Below are positions 1 through 42,743 of a DNA stretch of 42,743 nt, piece after piece. Location: positions 1-42,743 of the forward strand of contig VAXG01000040.1 in NCBI GenBank assembly GCA_005883355.1, given 5' to 3'. Source of the stretch: Actinomycetota bacterium. GTDB taxonomy: Bacteria > Actinomycetota > Thermoleophilia > Gaiellales > Gaiellaceae. The notes beneath the pieces are model-generated. The model ran no database searches. It had not been told where the DNA came from and worked only from the letters and a program-made list of their open reading frames with translations. The stretch's first letter is position 1. Every line of letters begins with the position of its first letter. The position numbers and the translations under genes were made by a program.

Positions 1-32
1 GCCCACTGCGGCTTGCCTAGGATGTTCCGGAC

Positions 33-212
33 GTGGCGGACGCGCAGCAGGAGACACTCGAGCCTAAGGAGTGCCCAAGCGGACATGGGCCGATGCGTCT
101 GCGTACCCGCTGGGCAGGCCAGCAGGCACACCCGGGCCGAAAGGGCTCGCACGCGGAGCCGATCACCGAGTGGGTCTGTCCTCGGTGCGGACGCACCGCC
201 CCCTTGGATTGA
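33..212 (+). CDS. small zinc-ribbon protein (59 aa)
   Basis: A 59-codon frame starts at GTG 33, ten bases after an AGGA Shine-Dalgarno-like stretch (19-22), and stops at TGA 210-212, about 20 bases before the tRNA-Arg 3' end on the other strand. The product carries CPSGH at residues 14-18 and CPRC at 49-52, which suggests a two-knuckle zinc ribbon. Between them is a basic, glycine-rich middle. Third codon positions are G/C rich like the neighbours. I do not recognise the family. The same frame is closed by TAG at 18-20, so the protein does not extend upstream unless that stop is an error. It may bind metal or nucleic acid; that is inference from the cysteine pattern only. Confidence 0.55.
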   Translation: MADAQQETLEPKECPSGHGPMRLRTRWAGQQAHPGRKGSHAEPITEWVCPRCGRTAPLD

Positions 213-231
213 TCAGGATTACGCCGCGGAG

Positions 232-303
232 TGGCCCCGGGAGGAGTCGAACCTCCGCGCACGGATTCGAAGTCCGTCGCTCTATCCGCTGAGCTACGGG
301 GCC
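232..303 (-). tRNA. tRNA-Arg (anticodon UCG)
   Basis: The minus strand folds into a complete 72-nt cloverleaf. It has a 7-bp acceptor GGCCCCG/CGGGGCC, TA at positions 8-9, a D-arm GCTC/GAGC, anticodon stem ACGGA/TCCGT with loop CTTCGAA, T-arm GGAGG/CCTCC with a TTCGACT loop, and discriminator A. Anticodon TCG reads the arginine codon CGA. CCA is not encoded. A TACGCT -10-like hexamer lies just upstream on the minus strand (about 313-318). Confidence 0.97.
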
Positions 304-411
304 GTTCGGCCGCAGCGTAGCGGCGTCTACGGCCGCCAGATCGAATCCCCACGGCCGACGTCCAGCTTCCCACCGAGTTACATCACAGAAGCCACAAGCA
401 CCAGACGGGAG

Positions 412-485
412 GGTGGCTGATGGGACTCGAACCCACGACCACCTGGACCACAACCAGGGGCTCTACCAACTGAGCTACAGCCACC
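412..485 (-). tRNA. tRNA-His (anticodon GUG)
   Basis: Full cloverleaf with acceptor GTGGCTG/CAGCCAC, anticodon stem CCTGG/CCAGG and loop TTGTGGT giving anticodon GTG, and T-arm GTGGG/CCCAT. The encoded extra G at position -1 (base 485) opposite discriminator C is the identity feature of bacterial tRNA-His. A TATCCT -10-like hexamer lies 12 nt upstream (498-503, minus strand). CCA is not encoded. Confidence 0.97.
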
Positions 486-562
486 GCGCTCAACCGCAGG
501 ATAGCGGCGTCCGATCCGAGCGATCCCGGCTTGCGCATCCAAACCGCCGTTGAACTAACGCG

Positions 563-587
563 CGAACACCGGCTTAGCCGGTGTTCG
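563..587. repeat. 11-bp perfect palindrome between tRNA genes
   Basis: CGAACACCGGC (563-573) pairs perfectly with GCCGGTGTTCG (577-587) around a 3-base TTA loop. It lies between tRNA-Arg(UCU) and tRNA-His, both on the minus strand. No U-tract follows on either strand, so it is not a classical intrinsic terminator. It could be a tail-less hairpin terminator or an RNA-processing signal. Confidence 0.7.
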
Positions 588-610
588 ACACCCAGCGAAC
601 CTTCTTCGAG

Positions 611-659
611 CCGCGGCAAATCATCATGGCCCGGCAAAGCCGGGCCGGATTTGCCGCGG
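611..659. repeat. two-tier palindrome just downstream of tRNA-Arg(UCU)
   Basis: An outer 12-bp stem (611-622 with 648-659, CCGCGGCAAATC) encloses an inner 8-bp stem GGCCCGGC/GCCGGGCC (628-635 with 639-646) and an AAA loop. The stems are separated by an ATCAT bulge on one side and a single G on the other. It begins four bases after the 3' end of tRNA-Arg(UCU) in the direction of transcription. It probably ends or processes the tRNA transcript. No poly-U follows. Confidence 0.7.
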
Positions 660-662
660 GAG

Positions 663-735
663 TGCGCCTGGGAGGATTCGAACCTCCGACCCGCGGCTTA
701 GAAGGCCGCCGCTCTGTCCACTGAGCTACAGGCGC
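663..735 (-). tRNA. tRNA-Arg (anticodon UCU)
   Basis: Complete 73-nt cloverleaf: acceptor GCGCCTG/CAGGCGC, D-arm GCTC/GAGC, anticodon stem GCGGC/GCCGC with loop CTTCTAA, T-arm GGAGG/CCTCC with TTCGAAT loop, and discriminator A. Anticodon TCT reads AGA. It is the second arginine tRNA in the cluster. A CTATACC -10-like stretch lies upstream on the minus strand, before the CAP gene stop codon. CCA is not encoded. Confidence 0.97.
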
Positions 736-763
736 CGGAGGAACAGGGTATAGCGGAGGTGCT

Positions 764-1300
764 CTAGCGCCTGACGCCGAAATCGGCGGTCACGATGGTG
801 ACTTCGCGTCCGCCGTAGGTACCAGGTGCCGAGCTCATGTGGACAGCCGAGAGACCGATCTCCCGCCAGCGTGCGGTCAGGAGGATCTTCTTGTGCTCGG
901 GGCTGTTCAACCACATGTCGAGCGCACTCGAGGCGCTGACGTCGGGAGACGACCAGAGCAGGTTCTCTCCGACCGACCAGTAATGCTTGCCACTCAACGA
1001 GTAGAACCGGGCGATCCGCTTGTCGAACGACGTCCCGTTGGCGGAGTCGTGGCTGAAGTAGCCTCGCTGCGCCATCTCGGTCGAGTGCAAGCGCGCGGCT
1101 GCTGCGAGCTTCGCGGAGAGTCGCAGCGCGCCGAGACCATGCTGATGTCGCAGAAGATTGACGTTCGAGAGGACATCCCGCTCGAGGGCGGCCGTCGCGC
1201 TCGTCGAGCCCCGGCCGATCGCGCCTGCCGGTGCCGATCCGGCCCACAGCCCTACTGCCGAGGCTGTGAGTGCCAGACAAAGGAGGGCACGGCGGGCCAT
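764..1300 (-). CDS. secreted CAP (SCP/PR1) domain protein
   Basis: 178 aa with an N-terminal signal peptide (hydrophobic core about residues 5-20, Ala-rich cleavage region about 22-27). A single CAP domain fills the rest, resembling YkwD-type bacterial proteins. Visible family motifs are H72 with E75 in LHSTEMA, FSHDS with H84, GENL at 111-114, and W130 followed by SPEHKKILL with H136; together they form the usual His/Glu cavity. CAP proteins are exported, and most bacterial members have no proven activity. It lies 51 nt downstream of the AI-2E-type permease on the same strand and may be co-transcribed with it. A second CAP protein (6879-7349) has the same architecture, so the window holds two paralogues. 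Confidence 0.9.
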   Translation of the reverse strand: MARRALLCLALTASAVGLWAGSAPAGAIGRGSTSATAALERDVLSNVNLLRHQHGLGALRLSAKLAAAARLHSTEMAQRGYFSHDSANGTSFDKRIARFYSLSGKHYWSVGENLLWSSPDVSASSALDMWLNSPEHKKILLTARWREIGLSAVHMSSAPGTYGGREVTIVTADFGVRR

Positions 1301-1351
1301 GGCTTACTGGATCGGCCGCTTCCCTCGGCGGCCAGTCCCTCGAACGAGGGA

Positions 1352-2419
1352 CTACGTCGCGCCGGCAGGCTGCTCGCCGCGGCGATGGCGCAGCCAGTCG
1401 ACGAAGACGACCTGGAGCGAGCCCGCGACCGGAATGGCGGCGAGCGCCCCGAGCACGCCTGCGAGTTCGGCGCCGATCAGCACGGAGATCAGCACCACGA
1501 GCGGTGAGAGCTGCACGGTCCGTCCGTAGACGACCGGCTGAAGGATGTGGTTCTCGACCTGCTGGTAGAGGATGAAGAACACGATCACGATGATCCCGGC
1601 CGGGATCGAATGGAGAAACGCGACCGCCCCCACGATGATGGCCGCGAGCGTCGCGCCGGCCAGCGGGATCAGGTCGAGGATCGCGACGATCAGTCCGAGC
1701 GCGACCGCGTACGGAACGCCGACGACGAGCAGGACGATCGTGGTCAGTCCGCCGGCGATGAGGCTGATCAGGAGATTGCCCGTCACGTAGCCGCCGACCG
1801 TGCGGTAGATGTCGTGTCCGACCGCCCGCCAGCGGCGCTGTGGCGCTGGAGCGAGCATTGAGAAGAACGACTCGATCCACTTGCGGCCCTCGAGCAGCAT
1901 GAAGAGCGTCATGAAGGCGATCGTGACCGTCGCGAGCACCGCGTTGACAACGCCTCTTGCAAGGGAGAGCGCGGCGCCCGAGACGCCGAACAGCTTCGAA
2001 GCGCCTCCCTCGCGCAGCGCCTTCCGCGCCTTGTCGACGAGGTGGTACTTCGTCTCGAGGAAGCCGAGCCGGCCGCGACCCTTCGTCAGGTCATGGAGAT
2101 AGTCGGGCACCTTCCCGGCGAAGTCGTTGACCTGCGAGACGAGTGTCGGGATGAAGAGAAACCCGATCCCGACGATCACGGCGAGAGCCGCGATGTAGAC
2201 GATCCCCGTCGCCACGCCACGTCGCTTCAGCCGGGCTTCGAGACGGTCGACGGCTGGATTGAGCGCGAGCGCGAGGAAGAGGGCGATGAAGATCCAGGTG
2301 AGGACGTGGCGCGCAATCCACAGAACCTCAAGCACGATCGCCGTCGCGAGCAAGATGCCGACGATGCGGAACACCGTCCGTGGAAGAAACTCGACGACGC
2401 GCACAGGGCCTTCCGGCAC
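1352..2419 (-). CDS. AI-2E family transporter (PerM-type permease)
   Basis: 355-aa membrane protein starting at GTG 2419. Two N-terminal transmembrane segments (about 15-58) lead to a third at 68-92. A soluble stretch (about 95-150) holds the charged segment that is typical of this family. The remaining membrane segments run to about 335, including [15 protein letters not shown] (about 208-222) and the [14 protein letters not shown] region with its conserved proline, both characteristic of AI-2E/UPF0118 permeases. Members export small molecules or ions; the substrate here is unknown. It is divergent from the cyclophilin gene, with only 43 bases between starts. A GATGCT -10-like hexamer lies 6 nt before its GTG. 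The second GTG at 2404 is a possible alternative start. Confidence 0.88.
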
Positions 2420-2448
2420 GACTGCAGCATCGCGGGACGGCCGGACGG

Positions 2449-2454
2449 TACATT
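2449..2454 (+). promoter_or_regulatory. -10 box of cyclophilin gene
   Basis: TACATT lies 8 nt before the ATG at 2463, and no Shine-Dalgarno sequence is visible between them. This spacing predicts a leaderless or nearly leaderless transcript. Confidence 0.5.
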
Positions 2455-2462
2455 CCAGCCCG

Positions 2463-2927
2463 ATGCAGGCGATTATCCAGACGAATCACGGCCCAATTCA
2501 CGTCGAGCTTTTCCCAGACGAGGCGCCGAAGACCGTGAACAACTTCGTCAAGCTCGTGAACGACGGCTTCTACGACCGCGTCATCTTTCACCGTGTCATC
2601 CCTGACTTCATGATCCAGGGCGGCGATCCGACCGGGACCGGCTCGGGCGGACCCGGTTACAGCTTCGAGGACGAGTTCAACGACCACAAGGTCGAGCGCG
2701 GCGCACTGGCAATGGCGAACGCCGGGCCCAATACGAACGGCAGCCAGTTCTTCATCGTCACCACGGAAGCTGCGCCGTGGCTCGACGGGAAGCACACGGT
2801 CTTCGGGCGAGTTACGGAAGGCATGGACGTGGTGGACACGATCTCCGAACTGCCGCGAGACGCGCGCGACAAGCCGCACGACGACGTCGTCATCGAAGGC
2901 GTCACTGTCTCTGCCGGTCCTGAATAG
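2463..2927 (+). CDS. peptidyl-prolyl cis-trans isomerase, cyclophilin type
   Basis: 154-aa single-domain cyclophilin that accelerates cis-trans isomerisation of prolyl bonds. Catalytic Arg44 is in [15 protein letters not shown] (43-56). NGSQFFIVT (92-100) and [10 protein letters not shown] (106-115) are the other active-site strands. I chose ATG 2463 because homology begins at MQAII; the frame stays open far upstream but that part is antisense to the permease. There is no signal peptide, so it is cytosolic like PpiB. Its 3' end overlaps the convergent DUF6328-like gene by 26 bases. Confidence 0.93.
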
Positions 2928-3366
2928 CCGCAGCCAGCGGCAACCCGTACCACAGGGATAGGAAGCACGCCGCAACGAACGCGGTGAACGTCGCCGCCCA
3001 CGCGCGGTGGAAGAGGAAGTCGGTGATCACGAAGACGGTGCTGGTGATCGCGACCGCAAGGCATGCCAGCCCGGCGATCGTCATCCCGTTGGAGATGACG
3101 AGCAGCCGCTCCTTGTCGTGCTGGCGCCAGCGCAACCGGTGGTACGAGCTCGGCGCGATCAGGAGCACGGTTGCCAGCGCGGTCGCGATGAAGGCGACGA
3201 AGAAAATGTCCCGGTCGACCTTGCCGAGCTTCGGAAAACCGTTCGCGAATGGCACGGCCAACAAGAAGGCGAAGAGGACCTGCACTCCGGGAAGCGCCAC
3301 GCGAAGCTCGTTCAAGAGCTCGATCAGCTCTCGGTTGTGCCGGTCCTCCTTGGTCTCGTCGGTCAT
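2902..3366 (-). CDS. DUF6328-like small membrane protein
   Basis: 154-aa protein with a short charged N-terminus (residues 1-25: [20 protein letters not shown]) followed by about four transmembrane segments (roughly 27-46, 55-75, 92-115, 122-145). The pattern of an [21 protein letters not shown] start and an [17 protein letters not shown] loop fits the DUF6328 family of actinobacterial membrane proteins, whose function is unknown. The end overlaps the cyclophilin gene by 26 bases. It follows the HTH/LAGLIDADG-like gene by only 7 bases and may be co-transcribed with it from the tRNA-Gly side. Confidence 0.75.
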
Positions 3367-3373
3367 CTGGTTT

Positions 3374-4051
3374 CTATTCCAGCCAGGTCGGCCGGTCGAA
3401 ACCCGCGTACTCCTGGATCGAGCCGAAGATGCTCTGGACTATGCGGGTTCTCGATACGACGACACGACACGTGCCATAGGGAAGCTTGTTCGCCCTCTTC
3501 TTCTTCGAGTACTTCGAATAGACGTTGACCGTGGACTTGCAGAGTGACGACCGTGGCAGTTGAAGCGTCTCGAGCCAGAATTGCTCGATCTCGTATTGGC
3601 GATCGAGGTGGTCGGCGAAGAGGTTGCACGTAACCTTGATGTTCTCCTGCGCCACATTGAAGTCCGTCCGGAGGAACTTCACGAAGAATCTCGCCATCTC
3701 CGGATCGGAGTTCGTGAAGCGGATTTGGTTACGATCCTTGGCGCCTTCCGCCCAATACAGCATGCACCCTGCGACGTGAAGTGCTTCCCGGCGTTCAGCG
3801 AGGTGGCGGCCCTCCTCTTGAGCGAGCTCACGTGCGCTCCGATGGACAGCCGCGTTGATGGCCCGCCCTTTCACGTGCCCGTTGAATGCTTGTGCTTCCA
3901 ACGTTGCCCTCTGGTCGGCAGTGAGCTCGACGTCTCTGACCCAACGACTGACCGAGGACAGCGACGCACCGACCTCTTTGGCGATCGCCTTCATCGACAT
4001 CCCGTCTTGCCTTCGTAGCTCTCGTGCTGCAGTACGCCGATCTGTTGCCAC
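3374..4051 (-). CDS. HTH protein with LAGLIDADG-like C-terminal region
   Basis: About 225 aa if translated from GTG 4051; the frame is open to a TTG at 4093 that touches the 3' end of tRNA-Gly. The N-terminal 45 residues form a resolvase-type helix-turn-helix (ARELRRQDGMSMKAIAKEVG then SLSSVSRWVRD). The C-terminal part begins AGCMLYWAEGAKDRNQIRFT and continues NSDPEMARFFVKFLR, a pattern I associate with LAGLIDADG-like domains in actinobacterial HTH proteins. It is rich in Lys/Tyr near 190-210 (YSKYSKKKRANK) and in AT-richer codons such as AAC and AAG, unlike its neighbours, which hints at transfer. Function is unknown: DNA binding is likely, nuclease activity unproven. The start is uncertain because no Shine-Dalgarno site is visible. 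Confidence 0.7.
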   Translation of the reverse strand: MATDRRTAARELRRQDGMSMKAIAKEVGASLSSVSRWVRDVELTADQRATLEAQAFNGHVKGRAINAAVHRSARELAQEEGRHLAERREALHVAGCMLYWAEGAKDRNQIRFTNSDPEMARFFVKFLRTDFNVAQENIKVTCNLFADHLDRQYEIEQFWLETLQLPRSSLCKSTVNVYSKYSKKKRANKLPYGTCRVVVSRTRIVQSIFGSIQEYAGFDRPTWLE

Positions 4052-4092
4052 AGTAGCCAACAGATTACAGATCGCGTCGGACGCGTCGAGCA

Positions 4093-4163
4093 AGCGGGCG
4101 GCGAGAATCGAACTCGCGTACCCTGGGTGGAAACCAGGTGCTCTGCCATTGAGCTACGCCCGC
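4093..4163 (-). tRNA. tRNA-Gly (anticodon UCC)
   Basis: 71-nt cloverleaf with acceptor GCGGGCG/CGCCCGC, discriminator T, D-arm GCTC/GAGC, anticodon stem CCTGG/CCAGG with loop TTTCCAC, and T-arm GCGAG/CTCGC. Anticodon TCC reads GGA. A TACGCT -10-like hexamer lies upstream on the minus strand (about 4176-4181), overlapping the divergent promoter of the CtaG gene. The following HTH gene begins immediately at its 3' end. Confidence 0.97.
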
Positions 4164-4174
4164 GGTCTTGCGAG

Positions 4175-4180
4175 TAGCGT
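4175..4180 (+). promoter_or_regulatory. -10 box of CtaG-type gene
   Basis: TAGCGT is followed by six bases and then GTG 4187. No Shine-Dalgarno sequence is present, so the mRNA is predicted to be leaderless. Confidence 0.55.
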
Positions 4181-4186
4181 AGCGGC

Positions 4187-4939
4187 GTGGATCCGCACTC
4201 GTGGTCGCTGCACTGGGACGTGCTGCTTGCGATCGGCATCCTCGCCGCCGGCTACTTCTCGAGCCAGCGCCGGTGGCCGGCAGACGCGAGACGCAGGGCC
4301 GCTTTCGATCTCGCCGTCATTCTTCTACTCGCGGTCTACGTGACGCCGCTTCACACGATCGCGCTTCACTACCTGCTTTCGGTTCACCTCCTGCAGAACG
4401 TCGTCACGGCCGAGTGGGCCCCGGCGCTCGTGGTGGTCGCGCTTGCACCGTCGCTTGCCCGCGAGCTCGAGCGATCGACAGCGGTTCGCGTCGCGACACA
4501 CCCCCTCGTCGCTCTGCCGCTGTGGCTCGGGACGTACTTCGTCTGGCACGTGCCGCCGATCTACGACGCGGCCCTCGAGCAGTCCGGCTGGCTGCTGCAC
4601 CTCGAGCATCTGACGTACTTCTTCGCCGGAGTGCTGCTTTGGTGGCCTGTCGTCCACGGGCGCTACTCGGATGGCGTCAAGGCGCTGTATCTCTTCGGTG
4701 CGTTCGTGCTCGCCGCTCCGCTCGGGCTGCTGCTCGCACTCCTCCCACGGCCGGTCTACGACTTCTACAAGGATGCCCCGCAGCTCTGGGGCCTTTCCGA
4801 CATCGTGGATCAGCAGATCGCGGGGGTGACGATGGCGGTCGAGCAGGCGATCGTCTTCTTCGCCGTGTTCGCCTACTTCTTCATGCGCTTCTTGCGGACC
4901 GAGCACATCGCGGGAGTCTTCAGCGAAAGCTCGAGATGA
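4187..4939 (+). CDS. CtaG/caa3-type cytochrome c oxidase assembly protein
   Basis: 250-aa polytopic protein of the caa3_CtaG family, which is linked to assembly or copper loading of heme-copper oxidases in the cytoplasmic membrane. About seven membrane segments are visible. Family features are the histidine-rich LHTIALHYLLSVHLLQNVV region (about 55-73) and WHVPPIYDAALEQSGWLLHLEH (about 119-140), plus DQQIAGVTMAVEQ near residue 208. The start is GTG 4187 with its -10 box directly upstream. The last 20 bases overlap the convergent EamA gene. No oxidase subunit genes are in the window, so its partner complex is elsewhere. Confidence 0.85.
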   Translation: MDPHSWSLHWDVLLAIGILAAGYFSSQRRWPADARRRAAFDLAVILLLAVYVTPLHTIALHYLLSVHLLQNVVTAEWAPALVVVALAPSLARELERSTAVRVATHPLVALPLWLGTYFVWHVPPIYDAALEQSGWLLHLEHLTYFFAGVLLWWPVVHGRYSDGVKALYLFGAFVLAAPLGLLLALLPRPVYDFYKDAPQLWGLSDIVDQQIAGVTMAVEQAIVFFAVFAYFFMRFLRTEHIAGVFSESSR

Positions 4940-5780
4940 GCGCGCCGCCGCCGACCACGAGCCCCGCTGCGAGCAGCAAGCGCGGTCCGATCCGTTCCGA
5001 ATGGCGCAGCACCACGATCGAGATCAGCACTGCGAAGAGCGACTCCGTCGCGACGAGCGGCGCCACAATCGTGACGCGTCCGCGGTCGAACGCCGAGTAG
5101 AGACACGCGTAGCTGATCCCATAGACGAGCCCAGACGGCACGAACGGGCGCGCGGCCAGGCGGATTCGCTCGCGGGCGTCCGGTCGCGAGGCGACCACGA
5201 TGAGGATCACCAGCGTGGCGGACACGAGCGATGCGGTGGCGGCGACGAACCCGGGCACCTCGCTGCTCCGCGCAGCCCAGCGGACGAGATTGTCGCGAAC
5301 GGAGAACAGCACGGCCGCACCGAGGCTGAGCGCGATTCCCAACGAGAGCATCGCGGCAGGGCCACCGCGCTCGCTGACGAGCAGCGTCCCACCGCCGACA
5401 ACGAACAGCGTTCCCAGTACGAGCGCGACGTGCAGCGGCTCACCGAGGATGGTGACTGCTATCGCGGCCGACAGCACCGGTGAGATGCCCACGGCGATGG
5501 CAGTACGCGATGGACCGATGACGCCGACCGAACGCGTGAACAGGATCTGGCTGATCCCCGGCGCGAAGAGTCCGGTGAGGAAGAACGGCCACGTGTCCCT
5601 CCAGACCACGCCCGAGAAGTCTCCGCTCAGGACCGCGAGGGCCGCACAGATCACGCCTGCAATCACAGTGGTGACGAGCGACGCCGCCTCGGCGTCGACG
5701 CCGCGGGCGAGCGCGAGGCGGATCGTGACGGCGAGGGCGCCGAAGAAGAGGGCCGAACTCGCAGCAAGGAGGACGACCAA
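4920..5780 (-). CDS. EamA/DMT family transporter
   Basis: 286-aa protein with ten predicted hydrophobic segments arranged as two EamA repeats (about 1-130 and 145-285). It belongs to the drug/metabolite transporter superfamily. Each repeat ends in the usual G-rich helix (LGTLFVVGGGTLLV, about 123-136; LAAGLVVGGGALI, about 270-282). The substrate cannot be predicted. The best start, TTG 5780, is only two bases from the 3' end of tRNA-Pro, so there is no room for a separate promoter or leader. The gene is probably transcribed with the tRNA and released by 3' processing. The end overlaps the CtaG gene by 20 bases. Confidence 0.85.
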   Translation of the reverse strand: MVVLLAASSALFFGALAVTIRLALARGVDAEAASLVTTVIAGVICAALAVLSGDFSGVVWRDTWPFFLTGLFAPGISQILFTRSVGVIGPSRTAIAVGISPVLSAAIAVTILGEPLHVALVLGTLFVVGGGTLLVSERGGPAAMLSLGIALSLGAAVLFSVRDNLVRWAARSSEVPGFVAATASLVSATLVILIVVASRPDARERIRLAARPFVPSGLVYGISYACLYSAFDRGRVTIVAPLVATESLFAVLISIVVLRHSERIGPRLLLAAGLVVGGGALISSFR

Positions 5781-5782
5781 AA

Positions 5783-5857
5783 TCGGGGCGGCGAGATTCG
5801 AACTCGCGACTTCTGCCTCCCAAAGGCAGCACTCTAACCAGGCTGAGCTACGCCCCG
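5783..5857 (-). tRNA. tRNA-Pro (anticodon UGG)
   Basis: 75-nt cloverleaf with acceptor CGGGGCG/CGCCCCG, D-arm GCTC/GAGT with a long D-loop, anticodon stem CTGCC/GGCAG and loop TTTGGGA, T-arm GCGAG/CTCGC with TTCGAAT loop, and discriminator A. Anticodon TGG reads CCA. A good -10 box lies 8 nt upstream. The EamA reading frame starts two bases after the mature 3' end. Confidence 0.97.
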
Positions 5858-5865
5858 CCGTGCGC

Positions 5866-5871
5866 AGATTA
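5866..5871 (-). promoter_or_regulatory. -10 box of tRNA-Pro
   Basis: TAATCT on the minus strand sits 8 nt before the first base of tRNA-Pro. It is back-to-back with the -10 box of the divergent EamA gene. Confidence 0.55.
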
Positions 5872-5877
5872 CATGTG

Positions 5878-5883
5878 TAGGTT
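5878..5883 (+). promoter_or_regulatory. -10 box of second EamA gene
   Basis: TAGGTT is followed by six bases and ATG 5890. No ribosome-binding site is present. A leaderless transcript is predicted. Confidence 0.5.
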
Positions 5884-5889
5884 CGCGCG

Positions 5890-6801
5890 ATGGTCCAGCC
5901 ACACCCAGGGCTCGGCTACGCGATGGTCGCCGTTGCAGCGACCCTCTTCGCGGTCAACGGCACGGTCTCCAAGGTGATCCTCGGCTCGGGGATCAGCTCC
6001 GGACAACTCACGGCCGTGCGTTGCGCAGGTGCTTTCATCGGACTGACGCTGATCGCCGTCGCGATGCACTCGAGGTCGTTGCGAGTGCGTTCCGGCGATC
6101 TGCCTCTGTTGATCGCACTCGGGCTCGGGCTCGCCGTTGTTCAGTGGTCCTACTTCTTCGCGATCCACCGGCTCGACATAGGAATCGCGCTGCTGATCCA
6201 GTACGTCGCACCGATCCTCGTCGCGCTCTGGGCCCGGTTCGTCTTCCACGAGCCCGTCCGGCGCCGCATCTGGGCGGCGCTCGCGCTCTCACTCGCGGGG
6301 CTCACTCTCATCGTGGAGATCTGGCACGGCGGACGTCTGAGCGGTCCCGGTGTGGCGGCCGCCGTGCTCGCCGCGATCAGCTACGCGACGTACGTCCTCA
6401 CCGCCGAGCGCGGCGTGCGCCGCCGCGATCCCATCTCGCTCTCCGCGTGGGGCTTTCTCTTCGCGACGATCTTCTCGTCGGTGCTCGCACCGTGGTGGAG
6501 CTTCCCCGGGCGGCGCCTCGACGACCACGTTTCGCTGCTCGGGAACCTCGGGTCGACACATGTCCCGCTCTGGGTGCTGATGCTGTGGATGGTCGTTCTC
6601 GGCGGGATCCTGCCGTTCGGGCTGATCGTGAGCGCCCTCCGCCACATCTCCGCCACCCGGGCCGGGATCACGGCGATGCTCGAGCCCGTGGTGGCCATCG
6701 TCGTGGCCTGGGCCTGGCTGGGAGAGTCTCTCCAGCCGGTCCAGCTGTCCGGGGCGGCTCTTACCCTGCTCGGGATCGGACTGGCTCAAACGGCCCGCTG
6801 A
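5890..6801 (+). CDS. EamA/DMT family transporter
   Basis: 303-aa ten-helix transporter with two EamA repeats (about 8-140 and 155-300). Recognisable elements are the N-terminal helix VAVAATLFAVNGTVSKV (about 13-29), ALLIQYVAPILVALWARFVF near 100-118, and the C-terminal AGITAMLEPVVAIVVAWAWL segment (about 260-279), which is typical of RhaT/EamA-like permeases. It is not a close copy of the EamA protein at 4920-5780, so these look like independent family members rather than a recent duplication. Substrate is unknown. It is transcribed away from tRNA-Pro, and the second CAP gene follows 77 bases later. Confidence 0.87.
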   Translation: MVQPHPGLGYAMVAVAATLFAVNGTVSKVILGSGISSGQLTAVRCAGAFIGLTLIAVAMHSRSLRVRSGDLPLLIALGLGLAVVQWSYFFAIHRLDIGIALLIQYVAPILVALWARFVFHEPVRRRIWAALALSLAGLTLIVEIWHGGRLSGPGVAAAVLAAISYATYVLTAERGVRRRDPISLSAWGFLFATIFSSVLAPWWSFPGRRLDDHVSLLGNLGSTHVPLWVLMLWMVVLGGILPFGLIVSALRHISATRAGITAMLEPVVAIVVAWAWLGESLQPVQLSGAALTLLGIGLAQTAR

Positions 6802-6878
6802 GAAAAACGCTGTGAGCGAAGGCGATGTACCCCTTTTGGGGGAGGCGACCCCGAAACGGCGACTCCAGACTCCCGCGA

Positions 6879-7349
6879 ATGCCCATCAACAAGAAGATTC
6901 TCCTAGGTTTTCTGGCAAGTTTCGCCCTCCTGGGGCCGGCGTCCGGGGCCCAGGCCCGGACGTTGAGCAGCTCGGAGGCTTCGCTCCTCCAGACGATGAA
7001 CTCCGTCCGGACGAGCTATCACCTCGCCCCGCTGCGAGTGGACATTCGTCTTCTCCGCGCTGCCCGCGGTCACTCCGCGGACATGATGCAGCGCCAGTAC
7101 TTCGCGCACGGCTCGGTTCTCGGCCGGGCGCTGGCCCAGGGCGCTCGCGGCCCTTTGTTCGGTGAAGACCTCGCCTGGGGCACCGGGGTCGGCGCTCAGT
7201 GGGCCGTCACCCAGTGGCTGGCCAGCCCGCCCCACCGAGCTGTCCTGCTTCGGCCAGGCTTTCGCCGGGTCGGGATCGGGATCGCATTCGGCACGTTCGC
7301 CGGCCACGGCGGAGCTGTGGTCTTCACGGCCGATTTCGCAGGACGCTAA
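6879..7349 (+). CDS. secreted CAP (SCP/PR1) domain protein
   Basis: 156 aa from ATG 6879, chosen because it begins a clear signal peptide (lysines at residues 5-6, hydrophobic core 7-19, Ala-rich cleavage region 21-26). An in-frame ATG at 6825 would add 18 residues and spoil the signal. The CAP domain shows H65 with D68 in RGHSADMM, YFAHGS with H77, GEDLAW at 95-100, and W113 followed by PPHRAVLL with H119. It is shorter than the CAP paralogue at 764-1300 and lacks the insert before GEDL. Exported, enzymatic role unknown. The leader 6825-6850 contains a CCCCTTTTGGGG palindrome of unclear meaning. Confidence 0.88.
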   Translation: MPINKKILLGFLASFALLGPASGAQARTLSSSEASLLQTMNSVRTSYHLAPLRVDIRLLRAARGHSADMMQRQYFAHGSVLGRALAQGARGPLFGEDLAWGTGVGAQWAVTQWLASPPHRAVLLRPGFRRVGIGIAFGTFAGHGGAVVFTADFAGR

Positions 7350-7376
7350 AGCCGTCGGGAGAAAGCGAGAGCGCGG

Positions 7377-7398
7377 GAGGCCGCCTGGGAGCGGCCTC
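7377..7398. terminator. bidirectional hairpin between convergent genes
   Basis: GAGGCCGC (7377-7384) and GCGGCCTC (7391-7398) form a perfect 8-bp stem around CTGGGA, with weaker pairing outside it. It lies between the convergent CAP and response-regulator genes, the expected place for a shared terminator. It lacks a strong U-tract on either strand. Confidence 0.5.
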
Positions 7399-7419
7399 TC
7401 TTGCGCTTCTCCTGGGTCT

Positions 7420-7857
7420 CTACTCGGACTCCATCAGCGACCGGAGCTCCGAGAGTTTCTCGGCCCGGAGCTCGTCCCGCTCGCCGCGATCGAGACGGGC
7501 GAGCAGACTCTCGACGAGCGGTGCCAACTCCAGCGGGTTGAAAGGCTTCGTCACATAGTCGACGCCCCCGATGTCGAGCCCGCGGGCGCGGTCGCGAAAT
7601 TCTGCTCGTGCCGTGAGGAAAATGATCGGAATGCCCAGCGTCCGGTCGTCCTCGAACAACTGCTCCGCGACTCGCCATCCGTCGAGTCCGGGCATCATCA
7701 CGTCGAGGAGAATCACGTCGGGCCTCTCGTCGCGAGCCTTCTCCACGCCTGACGGTCCGTCTGGCGCCTCGATCACGTCCATGCCCTCGGCCTCGAGATT
7801 CACTCGGCAGAGCAGACGAATCGGAGCCTCGTCGTCGATTACGAGAACCTTGGTCAT
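7420..7857 (-). CDS. single-domain response regulator
   Basis: 145-aa receiver domain with no output domain. It has the acidic pocket D8/D9, phospho-acceptor D52 in ILLDVMMPGLDG, T82 in FLTAR and K104 in VTKPFNP, so all residues needed for phosphorylation are present. A charged helix (about 120-145) follows the domain. ATG 7857 lies 50 bases after the stop of the multi-GAF kinase on the same strand, so the kinase is the obvious phosphodonor. It may act by protein-protein contact, as in CheY/DivK-type regulators. A TATACC hexamer near 7886 (minus strand) could be an internal promoter. Confidence 0.93.
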   Translation of the reverse strand: MTKVLVIDDEAPIRLLCRVNLEAEGMDVIEAPDGPSGVEKARDERPDVILLDVMMPGLDGWRVAEQLFEDDRTLGIPIIFLTARAEFRDRARGLDIGGVDYVTKPFNPLELAPLVESLLARLDRGERDELRAEKLSELRSLMESE

Positions 7858-7907
7858 GAGGGGACACACCCGGGAGTCGCCGCCGGTATACCCAAACCGC
7901 CTGTCAT

Positions 7908-10900
7908 CTATTCGCGCGCGACCGGGAGCTCGAACGAGAAGCTCGAGCCTTCCCCTTCGGTCGAGTCGACCCAGATGCGGCCGCCCATTGCCGTCACCAG
8001 TTCCTTGGCGATGAAGAGGCCGAGCCCCGTCCCGGCCGCGCCGTCCCGCGCAGCGGACTCCGCGCGATAGAACTTCCGGAAGATTCGCTCGCGCTCGGCG
8101 GCCGGAATCCCGATGCCCTCGTCGGCGACGCGCACTTCGACGCGGTCGTGGTTTCGGCGGGCACCTACGGTGACGGTGCCGCCGCCGGGTGAGTATCTGA
8201 GCGCGTTCTCGACGAGGATGTTGAAGACCTGGCGCACCTTGTCCGGATCCGCCTCGGCCGCGAGCGGCTCGTCGGGCAGGTCGATCTCGAAGCGGTGGCC
8301 GTTCATGACGCCGCTCTCTTCGACGGTCTCGACCAGCTCCGAGACGACGGAGCCGACGTCGATGCGCCCCAGCTCGACCTGCAGGTCCCCTGCATCGAGC
8401 CGCGCGACGTTCAGAAGCTGGTCGACGATCTCCGTCAGGCGCTCGGACTCCGATGCGATGTAGCTGAGGAAGATGCGCCGGTCCTCGTCGCCGAACGGAA
8501 CGTCCTGTCGAAGCAGTGTCTCGGCGAATCCGTAAATCGACGTCAGCGGCGTGCGCAGCTCGTGCGAGACGGCGGCCACGAAGTCGGACTTGACTTCCTC
8601 GACCATGCGATCGGCGGAGATGTCCCGGAACGCGAAGATGCGTCCCGCTACGCCCCCGAGCGGATCGCGCATCACGGCCTCGCTCAGTGACAACCAGACC
8701 TCCTCGCCGCCGCGGGCGATCGAGACCAGGCGCTGGCCCGACGGGGTCTCCGACTCGGTGGACTCCAGCTCCCGCTGCAGAACCTCCAACGTCGTCAGAC
8801 CTATGGCCTCCTCTTGGGGCACGCCAGTGATCTCTTCGGCGGCGGAGTTCCAGAGGACGACCTGGCCGTCCCGGTCGACCGCGACGATGCCGTCTGCGAT
8901 GTTGGCAAGGATCGCAACGCTGCGCTCCTTCTCGAGGGAGACGCGCGAATAGAGCTCGGCGTTCGCAAGCGCTGCCGACGTGTTCCCCGCAAGCGCAAGC
9001 AGCGCCTCGATCTCTTCGGTCCGCCACCGGCGGGGCTTGCGCGCGTAGACGGACAGCACGCCCGCGAGCGAGCCTTCGGGACCGGACAGCGGGACGCCGA
9101 GAAACGCCGAATAGCCGGCCAGGAGAATCGCGTCGGCGCCTGCCACACGTTCGTCGCTGCTGACGTCTTCGACCGCGAGCGGGGAGCGTGACTGGAAGAC
9201 ATCCCCCGACAGGCGTGCCGTCACGGATGTTCGACTCCCGACGGCTTCTTCGGCGCCCTCACCCGACGCCGAGCTCACGACGAGCTCGTCGTCCTCGAGC
9301 GTGCGGACTGCGCAAGCGTCGGCCCCGAGCAGTTTCGGCGCTTGCTGTACGACCTCCTCGAGAACGGCAGTCGGGTCCAGCTCCGTTGCCAGTACGCCGC
9401 CCGTGCGCGCAAGCTGCTGCGAGAGAGCGCGCGCGGTGCGCTCGGCTTCGAACAGCTCGCTCCGCTCGAGTGCGCCGCGCGCCGCATCGCCGAGATGGCG
9501 CCCGAGCTCGAGGTCCTCGTCGCTGAACGCGCGCTCGTCCGCGAAGAAGACGACGATCAGGCTGGCGTGCTCCGCCCGCGGGCTCGCGGCGGGCACCGCG
9601 AGCAGGGCGCGATATCCCGCGGCCTTCGCCTGCTCTGCCCAGGGCCGCTCGAACCGGTCGTCGCGCGTGACGTCGGGCGAGGCCAGCGCGCGCCGCTCCC
9701 CGGCGGCTGCCTGGAGACAGCTCGCGGACTCGGGCAGCTCGTGTTCGAGTGCCTCGGCGAGCGCAGGCGGCAGGCCTGCTCCGGCAGCGAGCTCGAGATT
9801 GCCGCCGCGTGGCATCAGGACGGCGGCGAAGGAGCCCCCGAGTGCTTCGTTCGCGGCCTGGGCAAGTGCCTCGAGCGTGTCCGAAAGCGAGAGCGACTGG
9901 CCGAGCAGCGCGGCGATCCGAAAGAGCGATCCCTGCTGCGCGATCCGCTGCTCGTTCTCGCGAAGCAGTTGGGCCACCCGCACCGCGAGTCCGATTTCGC
10001 GGGCGACGGCCTCGGTCAGCGCGATCTCCTCGTCGTCCCAGGGTCCGGGGCTGTTGCGGTGGAGCGCCAGCACTCCGATCAACTCGTCGAAAATGACAAT
10101 CGGAACTGCGAGAACCGCGCGAGAGCCCAGGCTCAACAGAGTGTCGCGTCCTGCGAGCGACGCATCCTCGAGGGCCGGCTCCGTCTCGACATTCTCGACG
10201 ACCACGGTCTTTCGACGCTTGACGGCGAGGTTCGAGACGGCCAGGCGCCGTCCGATGCTGACCGGTTCCAAGCCGGCCCGTTGCCACTGCGCGGTCGGAA
10301 TCTCGCCGTGAGGGCCGAGCCGGATCAGACACCGGTCCACCGCCAGCGCGAGGCCCGTTTCCTCGACGGCGACGCGCAGCAGCTCGTCGATGTTCAGCTC
10401 GGACCGGACGCGCGCGGAGATCCGCGCGACGAAACGCTCGCGCTCGAGCGCTTCGGCCAGACCGGCGGTCGAGCGGGCGCGGTCGAGCGCGAGCGCCGCA
10501 TCGCCCGCGATGCCCTGTAGCACGCCGAGCTCTTCCGCGGTGAACGCCCGGTGCTTCGAAACAGAGCCTGCGACGAGAACGGCGGTGACTCGCTCGTTGA
10601 GGAGGAGAGGGACGAACGCGACGCTCTTGACGCCGGTCGCCTCGACCATCCGGCCGCTCACGATCTTGGAGGCCGCAGCGTCGTAGACAGCGAACGGCGC
10701 CGCCCCGAACGCGGCGGTGGCGACACCGGACGGCTCATTCTCGAGATCGATGCGCACGTCAGAAAACCAGTCCAGATCGCGGCCGTTCAAGCGCCCGACG
10801 AAACCTCTTCCAGTTCGATTGTCGTCTTCGATGAGCAACAGGCAGGCGAGCTCGATGCCCGCGACCTCCTCTGCCTGTTCGAGCAGCTCTTCCGCAACCG

Positions 10901-11282
10901 CCTCGGCGTCGTCGCTGCGGCGTGCGCCGTTGGACACGCCGGCTCCCGCCTCGGGCTCCCGCTCGCCGGCAAGATCGGGACGCGCTGGTCGGCTCGCAGC
11001 CATGAGAGCGAAAACCGCGGGCAGGCCGAGGACGGCGGCGAGCGCGAGCGTGAGCCAGGGGCCCCCAGGCGGAGGTTTGCGCTCGACAGCGAGCACGATC
11101 CCGTAGACGGCGCTCGCGATCCCCACAGCGGGAAAGGCCGCGAGGGTTACGGCCTCGGGGTGGCGGCGCCCTCGCCTTCCCCAGACCGCGGGGCCGAGCC
11201 GCGCGGCAGCACCGAGGAATGCCGCAGCGACGACGAGCAGAGGCACTGCGTCGAACCAGAGAACTTGTTCGGTTCGTGACAC
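7908..11282 (-). CDS. membrane sensor histidine kinase with multiple GAF domains and PAS
   Basis: 1124 aa starting at GTG 11282. Three membrane helices lie at about 8-28, 46-66 and 73-95. Repeated GAF-like domains follow at about 125-275, 285-445, 465-620 and 630-790, then a PAS domain (about 795-895, ILANIADGIVAVDRDGQVVLW). The kinase core has an H-box SHELRTPLTSIYGF with phospho-acceptor His at about 907, an N-box NILVENALRYSPGGG near 1021, G1 DEGIGI near 1054 and G2 GTGLGLFIAKEL near 1084. All catalytic motifs are intact. GAF ligands are not predictable; no CxH or bilin-type cysteine signature stands out. It forms a two-gene unit with the response regulator and is divergent from ispH. Confidence 0.93.
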   Translation of the reverse strand: MSRTEQVLWFDAVPLLVVAAAFLGAAARLGPAVWGRRGRRHPEAVTLAAFPAVGIASAVYGIVLAVERKPPPGGPWLTLALAAVLGLPAVFALMAASRPARPDLAGEREPEAGAGVSNGARRSDDAEAVAEELLEQAEEVAGIELACLLLIEDDNRTGRGFVGRLNGRDLDWFSDVRIDLENEPSGVATAAFGAAPFAVYDAAASKIVSGRMVEATGVKSVAFVPLLLNERVTAVLVAGSVSKHRAFTAEELGVLQGIAGDAALALDRARSTAGLAEALERERFVARISARVRSELNIDELLRVAVEETGLALAVDRCLIRLGPHGEIPTAQWQRAGLEPVSIGRRLAVSNLAVKRRKTVVVENVETEPALEDASLAGRDTLLSLGSRAVLAVPIVIFDELIGVLALHRNSPGPWDDEEIALTEAVAREIGLAVRVAQLLRENEQRIAQQGSLFRIAALLGQSLSLSDTLEALAQAANEALGGSFAAVLMPRGGNLELAAGAGLPPALAEALEHELPESASCLQAAAGERRALASPDVTRDDRFERPWAEQAKAAGYRALLAVPAASPRAEHASLIVVFFADERAFSDEDLELGRHLGDAARGALERSELFEAERTARALSQQLARTGGVLATELDPTAVLEEVVQQAPKLLGADACAVRTLEDDELVVSSASGEGAEEAVGSRTSVTARLSGDVFQSRSPLAVEDVSSDERVAGADAILLAGYSAFLGVPLSGPEGSLAGVLSVYARKPRRWRTEEIEALLALAGNTSAALANAELYSRVSLEKERSVAILANIADGIVAVDRDGQVVLWNSAAEEITGVPQEEAIGLTTLEVLQRELESTESETPSGQRLVSIARGGEEVWLSLSEAVMRDPLGGVAGRIFAFRDISADRMVEEVKSDFVAAVSHELRTPLTSIYGFAETLLRQDVPFGDEDRRIFLSYIASESERLTEIVDQLLNVARLDAGDLQVELGRIDVGSVVSELVETVEESGVMNGHRFEIDLPDEPLAAEADPDKVRQVFNILVENALRYSPGGGTVTVGARRNHDRVEVRVADEGIGIPAAERERIFRKFYRAESAARDGAAGTGLGLFIAKELVTAMGGRIWVDSTEGEGSSFSFELPVARE

Positions 11283-11294
11283 TGGGCGATCCTG

Positions 11295-11300
11295 ATTGTA
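11295..11300 (-). promoter_or_regulatory. -10 box of histidine kinase gene
   Basis: A consensus-like TACAAT on the minus strand lies 12 nt before GTG 11282. The leader would be only a few bases long. Confidence 0.5.
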
Positions 11301-11407
11301 GGGAGCGGCCGACGGGCAGTCGAGCCGCCCGAAGCCACCTGACGAGCATGCTTTTCCGCCAGAGGAGCCGCTTTCCTCTCGCTTCCAAAGATGGGCCGTT
11401 CGGCCTA

Positions 11408-11436
11408 TTGGAAAGGGCGGTAGGACCCGTTAGTTT
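11408..11436 (+). promoter_or_regulatory. sigma70-type promoter of candidate small RNA
   Basis: TTGGAA (11408-11413), a 17-base spacer and TAGTTT (11431-11436) make the best -35/-10 pair seen in the window. The start would be near 11443-11444. The only thing downstream before ispH is an RNA ending in a strong terminator. Confidence 0.5.
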
Positions 11437-11443
11437 CAATCCT

Positions 11444-11546
11444 ACTGGGCGATGCGAACCGCGGTGCGTTCCTGGCCTTGCAGTCCGCGGTGAGCACTAG
11501 GAGGAGGCCCGTCGCCAACGACCCCCCCGAGCGACGGGCCTTTTCC
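11444..11546 (+). ncRNA. candidate small RNA or ispH leader, ~103 nt
   Basis: Between the promoter-like pair at 11408-11436 and a strong intrinsic terminator is a GC-rich, non-coding stretch that folds into two hairpins. The first pairs CCGCGG with CCGCGG (about 11459-11491) with an inner TGC/GCA step. The linker contains AGGAGGAGG. The second is the terminator, whose 15-nt loop carries seven consecutive C residues. A C-rich hairpin loop recalls the actinobacterial 6C RNA class, but only one such loop is present here. It could be an independent small RNA or a terminator-controlled leader of ispH, whose start is 20 bases beyond the U-tract. Confidence 0.4.
11506..11546 (+). terminator. intrinsic terminator upstream of ispH
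   Basis: GGCCCGTCGC (11506-11515) pairs with GCGACGGGCC (11531-11540), a perfect 10-bp stem, followed directly by TTTTCC. The 15-base loop includes CCCCCCC (11522-11528). Confidence 0.8.
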
Positions 11547-11566
11547 TGTTCGAACGGCCGCCGCGA

Positions 11567-12541
11567 GTGGGCACTGCTACCGTGGCCGCCGGTTTGGTTC
11601 AGAGGGTCTTGCTTGCATCGCCCCGGGGATATTGCGCCGGAGTAGAGCGCGCCGTGGAAACGGTCGAGCGTGCGCTCTCGCTCTACGGCGCGCCGGTTTT
11701 CGTGCGCAGGCAGATCGTCCACAACGCGCACGTCGTGCGTGAGTTGGAGGAGCGAGGAGCGGTCTTCGTCGAGGACGAGACGCAGGCCCCGCCCGGGGCG
11801 ATCCTCGTGCTCTCGGCTCACGGTGTTGCCCCGTCGGTCTACGAGCGGGCCGCGGGCCGCGGACAGACCACGATCGATGCGACCTGCCCGCTCGTGACGA
11901 AGGTGCACGTTCAGGCGCGGCGTTATGCCGCGGATGGAAGGCGCATCGTCCTGATCGGTCACGCCGGGCACGAAGAGGTCGTCGGCACGATGGGCGAAGC
12001 GCCGGAGGCCACGATGCTCGTCGAGAGCGTCGAGGACGCCGAAGCACTCGAACTTCCGGTCGGCACGCCGATGGCCTACATCACGCAGACCACTCTCTCG
12101 GTGGACGAGACGACGGAGATCATCGACGTTCTGAAGCGTCGGTTCCCGCACATCCACGGTCCGCAGCGCGAGGACATCTGTTACGCCACCTCGAACCGCC
12201 AATGGGCGGTGAAGGAGATGCTGGAGGAAATCGATCTGCTGCTCGTGATCGGCTCGCGCAACTCGTCCAATTCGAACCGTCTCGTGGAGGTCGCAGATCT
12301 CGCCGGAGTGAAAGCGCATCTGATCGACGACGAGACGGAAATCGACGAGCGCTGGTTCGACGGCGTCGAGACGGTCGGGCTGACGTCGGGCGCGTCGGCG
12401 CCCGAGCGGCTCGTGACGAGGGTTTGCGACTGGTTCCGCGCTCAGGGCGTCAACGAGATCAGCGCGTTCTCGTCCGCCTACGAGGACGTGGTCTTCCGGC
12501 TGCCCGTCGAGCTGCGTCGAGCAGAGACGTCGGCCGCCTGA
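11567..12541 (+). CDS. ispH: 4-hydroxy-3-methylbut-2-enyl diphosphate reductase
   Basis: 324-aa IspH (LytB), the last enzyme of the MEP isoprenoid pathway, which reduces HMBPP to IPP and DMAPP with a 4Fe-4S cluster. The three cluster cysteines are C23 (RGYCAGVERA), C107 (DATCPLV) and C205 (DICYATSNRQ). Substrate-site histidines appear in IVHNAH (about 51-56), SAHGV (about 83-87) and GHAGHEEVVGTM (131-142), with the catalytic Glu at about 137. GTG 11567 is the first start in frame; GTG 11582 is an alternative. It lies just after a strong terminator, so its expression depends on read-through or a promoter inside 11546-11566. The last 83 bases are antisense to the zinc-ribbon gene. Confidence 0.95.
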   Translation: MGTATVAAGLVQRVLLASPRGYCAGVERAVETVERALSLYGAPVFVRRQIVHNAHVVRELEERGAVFVEDETQAPPGAILVLSAHGVAPSVYERAAGRGQTTIDATCPLVTKVHVQARRYAADGRRIVLIGHAGHEEVVGTMGEAPEATMLVESVEDAEALELPVGTPMAYITQTTLSVDETTEIIDVLKRRFPHIHGPQREDICYATSNRQWAVKEMLEEIDLLLVIGSRNSSNSNRLVEVADLAGVKAHLIDDETEIDERWFDGVETVGLTSGASAPERLVTRVCDWFRAQGVNEISAFSSAYEDVVFRLPVELRRAETSAA

Positions 12542-12803
12542 TCGGCTGAAGGAAGCGGGCCAGCCGAGCCGCCTCCGATTCGCATAGCGAAACGGCACCT
12601 TCGGCAACGCCTGTCTCGCTCCACACGCTGAAGCGCACGTGCGGATCTTTGGTCAGGTAGCGCGACACGCGTAGCGCCTTGCCGGCATCGCGCGGGTGCG
12701 GCGCGAAGAACTCGACGATCTTCGTGCGCTGGGACGCGGCGCACCAGGGACAGAAGCGGAAGCGCTCCTCGGTCTCCCCTCCGCAGCGCGGACAGCGCGC
12801 CAT
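12459..12803 (-). CDS. zinc-ribbon protein
   Basis: 114 aa from ATG 12803. The N-terminus has CPRCGG (C4, C7) and CPWC (C18, C21), a rubredoxin-like zinc ribbon. A conserved-looking body follows (AKIVEFF-like segment, RVSRYLTKDPHVRFSVWS, about 28-73). The tail from about residue 93 is Arg-rich and is encoded antisense to the last 83 bases of ispH, so that part may not be conserved. I do not recognise the family; DNA or RNA binding is only a guess. Transcription starts next to the 60-bp tandem repeat. ATG 12815 in the same frame could add four residues. Confidence 0.7.
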   Translation of the reverse strand: MARCPRCGGETEERFRFCPWCAASQRTKIVEFFAPHPRDAGKALRVSRYLTKDPHVRFSVWSETGVAEGAVSLCESEAARLARFLQPIRRPTSLLDAARRAAGRPRPRRRTRTR

Positions 12804-12822
12804 GGACCCAAGCATTCCATAG

Positions 12823-12942
12823 GCGTCGACTCGGCGACGCCGCCTAGAGGCCGCATGGGCTCCGCCCATGTGGCCGTCCAACGCGTCGACTCGGCGACGC
12901 CGCCTAAAGGCCGCATGGGCTCCGCCCATGTGGCCGTCCAAC
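12823..12942. repeat. two tandem 60-bp repeats, each with two hairpins
   Basis: Copy 1 (12823-12882) and copy 2 (12883-12942) are identical except for one base (CCTAGAGG versus CCTAAAGG). Each unit holds GCGTCG/CGACGC (6-bp stem) and a 12-bp hairpin GGCCGCATGGGC/GCCCATGTGGCC with a TCC loop. The array sits between divergent gene starts (zinc ribbon and aminotransferase). A third partial GCG follows. The near identity suggests recent duplication of a palindromic element. Confidence 0.9.
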
Positions 12943-12989
12943 GCGCGACCTGGTCGTCGTTGCTCGTCGCACAGCCAACAGAAGCGGCT

Positions 12990-12995
12990 TAGCAT
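12990..12995 (+). promoter_or_regulatory. -10 box of aminotransferase gene
   Basis: TAGCAT, then six bases, then GTG 13002. No Shine-Dalgarno site is present, so a leaderless mRNA is likely. Confidence 0.55.
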
Positions 12996-13001
12996 CGGGC
13001 A

Positions 13002-14099
13002 GTGCGCGAGGTCCCGGATCTGATCAGTCGGTTGCCGGACCAGTACTTCACCGCCTTGCTCGGGCGAGTCGCGGCCGCGGCGTTGGCGGGCGGGGAGCCG
13101 CTCGTCGACCTCGGGCGCGGCAATCCGGAGGTCGGGCCTCCCGAGCACGTCGTCCGCGCGCTGACGGAGTGCGCCGGCCGCGACGACGTCCACGGCTACG
13201 CCCCGTTTTCGGGATTGCCCGCTCTGAAGGAGGCGATCGCCATCCGGTACGGCGAGGTGTACGGCGTGCACCTCGACCCCAGTCGCGAGGTGGCGGTCCT
13301 CCCGGGAACGAAGACCGGCCTGATGGAGTTCGCAATGTGCGCGGTCGAGAGCGGCGGCACGATCGTGCTGCCTGACCCCGGTTATCCGGACTACTTCTCC
13401 GCGGTCGCGCTAGCCGGCGCAAAAGACGTTCCCTTTGACGGCTTCGACGTTGCGGCGGACGCGATGTATCTCAACTTCCCGTCCAATCCCACTGCCGCGA
13501 CCGCGCCAGACGGCCTCTTCGCGGAAGCAGTCCAGTGGGCCGAGCGCAGCGAGGCATGGGTCCTGCACGATTTTGCGTACGGCGATCTGGTCTTCGACGG
13601 GCGGCGTCCGCAGAGCTTCCTCGCCGTCGAGGGCGCGCGTCGCGTCGGCATCGAGCTCTTCAGCATGTCGAAGACGTACGGAATGGCTGGGTGGCGCCTC
13701 GGCTTCGCGTTGGGGAACGCGGAACTCGTGCGCCGCATCGAGCTCCTGCAGGACCACGTCTTCGCCGGCATCTTCCGGCCGGTTCAGGAAGCCGGTATCG
13801 CCGCGCTCACCGGACCGCAGGACTCCGTCGCTGAGCGTCGGACAACGTACGAACGCCGTCGGAACCGCGCGCTCGCCTCACTCGAGCGGATCGAAGCGCA
13901 ATCGGAAGGGACGTTCTTCGTCTGGTTCAGGCTGCCGGACGAAATCACGGTCGAGAGTCTGCTCGTCGAGCACCGCGTCGCTCTCGCGCCCGGCGAAGGA
14001 TTCGGCGCGCGCGGTGCGGGCTGGGCGCGACTGTCGCTGGCGGTCAGCGACGAGATCCTGGATCGCGGCCTCGAACGGCTGCGCGCCGCGTTTGCCTAG
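13002..14099 (+). CDS. class I/II PLP aminotransferase (DapC/LL-DAP-AT-like)
   Basis: 365-aa fold-type I aminotransferase. PLP-binding Lys224 lies in FSMSKTYGMAGWRLGF. Other family residues are GNPEVGPPEHV (40-50), the GTKTGL phosphate loop (102-107), Y131 in DPGYPDYF, N162 in NFPSNPTA, D190/Y193 in LHDFAYGD, and a C-terminal Arg in GWARLSLA (about 345). The sequence resembles succinyl-DAP or LL-diaminopimelate aminotransferases and related alanine/glutamate-using enzymes, but substrate cannot be fixed from sequence. Start GTG 13002 has its -10 box 6 nt upstream. It overlaps the convergent ileS by 4 bases. Confidence 0.9.
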   Translation: MREVPDLISRLPDQYFTALLGRVAAAALAGGEPLVDLGRGNPEVGPPEHVVRALTECAGRDDVHGYAPFSGLPALKEAIAIRYGEVYGVHLDPSREVAVLPGTKTGLMEFAMCAVESGGTIVLPDPGYPDYFSAVALAGAKDVPFDGFDVAADAMYLNFPSNPTAATAPDGLFAEAVQWAERSEAWVLHDFAYGDLVFDGRRPQSFLAVEGARRVGIELFSMSKTYGMAGWRLGFALGNAELVRRIELLQDHVFAGIFRPVQEAGIAALTGPQDSVAERRTTYERRRNRALASLERIEAQSEGTFFVWFRLPDEITVESLLVEHRVALAPGEGFGARGAGWARLSLAVSDEILDRGLERLRAAFA

Positions 14100-17000
14100 A
14101 CCTTGTGGATCTGCGGTTCCGCGACTCGCTCGACGACGATCTCGGTCGCCAGCACCTCGTCCTTGATGCGGTCCTCGTAGGCGAGCAGGTCGGCATCGGA
14201 GTCGGGCAGGACCACGCGGATTCGATCAGTGAGCGCGAGTCCCGCCTCCTTCCGCATCGTGTTCAGTTGATGAGTGAGGTCGTAGACGCGACCCTCCTGC
14301 CGCAGCTCGTCGTCGAGCTCGGTGGCCAGCGCGACCGTCAGCGAATCGGCTTCGGCGAGCGCCCAACCTTCGCGCGCGCCGCGTTCGACCAGGATCTCGT
14401 CGACCCCGAACTCATGGCCGTTGACTCTGACCCCACCGCCCTCGAGCTGCTCGAACTCGCCCGCCTGGAGCGCGGCACGAATGGCACCCAGCTCCTTCCC
14501 GAGCCTCGGCCCCAACACCGGCAGGTTCGGCTTGACTCGCAGCTCGGTTGCCTCGACCGGCCCGAATTCGACCTCCTTGATGCGCAGCTCCTCGCCGATC
14601 TCTTCGGCATGCCCTTTCGCCTTCTCCGCGCCCTGCACGACCATGCGACGGAGCGGCTGGCGTAGCTTCAAACCGGCTTCTCCACGCGCCTGGCGACCGA
14701 GCTCGACGATGCTGCGCACCTCGGCGACTTCCTCGAGCAGCTGGTCGTCGAGTGGCCCATGTTCGGGCCACGGCTCGAGAAAGACCGAGTCCGCCTGCTC
14801 GTCGCCGCGCAGGGTCCGCCAGAAGTGATCGGCGAGAAACGGCATCACCGGTGCGATCACCTGCACGCTGCGGCTGAGCGCGTTCCAGAGCGCCTGCAGG
14901 GCTTCCGCGTCCTCGTCCCAGAAACGCCTTCGGGACCGTCGGATGTACCAGTTCGAGAGATCGTCGACGAACGCCGTGAACGAGCGCGTCGCGTCGGGTG
15001 TCCAGAAACGTTCATACGCGCTTTGCATTTCCGCGACCATCTGGTCGGTGCGCGCGTAGAGCCACCGGTCGAGCGCATGCGACGACTCGGTGCTGCCCGG
15101 CTGCGGCTCGAAGCTTGCGACGTTCGCGTAGTCGACGAAGAACTTCACGGAGTTCCACAGCGTCAATAGACGGCGCTTGATCTCGCCGGCCGGCGTGTAG
15201 CCGAACTTCACTCCTTGCGTCGGCGCCTGCTCGCAGTACATCCAGCGCATCACATCCGCGCCCATGCGCGAGAGCGCTTCCTGCGCCTCGATCGTGTTGC
15301 CACGCGAGCCATGCATCTCGTGGCCGTGCTCGTCGCGCACGTCCTCGTGACCCAGCACCTTCTGGTACGGCGCTCGCCCGTCGAGTACGACGGACATGAA
15401 GAGGAGTGAGTAGAACCAGAGCCGGATCTGCTCGCGCATCTCCGTCACCCAGTTCGCGGGAAACCACTTCTCCCAGTACGCGTGATCGGGAAGGTCGGCG
15501 CGCGTGAGACCCTTCGCCGCGCCGGTGGCGTAGCCCTCGGGGATCCACTCCGGGTTCTGCCAGCCAAGCGTGGAGAAGGGGACGATGCCCGCGTCCAGCC
15601 AGACGTCACCGACCTCGGGTATGCGTCGAACCTCCTCGCCGCACGACTCGCAGCGGATCGGCACGTTGTCGACCCAGGGGCGGTGCAGCTCCTCGAGCTG
15701 GTCGAGGCCCGATGTCGCGCGCTCCTCCAACTCGGCCTTCGAGCCGATCACGTTCACGTGCCCGCAGGCGCACGGGTAGATCGGCAACGGCAGGCCGAAG
15801 TAGCGCTTGCGCGAAATGTTCCAGTCGCCAAGGTTTCGCAACCAGTCGTCCATGCGCTTCCCGTAGAACGCGGGCGTCCACTCCACGCTCGCGTTCGCGT
15901 CGAGGAGCTTCGGGCGGAGCTCCTCGACGGCGATGAACCAGTCGTCGACGACGCGAAAGATGAGCGGCGTCTCGCAACGCCAGCAGTGCGGATAGCGGTG
16001 CACGTAGGTCTCGGCGTGCTCGAGCAGGCCGCGCTCGCGCAGATCGCCGAGGATCTGGTCGGCGGCCTCGGCGGTCGAGGTGCCGTGGAGCCACCCGTAC
16101 TCGGGCAGGAAGCGTCCGCTCTCGTCGACCGGGACGAGCACCGGTAGGTCGTGCACCTTCGAGAGCTCGAAGTCCTCGGTGCCGGCACCCGGAGCGATGT
16201 GGACGATGCCCGTCCCTTCCTCGAGCGAGACCCCGTCCCAGGGAATCACGCGGTGCAGGATCTCGCGCGCAGGCTGGAGGTGATCGTAAGGCCCTTCGTA
16301 CTCGAGCCCGACGAGGTCGGAGCCGCGCACGCGCTCCCCGAAGGTGCCCTTGGGGTAGCGCGCGACCGCGACCCATTCCCCTGTGTCCTGCTTGCCGTAC
16401 TCGGCTTCGGGGTTGACCGCGGCCGCAACGTTCGCCGGCAGCGTCCACGGCGTAGTCGTCCAGACGACGAGCGACTCCCGGTCGCGCCCTTTCAGGGGGA
16501 AGCGGACGAAGAGGGACGGATCCGACTTGTCGCGGTAGACGTCCGACTGCGAGAGCTCGTGCTGCGAGATCGACGTACCGCAGCGGGGGCACCACTCGGT
16601 CGAGCGGTGACCCTGGTAGAGCCAGCCGCGCTCGTGCAGCGTCTTCAGGAACCGCCAGATGTACTCGATGTTCGTGTCGCTGAAGGTGTAGTAGTCGTTG
16701 CCCCAGTCCATCCACTGCCCGAGCCGGATCGACTGTTCCGTGATGACGCGCGCGGATTCCGCGACCAACTCACGGCAGCGGCGGGCGAAGAGATCCATCC
16801 CGTACTCCTCGATCTCGCGCTTCGAGTTCAGCCCGAGATCTCGTTCGACCTTGACCTCGACCCAGAGGCCCTGGCAGTCGAACCCGTTCTGATAGCGCTG
16901 ATCGAACCCCTGGAGCGCCTTGTAACGCTGGAAGACGTCCTTGTAGGTGCGGCCCCAGAGGTGATGGACGCCGAGGCCGTCGGTCGTGTTCGCCGTCTTC

Positions 17001-17140
17001 GGGCCGTCGAAGAAGCTCCAATGGGGGCCGCCGAGATTGCGCTCCCGGAGCCGCGCGAAGATCCGCGCCTCCTCCCACCAGGCGAGGACCTCCTCCTCGA
17101 GGGCGGGGTGATCCGGATACTGAGGGAGCGGCTCGAACAC
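14096..17140 (-). CDS. ileS: isoleucyl-tRNA synthetase with altered HIGH and KMSKS motifs
   Basis: 1014-aa class I synthetase of the IleRS/ValRS/LeuRS group, closest in layout to IleRS2. The Rossmann domain holds GPKTAN then GVHH (57-60) where HIGH is expected, followed by the aligned LWGRTYKDVFQRYK. The CP1 editing domain is present (TTTPWTLPAN, 228-237; GTGIVHIAPGAGTEDF, 309-324). WNISRKRYFGLPLPI is at 440-454. The KMSKS position reads EMHGS (608-612) in GHEMHGSRGNTIEAQEALS, so both lysines are lost. An anticodon-binding domain follows (DLSNWYIRRSRRRFW) and a C-terminal region with LTHQLNTMRKEAGL. GTG 17140 has a TACAAT box 8 nt upstream. It is the only such enzyme in the window; whether another IleRS exists elsewhere cannot be seen. 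Confidence 0.88.
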   Translation of the reverse strand: MFEPLPQYPDHPALEEEVLAWWEEARIFARLRERNLGGPHWSFFDGPKTANTTDGLGVHHLWGRTYKDVFQRYKALQGFDQRYQNGFDCQGLWVEVKVERDLGLNSKREIEEYGMDLFARRCRELVAESARVITEQSIRLGQWMDWGNDYYTFSDTNIEYIWRFLKTLHERGWLYQGHRSTEWCPRCGTSISQHELSQSDVYRDKSDPSLFVRFPLKGRDRESLVVWTTTPWTLPANVAAAVNPEAEYGKQDTGEWVAVARYPKGTFGERVRGSDLVGLEYEGPYDHLQPAREILHRVIPWDGVSLEEGTGIVHIAPGAGTEDFELSKVHDLPVLVPVDESGRFLPEYGWLHGTSTAEAADQILGDLRERGLLEHAETYVHRYPHCWRCETPLIFRVVDDWFIAVEELRPKLLDANASVEWTPAFYGKRMDDWLRNLGDWNISRKRYFGLPLPIYPCACGHVNVIGSKAELEERATSGLDQLEELHRPWVDNVPIRCESCGEEVRRIPEVGDVWLDAGIVPFSTLGWQNPEWIPEGYATGAAKGLTRADLPDHAYWEKWFPANWVTEMREQIRLWFYSLLFMSVVLDGRAPYQKVLGHEDVRDEHGHEMHGSRGNTIEAQEALSRMGADVMRWMYCEQAPTQGVKFGYTPAGEIKRRLLTLWNSVKFFVDYANVASFEPQPGSTESSHALDRWLYARTDQMVAEMQSAYERFWTPDATRSFTAFVDDLSNWYIRRSRRRFWDEDAEALQALWNALSRSVQVIAPVMPFLADHFWRTLRGDEQADSVFLEPWPEHGPLDDQLLEEVAEVRSIVELGRQARGEAGLKLRQPLRRMVVQGAEKAKGHAEEIGEELRIKEVEFGPVEATELRVKPNLPVLGPRLGKELGAIRAALQAGEFEQLEGGGVRVNGHEFGVDEILVERGAREGWALAEADSLTVALATELDDELRQEGRVYDLTHQLNTMRKEAGLALTDRIRVVLPDSDADLLAYEDRIKDEVLATEIVVERVAEPQIHKV

Positions 17141-17148
17141 CGGAGCCG

Positions 17149-17154
17149 ATTGTA
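17149..17154 (-). promoter_or_regulatory. -10 box of ileS
   Basis: TACAAT on the minus strand sits 8 nt before GTG 17140, with no ribosome-binding site between. A leaderless mRNA is predicted. Confidence 0.6.
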
Positions 17155-17226
17155 GGGATGGAAGAAGTTGGCGATTCGAAGCGTTGATACCCGGGTACGA
17201 CCGATTGATTCGCTAGAAAGGATCCA

Positions 17227-17550
17227 ATGACAACTGCAGTGACGGAACAGAGCTTCGAAGAGGAGGTCCTCCAGAGCGACAAGCCGGTGATCGTCGACTT
17301 CTGGGCGGAATGGTGCGGGCCGTGCCACGCGGTGGCACCGGTACTCGACAAGATCGTGGCGGAGCGCGACGGAGACCTCAAGCTCGTCAAGGTGAACATC
17401 GACGAGCAGCCTGCGCTCTCCCAGCGCTTCGGCGTCCAGTCGATCCCGACCATGATCCTCTTCAAGAACGGCGAGCCTGCCGCGGCGGCGATCGGCGCAC
17501 AGCCGAAAACTGCTTTGGAGCGTGCTCTTGGGCTTGCCGAGTCCGACTAG
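17227..17550 (+). CDS. trxA: thioredoxin
   Basis: 107-aa canonical thioredoxin. The redox site is WCGPC (C30 and C33) after VIVDFWAE, the cis-proline is in SIPTMILF (about 72-79), and the buried Asp at 24 is present. It reduces protein disulfides with electrons from thioredoxin reductase, which is not in the window. ATG 17227 is preceded by AGAAAGGA at good spacing, one of the few clear Shine-Dalgarno sites here. It is divergent from ileS. Its stop codon abuts the stop of the convergent DUF2231-like gene with no gap. Confidence 0.96.
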   Translation: MTTAVTEQSFEEEVLQSDKPVIVDFWAEWCGPCHAVAPVLDKIVAERDGDLKLVKVNIDEQPALSQRFGVQSIPTMILFKNGEPAAAAIGAQPKTALERALGLAESD

Positions 17551-18075
17551 CTAAGAGCCGGCCGCTTCCTCCCTTTCGGCGTGCGGGATGGGCGAGACCG
17601 CCCGTCCCGCAGGCTCGTCCTTGAGCTTGAGCACACGCATGCCGTAGACGAACACGATCGCCCCGCCGAGCCAGCCGCCGAGCGTCATCGACAGGAAGCC
17701 GATGACCGTGAGGGTGTAGGCGGCGGCGCTGACATTGCCGTGCCCGTACTGCGCGTGACCGATGATCGCCGCGAGGGCGAAGAACACGGTCGCGGTGAGC
17801 ATCGCGATCATGTGCGCCGTCGCCGTCTTCCAGAGCCCCGTGCCGCGGGTGATCGAAAGCCAGTCGAGGAACCCGGTCAGCGCAGTCGGGACGGTCACGA
17901 TCAGCCCGAAGACGAGTGCGAGCCACCAGCCGTACGCCCCCGCGCTCTGCGTGATTCCCGTCACCTCGGCGAAGCCCGCGACCGTGGCGAACGTGTAGGT
18001 CCCGATCGTCGCATCCGTCAGAGGCGGATGGATCGGATGACCCGAAAGCCCATGCCACAGGTAGCCGAGCTTCAT
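17551..18075 (-). CDS. DUF2231-like membrane protein
   Basis: 174 aa with about four membrane helices (roughly 20-38, 48-70, 85-103, 118-150). The N-terminus GHPIHPPLTDATIGTYTFA is the signature of the DUF2231 family, where histidines near the first helix may bind heme or metal. Function is unknown; members often sit beside respiratory or redox genes. Codon usage matches neighbours. It is convergent with trxA and shares the stop-to-stop boundary. Confidence 0.85.
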   Translation of the reverse strand: MKLGYLWHGLSGHPIHPPLTDATIGTYTFATVAGFAEVTGITQSAGAYGWWLALVFGLIVTVPTALTGFLDWLSITRGTGLWKTATAHMIAMLTATVFFALAAIIGHAQYGHGNVSAAAYTLTVIGFLSMTLGGWLGGAIVFVYGMRVLKLKDEPAGRAVSPIPHAEREEAAGS

Positions 18076-18113
18076 CGCCCGGGGAATCTAGGCGATCCCG
18101 GGCGGGTGCGCTA

Positions 18114-18260
18114 CTACGCCTCTTGCGACTCGAGGAAGCTCAGGAAGGCCGCGTGCTTGGCGAGGAGCGCCTCGATCTCGAGAACTCCCGCGCCCGCCCA
18201 GTCCTCGAGCCACGTATCGCTGAGGTCGTCTTCGATCTGGTGAAGGCCGCGTTCACTCAT
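18114..18260 (-). CDS. small acidic protein (48 aa)
   Basis: A 48-aa frame from ATG 18260 with an AGGGG stretch two bases upstream. The product is acidic and helical-looking (HQIEDDLSDTWLEDWAGAG then a Leu/Ala helix ending FLSFLESQEA). It lies 38 bases upstream of the start of the DUF2231-like gene, on the same strand and in its 3' direction of neighbouring genes. I do not recognise it. Reading frame and codon bias look coding, but the Shine-Dalgarno spacing is poor. Confidence 0.45.
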   Translation of the reverse strand: MSERGLHQIEDDLSDTWLEDWAGAGVLEIEALLAKHAAFLSFLESQEA

Positions 18261-18348
18261 GCCCCTAAATATCGGCACGGTGGCCGGACGGCGCCATGGG
18301 CCGAACGGCTCATTTGAGGGGTCCCAAGTCCCACTAACCTGCCCGTCG

Positions 18349-18414
18349 CTGCCCGGCTTTCTCCTCATCAATCCGCATTCCGGCAAGGGCTCGCCGAGCC
18401 CCGAGGCCTCGTGC
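18349..18414 (+). pseudogene. N-terminal remnant of a diacylglycerol-kinase-like gene
   Basis: One frame reads PGFLLINPHSGKGSPSPEA, close to the opening strand and glycine loop of DAGK catalytic domains (LLIVNPxSGxGxP). It continues only some 10 residues of doubtful similarity before meeting the 3' end of the convergent NUDIX gene. The expected GGDGT motif and the rest of the kinase are absent. A TAACCT hexamer lies 8 nt before the CTG at 18349, as if an old leaderless start had decayed. Confidence 0.35.
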
Positions 18415-18415
18415 C

Positions 18416-18937
18416 TTACGCGTGCTCGTGCCGGAGGCTCAGAGCGGCTGACAGGACGGCGGGGTAGTGCGTGAACGCAAGCTCGGCGGGCGGTGGAAGG
18501 TCATCCGGCTCGAACCAGCGCAGCTCGACGAGATCGTCACCGGCACGGGGCTCCCCCCTGACATTGGCCGCCCATGCCAGGCAGAGCACGACCCGCCCGT
18601 CGTAGGGTTCGAGCCAGAACCCGAGGAAGTCGATCGGCTCGACCTCGAGGGCAGTCTCCTCCCGGATCTCCCGGCCGAGCGCGCCGAGCGGGTGCTCGTC
18701 TTCGTGCAGAAATCCGCCGGGCAGGTGCCACAGACCCTTGCCCGGATCGAACGCGCGACGCCCGAGCAGCACTCGGCCGCGTGCGTCGAAGCAGACCGCC
18801 TCGGCGCCGGGAACGGCGTTCGCATAACCGACGTAACCGCAGGCCGGGCATTCGGCCCGGTCCTCGATCTTCTCGATAGCCTCGCCGCAGAGCGGGCAGA
18901 AACGCCAGGAGTCAAGTGCACCCATGGGAGGGACCAT
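18416..18937 (-). CDS. NUDIX hydrolase with N-terminal zinc ribbon
   Basis: 173 aa. An N-terminal zinc ribbon CPLC...CPAC (about 14-34) precedes a NUDIX domain with the box GGFLHEDEHPLGALGREIREE (74-95). That box fits GX5EX7REUXEE, the final G being replaced by A. The layout resembles NudC-type or ADP-ribose/NADH pyrophosphatase-like proteins, but the typical NudC SQPWPFPxS motif after the box is missing, so substrate is open. ATG 18925 (residue 5) is an alternative start. The 5' end is divergent from and overlaps the tiny leader ORF of the cNMP-binding gene. Confidence 0.88.
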   Translation of the reverse strand: MVPPMGALDSWRFCPLCGEAIEKIEDRAECPACGYVGYANAVPGAEAVCFDARGRVLLGRRAFDPGKGLWHLPGGFLHEDEHPLGALGREIREETALEVEPIDFLGFWLEPYDGRVVLCLAWAANVRGEPRAGDDLVELRWFEPDDLPPPAELAFTHYPAVLSAALSLRHEHA

Positions 18938-18983
18938 GCACGATCAGCCCGAGCCGACCGAGGAAGAGGAGCGCGAGGAGTGA
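18936..18983 (+). CDS. 15-aa acidic leader peptide ORF
   Basis: ATG 18936 follows GGGAGGG at ideal spacing, the strongest Shine-Dalgarno site in the neighbourhood. The frame encodes a 15-residue peptide of which nine are Asp or Glu (MHDQPEPTEEEEREE) and stops at TGA 18981-18983. That stop overlaps the GTG start (18980) of the cNMP-binding protein as GTGA. It may serve translational coupling or regulation of the next gene, or be a real microprotein. Confidence 0.45.
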   Translation: MHDQPEPTEEEEREE

Positions 18984-19357
18984 GCCCCCGGGCCGCCGGG
19001 GCGACGCAACACGAGCTGTCACGGATCGGATTGCTCGCCACCCTTCCCGGCGAGACGCTTGCGCGACTCGCGTCGAACATGACGCGCGAAGAGATCGCGG
19101 CAGGCGAGGGCGTCGTCCTCGAGGGCGAGGCCGGCGACCGCTTCTACGTCGTCCTAAGTGGGATGCTCACCGTCAGCCAGAGGAGCCGCGGGGCGCAGAG
19201 CATTCTGCGCCCGGGTGACTACTTCGGCGAGGTGGCGTTGGCGATGAACGTGTCGCGCACCGCATCCGTTCGTGCGCTGACGCCGGTGACGGTCGCGAGT
19301 TGCGACCGAGAGACGTTCGATGAGTTCATCCGTCCGCTATTCGTGGACGACGGGTGA
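18980..19357 (+). CDS. cyclic-nucleotide-binding domain protein
   Basis: 125-aa protein made almost wholly of one cNMP-binding beta-roll (about 20-120). The phosphate-binding cassette reads GDYFGEVALAMNVSRTASVRA (about 80-100), with the Glu and the Arg that bind cyclic phosphate and ribose. There is no HTH, kinase or channel domain, so it is a stand-alone ligand-binding subunit. GTG 18980 overlaps the stop of the 15-aa leader ORF and has AGGAAGAGGAG upstream. Its stop overlaps the GTG of a decayed alpha/beta hydrolase gene, which suggests a former operon. Confidence 0.85.
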   Translation: MSPRAAGATQHELSRIGLLATLPGETLARLASNMTREEIAAGEGVVLEGEAGDRFYVVLSGMLTVSQRSRGAQSILRPGDYFGEVALAMNVSRTASVRALTPVTVASCDRETFDEFIRPLFVDDG

Positions 19358-19496
19358 CGGTCTGGTTCGAACTGCACGGCGAATCCAAGGCGCCGAGCGC
19401 GCCACGATCGCCGGCGCGGCGCATCTCCCGAACCTCGAGCGGCCGGAGGAATTCGACCGAATCGTCCTGGATTTCCTCTCCCGCCACGGGGCCTGA
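19354..19496 (+). pseudogene. alpha/beta hydrolase with internal deletion
   Basis: GTG 19354 opens MTVWFELHGES, like the first strand of an alpha/beta hydrolase. A little later, in another frame (from about 19398), the text reads AGAAHLPNLERPEEFDRIVL and ends SRHGA at TGA 19494-19496. That is the catalytic-His C-terminus of lactonase-type hydrolases. The some 200 residues between (nucleophile and acid) are missing. The two ends are out of frame, so the gene is dead. Confidence 0.6.
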
Positions 19497-19508
19497 GCGG
19501 ACGAGCTG

Positions 19509-19581
19509 CTTCCGGAGACGGACCGGTGCCAGGCACGGGTACGAGACGGATACGAGTTCGTCACGCAATCAGCGCGGCGTC
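19509..19581. repeat. REP-like repeat, copy 1
   Basis: 73 bases nearly identical to 19597-19670, with the core GGTGCCAGGCACGGGTACG. The right end resembles the last codons of the beta-lactamase-like gene at 19650, so this copy includes a duplicate of that gene's 3' end. Confidence 0.75.
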
Positions 19582-19596
19582 AAAGCAAGGGAGCTA

Positions 19597-19670
19597 CTTC
19601 CGGAAGACGTACCGGTGCCAGGCACGGGTACGAAACGGATACGAGTTCGTCACGCGATCAGCACGGCGTC
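19597..19670. repeat. REP-like repeat, copy 2
   Basis: 74 bases matching copy 1 with a handful of differences. Its last 21 bases encode the C-terminus and stop of the beta-lactamase-like protein. The core GTGCCAGGCAC is palindromic. Confidence 0.75.
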
Positions 19671-20453
19671 CGACAGGCGCGGCCACGCTTCTTTCGCCCA
19701 GTCGCCGAAGTCCAGGTTCGTGAGGACGCCGAGCGCGATGCCGGCGTCCGGGTCGACCCAGAGGAACGTGCCGCTGCCGCCGAAGTGGCCGAACGTTCGC
19801 GGGGAGTTCCGCGCGCCGGTCCAGTGCGGCGACTTCGCGTCCCGCAGTTCGAACCCGAGGCCCCAGTCGTTCGGGTCGAAGCGCCCGAAGTCCGGCAGCA
19901 CCCCGGCGAGGCCGGGGAACTGCACGGTCGTTGCTTCCGCCAGCGTCTCGGGCGCGACGAGCGTCGGATGCTGTAGCTCGCGCGCCAGGACCAGGAGGTC
20001 GTCGAGCGAACCGTGCAGATCCGCGGCCGGCGAGCCGCGCAGCTCCGCGTGCATTCCGAGCGGCTGCAGGACACCGGCGACGAGATAGTCGTCAAAGGAC
20101 ATCTCCGCGCGCTCGGCGATGTGGTCGGCAAGTGCCTCGAAGCCGACATTCGAGTAGATGCGCCGCCGGCCGGGCTGCCCGGTTGGCGCGCCGGCCTCGA
20201 ACGGGAGACCGGACGCGTGCGCGAGGAGATGTCGCACCGTCGACCCGTGTGGCCCCGCCGGCTCGTCGAGATCGATCACGCCCTCCTCTGCCGCAACCAG
20301 GGCCGCGAGAGCCGTGACGAGCTTCGTCACCGACGCCCAGCGCAGCACCTCGCTCGTTGCTCCGTGCGTCGCAACGACCTCGCCGCCTCGCAGCACACCC
20401 GCGGCGGCGAAGGGTGCCGCCCAGTCGTCGATCTGCCTGAGTGCCTCTTCCAC
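19650..20453 (-). CDS. beta-lactamase-fold serine hydrolase
   Basis: 267 aa from GTG 20453, chosen because upstream residues are antisense to ridA and lack homology. It belongs to the class C beta-lactamase/EstB/DD-peptidase group. The nucleophile motif is SVTK (S41, K44), the second motif YSN (100-102), and the third lies in GHFGGSGTF near residue 220 (HxG type). Such cytosolic, signal-less members are usually esterases or peptidases rather than resistance enzymes. Its last codons fall in a REP-like repeat that is duplicated just downstream. Divergent from ridA with 19 bases between starts. Confidence 0.85.
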   Translation of the reverse strand: MEEALRQIDDWAAPFAAAGVLRGGEVVATHGATSEVLRWASVTKLVTALAALVAAEEGVIDLDEPAGPHGSTVRHLLAHASGLPFEAGAPTGQPGRRRIYSNVGFEALADHIAERAEMSFDDYLVAGVLQPLGMHAELRGSPAADLHGSLDDLLVLARELQHPTLVAPETLAEATTVQFPGLAGVLPDFGRFDPNDWGLGFELRDAKSPHWTGARNSPRTFGHFGGSGTFLWVDPDAGIALGVLTNLDFGDWAKEAWPRLSDAVLIA

Positions 20454-20472
20454 GGCGGGCGATACTAGATGC

Positions 20473-20859
20473 GTGGATCGACGCCTCGTCTCTTCCGGCT
20501 CACCTTTCGAGCGGGCAATCGGCTTCTCGCGGGCGGTGCGCGACGGCCGCCACGTCTTCGTCGCGGGCACGTGCGCCGTGATGCCAGAGGGAGAGCCGCC
20601 CGCCGACGCCTATGGCCAGGCGCGCCGCTGCCTCGAGATCATCGCGGCCGCGCTCACCGAGGCAGGCACCGCACCGGAGCACGTCGTCCGCACGCGCACC
20701 TTCCTCCTCGACGTGAAGGACGCCGGCGAGGTCGGGCGCGCCCACGGCGAGATGTTCGGCGAGATACGGCCTGCGAGCACGATGATCGTGGTCTCCGGCT
20801 TCCTCGATCCGCGCTGGCTGGTCGAGATCGAGGCTGACGCGCTGCTCCCCGAGGAGTAA
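20473..20859 (+). CDS. Rid family protein (enamine/imine deaminase-like)
   Basis: 128-aa RidA/YjgF-YER057c-like trimeric protein. RidA hydrolyses reactive enamines made by PLP dehydratases. Family features are GFSRAVRDGRHVFVAGTCAV (about 17-36), VVRTRTFLLDV (about 71-81), RPASTMI with the conserved Arg, and the closing LVEIEADAL. Whether it is true RidA or a related Rid subgroup is open. Start GTG 20473 follows a GATACT box by six bases. It heads a close-packed plus-strand group: ridA, the GCS2-type ligase (9-base gap), Sec-peroxiredoxin, membrane protein. Confidence 0.88.
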   Translation: MDRRLVSSGSPFERAIGFSRAVRDGRHVFVAGTCAVMPEGEPPADAYGQARRCLEIIAAALTEAGTAPEHVVRTRTFLLDVKDAGEVGRAHGEMFGEIRPASTMIVVSGFLDPRWLVEIEADALLPEE

Positions 20860-20868
20860 GACTCACTT

Positions 20869-22092
20869 ATGGAGCAGAACGGAAAGCAGATCTATCCACC
20901 GTCGATCACTGGGAAGGGCGCAGGGTTCGGGTCCGGCGTGAGTGTCCTGGAGCACACGTTTGGCCAGAGCGATCCGTACACGCTGGGCGTCGAGGAGGAG
21001 TACATGCTGCTCGACGGCGAGACGTTCGACCTCGTGCAGCACATCGACACCGTGCTCGCCGCGGTCGCGGGGCACGAGCTCGAGCCGCGCATCAATCCGG
21101 AGCTGATGCAGTCCGTGCTCGAGATCGCCACGCCGGTCTGCCACACGCCCGCCGAGGTGGCGGAACAGCTGCGCCACATCCGCGCCTACGTCTGTGGCAT
21201 CGCTCGCGAACAGGGAATGCGGGTCGGGTCGGCTGGAACGCATCCGTTCAGCCTCTTCGAACGGCAGCGCATCACCGCGCGCGACCGATATCGCGCACTC
21301 GTCGACCAGATGCAATACGTCGCCCGGCGCGAGCTCATCTTCGGGATGCACATTCACGTGGCCGTCGACGATGCCGACAAGGCCATCCAGGTCGTCAACG
21401 GGCTCCTCCCGCACATCGGACCGCTGCTCGCGCTATCTGCAAGCTCACCGTTCTGGCGCGGCGAGCCGACGGGGCTGCGGTCGAGCCGCCAGATGGTGTT
21501 CGCCGCGTTCCCCCGCTCCGGGCCTCCCCCTCGCTTCGAGAGCTATGCGGATTACGCGGAGGTCGTCGGACAGCTCGAGAAGACCGGCTGCATCGCGGAC
21601 TACACACACATCTGGTGGGACATCCGCCTGCATCCGCGGCTCGGAACGATCGAAGTCCGCATCTGCGACGCCGTGACGCGCCTCGAGCACGTCGTCGCCA
21701 TCGTGGCGTATTGCCAGGCGCTCGTGAAGCTCTTCTCCGAGCGCTACGACCGCGGCGAGCAGATCCCGTCCTACCACCGCATCCTCACGACCGAGAACAA
21801 GTGGCTGGCGGGACGCTACGGCCTGGAGGCGCCCCTGATGGATCTCGCCACGGGACGCCGCAACCGTGTCGCGGTCGCGCAGTTGATCCGCCGGACGGTG
21901 AAGGAGATCGAACCGCACGCGCGCGAGCTCGGCTCCGACCGTGAGCTCGCTGGCATCGAGGAGATTCTCCGCAACGGCAACGGCGCCGACCGGCAGCTCC
22001 GAGTGTTCAACGCGAATCGCGACATCGTCGAAGTGGTGAGCGAGATCGCGGACACGACGGAGGTGGCCGCCTTGCCACAGCTTGCGACCTAG
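20869..22092 (+). CDS. GCS2-type carboxylate-amine ligase (glutamate-cysteine ligase family)
   Basis: 407-aa protein of the YbdK/EgtA-like glutamate-cysteine ligase family 2. The hallmark TLGVEEEYMLLD (about 38-49) carries the metal- and ATP-binding glutamates. INPELMQSVLEIATPVC (about 75-91), GTHPFS, GMHIHVAVDD (about 160-169) and WWDIRLHPRLGTIEVRICDAV (about 245-265) complete the active site. Members join glutamate to cysteine or act as weak gamma-glutamyl ligases; the exact product is not predictable. A leader of about 35 residues precedes the domain, so the start could be later. It lies between ridA and the Sec-peroxiredoxin with gaps of 9 and 12 bases, so one transcript is likely. Confidence 0.9.
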   Translation: MEQNGKQIYPPSITGKGAGFGSGVSVLEHTFGQSDPYTLGVEEEYMLLDGETFDLVQHIDTVLAAVAGHELEPRINPELMQSVLEIATPVCHTPAEVAEQLRHIRAYVCGIAREQGMRVGSAGTHPFSLFERQRITARDRYRALVDQMQYVARRELIFGMHIHVAVDDADKAIQVVNGLLPHIGPLLALSASSPFWRGEPTGLRSSRQMVFAAFPRSGPPPRFESYADYAEVVGQLEKTGCIADYTHIWWDIRLHPRLGTIEVRICDAVTRLEHVVAIVAYCQALVKLFSERYDRGEQIPSYHRILTTENKWLAGRYGLEAPLMDLATGRRNRVAVAQLIRRTVKEIEPHARELGSDRELAGIEEILRNGNGADRQLRVFNANRDIVEVVSEIADTTEVAALPQLAT

Positions 22093-22104
22093 GGTTCGCC
22101 GGGA

Positions 22105-22563
22105 GTGCTCCGGGTAGGCGACAAGGTCATCGCTGCATCGGTCTGGACTGCTCCCCACGAGCGGCGGACGCTCGACGAGCTGCTCGTCGAGGGGGCGGCG
22201 CTCTTTTTCTTCTACCTCTTCGACTGGTCCGCGACCTGAACGCACGAGATGGAGCTCCTGCGTGACAGGAGCCCGGAGTTCCTCAGGGCGGGGGTCCGCC
22301 CATTCGGCATCTCCGGCGATTCCGAGTGGACGCACATCGCGTGGGCCCAGGCGCTCGACCTGAACTTTCCGCTCCTCTCCGACTGGAACAAGGAGGCGAT
22401 GCAGGCGTTCGGCGTCGAAGGGGACTTCCGGGGGCACCGTGGCGTCGCGGATCGAAGCGCGTTCCTCGTCGCGGAGGACGGTACGGTCCGCGGCGCATGG
22501 CGCTACGACACGGCCGAGGTGCCGGACTTCGACGAGCTGCTTCGCGCCGCGCAGGCTTTGTAG
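22105..22563 (+). CDS. peroxiredoxin-like selenoprotein (in-frame TGA = Sec45)
   Basis: From GTG 22105 the frame runs 44 codons to TGA 22237-22239, then stays open to TAG 22561-22563. Read through, it is a 152-aa AhpC/TSA-type redoxin. VGDKV (4-8) precedes LFFFYLFDWSAT-U-THEM (33-49). Then come FGISGDSEWTHIAWA, FPLLSDWNKEAMQAFGV and AFLVAEDGTVRGAWRY, all expected peroxiredoxin elements in order. The TGA falls exactly at the peroxidatic Cys of the (T/S)xxC motif (S42-A-T-U45). The product has no cysteine, so it would be a 1-Sec enzyme without a resolving thiol. A SECIS-like hairpin follows. It likely reduces peroxides using a thiol partner. The alternative is a nonsense pseudogene. A tool that treats TGA as stop would report only a fragment from ATG 22249. 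Confidence 0.8.
22237..22272 (+). promoter_or_regulatory. UGA codon and SECIS-like hairpin
   Basis: After TGA (22237-22239), GCTCCTG (22254-22260) pairs perfectly with CAGGAGC (22266-22272) around the loop CGTGA (22261-22265). The loop starts 21 nt after the UGA, and its second base is G. The known bacterial SECIS consensus asks for a short stem, a 3-14 nt loop with G in the first two positions and a loop 16-37 nt from the UGA. All are met. Confidence 0.7.
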
Positions 22564-24437
22564 CGCTCGGCGCCGCCCTGTACCTCGCGGCAGGCGCAGC
22601 CGCGACATGGCCAGCGATCCAGCACGCCCGGACGCATTTCCTCTCGGGCGGCGCACCCTCGCACGGCGAAGCGTCTCCGGGCGACCACCTTCAGACGCTC
22701 TACCACTACTGGCTCGTCGGCCACCAGCTCGAGCACGGCCACGCTCCCTGGCGCGACCCGTACAGCTTCCGGCCGGAGGCGAAGGCGCAGCCGAACTTCT
22801 CCGGCTGGCCGTACGGGATCCTCTTCTGGCCGCTCGGCGCCGTGTTCGGTCTTGTCGGCGGCTGGAACGTCCTCCAACTCCTCTTCTACGCCCTGGCGGG
22901 CCTCGCAGCGTGTGCGTGGCTGCGCGAGCTCGGACTGCCGCGAGGTCCGGCCCTCGCGGGAGGCCTCGCTTTTGCGATCGCGCCCTACCGGGTCGAGCAG
23001 AGCGTCGGCCATCTGCTCGGACCGATCTCGATCCTTCTTCCGCTTTCGCTGTGGGCGTTCGAGCGGGCTCGGCGCGGGAGTCGCTGGTGGCTCACGCTCG
23101 CCACGGTTGCGCTCGCATCGATTCCGCTCTCGGGACAGGTGCATCTCGCGCTGGGAGCGATTCCCTTCTTCCTCGGGTACGCGTTCTGCCGGACGCCCGA
23201 CCGGCGTCTCCTGCTCGGCGCCGGCGCCGGGGCGGTCGCGGCGATCGGCGCCGGCCTGGTGGTTCGCCAGACGGTGATCGAGCGGTCGACGCAATCGAGT
23301 GGTCGCTCCCTTGACGAGATCCGTTTCTACTCCGCTGACTTCGGCGACTTCGTCTCGCGGCACGTCGATCACGCGCGCAGCGAGCAGTTCGTCTTCCTGG
23401 GCTGGGCGACCCCGGTCGTCGCGCTCGCCGGTCTCCTCCTGCTCATCCGGTCACGTCGCTACGCGCTCGCCGTGATTTTCGGCGTCGGAACGTTCGTGCC
23501 GATCGTGCTTGCGCTCGGAACGCGCACGCCGATCTACGCAGCGCTCTGGCACGCGCTACCGCCTTTTCGCTTTCCGCGCGTGCCAGAACGACTGCTGCCG
23601 ATCGCCTCCCTGTGCATCGCGGCGCTGTTCGCCTTCGCCGTGGCACAGAGCAGGCGCACGATCGTCGCCGCGCTCGCGGTCGCGCTGCTCCTCGTCGACC
23701 TGCATGTGCAGGTCTACGGCAAGTCCGCGCCGGGGGATCCGGCCGGGGCCCTCCCGTCAGCGTCGGGGCGGCTCCTCGAGCTTCCCGTGTTCGATCCCGG
23801 CGTGCATTACGGCAGCGTCTACCTCTGGTACGACACAGCGGCCGAGCGCCAGCGGCCGGGCGGCTACTCGACAACCGCACCGAAGCCGGCGAAGCCGCTG
23901 GCCGATCATCTGCAGCGGCTGAACTGCGGCGACTGGAGTGAGGACATGGCCGGCGAGCTACAACGCCTCGGCGTCGGGTCGATCGCGCTGCACCGCGGGC
24001 TCTACGTTCGCAACCCGGCCTTGCCCGGCACGGCCTGGTTCGCAGTGCGGGGATTGCAGGCGCACGGCTGGAACGTGCAGCGCACCGCGGGCCCCGTCTG
24101 GCTCTTCGAGCGCGGCGGCAGCGGCGGCTCGCCCAGGCGCGTCGAGCCGGCTCATTCGCTCCCCGTCTTCTGTCAGGGCTGGTTCGGGAACACGGGATCC
24201 GGCCGCTACATGAGCGAGACGCACGCACCGTTCTGGATCTACGGGAGCGGAACGTTGACGCTCGACTTCGCTCCGTCTCCGCTGCGACCCCGCATTACCG
24301 TCGACGGGCGCCCGGGTTTCGACGTGCGCGGCCGCGGCTGGCATCTCGTCACCGTGGACGTCCCGCACCTGATCGACGTCGCCGACGAGAAGCGGAAGGT
24401 CGGAGTGAAACTGCTGCGGGTGGCTACATCCCCATAG
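22497..24437 (+). CDS. polytopic membrane glycosyltransferase-like (GT-C) protein
   Basis: 646 aa from ATG 22497, which lies inside the 3' end of the peroxiredoxin gene (67-base overlap, other frame); no later canonical start precedes the first helix. About ten membrane segments span residues 20-420 (for example GPALAGGLAFAIAPYR, ISILLPLSLWAFERA, FVFLGWATPVVALAGLLLLI). The loop after the first helix holds GDHLQTLYHYW with D63, the sort of acidic residue used in GT-C glycosyltransferases. The C-terminal some 220 residues are extracytoplasmic beta-rich (FAPSPLRPRITVDGR). Similar to uncharacterised actinobacterial YfhO/ArnT-like proteins. Donor and acceptor unknown. Its 3' end overlaps fabI by 14 bases. 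Confidence 0.72.
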   Translation: MALRHGRGAGLRRAASRRAGFVALGAALYLAAGAAATWPAIQHARTHFLSGGAPSHGEASPGDHLQTLYHYWLVGHQLEHGHAPWRDPYSFRPEAKAQPNFSGWPYGILFWPLGAVFGLVGGWNVLQLLFYALAGLAACAWLRELGLPRGPALAGGLAFAIAPYRVEQSVGHLLGPISILLPLSLWAFERARRGSRWWLTLATVALASIPLSGQVHLALGAIPFFLGYAFCRTPDRRLLLGAGAGAVAAIGAGLVVRQTVIERSTQSSGRSLDEIRFYSADFGDFVSRHVDHARSEQFVFLGWATPVVALAGLLLLIRSRRYALAVIFGVGTFVPIVLALGTRTPIYAALWHALPPFRFPRVPERLLPIASLCIAALFAFAVAQSRRTIVAALAVALLLVDLHVQVYGKSAPGDPAGALPSASGRLLELPVFDPGVHYGSVYLWYDTAAERQRPGGYSTTAPKPAKPLADHLQRLNCGDWSEDMAGELQRLGVGSIALHRGLYVRNPALPGTAWFAVRGLQAHGWNVQRTAGPVWLFERGGSGGSPRRVEPAHSLPVFCQGWFGNTGSGRYMSETHAPFWIYGSGTLTLDFAPSPLRPRITVDGRPGFDVRGRGWHLVTVDVPHLIDVADEKRKVGVKLLRVATSP

Positions 24438-25203
24438 CGTGATACCCGGAGTCCACGTACATCGTCGTCCCCGTGACGTTCCTCGCGTCGTCCGAGAGGA
24501 GATAGGCCGCGGCCGCGCCGACGTCATCGGCGTCGATGTGCCGGTGTAGCGGCGAGCGCTCCTCGACGATCGCCTCCATCGTCGGGAAGCCCGCGATCGA
24601 GCGGGCAGCCAACGTGCGCACGGGGCCGGCCGAGATCGCGTTGACACGGATGTTCTTCTGGCCGAGGTCCCACGCCAGATAGCGCACCGATGCGTCGAGC
24701 GTCGCTTTCGCGACGCCCATGACGTTGTAATGGGGAACGGCACGCTCGCCGCCGAGGTAGGTCATCGTGAGGATCGAGCCGCCGCCGCTTTTCTCGAACA
24801 ACGGTTCCGCAGCCCTCGCACACGCGACCAGCGAGTAGGCGCTCACGTCGAGCGCCGTCCAGAAGCGGTCGCGCGGCGTGTCGGTGAAGCGGCCCTCGAG
24901 ATCCTCCGCCGCGGCGAAGGCGACCGAGTGCACGAGCAAGTCGAGTCCGCCGTCGAATGCTTCGCCGACTTCGCGAAACACGCGCGCGACGTCTTCGTCC
25001 GAGCGAACGTCGCACTCGGTCACGAGCGGGCTCGAGATCGTCTCTGCCAGCCCGCGAACGCTCTTCTCGATGCGGGCTCCCTGGTACGTGAACGCTATCT
25101 CCGCCCCCGCGTCCGCGAGCCGCTTCGCGATCGCCCAGGCGATCGACCTCTTGTTCGCACACCCGAGAACCAAACCACGTTTGCCTTCGTAGGCCCCGCT
25201 CAT
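24424..25203 (-). CDS. fabI: enoyl-[acyl-carrier-protein] reductase (NADH), FabI type
   Basis: 259-aa FabI that reduces trans-2-enoyl-ACP in the last step of fatty-acid elongation. The cofactor site is GLVLGCANKRSIAWAIAK (10-27), the FabI variant of the Rossmann motif. The catalytic pair is Y159 and K166 in HYNVMGVAKA, with Y149 in TMTYLGGERAVPHY also characteristic. LLVHSVAFA (89-97) and VNAISAGPVRTLAA (near 190) follow the family. ATG 25203 has TATGCT six bases upstream. The frame continues open for 311 codons upstream but only as antisense of the subtilase. Divergent from the subtilase gene with 39 bases between starts. Confidence 0.95.
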   Translation of the reverse strand: MSGAYEGKRGLVLGCANKRSIAWAIAKRLADAGAEIAFTYQGARIEKSVRGLAETISSPLVTECDVRSDEDVARVFREVGEAFDGGLDLLVHSVAFAAAEDLEGRFTDTPRDRFWTALDVSAYSLVACARAAEPLFEKSGGGSILTMTYLGGERAVPHYNVMGVAKATLDASVRYLAWDLGQKNIRVNAISAGPVRTLAARSIAGFPTMEAIVEERSPLHRHIDADDVGAAAAYLLSDDARNVTGTTMYVDSGYHAMGM

Positions 25204-25209
25204 TGCGCG

Positions 25210-25215
25210 AGCATA
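25210..25215 (-). promoter_or_regulatory. -10 box of fabI
   Basis: TATGCT on the minus strand, six bases before ATG 25203, with no Shine-Dalgarno sequence. A leaderless transcript is predicted. Confidence 0.55.
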
Positions 25216-25242
25216 AATCCATTCGGCTACATTGCGGTCCCC

Positions 25243-28200
25243 TTGCGCCGTTTCGTGGGTCTCCTTGCGGTGGCGGCGGTGCTCGCGTCGGCAGGCCCGG
25301 CCGGCGCCTCGCTCGTTCACATCGATCGCACCCTCGGCGAGTTGACGATCCCTCGTGTGCGCGCAGGAACGCTCACGATCCCACGCGGCCACGCCTCCGG
25401 TCGCGTCCGCGTGATCGCTGGTCTCCCGCTCCCACCCCTCGCTTCCATACGAGGCCGGGAGCTCACGGCGCAGGGCGGCAGCCGCAGGCTCGATGTCGCG
25501 AGCTCGGCTTCGCGCCGCTATCTCGCCCGCGTCGCCGCGGCGCAGCGTCTTGCGGCGGCGCGGCTCCTCCGCGCCATTCCGGAGGCGCGAATCGGCCGGC
25601 GCTACCAGGTCGTGCTCGACGGATTCGTGGTCTCTCTGCCGGTGACCAGGCTGCCGCGTCTGGCCCGCCTCGGCTTCGTGCGGAAGATCTATCCAAGCGT
25701 TCGCTACCACCTCGCCACAGACACGAGCCCGTCGGTCATCGGAGCCACGGAGCTGCAAAAGCTCACCGGCGTGAAGGGCGACGGGATCAAGATCGCCATC
25801 GTCGATGACGGGGTCGACAGCACGAACCCGTTCCTGAATCCGACCGGCTACTCGTATCCGGCGGGCTTCCCGAAGGGCGGGCGCAAGTGGACGACGCCGA
25901 AGGTCATCGTCGCGCGAGCGTTTCCAGGGCCGAACTCGGACCGGGCGGGCCGGCTGCCGATCGACCGAGAGGCCTCGTTCCACGCGACGCACGTCGCAGG
26001 CATCGCAGCCGGGGACGCCGGAACCTGCTCTCCGGGCGGCCGCGACCACCCGCCCACCTGCGGGCTCTCCGGGGTCGCCCCGCGCGCGTGGATCGGCAAC
26101 TACCGGGTGTTCAACGTGCCGACGCCGATCGGGCACATCGCCAACACACCCGAGATCGCTGCGGCGTTCGAGTTCGCCGTGCGCGACGGCATGGACGTGA
26201 TCAACTTCTCCGGCGGCGGCGCCGAGACGGAGCCCGCCAACGACGCCATGATCGACGTCATCCGCAACGTGACAGCTGCCGGGGTCGTTCCGGTCATCTC
26301 AGCGGGAAACGATCGTGACCAGTTCGGCATGGGAACGGTCGGCTCGCCGGGATCGGCCCCCGATGCGATCACCGTCGCGGCGGTCTCGAACACCCACGTC
26401 TTCGACCCCACCCTCTCGGTGCGGGCGGCCGGTGCGCCCGCGGACCTACGCAGCATTGCGATTGCCGGCGCGGGCGGCGGCCTCTTTCCGGACTCGTTCG
26501 GCTACACGGCCCACCGGCTGGTCGACGTCGGGGCGCTCGTCGCAGCGAACGGAAACGCGATCGACCGCCGACTCTGCGGTCCGGACGGCGACACGAACAA
26601 TCCCGACAAGTCCCAGTTGCGGGCGGGATCGCTGGACGGAGACATCGCATTCGCGTCGCGGGGACACTGCACGTTCGTCTCCAAGACACTTCGTGCTGCA
26701 CGCGCAGGTGCGATCGCTCTCGTGCTCGTCGACAATCGCACCGGCGGTCCCGACGGGATTCCGATCGAACTCCCTTTGCCGTCGGGAATGATCTCCGACC
26801 TCGACGGCGCCCGACTCCGTGCCTTTCTCGCTACGACCGGTGGTGCTGCCGGCGTGACGATCGGCAATGCCGTGCAGCGCGTCGAGACGGGCCGTAGCGG
26901 TGTGGTCACGAGCTTCTCCTCCGGAGGACCGACGGCGTTCGGGCATCTCCTCAAACCCGATGTATCCGCACCGGGAGGCCAGATCCTCTCCTCCACCCTC
27001 CCGGAATTCACCGGCGGCTCGCCGTTCGCCGTCTTCGACGGCACCAGCATGGCTGCTCCGCACGTCTCGGGGGCCGCGGCGCTGCTGCTGCAACTTCATC
27101 CGGGCTGGTCGCCACAGCAGGTCAAGTCTGCGCTCGTCTCGACCGCGGGCGCGGCCTGGGATGACACCGCGCGCACCCAGGAGGCTGCCGTCACACTCGA
27201 GGGCGGCGGCCTCGTCGACCTGCCGCGTGCAGCAAGCCCGTTGGTGCTGACCGAGCCGGCGTCCCTCTCGTTCCGGGACCTCGACGTCAACCACGGCAGC
27301 GACAGCAGAGCGCTGCTCGTTCGAGTCACGGACGCCGGCGACGGCGCCGGGACCTGGAACGTGCAGCTTGCACCGCAAGCGACGTCGAGCGGTGCCTCGC
27401 TCGACGTGCCGCCGGCCCTCGTGGTCCCTCCGGGAGGGGAGGCCGACCTCGTCGCGGTTGCGCGCGGCAGCCCCGACGCGGTGGCAGGCGAGGATTACGG
27501 GTTCATCCTTCTGCGCCGCGGCGACGTCACGCGCAAGATTCCCTACGAATTCTTCGTCGGCAGGCCGCAACTCGAACTGCTGCAGCCCAAGCGGCTCGAA
27601 CGCTTCCAGATCGGAGACACGGTCAACGGACCGGACCGCGTCTCTGCCTACTGCTGCCCGTCCGAGCCATTCGGGCCGCCGCCGGATTACGTCGGTCCTC
27701 CGATGAACGAGACCGGAGCGGAGACGCTGTACGTCACGAGCATCAACCAGCCCGTCGCCAACATCGGGGTCGCGATCGAGGCCTCGCGCGCGGGGTCGAG
27801 CGTCGACCCCTGGTTCCTCGGCTCTCCCAACGAACGTGACGTACAGGGATACGCAGGAACGCCCGTCAACGTCAACGAATTGATGAACGACTTCGGCTTC
27901 GACCTCGGCGCAGCGGGGGCGTCGTTTCCCAAGGTGCAGCGCTTCTACGTCTCGGTCGACTCCGGCTCGGACAGCTTCACGCACCGCTCCCTTCCGGGAA
28001 GCTACGTCCTTCGCTCGTGGGTCAACGATGTACGTCCGCCGCGAATCCGGCTGTTGACGCATCGCGTCGCAGCGGGACGTCCGACAATCGTGGCCCGCGT
28101 CACCGACAAGGGTGCCGGCGTCGATCCGCTCTCCCTCGTGCTCGCCTACCGGCGCGTGCTCGTCGGCGCAGCGCTGTACGACCCGACCACGGGAATCGCA

Positions 28201-28638
28201 GTCTTCCCGTTGCCACAACAAGCCGCGGAGATTCCGAAGGGACACACACGCGCGATCATCTCGGCAGCCGACTACCAGGAGTCGAAGAACGTCAATTCGG
28301 TCGGCTCGGACATCCTTCCCAACACGGCCTACAGGCCCGTCGGCATCACCGGCGTGCCGGGCCCGGCGCTCACGTGGGTCGCCCCGGCCGAGAACCGCTG
28401 CGTCGCGAAGATCGCCGCGCTGGTTGTCGTGGCGAGCTCGACGAAGCGAGTTCGATCGGTGCGCTTCCTCGTCGACGGGAAGCAGATCGAGATCGACCGG
28501 AACGGCGCTGTCGACGTCTTCTCGGGCTCGTGGGCAACGCGCCTCGTTCCGGCAGGAAAGCACGAGCTGCGAGCCGTCGCGACGGACGCCGGTGGGCACA
28601 CCTTCGCCGCGACGCGTCACGTGAAGGTCTGCCGGTAG
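25243..28638 (+). CDS. secreted subtilase (S8 peptidase) with PA domain
   Basis: 1131 aa from TTG 25243; GTG 25255 is possible. The signal peptide ends near Ala20-22. A propeptide region follows (about 25-165), then the S8 domain with Asp188 in IAIVDDGVD, His247 in HATHVAG and Ser602 in DGTSMAAPHVSG, and NFSGGG/ISAGND for the oxyanion region. A PA insert (about 465-525, FASRGHCTFVSKTLRAARAG) splits the catalytic domain, as in C5a-peptidase-like and PA-type subtilases. After about 660 come beta-sandwich (Fn3-like) domains and a C-terminal Ig-like fold (VRFLVDGKQIEIDRNG). No LPxTG anchor or C-terminal helix is visible, so it is probably released. It degrades extracellular protein. A TACATT box lies 9 nt before the TTG. 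Confidence 0.92.
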   Translation: MRRFVGLLAVAAVLASAGPAGASLVHIDRTLGELTIPRVRAGTLTIPRGHASGRVRVIAGLPLPPLASIRGRELTAQGGSRRLDVASSASRRYLARVAAAQRLAAARLLRAIPEARIGRRYQVVLDGFVVSLPVTRLPRLARLGFVRKIYPSVRYHLATDTSPSVIGATELQKLTGVKGDGIKIAIVDDGVDSTNPFLNPTGYSYPAGFPKGGRKWTTPKVIVARAFPGPNSDRAGRLPIDREASFHATHVAGIAAGDAGTCSPGGRDHPPTCGLSGVAPRAWIGNYRVFNVPTPIGHIANTPEIAAAFEFAVRDGMDVINFSGGGAETEPANDAMIDVIRNVTAAGVVPVISAGNDRDQFGMGTVGSPGSAPDAITVAAVSNTHVFDPTLSVRAAGAPADLRSIAIAGAGGGLFPDSFGYTAHRLVDVGALVAANGNAIDRRLCGPDGDTNNPDKSQLRAGSLDGDIAFASRGHCTFVSKTLRAARAGAIALVLVDNRTGGPDGIPIELPLPSGMISDLDGARLRAFLATTGGAAGVTIGNAVQRVETGRSGVVTSFSSGGPTAFGHLLKPDVSAPGGQILSSTLPEFTGGSPFAVFDGTSMAAPHVSGAAALLLQLHPGWSPQQVKSALVSTAGAAWDDTARTQEAAVTLEGGGLVDLPRAASPLVLTEPASLSFRDLDVNHGSDSRALLVRVTDAGDGAGTWNVQLAPQATSSGASLDVPPALVVPPGGEADLVAVARGSPDAVAGEDYGFILLRRGDVTRKIPYEFFVGRPQLELLQPKRLERFQIGDTVNGPDRVSAYCCPSEPFGPPPDYVGPPMNETGAETLYVTSINQPVANIGVAIEASRAGSSVDPWFLGSPNERDVQGYAGTPVNVNELMNDFGFDLGAAGASFPKVQRFYVSVDSGSDSFTHRSLPGSYVLRSWVNDVRPPRIRLLTHRVAAGRPTIVARVTDKGAGVDPLSLVLAYRRVLVGAALYDPTTGIAVFPLPQQAAEIPKGHTRAIISAADYQESKNVNSVGSDILPNTAYRPVGITGVPGPALTWVAPAENRCVAKIAALVVVASSTKRVRSVRFLVDGKQIEIDRNGAVDVFSGSWATRLVPAGKHELRAVATDAGGHTFAATRHVKVCR

Positions 28639-29402
28639 ATCACGAGCGCGTAGCGGTCGTCACGGGCGCGTCGAGTGGCATCGGCGAGGCAATCGCCCGC
28701 GCGCTCGCCGGCGAAGGCTGGCGTCTGGTACTGCTCGCGCGCCGCGAGGACCGCCTGCGTCGGCTCTCCGACGAGCTCGGGGTGGAGTACGAGGTTTGCG
28801 ACGTCGGTCGCCGAGCAGACGTCGAGCGTGTCGCGGGGGCGGTGCTGGCACGTCATCCCCAGATTCAGCTTCTCGTCAACAACGCCGGCATCCCGGGGCG
28901 CGCGGGATTCGCCACGATCGAGCTCGACCGGCTCGAAGAGGTTCTGCGCGTCAACTACCTGGGCGCGGTGTGGTGCCTGCGCGCGTTCCTACCCGGGCTC
29001 GAGCGTGCGGGACGCTCGGACGTCGTGAACATCGTCTCGGTCGCCGGCACCGTCGCGTTCGGCTCGTCGGGGCCCTACTCGGCCTCCAAGCATGCCGAGC
29101 TCGGCTTCTCCCGCTCCACCGCCGCGGAGCTAGGCGGGCGAGGCATCCACGTCCACACCGTCAACCCTGGCTTCGTGGAGACGGAAGGATTCCCACAGGG
29201 CTCCGTCCTCCGCAGCGCGCTCCTGCGGCGACTCGTCGTCGGCCCGGAGCACGTGGCGCAACATGTCCTCATAGCCCTCGCGCGCGACAAGCGCGAGACG
29301 TTCGTGCCGCGGTGGTATCGAGCAGCTGCGGTTGCTCAAGCGCTTGCGCCCGGGCTCGTCGCACGACTCGCCTCACGCGGCGGCTACCGGGGCGGCACCT
29401 AA
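28629..29402 (+). CDS. short-chain dehydrogenase/reductase
   Basis: About 257 aa of classical SDR. The cofactor motif TGASSGIGEA (12-21), LVNNAG (82-87), S137 in NIVSVAG and the catalytic Y150/K154 in YSASKHA are all intact, followed by VNPGFVETEGF. Substrate is unknown. The start is odd: homology begins around 28647, but no ATG, GTG or TTG lies in this frame between there and far upstream. The gene would have to start at CTG 28629 or by coupling to the subtilase stop (TAG 28636-28638). The 3' end overlaps the convergent methyltransferase by 4 bases. Confidence 0.85.
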   Translation: MPVDHERVAVVTGASSGIGEAIARALAGEGWRLVLLARREDRLRRLSDELGVEYEVCDVGRRADVERVAGAVLARHPQIQLLVNNAGIPGRAGFATIELDRLEEVLRVNYLGAVWCLRAFLPGLERAGRSDVVNIVSVAGTVAFGSSGPYSASKHAELGFSRSTAAELGGRGIHVHTVNPGFVETEGFPQGSVLRSALLRRLVVGPEHVAQHVLIALARDKRETFVPRWYRAAAVAQALAPGLVARLASRGGYRGGT

Positions 29403-30115
29403 GGCTTGCGGAGGAGGTACCAGCCGCTCTCGGCCACGTAGGCCTCCGGGCCACCGGGCGAGAGCTGCCGCGCCCGCGCCCGCGCGTCGCCCTCGCACCC
29501 GGCCAGGTCGAGGTAGTAGTCGAGCTCGCGACGATGCGTCTGGAAGCGAGTGCGGATCAAGACGAGACCGTTGGCCTCGAAGAGCTGTCGGAAGTCGACG
29601 TCGGGCAGCGTCCGCGTGTGCGACGGATCCCGAGCCCGCTCGAAGCGATCGAGGTCGAGCGCGGCCAACGGATCAACCGGGGCGATCTGGTCGTCGACGA
29701 AGACACGCCCGCCCGGTGCGGTGACCCGCACGAGCTCTGCGATCGCCGGCTCTGGATGCGCAATGTGATGCAGCGTGCGCCGCGTGCAGGCGAGATCGAA
29801 CGAGCCCGTGTCAAACGGAAGGTTCGTCGCGTCACCTTCGACGAACGTGACGTTCTCGGGCGCCCCTTTACGGGCCCGCTCGAGGAGCTCGGGGACGATG
29901 TCCACGCCCACGACCTCACGGACGAGCGGCGCCAGCGCGAGTGCAAGCGTGCCCGCACCGGTCCCGCTGTCGATCGCACGCTCGTCTCCGGTCGGCGCGA
30001 CGAAGGTGCGGACCTGTTCGCGCACGGTTTCGATCTGCTGTCGGGAGTGATCCGCGACGCGCTCGGCGGTCGCGCCGAAGCGCGCGCGCACGTCGTCGAC
30101 GTTCGACTCAGGCAT
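29399..30115 (-). CDS. class I SAM-dependent methyltransferase
   Basis: 238 aa of UbiE/Methyltransf_11-type fold. Motif I is AIDSGTGAGTLALALAP (47-63, with Ser in place of the first usual Gly), the acidic end of strand 2 is VVGVDIV (68-74), VEGDATNLPF (91-100) corresponds to motif II, and APGGRVFVDDQ (133-143) to motif III. There is no targeting signal. The acceptor substrate cannot be told. The last gene of the minus-strand operon: its ATG overlaps the 3' end of alr by 8 bases. Confidence 0.88.
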   Translation of the reverse strand: MPESNVDDVRARFGATAERVADHSRQQIETVREQVRTFVAPTGDERAIDSGTGAGTLALALAPLVREVVGVDIVPELLERARKGAPENVTFVEGDATNLPFDTGSFDLACTRRTLHHIAHPEPAIAELVRVTAPGGRVFVDDQIAPVDPLAALDLDRFERARDPSHTRTLPDVDFRQLFEANGLVLIRTRFQTHRRELDYYLDLAGCEGDARARARQLSPGGPEAYVAESGWYLLRKP

Positions 30116-31130
30116 CGATCACCGTCCTGCGAGCGCGGAGAGGCCCGCTCTCGATCCCGCAGGCGAGCTCGTAGTTGATCGTGCCTGCGACGCGCGCATG
30201 CGCTTCCGCCAGCATGCCGTGTCCGAGCAGCACGACGGGTGTCCCGGCGGGCAACTCCCGGTCGAGCTCGACTGCGAAGGAATCCATCGAGACCGTTCCG
30301 ACGACCCGTCGTGGCTCGCCGGCGACGCGCACCTCGGTGCCGGTCAGATCGCGCCGGAAGCCGTCGCCGTAGCCCACCGGCACGATCCCGATCCACGTCG
30401 GGCTCTCGGCGACGAAACGCCGCCCGTAGCCGGCGCTCTGCCCGGAGTCCAGCTGCTTCACCTGCGCGAGCGACGTCTGCCAGGACAGCACCGGCTCAAG
30501 GCCGTCCTCGGCGGGATCGGTGTTGAACGGCGACAGGCCGTAGAGGGCGACACCACAGCGAGCTGCATCGAAACGAGACTCGGGCAGCCGTAGTGCGGCC
30601 GCGCTGTTCGCGGCATGGCGCGTGAGGTTGCTGAACTCCTCCGTCGCAGCCCGAAAGCGCTCGATCTGGCTGCGCGCGAACGCCGGATCACTGTCCGCGG
30701 TCGCGAGATGCGTCATCAGACCGACGACTTCGGCCGGAGGAGGAGGCAGCTCCGTGAGGCCGTAGCGGCCCATGCCGGTGTCCAGCTTGAGGTGGACGCG
30801 CACCCCCTCCGGGATCTCACCGTCGGCGATCACGAGCTCGAGGCCGGCATCGCGCGCCTGCGCAACCTCGCGGTTCGAGCCGGCGGGTCCCAGCACGACG
30901 ATGCGTTCGGTGCGGTACTCGCCGCGCAACGCGAGGCCTTCCGGGATCGTCGCGACGCAGAGCGCCGTCGCGCCCGCGCCGAGCGCGGCGCCTGCGACGT
31001 CGATCGCGCCGTGACCGTAGCCGTCGGCTTTGACCACCGCCCAGAGCCGCGAACCGTCGAGCGCGCGCAGGAGCGTTCGCACGTTGCGTCGCAGAGCCCC
31101 GAGGTCGATGGTGATCTCCGAGCGGTGCAT
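30108..31130 (-). CDS. alr: alanine racemase
   Basis: 340-aa fold-type III PLP enzyme making D-alanine for peptidoglycan. PLP lysine K34 lies in VVKADGYGHG (32-41). The second catalytic base, Tyr, is in SAGYGRRF (about 245-252). GTVSMDSFAVEL and LDTGMGRYG are other signatures. The length is slightly under the usual 360-380 because of short loops. ATG 31130 overlaps the nnrD/E stop (TAATG), so translation is coupled. It is followed by the methyltransferase with an 8-base overlap. Confidence 0.95.
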   Translation of the reverse strand: MHRSEITIDLGALRRNVRTLLRALDGSRLWAVVKADGYGHGAIDVAGAALGAGATALCVATIPEGLALRGEYRTERIVVLGPAGSNREVAQARDAGLELVIADGEIPEGVRVHLKLDTGMGRYGLTELPPPPAEVVGLMTHLATADSDPAFARSQIERFRAATEEFSNLTRHAANSAAALRLPESRFDAARCGVALYGLSPFNTDPAEDGLEPVLSWQTSLAQVKQLDSGQSAGYGRRFVAESPTWIGIVPVGYGDGFRRDLTGTEVRVAGEPRRVVGTVSMDSFAVELDRELPAGTPVVLLGHGMLAEAHARVAGTINYELACGIESGPLRARRTVIDA

Positions 31131-32449
31131 TAGCTAAGAGCCAGGGGGAGCGAGTCGACAACGTCGGACGCGACGAGGCCGACCTGGTGGGGTGCGAGCT
31201 CGGCGGCACGGCCGTGCGCAACTGCGCCCGCGGCGGCGGCAAGGCGCGCATCCATCTTCTTTGCGAGGAACGCCGCGATCACCCCGGTGAGCACGTCGCC
31301 GGTTCCGGCCGTCGCGAGGGCGGGCGTTCCTGCGTCGCACACCAACACGCCTTCCCTTGGTGCGGAGACGAGCGTCCCGGGGCCCTTGAGCAGGACGACA
31401 CAGCGATACCGGTCGACCGCGCGCCGCACGGCTTCGAGCCGGTGTGCGTCCACCCAGCTCGATTCCTCGCTCAGTAGACGCCCGAGCTCGCCTGCATGAG
31501 GGGTGAGCACGCGCGGAGCCGGCCAATCCGCAGGCTCGAGCTCGAAAAGGGCGTCGGCGTCGACGACCGCCGGCAAGTCCAGGTCCGCGAGCAGCCGGCA
31601 CGCGAGCGCGCGCTCCTCGTCGCCGCGACCCAGCCCCGGACCGACGGCGAACGCCGACGCGCGCTTCGCGAGCTCGTCCACCCTCTCGCGCGGAGCCTTC
31701 ACGGCCTCGACGAGCAATGTCTCGATGACCGGCAGCGTCGCCGCGGGCACGGCGACCGCGACGTAACCGGCATCGGCGCGGAACGCGGCCTCGGCAGCCA
31801 GGCAGACCGCGCCGGTCATTCCGGGCGAGCCGCCGACCACGAGCACGGATCCTGCCGTGTACTTCGTATCGCCCTCGCTGCGGCGCGGCACGAGCTCCAG
31901 GATCGCGTCGGTCACGAGGCGATGCTCGGTGTCCACACGCTCGAGTCCGATGTCCGCAATCTCGATCTCGCCGGCGTGGAACCGACCCGGCGCGATGACG
32001 AGCCCGACCTTGCGTCCGTGCATCGTCACGGTCACGTCGGCGCGAACCGCGGCACCGGGAACCTCTCCACTCGACGCGTCGACGCCCGAAGGGACGTCCA
32101 CCGAAACGACCGGGACGCCCGCGCCGTTGATGCGCTCGATCAGCGCCGCTGCGTCCGGACGCGGCTCGCCGCGGAACCCGGTTCCGAACAGCGCGTCGAT
32201 GATCGCGTCGGGGGCGCCGTCGAGGTGCTCGCTCGTCTCGTGCCCCGATTCCGCGAGGACGCCGAGCGCGATCCTCCCGTCGCCCCCATTCGCGCCCTTG
32301 CCGCAAACGGCTGCGATCCTGCGCGCTTCCGGAAACCGGCGAACGACCGCGTCGGCGACGGCACGCCCCGCCCGCTCCATCAATGCCTCGACGTCGTGGC
32401 CCTGCTCGGCGGCCCGCATTTCATCCGCCGTGTACAGCGGCTCGAACAT
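31130..32449 (-). CDS. nnr: bifunctional NAD(P)H-hydrate epimerase / ADP-dependent dehydratase
   Basis: 439-aa fusion that repairs damaged NAD(P)HX. The N-terminal YjeF_N epimerase (about 1-200) has VCGKGANGGDGRI (48-60) and DVPSGVDASSGEVP. The C-terminal YjeF_C/NnrD kinase-like dehydratase (about 210-439) has VVGGSPGMTGAVCLAAEAA, LTPHAGELGRLL and ATAGTGDVLTGVIAA, the nucleotide-binding loop. ATG 32449 is chosen because GAGGGGC lies five bases upstream and homology starts at MFEPLYTADEM. This ribosome-binding site is inside the right arm of a 164-bp palindrome. Follows acpS, precedes alr. Confidence 0.94.
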   Translation of the reverse strand: MFEPLYTADEMRAAEQGHDVEALMERAGRAVADAVVRRFPEARRIAAVCGKGANGGDGRIALGVLAESGHETSEHLDGAPDAIIDALFGTGFRGEPRPDAAALIERINGAGVPVVSVDVPSGVDASSGEVPGAAVRADVTVTMHGRKVGLVIAPGRFHAGEIEIADIGLERVDTEHRLVTDAILELVPRRSEGDTKYTAGSVLVVGGSPGMTGAVCLAAEAAFRADAGYVAVAVPAATLPVIETLLVEAVKAPRERVDELAKRASAFAVGPGLGRGDEERALACRLLADLDLPAVVDADALFELEPADWPAPRVLTPHAGELGRLLSEESSWVDAHRLEAVRRAVDRYRCVVLLKGPGTLVSAPREGVLVCDAGTPALATAGTGDVLTGVIAAFLAKKMDARLAAAAGAVAHGRAAELAPHQVGLVASDVVDSLPLALS

Positions 32450-32450
32450 C

Positions 32451-32614
32451 AGTGCCCCTCCAGGTGATGTTTCCGAGGTTCTGGGTCGCGAGCACCAAGC
32501 CGGCTGCCGCACTCGACCGCAGCAAGGCTGGTCTGCCTTGCTAAGGGCGAGGGTGGACTCCGGCGCCGAGTGATCGCGGGCCAGAAGCCGGAAGGCATTG
32601 CTTGGAGGGGCACT
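32451..32614. repeat. 164-bp long imperfect palindrome (MITE-like or regulatory)
   Basis: The ends are a perfect 12-bp inverted repeat: AGTGCCCCTCCA (32451-32462) and TGGAGGGGCACT (32603-32614). The two halves keep pairing inward on the minus-strand RNA: UUCCG/CGGAA, UUCUGG/CCAGAA, CGCGA/UCGCG and CAC/GUG. They close with AGCAAGGC/GCCUUGCT (32521-32528 with 32535-32542) around a 6-base loop at the centre. The whole spacer is thus one hairpin. One arm includes the acpS stop and the other the nnr ribosome-binding site. No clear target duplication is visible. Confidence 0.8.
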
Positions 32615-32981
32615 AACGTCGGTCGACGATTGCCACCGCGTTCGCGAGTTCGCGCGAATGCGTCATCGACAGGTCGATCGAACCGGCGCCGAGGCGCTCG
32701 GCCCACTCCGCGATCCGGCCGCTGAGGAGCACAGACGGCTTCGGCCGCCCGGCGATCTCGACTTCACGCCACGCGAAGGCGCGGGCGACGCCGAACCCGA
32801 GCGCTTTTCCGACAGCCTCCTTGCCGGCAAACCTGCCGGCATAGCTCTCCGCCGGGTTCGGCCGAGAGTCGCAGTACTCGCGCTCAGCCTCCGTGAAGCA
32901 GCGCTCCCGAAACCGGGGATAGCGCGTCAGCGCCCGGCGCACGCGCTCGATCTCGATCAGATCGACGCCGACGGAGGTCAC
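32613..32981 (-). CDS. acpS: holo-[acyl-carrier-protein] synthase
   Basis: 122-aa AcpS that moves 4'-phosphopantetheine from CoA to the ACP serine. The magnesium ligands are D7 in GVDLIEIERV and the Glu of AGRFAGKEAVGKALG (about 48-62). WREVEI and the closing LSMTHSRELANAVAIV (about 104-119) are typical. The start overlaps the stop of the HAD phosphatase gene by 4 bases (ATGA). Its own stop lies in the left arm of the 164-bp palindrome, which separates it from nnr. Confidence 0.94.
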   Translation of the reverse strand: MTSVGVDLIEIERVRRALTRYPRFRERCFTEAEREYCDSRPNPAESYAGRFAGKEAVGKALGFGVARAFAWREVEIAGRPKPSVLLSGRIAEWAERLGAGSIDLSMTHSRELANAVAIVDRR

Positions 32982-33754
32982 AAATGCTCCTCGAGCCAGT
33001 CGGGTAGCTGGGCGATCGACGAGATGATCCCGTCAGGGCGAGTGCGGCTCGCCTCGACCACGTCGGGCCTGAACTTCCCCGTCCGGACGAGGACGGTTTT
33101 CATGCCGTGTGCCGCCGCGCCGCCGATGTCGGCCTCGATGTCGTCGCCGACCATCCACGTGAGGCTCGGGTCTGCGTCGAGCGCCTTCAACGCCGATTCG
33201 AAGTAGGGAGTCGAAGGCTTTCCGAGGACGACCGCATCGGTATCCGCGGCGTACTCGAGCCCGGCCACGAATACGCCCGCGTCGAGGAGAGGCCCGTTCC
33301 TGGTCTGCCACCACCGATTCTTGTGCAGCGAGTAGAGCTGCGCTCCGGCCTCGAGCTCGTGGAAGGCGCGGGCAAGGTTCATGTAGCTGAAGACGAGATT
33401 CGTCTCGGGGGTCTCGTCGGCGCCCCCGATGAGGACGGCCTCCGCATCCTCGCCGACGAGCTCGATCCCTTCGAGCTCGCCCACGATCGCGTGCATCGTC
33501 AGCGCGAGAACCCGCCGCCCCGCCAGCGTCTCGGCAGCCGCCCGCGGCGTGGTCTGCAGCTCCTCGTTGTCGAGCTCGATCCCCATGGCCCGCAGCTCCT
33601 CCGCCAGGGTCGCACGCGACCGCGTTGTGTTGTTCGTGACGAAGCGGATCCTGTGTCCGTTTGCCCGCAGCCGCCGGACGGCATCGGCCCCGCCGGCGAT
33701 GGGTTCGCCAGAGACGTGGAAGACACCGTCGACGTCCAGCAGAATTGCGGCCAT
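32978..33754 (-). CDS. HAD-IIA family phosphatase (NagD-like)
   Basis: 258 aa. Motif I is LLDVDGVF (5-12) with nucleophile D7 and acid D9. Motif II is FVTNNTTRSR (38-47). The C2A cap includes EAVLIGGADETPETN. Motif III Lys is in GKPSTPYF and motif IV is MVGDDIEADIGGA (about 201-213). Members dephosphorylate sugar, nucleotide or glycerol phosphates; substrate is unknown. First gene of the minus-strand operon to acpS, nnr, alr and the methyltransferase. ATG 33754 has TAGACT 8 bases upstream. Confidence 0.92.
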   Translation of the reverse strand: MAAILLDVDGVFHVSGEPIAGGADAVRRLRANGHRIRFVTNNTTRSRATLAEELRAMGIELDNEELQTTPRAAAETLAGRRVLALTMHAIVGELEGIELVGEDAEAVLIGGADETPETNLVFSYMNLARAFHELEAGAQLYSLHKNRWWQTRNGPLLDAGVFVAGLEYAADTDAVVLGKPSTPYFESALKALDADPSLTWMVGDDIEADIGGAAAHGMKTVLVRTGKFRPDVVEASRTRPDGIISSIAQLPDWLEEHL

Positions 33755-33762
33755 GGACGGCG

Positions 33763-33768
33763 AGTCTA
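33763..33768 (-). promoter_or_regulatory. -10 box of the HAD-acpS-nnr-alr operon
   Basis: TAGACT on the minus strand lies 8 nt before ATG 33754, with no ribosome-binding site between. It overlaps the 5' region of the divergent ArfB-like gene. Confidence 0.5.
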
Positions 33769-33773
33769 TTCGC

Positions 33774-34163
33774 GTGACCCGTTCCGTCGTTCTCCCGCTC
33801 GCGGAAGTTCAGCTTCGCTTCTCGCGGTCGAGCGGGCCCGGCGGACAGCACGCACAGAAGTCCGAGACGCGCGTCGAAGCGATCTTCGACGTGGAGGCCT
33901 CCAACGCCCTCACCGACGCCCAGAAACGGCGAGTCGTCTCGCGGGCTGGGCCCGTGCTACGTGCGGTGGCCCAGGACGAGCGGAGCCAACTCCGGAACCG
34001 CGAGCTTGCCGTCGAGCGGCTCGTGGAGCAGCTCCGCGGGGCCCTTCGGGTCGAGCGTCGGCGGGTGCCCACGAAGCCGACCGAGGCCTCGCGCCGGCGC
34101 CGCCTGGAGGACAAACAGCGCCGCTCCCGGACGAAACGGCTGCGCCGCGAGCCGGACGACTGA
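33774..34163 (+). CDS. arfB: ArfB-like alternative ribosome-rescue factor
   Basis: 129 aa from GTG 33774 (ATG 33753, seven codons earlier, overlaps the start codon of the divergent HAD gene and is less likely). The release-factor domain carries the GGQ loop in SRSSGPGGQHAQKSETRVEA (about 17-36), with ALTDAQKRRV and RSQLRNRELAVERL following. The C-terminus is a basic tail (KQRRSRTKRLRRE) as in ArfB/YaeJ, which inserts into the empty mRNA channel of stalled ribosomes. It lacks the codon-recognition domains of RF1/RF2. Divergent from the HAD operon. Confidence 0.88.
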   Translation: MTRSVVLPLAEVQLRFSRSSGPGGQHAQKSETRVEAIFDVEASNALTDAQKRRVVSRAGPVLRAVAQDERSQLRNRELAVERLVEQLRGALRVERRRVPTKPTEASRRRRLEDKQRRSRTKRLRREPDD

Positions 34164-34213
34164 CGGCCACCCGTACCCATCCGGGCCGCGCGCGCGTTTA
34201 CCGATTGAAAATA

Positions 34214-34603
34214 ATGGCGCCGATCTCCGTCACCCTAGCTAGGCGGGATCCACCGGCCGCCGTGGTCGCCCTCGTCGGGGAGCACGACGCCTACTCCGCT
34301 CAGCGGCTCGAGAACGAGTTCACCGTCCTGCTCGAGGAGGGCCGGCGGATCGTGGTCGACCTCCGCGACACCGAGTTCATCGACTCGACGACCCTGAGCG
34401 TGCTCCTCGTTGCGCGCCACCGCGCCGAGCAATCGTCTCTCGGCTTCGCGCTGCTGCTGCCCGAGCGAACGTACACCCAGGTCCATCACATCCTCGATCT
34501 GACCGGCCTCGGTCCGACCTTTGCGATCTTCGGGAAGCTCGACGATGCGTTGGCGGCCGTCCGGGCGGGCCGCGTCGCCGGCCGCCCCGTCCGAGCCGCC
34601 TGA
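34214..34603 (+). CDS. STAS domain protein (anti-sigma-factor antagonist)
   Basis: 129-aa single STAS domain of the SpoIIAA/RsbV kind. The regulatory serine is S58 in DTEFIDSTTLSVLLVA, after IVVDLRD. GEHDAYSA (22-29) and the LTGLGPTFAIFG helix (about 95-106) complete the fold. Partner-switching with an RsbW-like kinase and an alternative sigma factor is the usual role, but none is in the window. ATG 34214 is preceded by AT-rich ATTGAAAATA and no Shine-Dalgarno site. The 24-residue C-terminal tail is Ala/Arg-rich. Confidence 0.87.
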   Translation: MAPISVTLARRDPPAAVVALVGEHDAYSAQRLENEFTVLLEEGRRIVVDLRDTEFIDSTTLSVLLVARHRAEQSSLGFALLLPERTYTQVHHILDLTGLGPTFAIFGKLDDALAAVRAGRVAGRPVRAA

Positions 34604-34641
34604 CACACACCGTCCGACCCTCCCCGTAGCTTCCGTCCGCG

Positions 34642-35436
34642 ATGGATTACGAGCCGCTCCGGCGTGGCTTCGCCGAGTTCGTCGGCACCTTTGCGTTCGT
34701 CTTCGTCGGCGCCGGGTCGGTCCTCACCATCGCGAAGGCACTGGCGCCCGCGATCGTGAACGCGCAGGCGCTCGACGTCTACGGCGGTCTGACCCTTGTT
34801 GGCGTCGCCCTCGCCAATGGAGTCGCGATCGCCGTCATGGTCTCCGCCGTCGGACACATTTCGGGCGGTCATCTCAACCCTGCCGTCACGCTCGGATTCT
34901 TCGTCACCCGCCGCATCGCGCCGTCGCTGGCAATCGTCTACTGGAGCATGCAGTTCGCCGCAGCTGCGGCCGCAGCCGCCCTGCTCCGCTGGTTGTATCC
35001 GGAGAGCGCGCGCCGGCTCACCCATCTCGGGGCCCCCGGCCTGACGAGCGGCGTCAGCGTCTGGCAAGGGCTCGTGATCGAGATCGTGCTGACGTTCTTC
35101 CTCGTCTGGGTGGTCTTCGCCACCGCGGCCGATCCGGGCGGCGCCTTCAAGTCGATAGCCGGGCTGGCGATCGGGCTGACCATCACGGTGGACGTCTTGA
35201 TGGGCGGCCCGATGACGGGCGCCGCGATGAATCCGGCCCGTGCCTTCGGGCCTGAGCTCCTCTCACGCCACTGGAGCGATGCCTGGGTCTGGTACGCCGG
35301 CCCGTTCATCGGCGGCGCGCTGGCCGCGCTCGTCTACGACACGCTCTATCTCCGGACGCAGAGACCACTGTTGCCCGTCGGCCCGCCCGATTCGGGCGTG
35401 GCCGAGCCCCGTCCGGGCGACACCTCCGTTTCCTAG
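34642..35436 (+). CDS. MIP family aquaporin / glycerol channel
   Basis: 264 aa with six membrane helices and both half-helix motifs: HLNPAVTLG (NPA at 79-81) and AAMNPARAFGPEL (NPA at 197-199), with the selectivity-filter Arg after the second NPA. The selectivity-filter His of water-specific aquaporins is not placed with certainty, so water versus small-solute transport is left open. The sequence runs shorter than GlpF and lacks its typical inserts, so a water or small neutral solute channel is the first guess. ATG 34642 follows a TAGCTT box by nine bases. The C-terminal 25 residues are Pro-rich and cytosolic. Confidence 0.9.
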   Translation: MDYEPLRRGFAEFVGTFAFVFVGAGSVLTIAKALAPAIVNAQALDVYGGLTLVGVALANGVAIAVMVSAVGHISGGHLNPAVTLGFFVTRRIAPSLAIVYWSMQFAAAAAAAALLRWLYPESARRLTHLGAPGLTSGVSVWQGLVIEIVLTFFLVWVVFATAADPGGAFKSIAGLAIGLTITVDVLMGGPMTGAAMNPARAFGPELLSRHWSDAWVWYAGPFIGGALAALVYDTLYLRTQRPLLPVGPPDSGVAEPRPGDTSVS

Positions 35437-35449
35437 CGAGCAGGATTGC

Positions 35450-35455
35450 TACAAC
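35450..35455 (+). promoter_or_regulatory. -10 box of coiled-coil protein gene
   Basis: TACAAC is followed by seven bases and GTG 35463. The GGGAG in between is too close for a normal Shine-Dalgarno site. Confidence 0.45.
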
Positions 35456-35462
35456 GGGAGCG

Positions 35463-36215
35463 GTGCCCAAGCCGCTCGCCGTCGTCCCCGCGCTCGAGGC
35501 CGAGCTCGACGAACTGTACGCTGCGCCGCCCGAAAACTTCATCCGCACCCGCAACGACTTGGCGCAGCGGCTGAAGCAGGCGGGCCAGGTCGACGTCGCC
35601 GCACGCGTCAAGCAACTCCGGAAACCGACGGTCCCGCTGTGGGCCGTGAACCAGCTTGCGCGACGTCACCGCGACGAGGTCCGGGCGCTCCTCGATGCAG
35701 GAGACCGGTTGCGGGCCGCGCAGCAAGCAGCCCTCCGCGGTGAGGCTGAGGAACTTCGGACAGCAACGGCCGACGAAAGGAAGCTTCTACGCAGCCTGAC
35801 TCAGCGAGGCCAGGAACTGCTGCGCGAGACGGGACATTCAGCCGACCCCAAACGCATCGTCGGCACACTTCGCGCGGCCGCAGTGGATCCCGCCGGTCGC
35901 GAACTGCTCGAGCAGGGACGATTGAGCGAAGACCTCGAAGCGAGCGGGTTCGATGCTTTCGCGGGGATGGAGATCCCGTCCGGGTCGAAGCCGGAGGACA
36001 AAGCGCCGAAGAGACCCGCAACGCAACGTCGGCGACAGGAGCGGCTCCGCAAGCTGCGCGAGAACGTCACGAAGGCGAAGAAGGACGCGGCAAAAGCCGA
36101 GCGCGCCGCGGCCCGGGCGGAGGCGAGCTTGGCCGAGGCCCGCCAGAACGCTGTTCGAACGAATGAAGCGCTGCACCACGCACAGACCGAGTTGGAAGAC
36201 GCCGAGGCCGAGTAA
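35463..36215 (+). CDS. conserved coiled-coil protein of unknown function
   Basis: 250 aa. The N-terminal domain (about 8-75) has ELDELYAAPPENFIRTRNDL then VKQLRKPTVPLWAVNQLARR, a pattern I have seen in uncharacterised actinobacterial proteins. The middle (about 80-170) is helical and charged. The C-terminus (about 180-250) is a long coiled coil rich in Lys, Arg, Glu and Ala (RRRQERLRKLRENVTKAKKD). No catalytic motif or signal peptide is visible. Start GTG 35463 with a -10 box seven bases upstream. Convergent with glmS. Confidence 0.75.
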   Translation: MPKPLAVVPALEAELDELYAAPPENFIRTRNDLAQRLKQAGQVDVAARVKQLRKPTVPLWAVNQLARRHRDEVRALLDAGDRLRAAQQAALRGEAEELRTATADERKLLRSLTQRGQELLRETGHSADPKRIVGTLRAAAVDPAGRELLEQGRLSEDLEASGFDAFAGMEIPSGSKPEDKAPKRPATQRRRQERLRKLRENVTKAKKDAAKAERAAARAEASLAEARQNAVRTNEALHHAQTELEDAEAE

Positions 36216-36217
36216 CC

Positions 36218-36236
36218 GCCGGTGTTGGTAACCGGC
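36218..36236. terminator. short hairpin between convergent genes
   Basis: GCCGGT (36218-36223) pairs with ACCGGC (36231-36236) around a 7-base loop, exactly in the 26-base gap between the coiled-coil gene and glmS. It is short and has no U-tract, so it is only a weak bidirectional terminator candidate. Confidence 0.35.
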
Positions 36237-36241
36237 CTGGC

Positions 36242-38071
36242 TTACTCGACGGTGACGGTCTTCGCCAGGTTGCGGGGCTGGTCGACGTTCAGGCCACGCA
36301 ACCGCGCGATGCGGTAGGCAAGCAGTTGGAGCGGGAGCACGGCCAGCACCGCCTGGAGGAATGCAGGCGTGCGCGGGATGTAGACGACGTCGTCGGCATG
36401 GTGCTGGATGTCCTCGTTCCCGTCGGTCGCAATCGCGATCACCTGCGCGCCCCGTGCCCTCACCTCCTGGATATTCGAGACGACTTTGTCGTACACCACC
36501 TTCTGATCGATGGCGATGCAGACGACCGGCGTGTCCGAGTCGAGGAGGGCGATCGGTCCATGCTTCATCTCGCCGGCCGAGTACGCCTCGGTGGGGATGT
36601 AGGAGATCTCCTTCAGCTTCAACGCGCCCTCGAGGGCGACCGGCAGGCCGATGTGGCGGCCCAGGTAGAGGAAAAACGGCTTGTTGTAGTGCCTTTGCGC
36701 GATCTCCTCAATCGGATGGTCGCCGTCCAGGAACTGCTCCATCTTCTCGGGCAGGTCGAAGAGCTCTTCGAGGATGAACTCGATCTCTTCGGCCGGCAGC
36801 GTGCGCCGGATCTGCGCGAGCTTGAGCGCGATCAGCGAGAGCAGGGCGACCTGGGCGGTGAACGTCTTCGTCGCGGCCACGCTGATCTCGAGCCCGGCGC
36901 GCGTGTAGAGAACCGCGTCGACCTCGCGCGTGATCTGCGTTCCGAGCTGGTTCGTGATCGCGAGCGTGCGCGCACCCTGCTCACGGGCGAGGCGCATCGC
37001 CGCGATCGTGTCGGCCGTTTCACCCGACTGCGTGATCCCGATCACGAGCGTGTCCTTGGAGAGCACCGGATTCCGGTAGCGCCACTCGCTCGCGATGTCG
37101 GGCTCCACCGGAACGCGCGCCCACTCCTCGATGATGTACCGCCCGGTGACGGCGGCGTGGTAGGCGGTGCCGCAGGCGACGATCACAATGCGGCGCAGGT
37201 TCTGGATCTCCAGCTCGTTGAGACCGATCCCCTCGAGCACGAGCTTGCCGCGGCGTGCACGGTCGCCGATCGTCTCGCGCACCGCCTCCGGCTGCTCGTA
37301 GATCTCCTTGAGCATGAACGTCTCGTAGCCGCCCTTCACCGCGCTCTCGTCGTCCCAGTCGATCGGCTCGACATCCTTGTGCACGACCTCGCCCTCGTCC
37401 GTGAAGAAGCGCGACCCCTCGGGGGTGATCGCGACAACCTCACCGTCCTCGATCAGCTGCACCTTGCGCGTCTCACGGAGGAACGCCGCAATCGACGACG
37501 CGAGGAACATCTCCCCGTCCCCGACGCCGACTACCAGTGGGCATTGCCGGCGGGTGCCGACGAGGAGGTCGGGCTGGTCGTAGTGGATCACGACGAAGGC
37601 GAAGTGGCCTTCGAGCCGGCGAGAGGTGGCTTGCACGGCCTCCACGAGATCACCGTCGTAGTTGTGCTCGACGAGATGCACGACGACCTCTGCATCGGTC
37701 TCGGAGCTGAAGCGATGGCCTTCTGCTTCGAGCGATTCCTTCAGCTCGCGATAGTTCTCGACGATTCCGTTGAGCACGATCGCAAGCCGGCCGTCCTCGC
37801 AACCCGTCAGCGGGTGCGCGTTCTGCTCGTTGACGGCGCCGTGCGTCGCCCAGCGCGTGTGACCGAGGCCGTGATTCGACTGTGAGCCGTTCGGGCCCGC
37901 TGCGTCCTTCAGGAACTGGAGGTTGCCAACCGCGCGCACGTACTCGAGGCTGCCGTTCTCGCGCAGCGCGATGCCGGCCGAGTCGTAGCCGCGGTACTCG
38001 AGCCGCTCGAGACCGTGGAGCAACAGCTCCTTCGCGGCCCGGCTACCGACGTACCCGATGATCCCGCACAC
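36242..38071 (-). CDS. glmS: glutamine-fructose-6-phosphate aminotransferase
   Basis: 609-aa GlmS, the entry enzyme to UDP-GlcNAc. After removal of Met1, Cys2 (MCGIIGYVG) is the glutaminase nucleophile. GHTRWATHG (about 71-79) binds glutamine. Two SIS domains (about 285-420 and 455-595) carry CGTAYHAAVTGRYIIE, ITQSGETADTIAAMRLAR and EGALKLKEISYIPTEAYSAGEMKHGPIAL. The protein ends in the usual KTVTVE. GTG 38069-38071 has AGAGGAG seven bases upstream. It follows glmM, whose terminator lies in the gap; no glmS ribozyme is recognisable upstream. Confidence 0.97.
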   Translation of the reverse strand: MCGIIGYVGSRAAKELLLHGLERLEYRGYDSAGIALRENGSLEYVRAVGNLQFLKDAAGPNGSQSNHGLGHTRWATHGAVNEQNAHPLTGCEDGRLAIVLNGIVENYRELKESLEAEGHRFSSETDAEVVVHLVEHNYDGDLVEAVQATSRRLEGHFAFVVIHYDQPDLLVGTRRQCPLVVGVGDGEMFLASSIAAFLRETRKVQLIEDGEVVAITPEGSRFFTDEGEVVHKDVEPIDWDDESAVKGGYETFMLKEIYEQPEAVRETIGDRARRGKLVLEGIGLNELEIQNLRRIVIVACGTAYHAAVTGRYIIEEWARVPVEPDIASEWRYRNPVLSKDTLVIGITQSGETADTIAAMRLAREQGARTLAITNQLGTQITREVDAVLYTRAGLEISVAATKTFTAQVALLSLIALKLAQIRRTLPAEEIEFILEELFDLPEKMEQFLDGDHPIEEIAQRHYNKPFFLYLGRHIGLPVALEGALKLKEISYIPTEAYSAGEMKHGPIALLDSDTPVVCIAIDQKVVYDKVVSNIQEVRARGAQVIAIATDGNEDIQHHADDVVYIPRTPAFLQAVLAVLPLQLLAYRIARLRGLNVDQPRNLAKTVTVE

Positions 38072-38133
38072 CCGAAACTCCTCTCAGTTGCCGCCCCGTT
38101 CCTTCAGAGGTGGATCGAAATGCTGCAGATTCG

Positions 38134-38146
38134 GTTTTCCGAAAAC
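38134..38146. promoter_or_regulatory. AT-rich dyad in glmM-glmS spacer
   Basis: GTTTT-CCG-AAAAC is a 5-bp palindrome in an otherwise GC-rich 133-base gap upstream of glmS. It could be an operator or a promoter element; no named site is recognised. Confidence 0.3.
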
Positions 38147-38164
38147 GGGCTCTCGAAAAACGCC

Positions 38165-38214
38165 AAAAGCCCGGCTGAGCGATCCGCCCCTTCGCCGAGA
38201 CGGTTCAGCCGAGC
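38165..38214 (-). terminator. intrinsic terminator of glmM
   Basis: On the minus strand GCTCGGCTGA (38214-38205) pairs with TCAGCCGGGC (38178-38169), a 10-bp stem with one G-U pair and a 26-base loop, followed by TTTT (38168-38165). The left arm contains the glmM stop codon. Confidence 0.6.
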
Positions 38215-39506
38215 TCTCGTCGCACGAGAAAAGCGATCCTACCACAGAGGATTTCGGCCTCCTCGCCCGTCTCCGCCTCGGCGAGCACCCTGATGACAGG
38301 CTCCGTGCCCGACGCTCTGACGAGCACCCGTCCCCGCTCTCCCAGCTCGGCGTTGAGACGCGCGACCTCGTCTGCGATCGCAGGGCTGAGGTGCGCATGC
38401 GCAGCGACCGAGACGTTCTCCTTCGCCTGCGGAAAGCGCGGCATGACGGCGGCGACCTCTGCGAGTGGACGGCCGTGCAATGCGTTGCAGAGCAGGAGCG
38501 CGGCAACCAGGCCATCGCCGGTCACGTGTCCGTCGAGCCAGATCAGATGCCCTGACTGCTCCCCACCGAGAATGCCTCCTTCGCGGCGAAGCGCCTCGAG
38601 CACGTAGCGATCGCCGACGTCCGTCGTGACGACGCGCACATCGTTCTCGGCCATCAGCCGGTGCAAGCCCATGTTCGCCATCACGGTCACGGCAACCAGG
38701 TCGACCTCGCGGTCGAGCGCGAGCACGGCGACGATCTGATCGCCGTCGACGACGTCGCCGTTCCCGTCGACGGCCAGCATGCGGTCCCCGTCGCCGTCGA
38801 AAGCGACGCCGAGGTCGAGCCCGAGCTCGGTCACGGTGCGCTGCAACGCGCGCAGATCGGTGGCGCCGCAGCCGACGTTGATGTTCGCACCGTCGGGCTC
38901 GTCACCGATTGCGGTGACTTCTGCGCCGAGCTCGGTGAACGCCTGCGGCGCGAGACCGGAGTAGGCGCCGTTCGCGCAATCGACGCCGATTCTCAAGCCG
39001 GTGAGGTCGGAACCGAACCGCTCGACGACGTGCTCCAGATAGCTGTCCGTCGCGACGCCGACCTCGTCGATGTCGCCGCCTCCCGTCGCGGGGGCATCGA
39101 GCAGCGCCTCGATCTCTTCCTCCTGTATGTCGGACAACTTCTGGCCGTCGCGATCGAAGAACTTGACGCCGTTGTACTCGGGCGGGTTGTGGGACGCGGT
39201 GATGATGCACCCGAGGTCGAGCGTCAGGAGTGCGACAGCCGGGGTCGGCAGCACCCCTGCGACGACCGCGTTGCCGCCGGCGGACGCGATCCCGCGCGCA
39301 AGCGACTGCTCGAGCTCGGGCCCGGAGGCGCGCGTGTCGCGTCCGACGAAGATGCGGCCGCGACCGGACCACAGCGTTGCGGCGCGGCCGAGACGCTCGA
39401 CCAGCTCCGGGGTGAGGTCCTTGCCGACGATTCCGCGCACGCCGTCGGTTCCGAAGTAGCGCCGTGGCACGGCGCCCGAGGATACGTGAGGAAGCGGCTT
39501 GGACAT
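38205..39506 (-). CDS. glmM: phosphoglucosamine mutase
   Basis: 433-aa GlmM converting glucosamine-6-phosphate to glucosamine-1-phosphate. The phosphoserine loop is IITASHNPPEYNG, the metal loop DGDGDR, the sugar loop GGEQSGH and the phosphate-binding loop RASGTEP, all intact and in order. ATG 39506 is chosen because homology starts at RRYFGTDGVRG (residues 15-25); upstream frame is antisense to the ribosomal genes. No Shine-Dalgarno site; a strong hairpin lies 12 bases before the start. It lies between rpsI and glmS on the same strand, the usual order in this lineage. Confidence 0.96.
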   Translation of the reverse strand: MSKPLPHVSSGAVPRRYFGTDGVRGIVGKDLTPELVERLGRAATLWSGRGRIFVGRDTRASGPELEQSLARGIASAGGNAVVAGVLPTPAVALLTLDLGCIITASHNPPEYNGVKFFDRDGQKLSDIQEEEIEALLDAPATGGGDIDEVGVATDSYLEHVVERFGSDLTGLRIGVDCANGAYSGLAPQAFTELGAEVTAIGDEPDGANINVGCGATDLRALQRTVTELGLDLGVAFDGDGDRMLAVDGNGDVVDGDQIVAVLALDREVDLVAVTVMANMGLHRLMAENDVRVVTTDVGDRYVLEALRREGGILGGEQSGHLIWLDGHVTGDGLVAALLLCNALHGRPLAEVAAVMPRFPQAKENVSVAAHAHLSPAIADEVARLNAELGERGRVLVRASGTEPVIRVLAEAETGEEAEILCGRIAFLVRRELG

Positions 39507-39517
39507 TTTTCTAGGAG

Positions 39518-39543
39518 GACGCGGGCGTCGCGTCGCCCGCGTC
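39518..39543. repeat. 10-bp perfect palindrome before glmM
   Basis: GACGCGGGCG (39518-39527) pairs with CGCCCGCGTC (39534-39543) around a 6-base loop. It sits 12 bases upstream of the glmM ATG. A smaller palindrome CCGCGC-GAA-GCGCGG follows at 39551-39565. Confidence 0.7.
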
Positions 39544-39578
39544 CATTCGACCGCGCGAAGCGCGGGTCTAGCCCGGAC

Positions 39579-39607
39579 AAGCGCTAAAAGCGCAGCTTTT
39601 AGCGCTT
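39579..39607 (-). terminator. 13-bp hairpin overlapping rpsI stop
   Basis: AAGCGCTAAAAGC (39579-39591) and GCTTTTAGCGCTT (39595-39607) form a 13-bp perfect stem with a 3-base loop. The rpsI stop codon (39601-39599) is inside one arm. It has T-runs in the stem but no U-tail. It may end or attenuate the rplM-rpsI transcript, or protect its 3' end. Confidence 0.55.
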
Positions 39608-39994
39608 GCTGAACTGGGGCGCCTTGCGCGCCTTGTGCAAGCCCGCCTTCTTGCGCTCGACGATCCGGGCGTCGCGTGTCAGAAAACCGGCGCGCTTGAG
39701 CGGCACGCGCAACTCGGGATCGGCCTCGACAAGCGCACGGGCGATGCCGTGACGAACGGCACCTGCCTGTCCACTCGGGCCGCCGCCATGGACGCGAACT
39801 CTGATGTCGAACGTCCCCTCCACCCCTGCGGTTTGCAACGGCGCCAGGGCGGAGGTGCGATGCGCGGCGCGCGGGAAGTAGTCCTCGATCGTGCGACCGT
39901 TGAACCACGTGTTCCCGTCGCCGGGTCTCAGGATCACGCGGGCAACGGAGGTCTTCCGCTTCCCCGTCCCGCGGTACTGCGCGATCTGACTCAT
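39599..39994 (-). CDS. rpsI: 30S ribosomal protein S9
   Basis: 131-aa uS9. [19 protein letters not shown] (8-26), FNGRT, the conserved [19 protein letters not shown] (about 70-88) and the C-terminal [17 protein letters not shown] tail, which reaches the P-site tRNA, are all present. ATG 39994 is used rather than GTG 40006 because GGGAGGA lies at good spacing and the GTG would be part of that site. The start overlaps the rplM stop as ATGA. Confidence 0.97.
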
Positions 39995-40428
39995 CTGTCC
40001 TCCCACTTCAGCGGCTGCGGCGCCTGCGGCCCGTGCGGATGCTCGGGCCCCGCATAGATCTTGAGCTTCGTGATCTGTTGCCTCGCCAGCCGGTTCTTCG
40101 GGAGCATGCCCTTCACCGCGGCGCGCAGAACCTCTTCGGGCCGGCGCTCGAGTTGTTCGCGTAGCGTCCGGCTGCGGATCCCTCCGGGATAGCCCGAGTG
40201 ACGGTAGTAGCGCTTCTGATCGAGCTTGTTGCCGGTCACCTGGATCTTCTCGGCGTTGACGACGATCACGAAGTCGCCGGTGTCCACGTGGGGCGTGTAC
40301 TCGGGTTTCCCCTTGCCGCGCAGTTGGTCGGCGATGCGCGTGGCGAGCCGGCCGAGCGTCTGCCCGTCGGCGTCGACCACGTACCAGTGGCGCGCAATCT
40401 CTCCCGGTTTGGCGTTGTAAGTCTTCAT
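39991..40428 (-). CDS. rplM: 50S ribosomal protein L13
   Basis: 145-aa uL13. [21 protein letters not shown] (13-33), [22 protein letters not shown] (about 51-72), the YRHSGYPGG loop and [13 protein letters not shown] (about 104-116) are family signatures. First gene of the rplM-rpsI pair. It lacks a Shine-Dalgarno sequence: the bases before ATG 40428 are the U-run of a terminator-like hairpin. Confidence 0.97.
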
Positions 40429-40455
40429 GGAAAAGGCGGACTCAAGGTGTCCGCC
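40429..40455 (-). terminator. terminator-like hairpin directly before rplM start
   Basis: On the minus strand GGCGGAC (40455-40449) pairs with GTCCGCC (40441-40435), then TTTT (40434-40431) and CC precede ATG 40428. With the -10 box at 40464-40469 the predicted leader consists of little else. This fits an attenuator or a protein-binding leader for L13. Confidence 0.6.
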
Positions 40456-40463
40456 GACGCAAA

Positions 40464-40469
40464 ACTCTA
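40464..40469 (-). promoter_or_regulatory. -10 box of rplM-rpsI
   Basis: TAGAGT on the minus strand, 35 nt before the rplM ATG. Transcription would start near 40457 and enter the hairpin at once. Confidence 0.4.
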
Positions 40470-40543
40470 GCAGCCGGCTACGGAATCCGGCCGCCCGGAC
40501 CTGGACGATCCCGATGCCCGAGATCGGGGCCAGGGCACGTCAT

Positions 40544-40549
40544 TATGCT
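40544..40549 (+). promoter_or_regulatory. -10 box of BNR-repeat gene
   Basis: TATGCT, then seven bases, then GTG 40557. The same hexamer precedes fabI. It overlaps the ATG at 40545, which argues that 40557 is the true start. Confidence 0.5.
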
Positions 40550-40556
40550 CATGCGG

Positions 40557-42284
40557 GTGAAAGGACGCACCGCCGCGCTGGTTGCGGCCTGCGCGGGGGT
40601 CTGCGTGCCCGCCGCGGCCGCGGCGCCTCCGCAGGGCATCCAGACGGATGCCGCCTTCGCGGCCAGCTACGCCCAGCGCCACGTGACCAGCGTCGCAGCA
40701 ACTACTCAACGCGTCAGCTGTTACACGCCGGAGGTCTATTACCAGGGCAACCTCGCGCCGGCGCAGGGATATCCGGACGGCGGCTCGACGTTGTGCAACG
40801 GGGCTGCGACGACGGGAGAGGACATCGGCCCGTATGCGACGCAGGACGTCGCCAACCCACCGCTCCGCGCGAAGGACTTCTCCGAATCCGACTTGCACGT
40901 CGATCCGACGAATGCCCGCCACCTGATCGGCATCAGCAAGTGGATCGTCAACAGCGAGGGCTACAACCACCTCACGGGATTCTTCGAGTCGTTCGACGGG
41001 GGCTCGAGCTGGCCGCAGCAAGGTCACATTCCCGGTTACGAAGGCTGGACGGACAACTCGGACCCGGTCGGCGCGTTCGACCCGTGGGGAAACTTCTACG
41101 CGGTCGTGTTCCCGTATCAGTTCTCGTATGTCCCCACCGGCCAACATTTCTTCCTCTCCCCGGACGTCAATCCGTCGATTGCGCGCTCGGGACTCGCCGT
41201 CGCCGTTCGTCCGCACGGTGCGGCAACGGCGACAGCCTGGAACACGACACGCGGCGGGCAGCTGGATCTGATCGAACGGACCCCGTTCGAGGGGAAAACG
41301 ACCTTCGACAAGCAATGGCTCGCGATCGACACGAATCGCCGCAGCCGTCACTTCGGCCGCGTCTATGTCACGTGGGCCGTCGGGAACCAGGACACCGACC
41401 TGCGCATCTACAGCTCGTACGCCGATGCGCACAGGGACGGGACGCACACGAACTGGTCGCATCCACGGCTCGTGCTTCCACAGGCTCAGCGAATCGGCGA
41501 CAACGGCTCGCTCCCACGCGTCGCGCCCGACGGGACCATCTGGCTGGCGACGTCGAGCTTCAGCGACGCGAACGATCCGTTCACGATGTCGCTCACGTCG
41601 TCGCGGAACGGAGGCCAATCGTGGTCGCGCCGTCGCGTGATCGTCCGTCACAACGTCGACGGCTACAGGAACACGACCTTCCGCGGCGCCTTCGGGGAGG
41701 CGTTCTTCGTCGGGCCGCGAAAGGTTGGCCGCTTCTACCCGTTGTACGCGGCGTACGAGCTGGGTATCGAGGGCGAAACGATGCTGTTCATCCGGGGTTC
41801 GTTCGACGGCGGCAAGCACTGGTCACGCGCGATCCAGGTGAACGACACGTCCGGCGTCGGCGACGCCCTGCAGCCGAATCTCGTCGTGGCTCCCAACGGG
41901 ACCGTGGCGGTGGCTTTTTACGATCGGCGGCTGGCCTGTCCGGCGTCGGACACGGCCGAGGCGACAGTCGCGGGACTGCTCTTCGACCCGCGCGCGCCAC
42001 AGGGGCGGGAGAACTACTGCATCAACACGGCGATCCAGTTCTATCGCCCGAAGCTCCGGCCGATCGGCCACAACATCCGGCTCTCGGAGCACACCTGGGA
42101 TCCACAGCTTTCGTCGCCGCGCTTCGACTGCATCTGCAATCCGGCGAGCTTCATCGGCGACTACTTCGGCATCGACGCGCGCGGCGGCTTCACCTATACG
42201 GCGTCGGTCGAGACGTTCAACGCTCGGGGCGAGAACCCCGGGTACCACCAGCAGCAGCTGGTCTCGAAGATCCGGACGCCCTAG
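40557..42284 (+). CDS. secreted BNR/sialidase-like beta-propeller protein
   Basis: 575 aa from GTG 40557; ATG 40545 and ATG 40551 in frame give longer forms. The signal peptide has KGR at the N-terminus and an Ala-rich core to about residue 23. The body has Asp-box repeats typical of sialidase-like propellers: SFDGGSSW (about 144), SRNGGQSW (about 352) and SFDGGKHW (about 416). AFDPWGNFYAV and GDYFGIDARG lie between and after. The catalytic Arg triad of true sialidases cannot be assigned. It may bind or cleave surface glycans. No membrane anchor. Divergent from rplM. Confidence 0.8.
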   Translation: MKGRTAALVAACAGVCVPAAAAAPPQGIQTDAAFAASYAQRHVTSVAATTQRVSCYTPEVYYQGNLAPAQGYPDGGSTLCNGAATTGEDIGPYATQDVANPPLRAKDFSESDLHVDPTNARHLIGISKWIVNSEGYNHLTGFFESFDGGSSWPQQGHIPGYEGWTDNSDPVGAFDPWGNFYAVVFPYQFSYVPTGQHFFLSPDVNPSIARSGLAVAVRPHGAATATAWNTTRGGQLDLIERTPFEGKTTFDKQWLAIDTNRRSRHFGRVYVTWAVGNQDTDLRIYSSYADAHRDGTHTNWSHPRLVLPQAQRIGDNGSLPRVAPDGTIWLATSSFSDANDPFTMSLTSSRNGGQSWSRRRVIVRHNVDGYRNTTFRGAFGEAFFVGPRKVGRFYPLYAAYELGIEGETMLFIRGSFDGGKHWSRAIQVNDTSGVGDALQPNLVVAPNGTVAVAFYDRRLACPASDTAEATVAGLLFDPRAPQGRENYCINTAIQFYRPKLRPIGHNIRLSEHTWDPQLSSPRFDCICNPASFIGDYFGIDARGGFTYTASVETFNARGENPGYHQQQLVSKIRTP

Positions 42285-42301
42285 CAGCGAGAATAGGGCT
42301 C

Positions 42302-42568
42302 GTGATCAGGCGGCGCGTGATCGTGCGTGGTCTCGTTCAGGGCGTGTTCTTTCGTGACTCGACGCGACGGGTCGCGCAGCGCTACGACGTCACGGGCTGG
42401 GTGTCGAATCGCGCGGACGGCGCGGTCGAAGCCGTGTTCGAAGGCAACGCGGACGCCGTGGAGCGGCTGGTCGCGTTCAGCCGCGAAGGCCCGCGGGGCG
42501 CTCAGGTCGAGTCGGTCGAGGTGACCGAGGAGCAGCCGGAGGGTCTCAGCGGCTTCGCCGTGCGTTAG
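42302..42568 (+). CDS. acyP: acylphosphatase
   Basis: 88-aa acylphosphatase hydrolysing carboxyl-phosphate bonds. GLVQGVFFRDSTRRVA (10-25) holds the phosphate-binding loop with the catalytic Arg, and VTGWVSNRADGAVEAVFEG (about 30-48) has the catalytic Asn. GTG 42302 starts 18 bases after the BNR gene stop. Length is standard. Confidence 0.94.
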   Translation: MIRRRVIVRGLVQGVFFRDSTRRVAQRYDVTGWVSNRADGAVEAVFEGNADAVERLVAFSREGPRGAQVESVEVTEEQPEGLSGFAVR

Positions 42569-42585
42569 GCGCCTCGCATGCGTCA

Positions 42586-42622
42586 CGGTTTCGCATCCGT
42601 GCCTGGCACCGGTACGTGTCCC
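42586..42622. repeat. REP-like repeat, third copy (inverted)
   Basis: The stretch around GTGCCTGGCACCGGTACGT matches the reverse complement of the two repeats at 19509-19670 over about 37 bases with few differences. It lies between acyP and guaA in non-coding DNA. Confidence 0.65.
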
Positions 42623-42648
42623 GACGAGCTACGGGGACGACGAGTCCG

Positions 42649-42743
42649 CTACTCCCACTCGATCGTGGCCGGGGGTTTCGAGCTCAGGTCGAGAGCGACT
42701 CGATTCACGCCGGGGATCTCGTTGATGATCCGACTCGAGATCG
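42649..42743 (-). CDS. guaA: GMP synthase, C-terminal end (partial)
   Basis: The last 30 codons of GuaA enter from the right edge and stop at TAG 42651-42649. [20 protein letters not shown] followed by ATIEWE is the invariant C-terminus of the dimerisation domain. GuaA makes GMP from XMP and glutamine. Convergent with acyP. The rest lies outside the window. Confidence 0.93.

Follow-up and report, generated by a model that had tools for sequence, protein, structure and literature searches.

A cysteine-free peroxiredoxin gene with a conserved in-frame UGA and a putative downstream bSECIS element in Thermoleophilia

The window, a stretch of 42,743 nucleotides from an actinobacterial MAG, carries a peroxiredoxin gene that very probably (at roughly 0.96, judged from sequence comparison) encodes a 1-Sec peroxiredoxin, in which the UGA at codon 45 would be decoded as selenocysteine (Sec) by means of a downstream bacterial SECIS (bSECIS) element, SelB and tRNA-Sec. 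This reading is the one put forward in the original prediction, and it is supported by the conservation of the TGA among homologues, by the codon constraint within the hairpin and by the presence of selA, selB and selD in the same genome. The main features of the locus are:

22105..22563, + strand: predicted coding sequence of the Sec peroxiredoxin (GTG start, in-frame TGA, TAG stop at 22561-22563), 152 aa, with Sec as residue 45
22237..22239, + strand: putative Sec-UGA codon at the peroxidatic position, in a SATU motif (SxxU); TGA in 65/65 Sec forms, TGC in Cys forms
22254..22272, + strand: putative bSECIS hairpin, stem GCTCCTG (22254-22260)/CAGGAGC (22266-22272) and loop CGTGA (22261-22265), based on folding, codon constraint and a covariance model
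20869..22092, + strand: gene for a YbdK/GCS2-family carboxylate-amine ligase of 407 aa (NF010039, TIGR02050), directly upstream

The TGA is the lone interruption of the frame. The read-through product matches PF00578 (AhpC-TSA) over residues 4-129 with 78.6 bits (cut-off 26) and contains no cysteine at all. A single TGA at the position of the peroxidatic Cys in an otherwise open redoxin frame, and a protein devoid of cysteine, had both been proposed, and the frame, the Pfam match and the translation bear them out. The sequence around the TGA is FDWSATUTHEM, where S42-A43-T44-U45 places a Ser at -3 of the UGA, as the T/SxxU motif demands. Arg117, corresponding to the catalytic Arg of the peroxiredoxin pocket, aligns with the Arg of 2cx3 and is kept in 63 of 65 Sec forms. 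These Sec forms are non-identical homologues pooled from 61 related genomes and a scan of species genomes, and they are conserved over the entire length of the gene. The AlphaFold model of the protein has a pLDDT of 94.7, and its best fold neighbours in the PDB are all peroxiredoxins.

The clade is of the 1-Sec, AhpE/archaeal-BCP-like type. The best PDB profile matches (6.8e-28) are the BCP/PrxQ-like proteins 2cx3/4gqc of Aeropyrum pernix, and Bcp4 of S. solfataricus (3hjp) reaches a TM of 0.92 to the window protein; these archaeal proteins, by contrast, use Cys as the catalyst. AhpE of Mycobacterium tuberculosis (1xxu, 4x0x) is similar in size and fold (TM 0.89, 30% identity) and alike in its 1-Cys-type chemistry, but it has Cys and so needs no SECIS. 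Sec peroxiredoxins (PF00578/COG1225, T/SxxU) are an established bacterial family (PMC9312934, PMC13188914), of which 91 were counted in 2016 (PMC5029168). The window protein resembles the Sec peroxiredoxin of Eubacterium acidaminophilum (Sohling et al., 2001, as cited in PMC9312934 and PMC13188914) in the AhpC-TSA fold, the predicted Sec at the peroxidatic position and the UGA with a downstream bSECIS. It differs from E. acidaminophilum-type PrxU in the lack of Cys, in the Ser that stands for Thr at -3 and the Leu that stands for Pro at -7, and in belonging to a clade from Thermoleophilia MAGs. The score against the NCBIfam PrxU model NF040737 is 31.8 bits, far under the cut-off of 270. With Leu38 replacing Pro and Ser42 replacing Thr, the protein departs from the PxxxTxxU motif (PMC13188914) and agrees with the looser T/SxxU/C rule of PMC1794560. 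Most clade members are without any Cys, and the Pro of PxxxTxxU is retained in the divergent members L123 (Cys) and L130 (Sec).

The hairpin downstream of the UGA has the 7-bp stem, the CGTGA loop, the spacing of 21 nt from UGA to loop and the G as second loop base (followed by U) that were originally described as conforming to SECIS rules. As quoted in PMC13188914, the bacterial SECIS model comprises a loop of 3-9 nt, a stem of 4-16 bp, a G within the first two loop bases, a distance of 16-37 nt from the UGA and an MFE of at most -7.5 kcal/mol; the window hairpin lies inside all these limits (5-nt loop, 7 bp, 21 nt, -15.1 kcal/mol). This energy is that of the 26-nt hairpin RNA alone, for which z = -4.1 and none of 200 shuffles is equally stable. 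Within a 70-nt context the minimum-energy fold changes and is unexceptional (z = -0.8), which is why the proof of a SECIS is taken from comparative evidence. The loop is CGUGA in 63 of the 65 Sec forms and CGGGA in the other two, fitting the published G[G|U] rule. The outermost stem pair switches from G-C to C-G in five sequences; the inner pairs are nearly invariant, so that covariation contributes little beyond the outermost pair. A covariance search, proposed earlier as a check, recovers the window copy at E = 5e-15, a match by construction as the model derives from the same family. Rfam yielded no family over the peroxiredoxin locus in the window.

The codons under the hairpin are strongly constrained. 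LLRDR is spelled CTC CTG CGT GAC AGG, and these codons recur in 63, 65, 63, 65 and 64 of the 65 Sec forms, respectively. Across all codon columns of the gene, synonymous variation is most depleted at R55 (AGG, 64/65), R53 (CGT, 63/65), S56 (AGC, 36/37) and L52 (CTG, 65/65), and all four of these columns are located inside the hairpin. For comparison, Arg117 is encoded by CGC (24), CGG (18) and others.

Cys homologues serve as a natural control. Four close homologues have TGC in place of TGA. Three of them spell LLRDR as CTG CTG CGG GAC CGG, CTC CTC CGG GAC AGG and CTC CTC CGC GAC CGG, and in the fourth the first Leu is gone. The mean fold of the hairpin region is -4.6 kcal/mol in the Cys homologues versus -11.3 kcal/mol in the Sec forms, and the hairpin is lost or weakened where Cys takes the place of Sec. 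The tree places L035, which has Cys, as sister to a Sec form within a Sec clade (support 99/85, 99/96), which points to a Sec-to-Cys change there, accompanied by decay of the hairpin.

The window's own genome (G000) is a MAG that is 95% complete. Of the genes for Sec insertion that the original prediction sought there, selA (516 bits) and selB (309 bits) adjoin on contig C27 and selD is present with 343 bits, but an intact tRNA-Sec was not found in the assembly. SelD has a Cys at its active site, a position assigned by eye. Rfam tRNA-Sec matches of about 51 bits in this genome proved to be tRNA-Ser and tRNA-Leu. Among congeners, tRNA-Sec was found in four (G006-G009); ARAGORN reports a tRNA-SeC (UCA) in G007, G008, G009 and G010, and Infernal a strong match in G006. 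In G010 a single contig carries sequence like that of C88, the tRNA-Sec and then sequence like that of C27 with selB and selA.

These data bear on the alternative that the gene is a true Sec gene that has died in G000 through loss of tRNA-Sec. In its favour, a 3′ half of tRNA-Sec, in decayed form, occupies C88:977-1028, and the next 6 kb or so find no match in G009. Nevertheless, C27 and C88 both terminate at the junction that corresponds to the tRNA-Sec of G010, and this synteny leads us to expect an intact copy in the gap between them. Contigs of G006, G009, G014 and G023 likewise end no more than about 110 nt from tRNA-Sec, and the site is therefore one at which assemblies break. Together with the presence of selA, selB and selD, these observations make the loss of tRNA-Sec unlikely. 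The roughly 6.4 kb beyond the fragment on C88 (L179) do not match the corresponding syntenic stretch in G009, and the fragment resembles the distal attachment site of an old integrative element targeting tRNA-Sec. Near the sel locus, a DNA-glycosylase-like gene (G000:C27:349-960, L057) is inverted relative to its neighbours as compared with G006 and G007.

Across the 61 related genomes, a homologue with exactly one TGA is present in 34, at the identical codon in all that were read out. Nine of these 34 genomes show no selA, selB or tRNA-Sec, where about five would be expected to be without selA from incompleteness. In five of the nine, the formate dehydrogenase (FDH) gene also contains a TGA, which suggests assembly gaps as the cause of the missing machinery. 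Over the 61 genomes, the co-occurrence of the TGA gene with sel genes is not significant (Fisher p = 0.11), partly on account of MAG incompleteness and partly because the machinery is needed by other selenoproteins too.

A second candidate selenoprotein gene in some of these genomes is FDH. Several congeners encode an FDH with a TGA in the sequence ENQARIUHSSTVPSLGTSFGRGG, including G007:C13 (L178) and G009:C48 (L177). In G009 it is followed by a hairpin, GGUCCCC-AGUCU-GGGGACC, whose loop is placed 18 nt after the TGA and shares the xGU pattern with the peroxiredoxin loop. In G000, a search with the Sec-FDH protein found nothing, an empty result of little weight, and an FDH family search gave no TGA match. 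The covariance-model search of G000 likewise returned no second convincing SECIS copy. The peroxiredoxin is thus the sole selenoprotein found there by the SECIS-model and FDH searches. Two further matches to the SECIS model were set aside as weak and chance-like: one in G000:C15 (21 bits, E = 0.026) and one in G019:C33 (30 bits), which is situated inside another frame.

Beyond the related genomes, 74 loci were recovered by scanning 84,980 species genomes, and almost all of them come from Thermoleophilia/Gaiellales or unclassified actinobacterial MAGs. The loci L098 and L099, labelled Acidobacteriota and Burkholderiales, have genes nested in the Thermoleophilia clade of the tree, and their records are probably misbinned or mislabelled MAGs. 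The 65 non-identical homologues with TGA at one column exclude chance. The dN/dS ratio is 0.12-0.55 before the TGA and 0.14-0.40 after it, below 1 in every pair tested, indicating purifying selection on both sides.

To standard tools the gene looks truncated, as had been foreseen: the standard-code ORF 22249-22563 (104 aa) starts beyond the TGA, and a gene finder could call it. A restart of translation at the ATG at 22249, with the upstream part serving as a leader or being dead, is nonetheless very improbable. This ATG is present in only 35 of the 65 Sec forms (most of the rest have CTC or CTG), the upstream part is under purifying selection and the 104-aa product would have no active site. 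Still less credible is a pseudogene or sequencing error, i.e., an otherwise normal Cys peroxiredoxin interrupted by a nonsense mutation. The in-frame stop does truncate the protein when read alone, but the TGA occupies a single codon in 65 non-identical homologues from independent assemblies, with the frame conserved and dN/dS at about 0.1-0.55 on both sides and with the hairpin codons frozen. Random stops and frameshifts in close relatives, which had been named as evidence against a selenoprotein, do not describe the alignment, in which the codon either stays TGA at the exact position or is TGC (Cys). A genetic code in which UGA specifies an ordinary amino acid (NCBI code 4 or 25, for example) would open the frame, but its probability is negligible, since TGA serves as the stop codon in 19 of 36 long ORFs on the three G000 contigs checked and is therefore an ordinary stop of the standard code.

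For the 1-Sec peroxiredoxin, we infer Sec insertion, peroxidase activity and the identity of the reductant as follows. The hairpin, with its CGUGA loop 21 nt past the UGA, would act as the bacterial SECIS element, and SelB and tRNA-Sec would decode the UGA at codon 45. By homology, Sec45, positioned by Ser42 and the conserved Arg117 in a typical peroxiredoxin pocket, would attack the peroxide as a selenolate and become a selenenic acid. The oxidized Sec45 would then be reduced by an outside thiol or redoxin, which is required because the protein has no resolving Cys.

A literature search for selenocysteine together with Thermoleophilia or Gaiellales found nothing relevant, and the Sec peroxiredoxins of these uncultured soil actinobacteria make up a large new clade that is apparently undescribed. 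Dozens of these bacteria share a gene that ordinary annotation would shorten. Together with the natural Cys homologues and their other codons, the 65 Sec forms also allow SECIS constraint and the change from Sec to Cys to be tested cleanly.

The upstream ligase scores above the cut-off of both family models, by 400 bits for NF010039 and by 318 bits for TIGR02050. In 27 of 72 database loci, a YbdK-family ligase gene precedes the peroxiredoxin gene by 0-225 nt on the same strand, in some cases overlapping its start; in seven more it lies within 3 kb. The ligase, a conserved neighbour, possibly supplies a thiol reductant, perhaps a gamma-glutamyl thiol, to the peroxiredoxin. In ten genomes that carry the gene together with some or all of the Sec machinery, no Sec-FDH was detected, which raises the testable question of what maintains the Sec trait in them. 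It is conceivable, though rather doubtful, that part of the lineage, including the window's species, keeps the whole Sec machinery for this small 1-Sec peroxidase alone, and that the enzyme is reduced via a gamma-glutamyl thiol made by the neighbouring YbdK-family ligase. The sole-selenoprotein part of this idea is based on the Cys form of SelD and on the searches that found no Sec-FDH; if true, the idea would amount to a previously undescribed selenium- and YbdK-dependent peroxidase system. The window also encodes an ordinary thioredoxin (WCGPC) at 17227-17550, a conceivable reductant partner.
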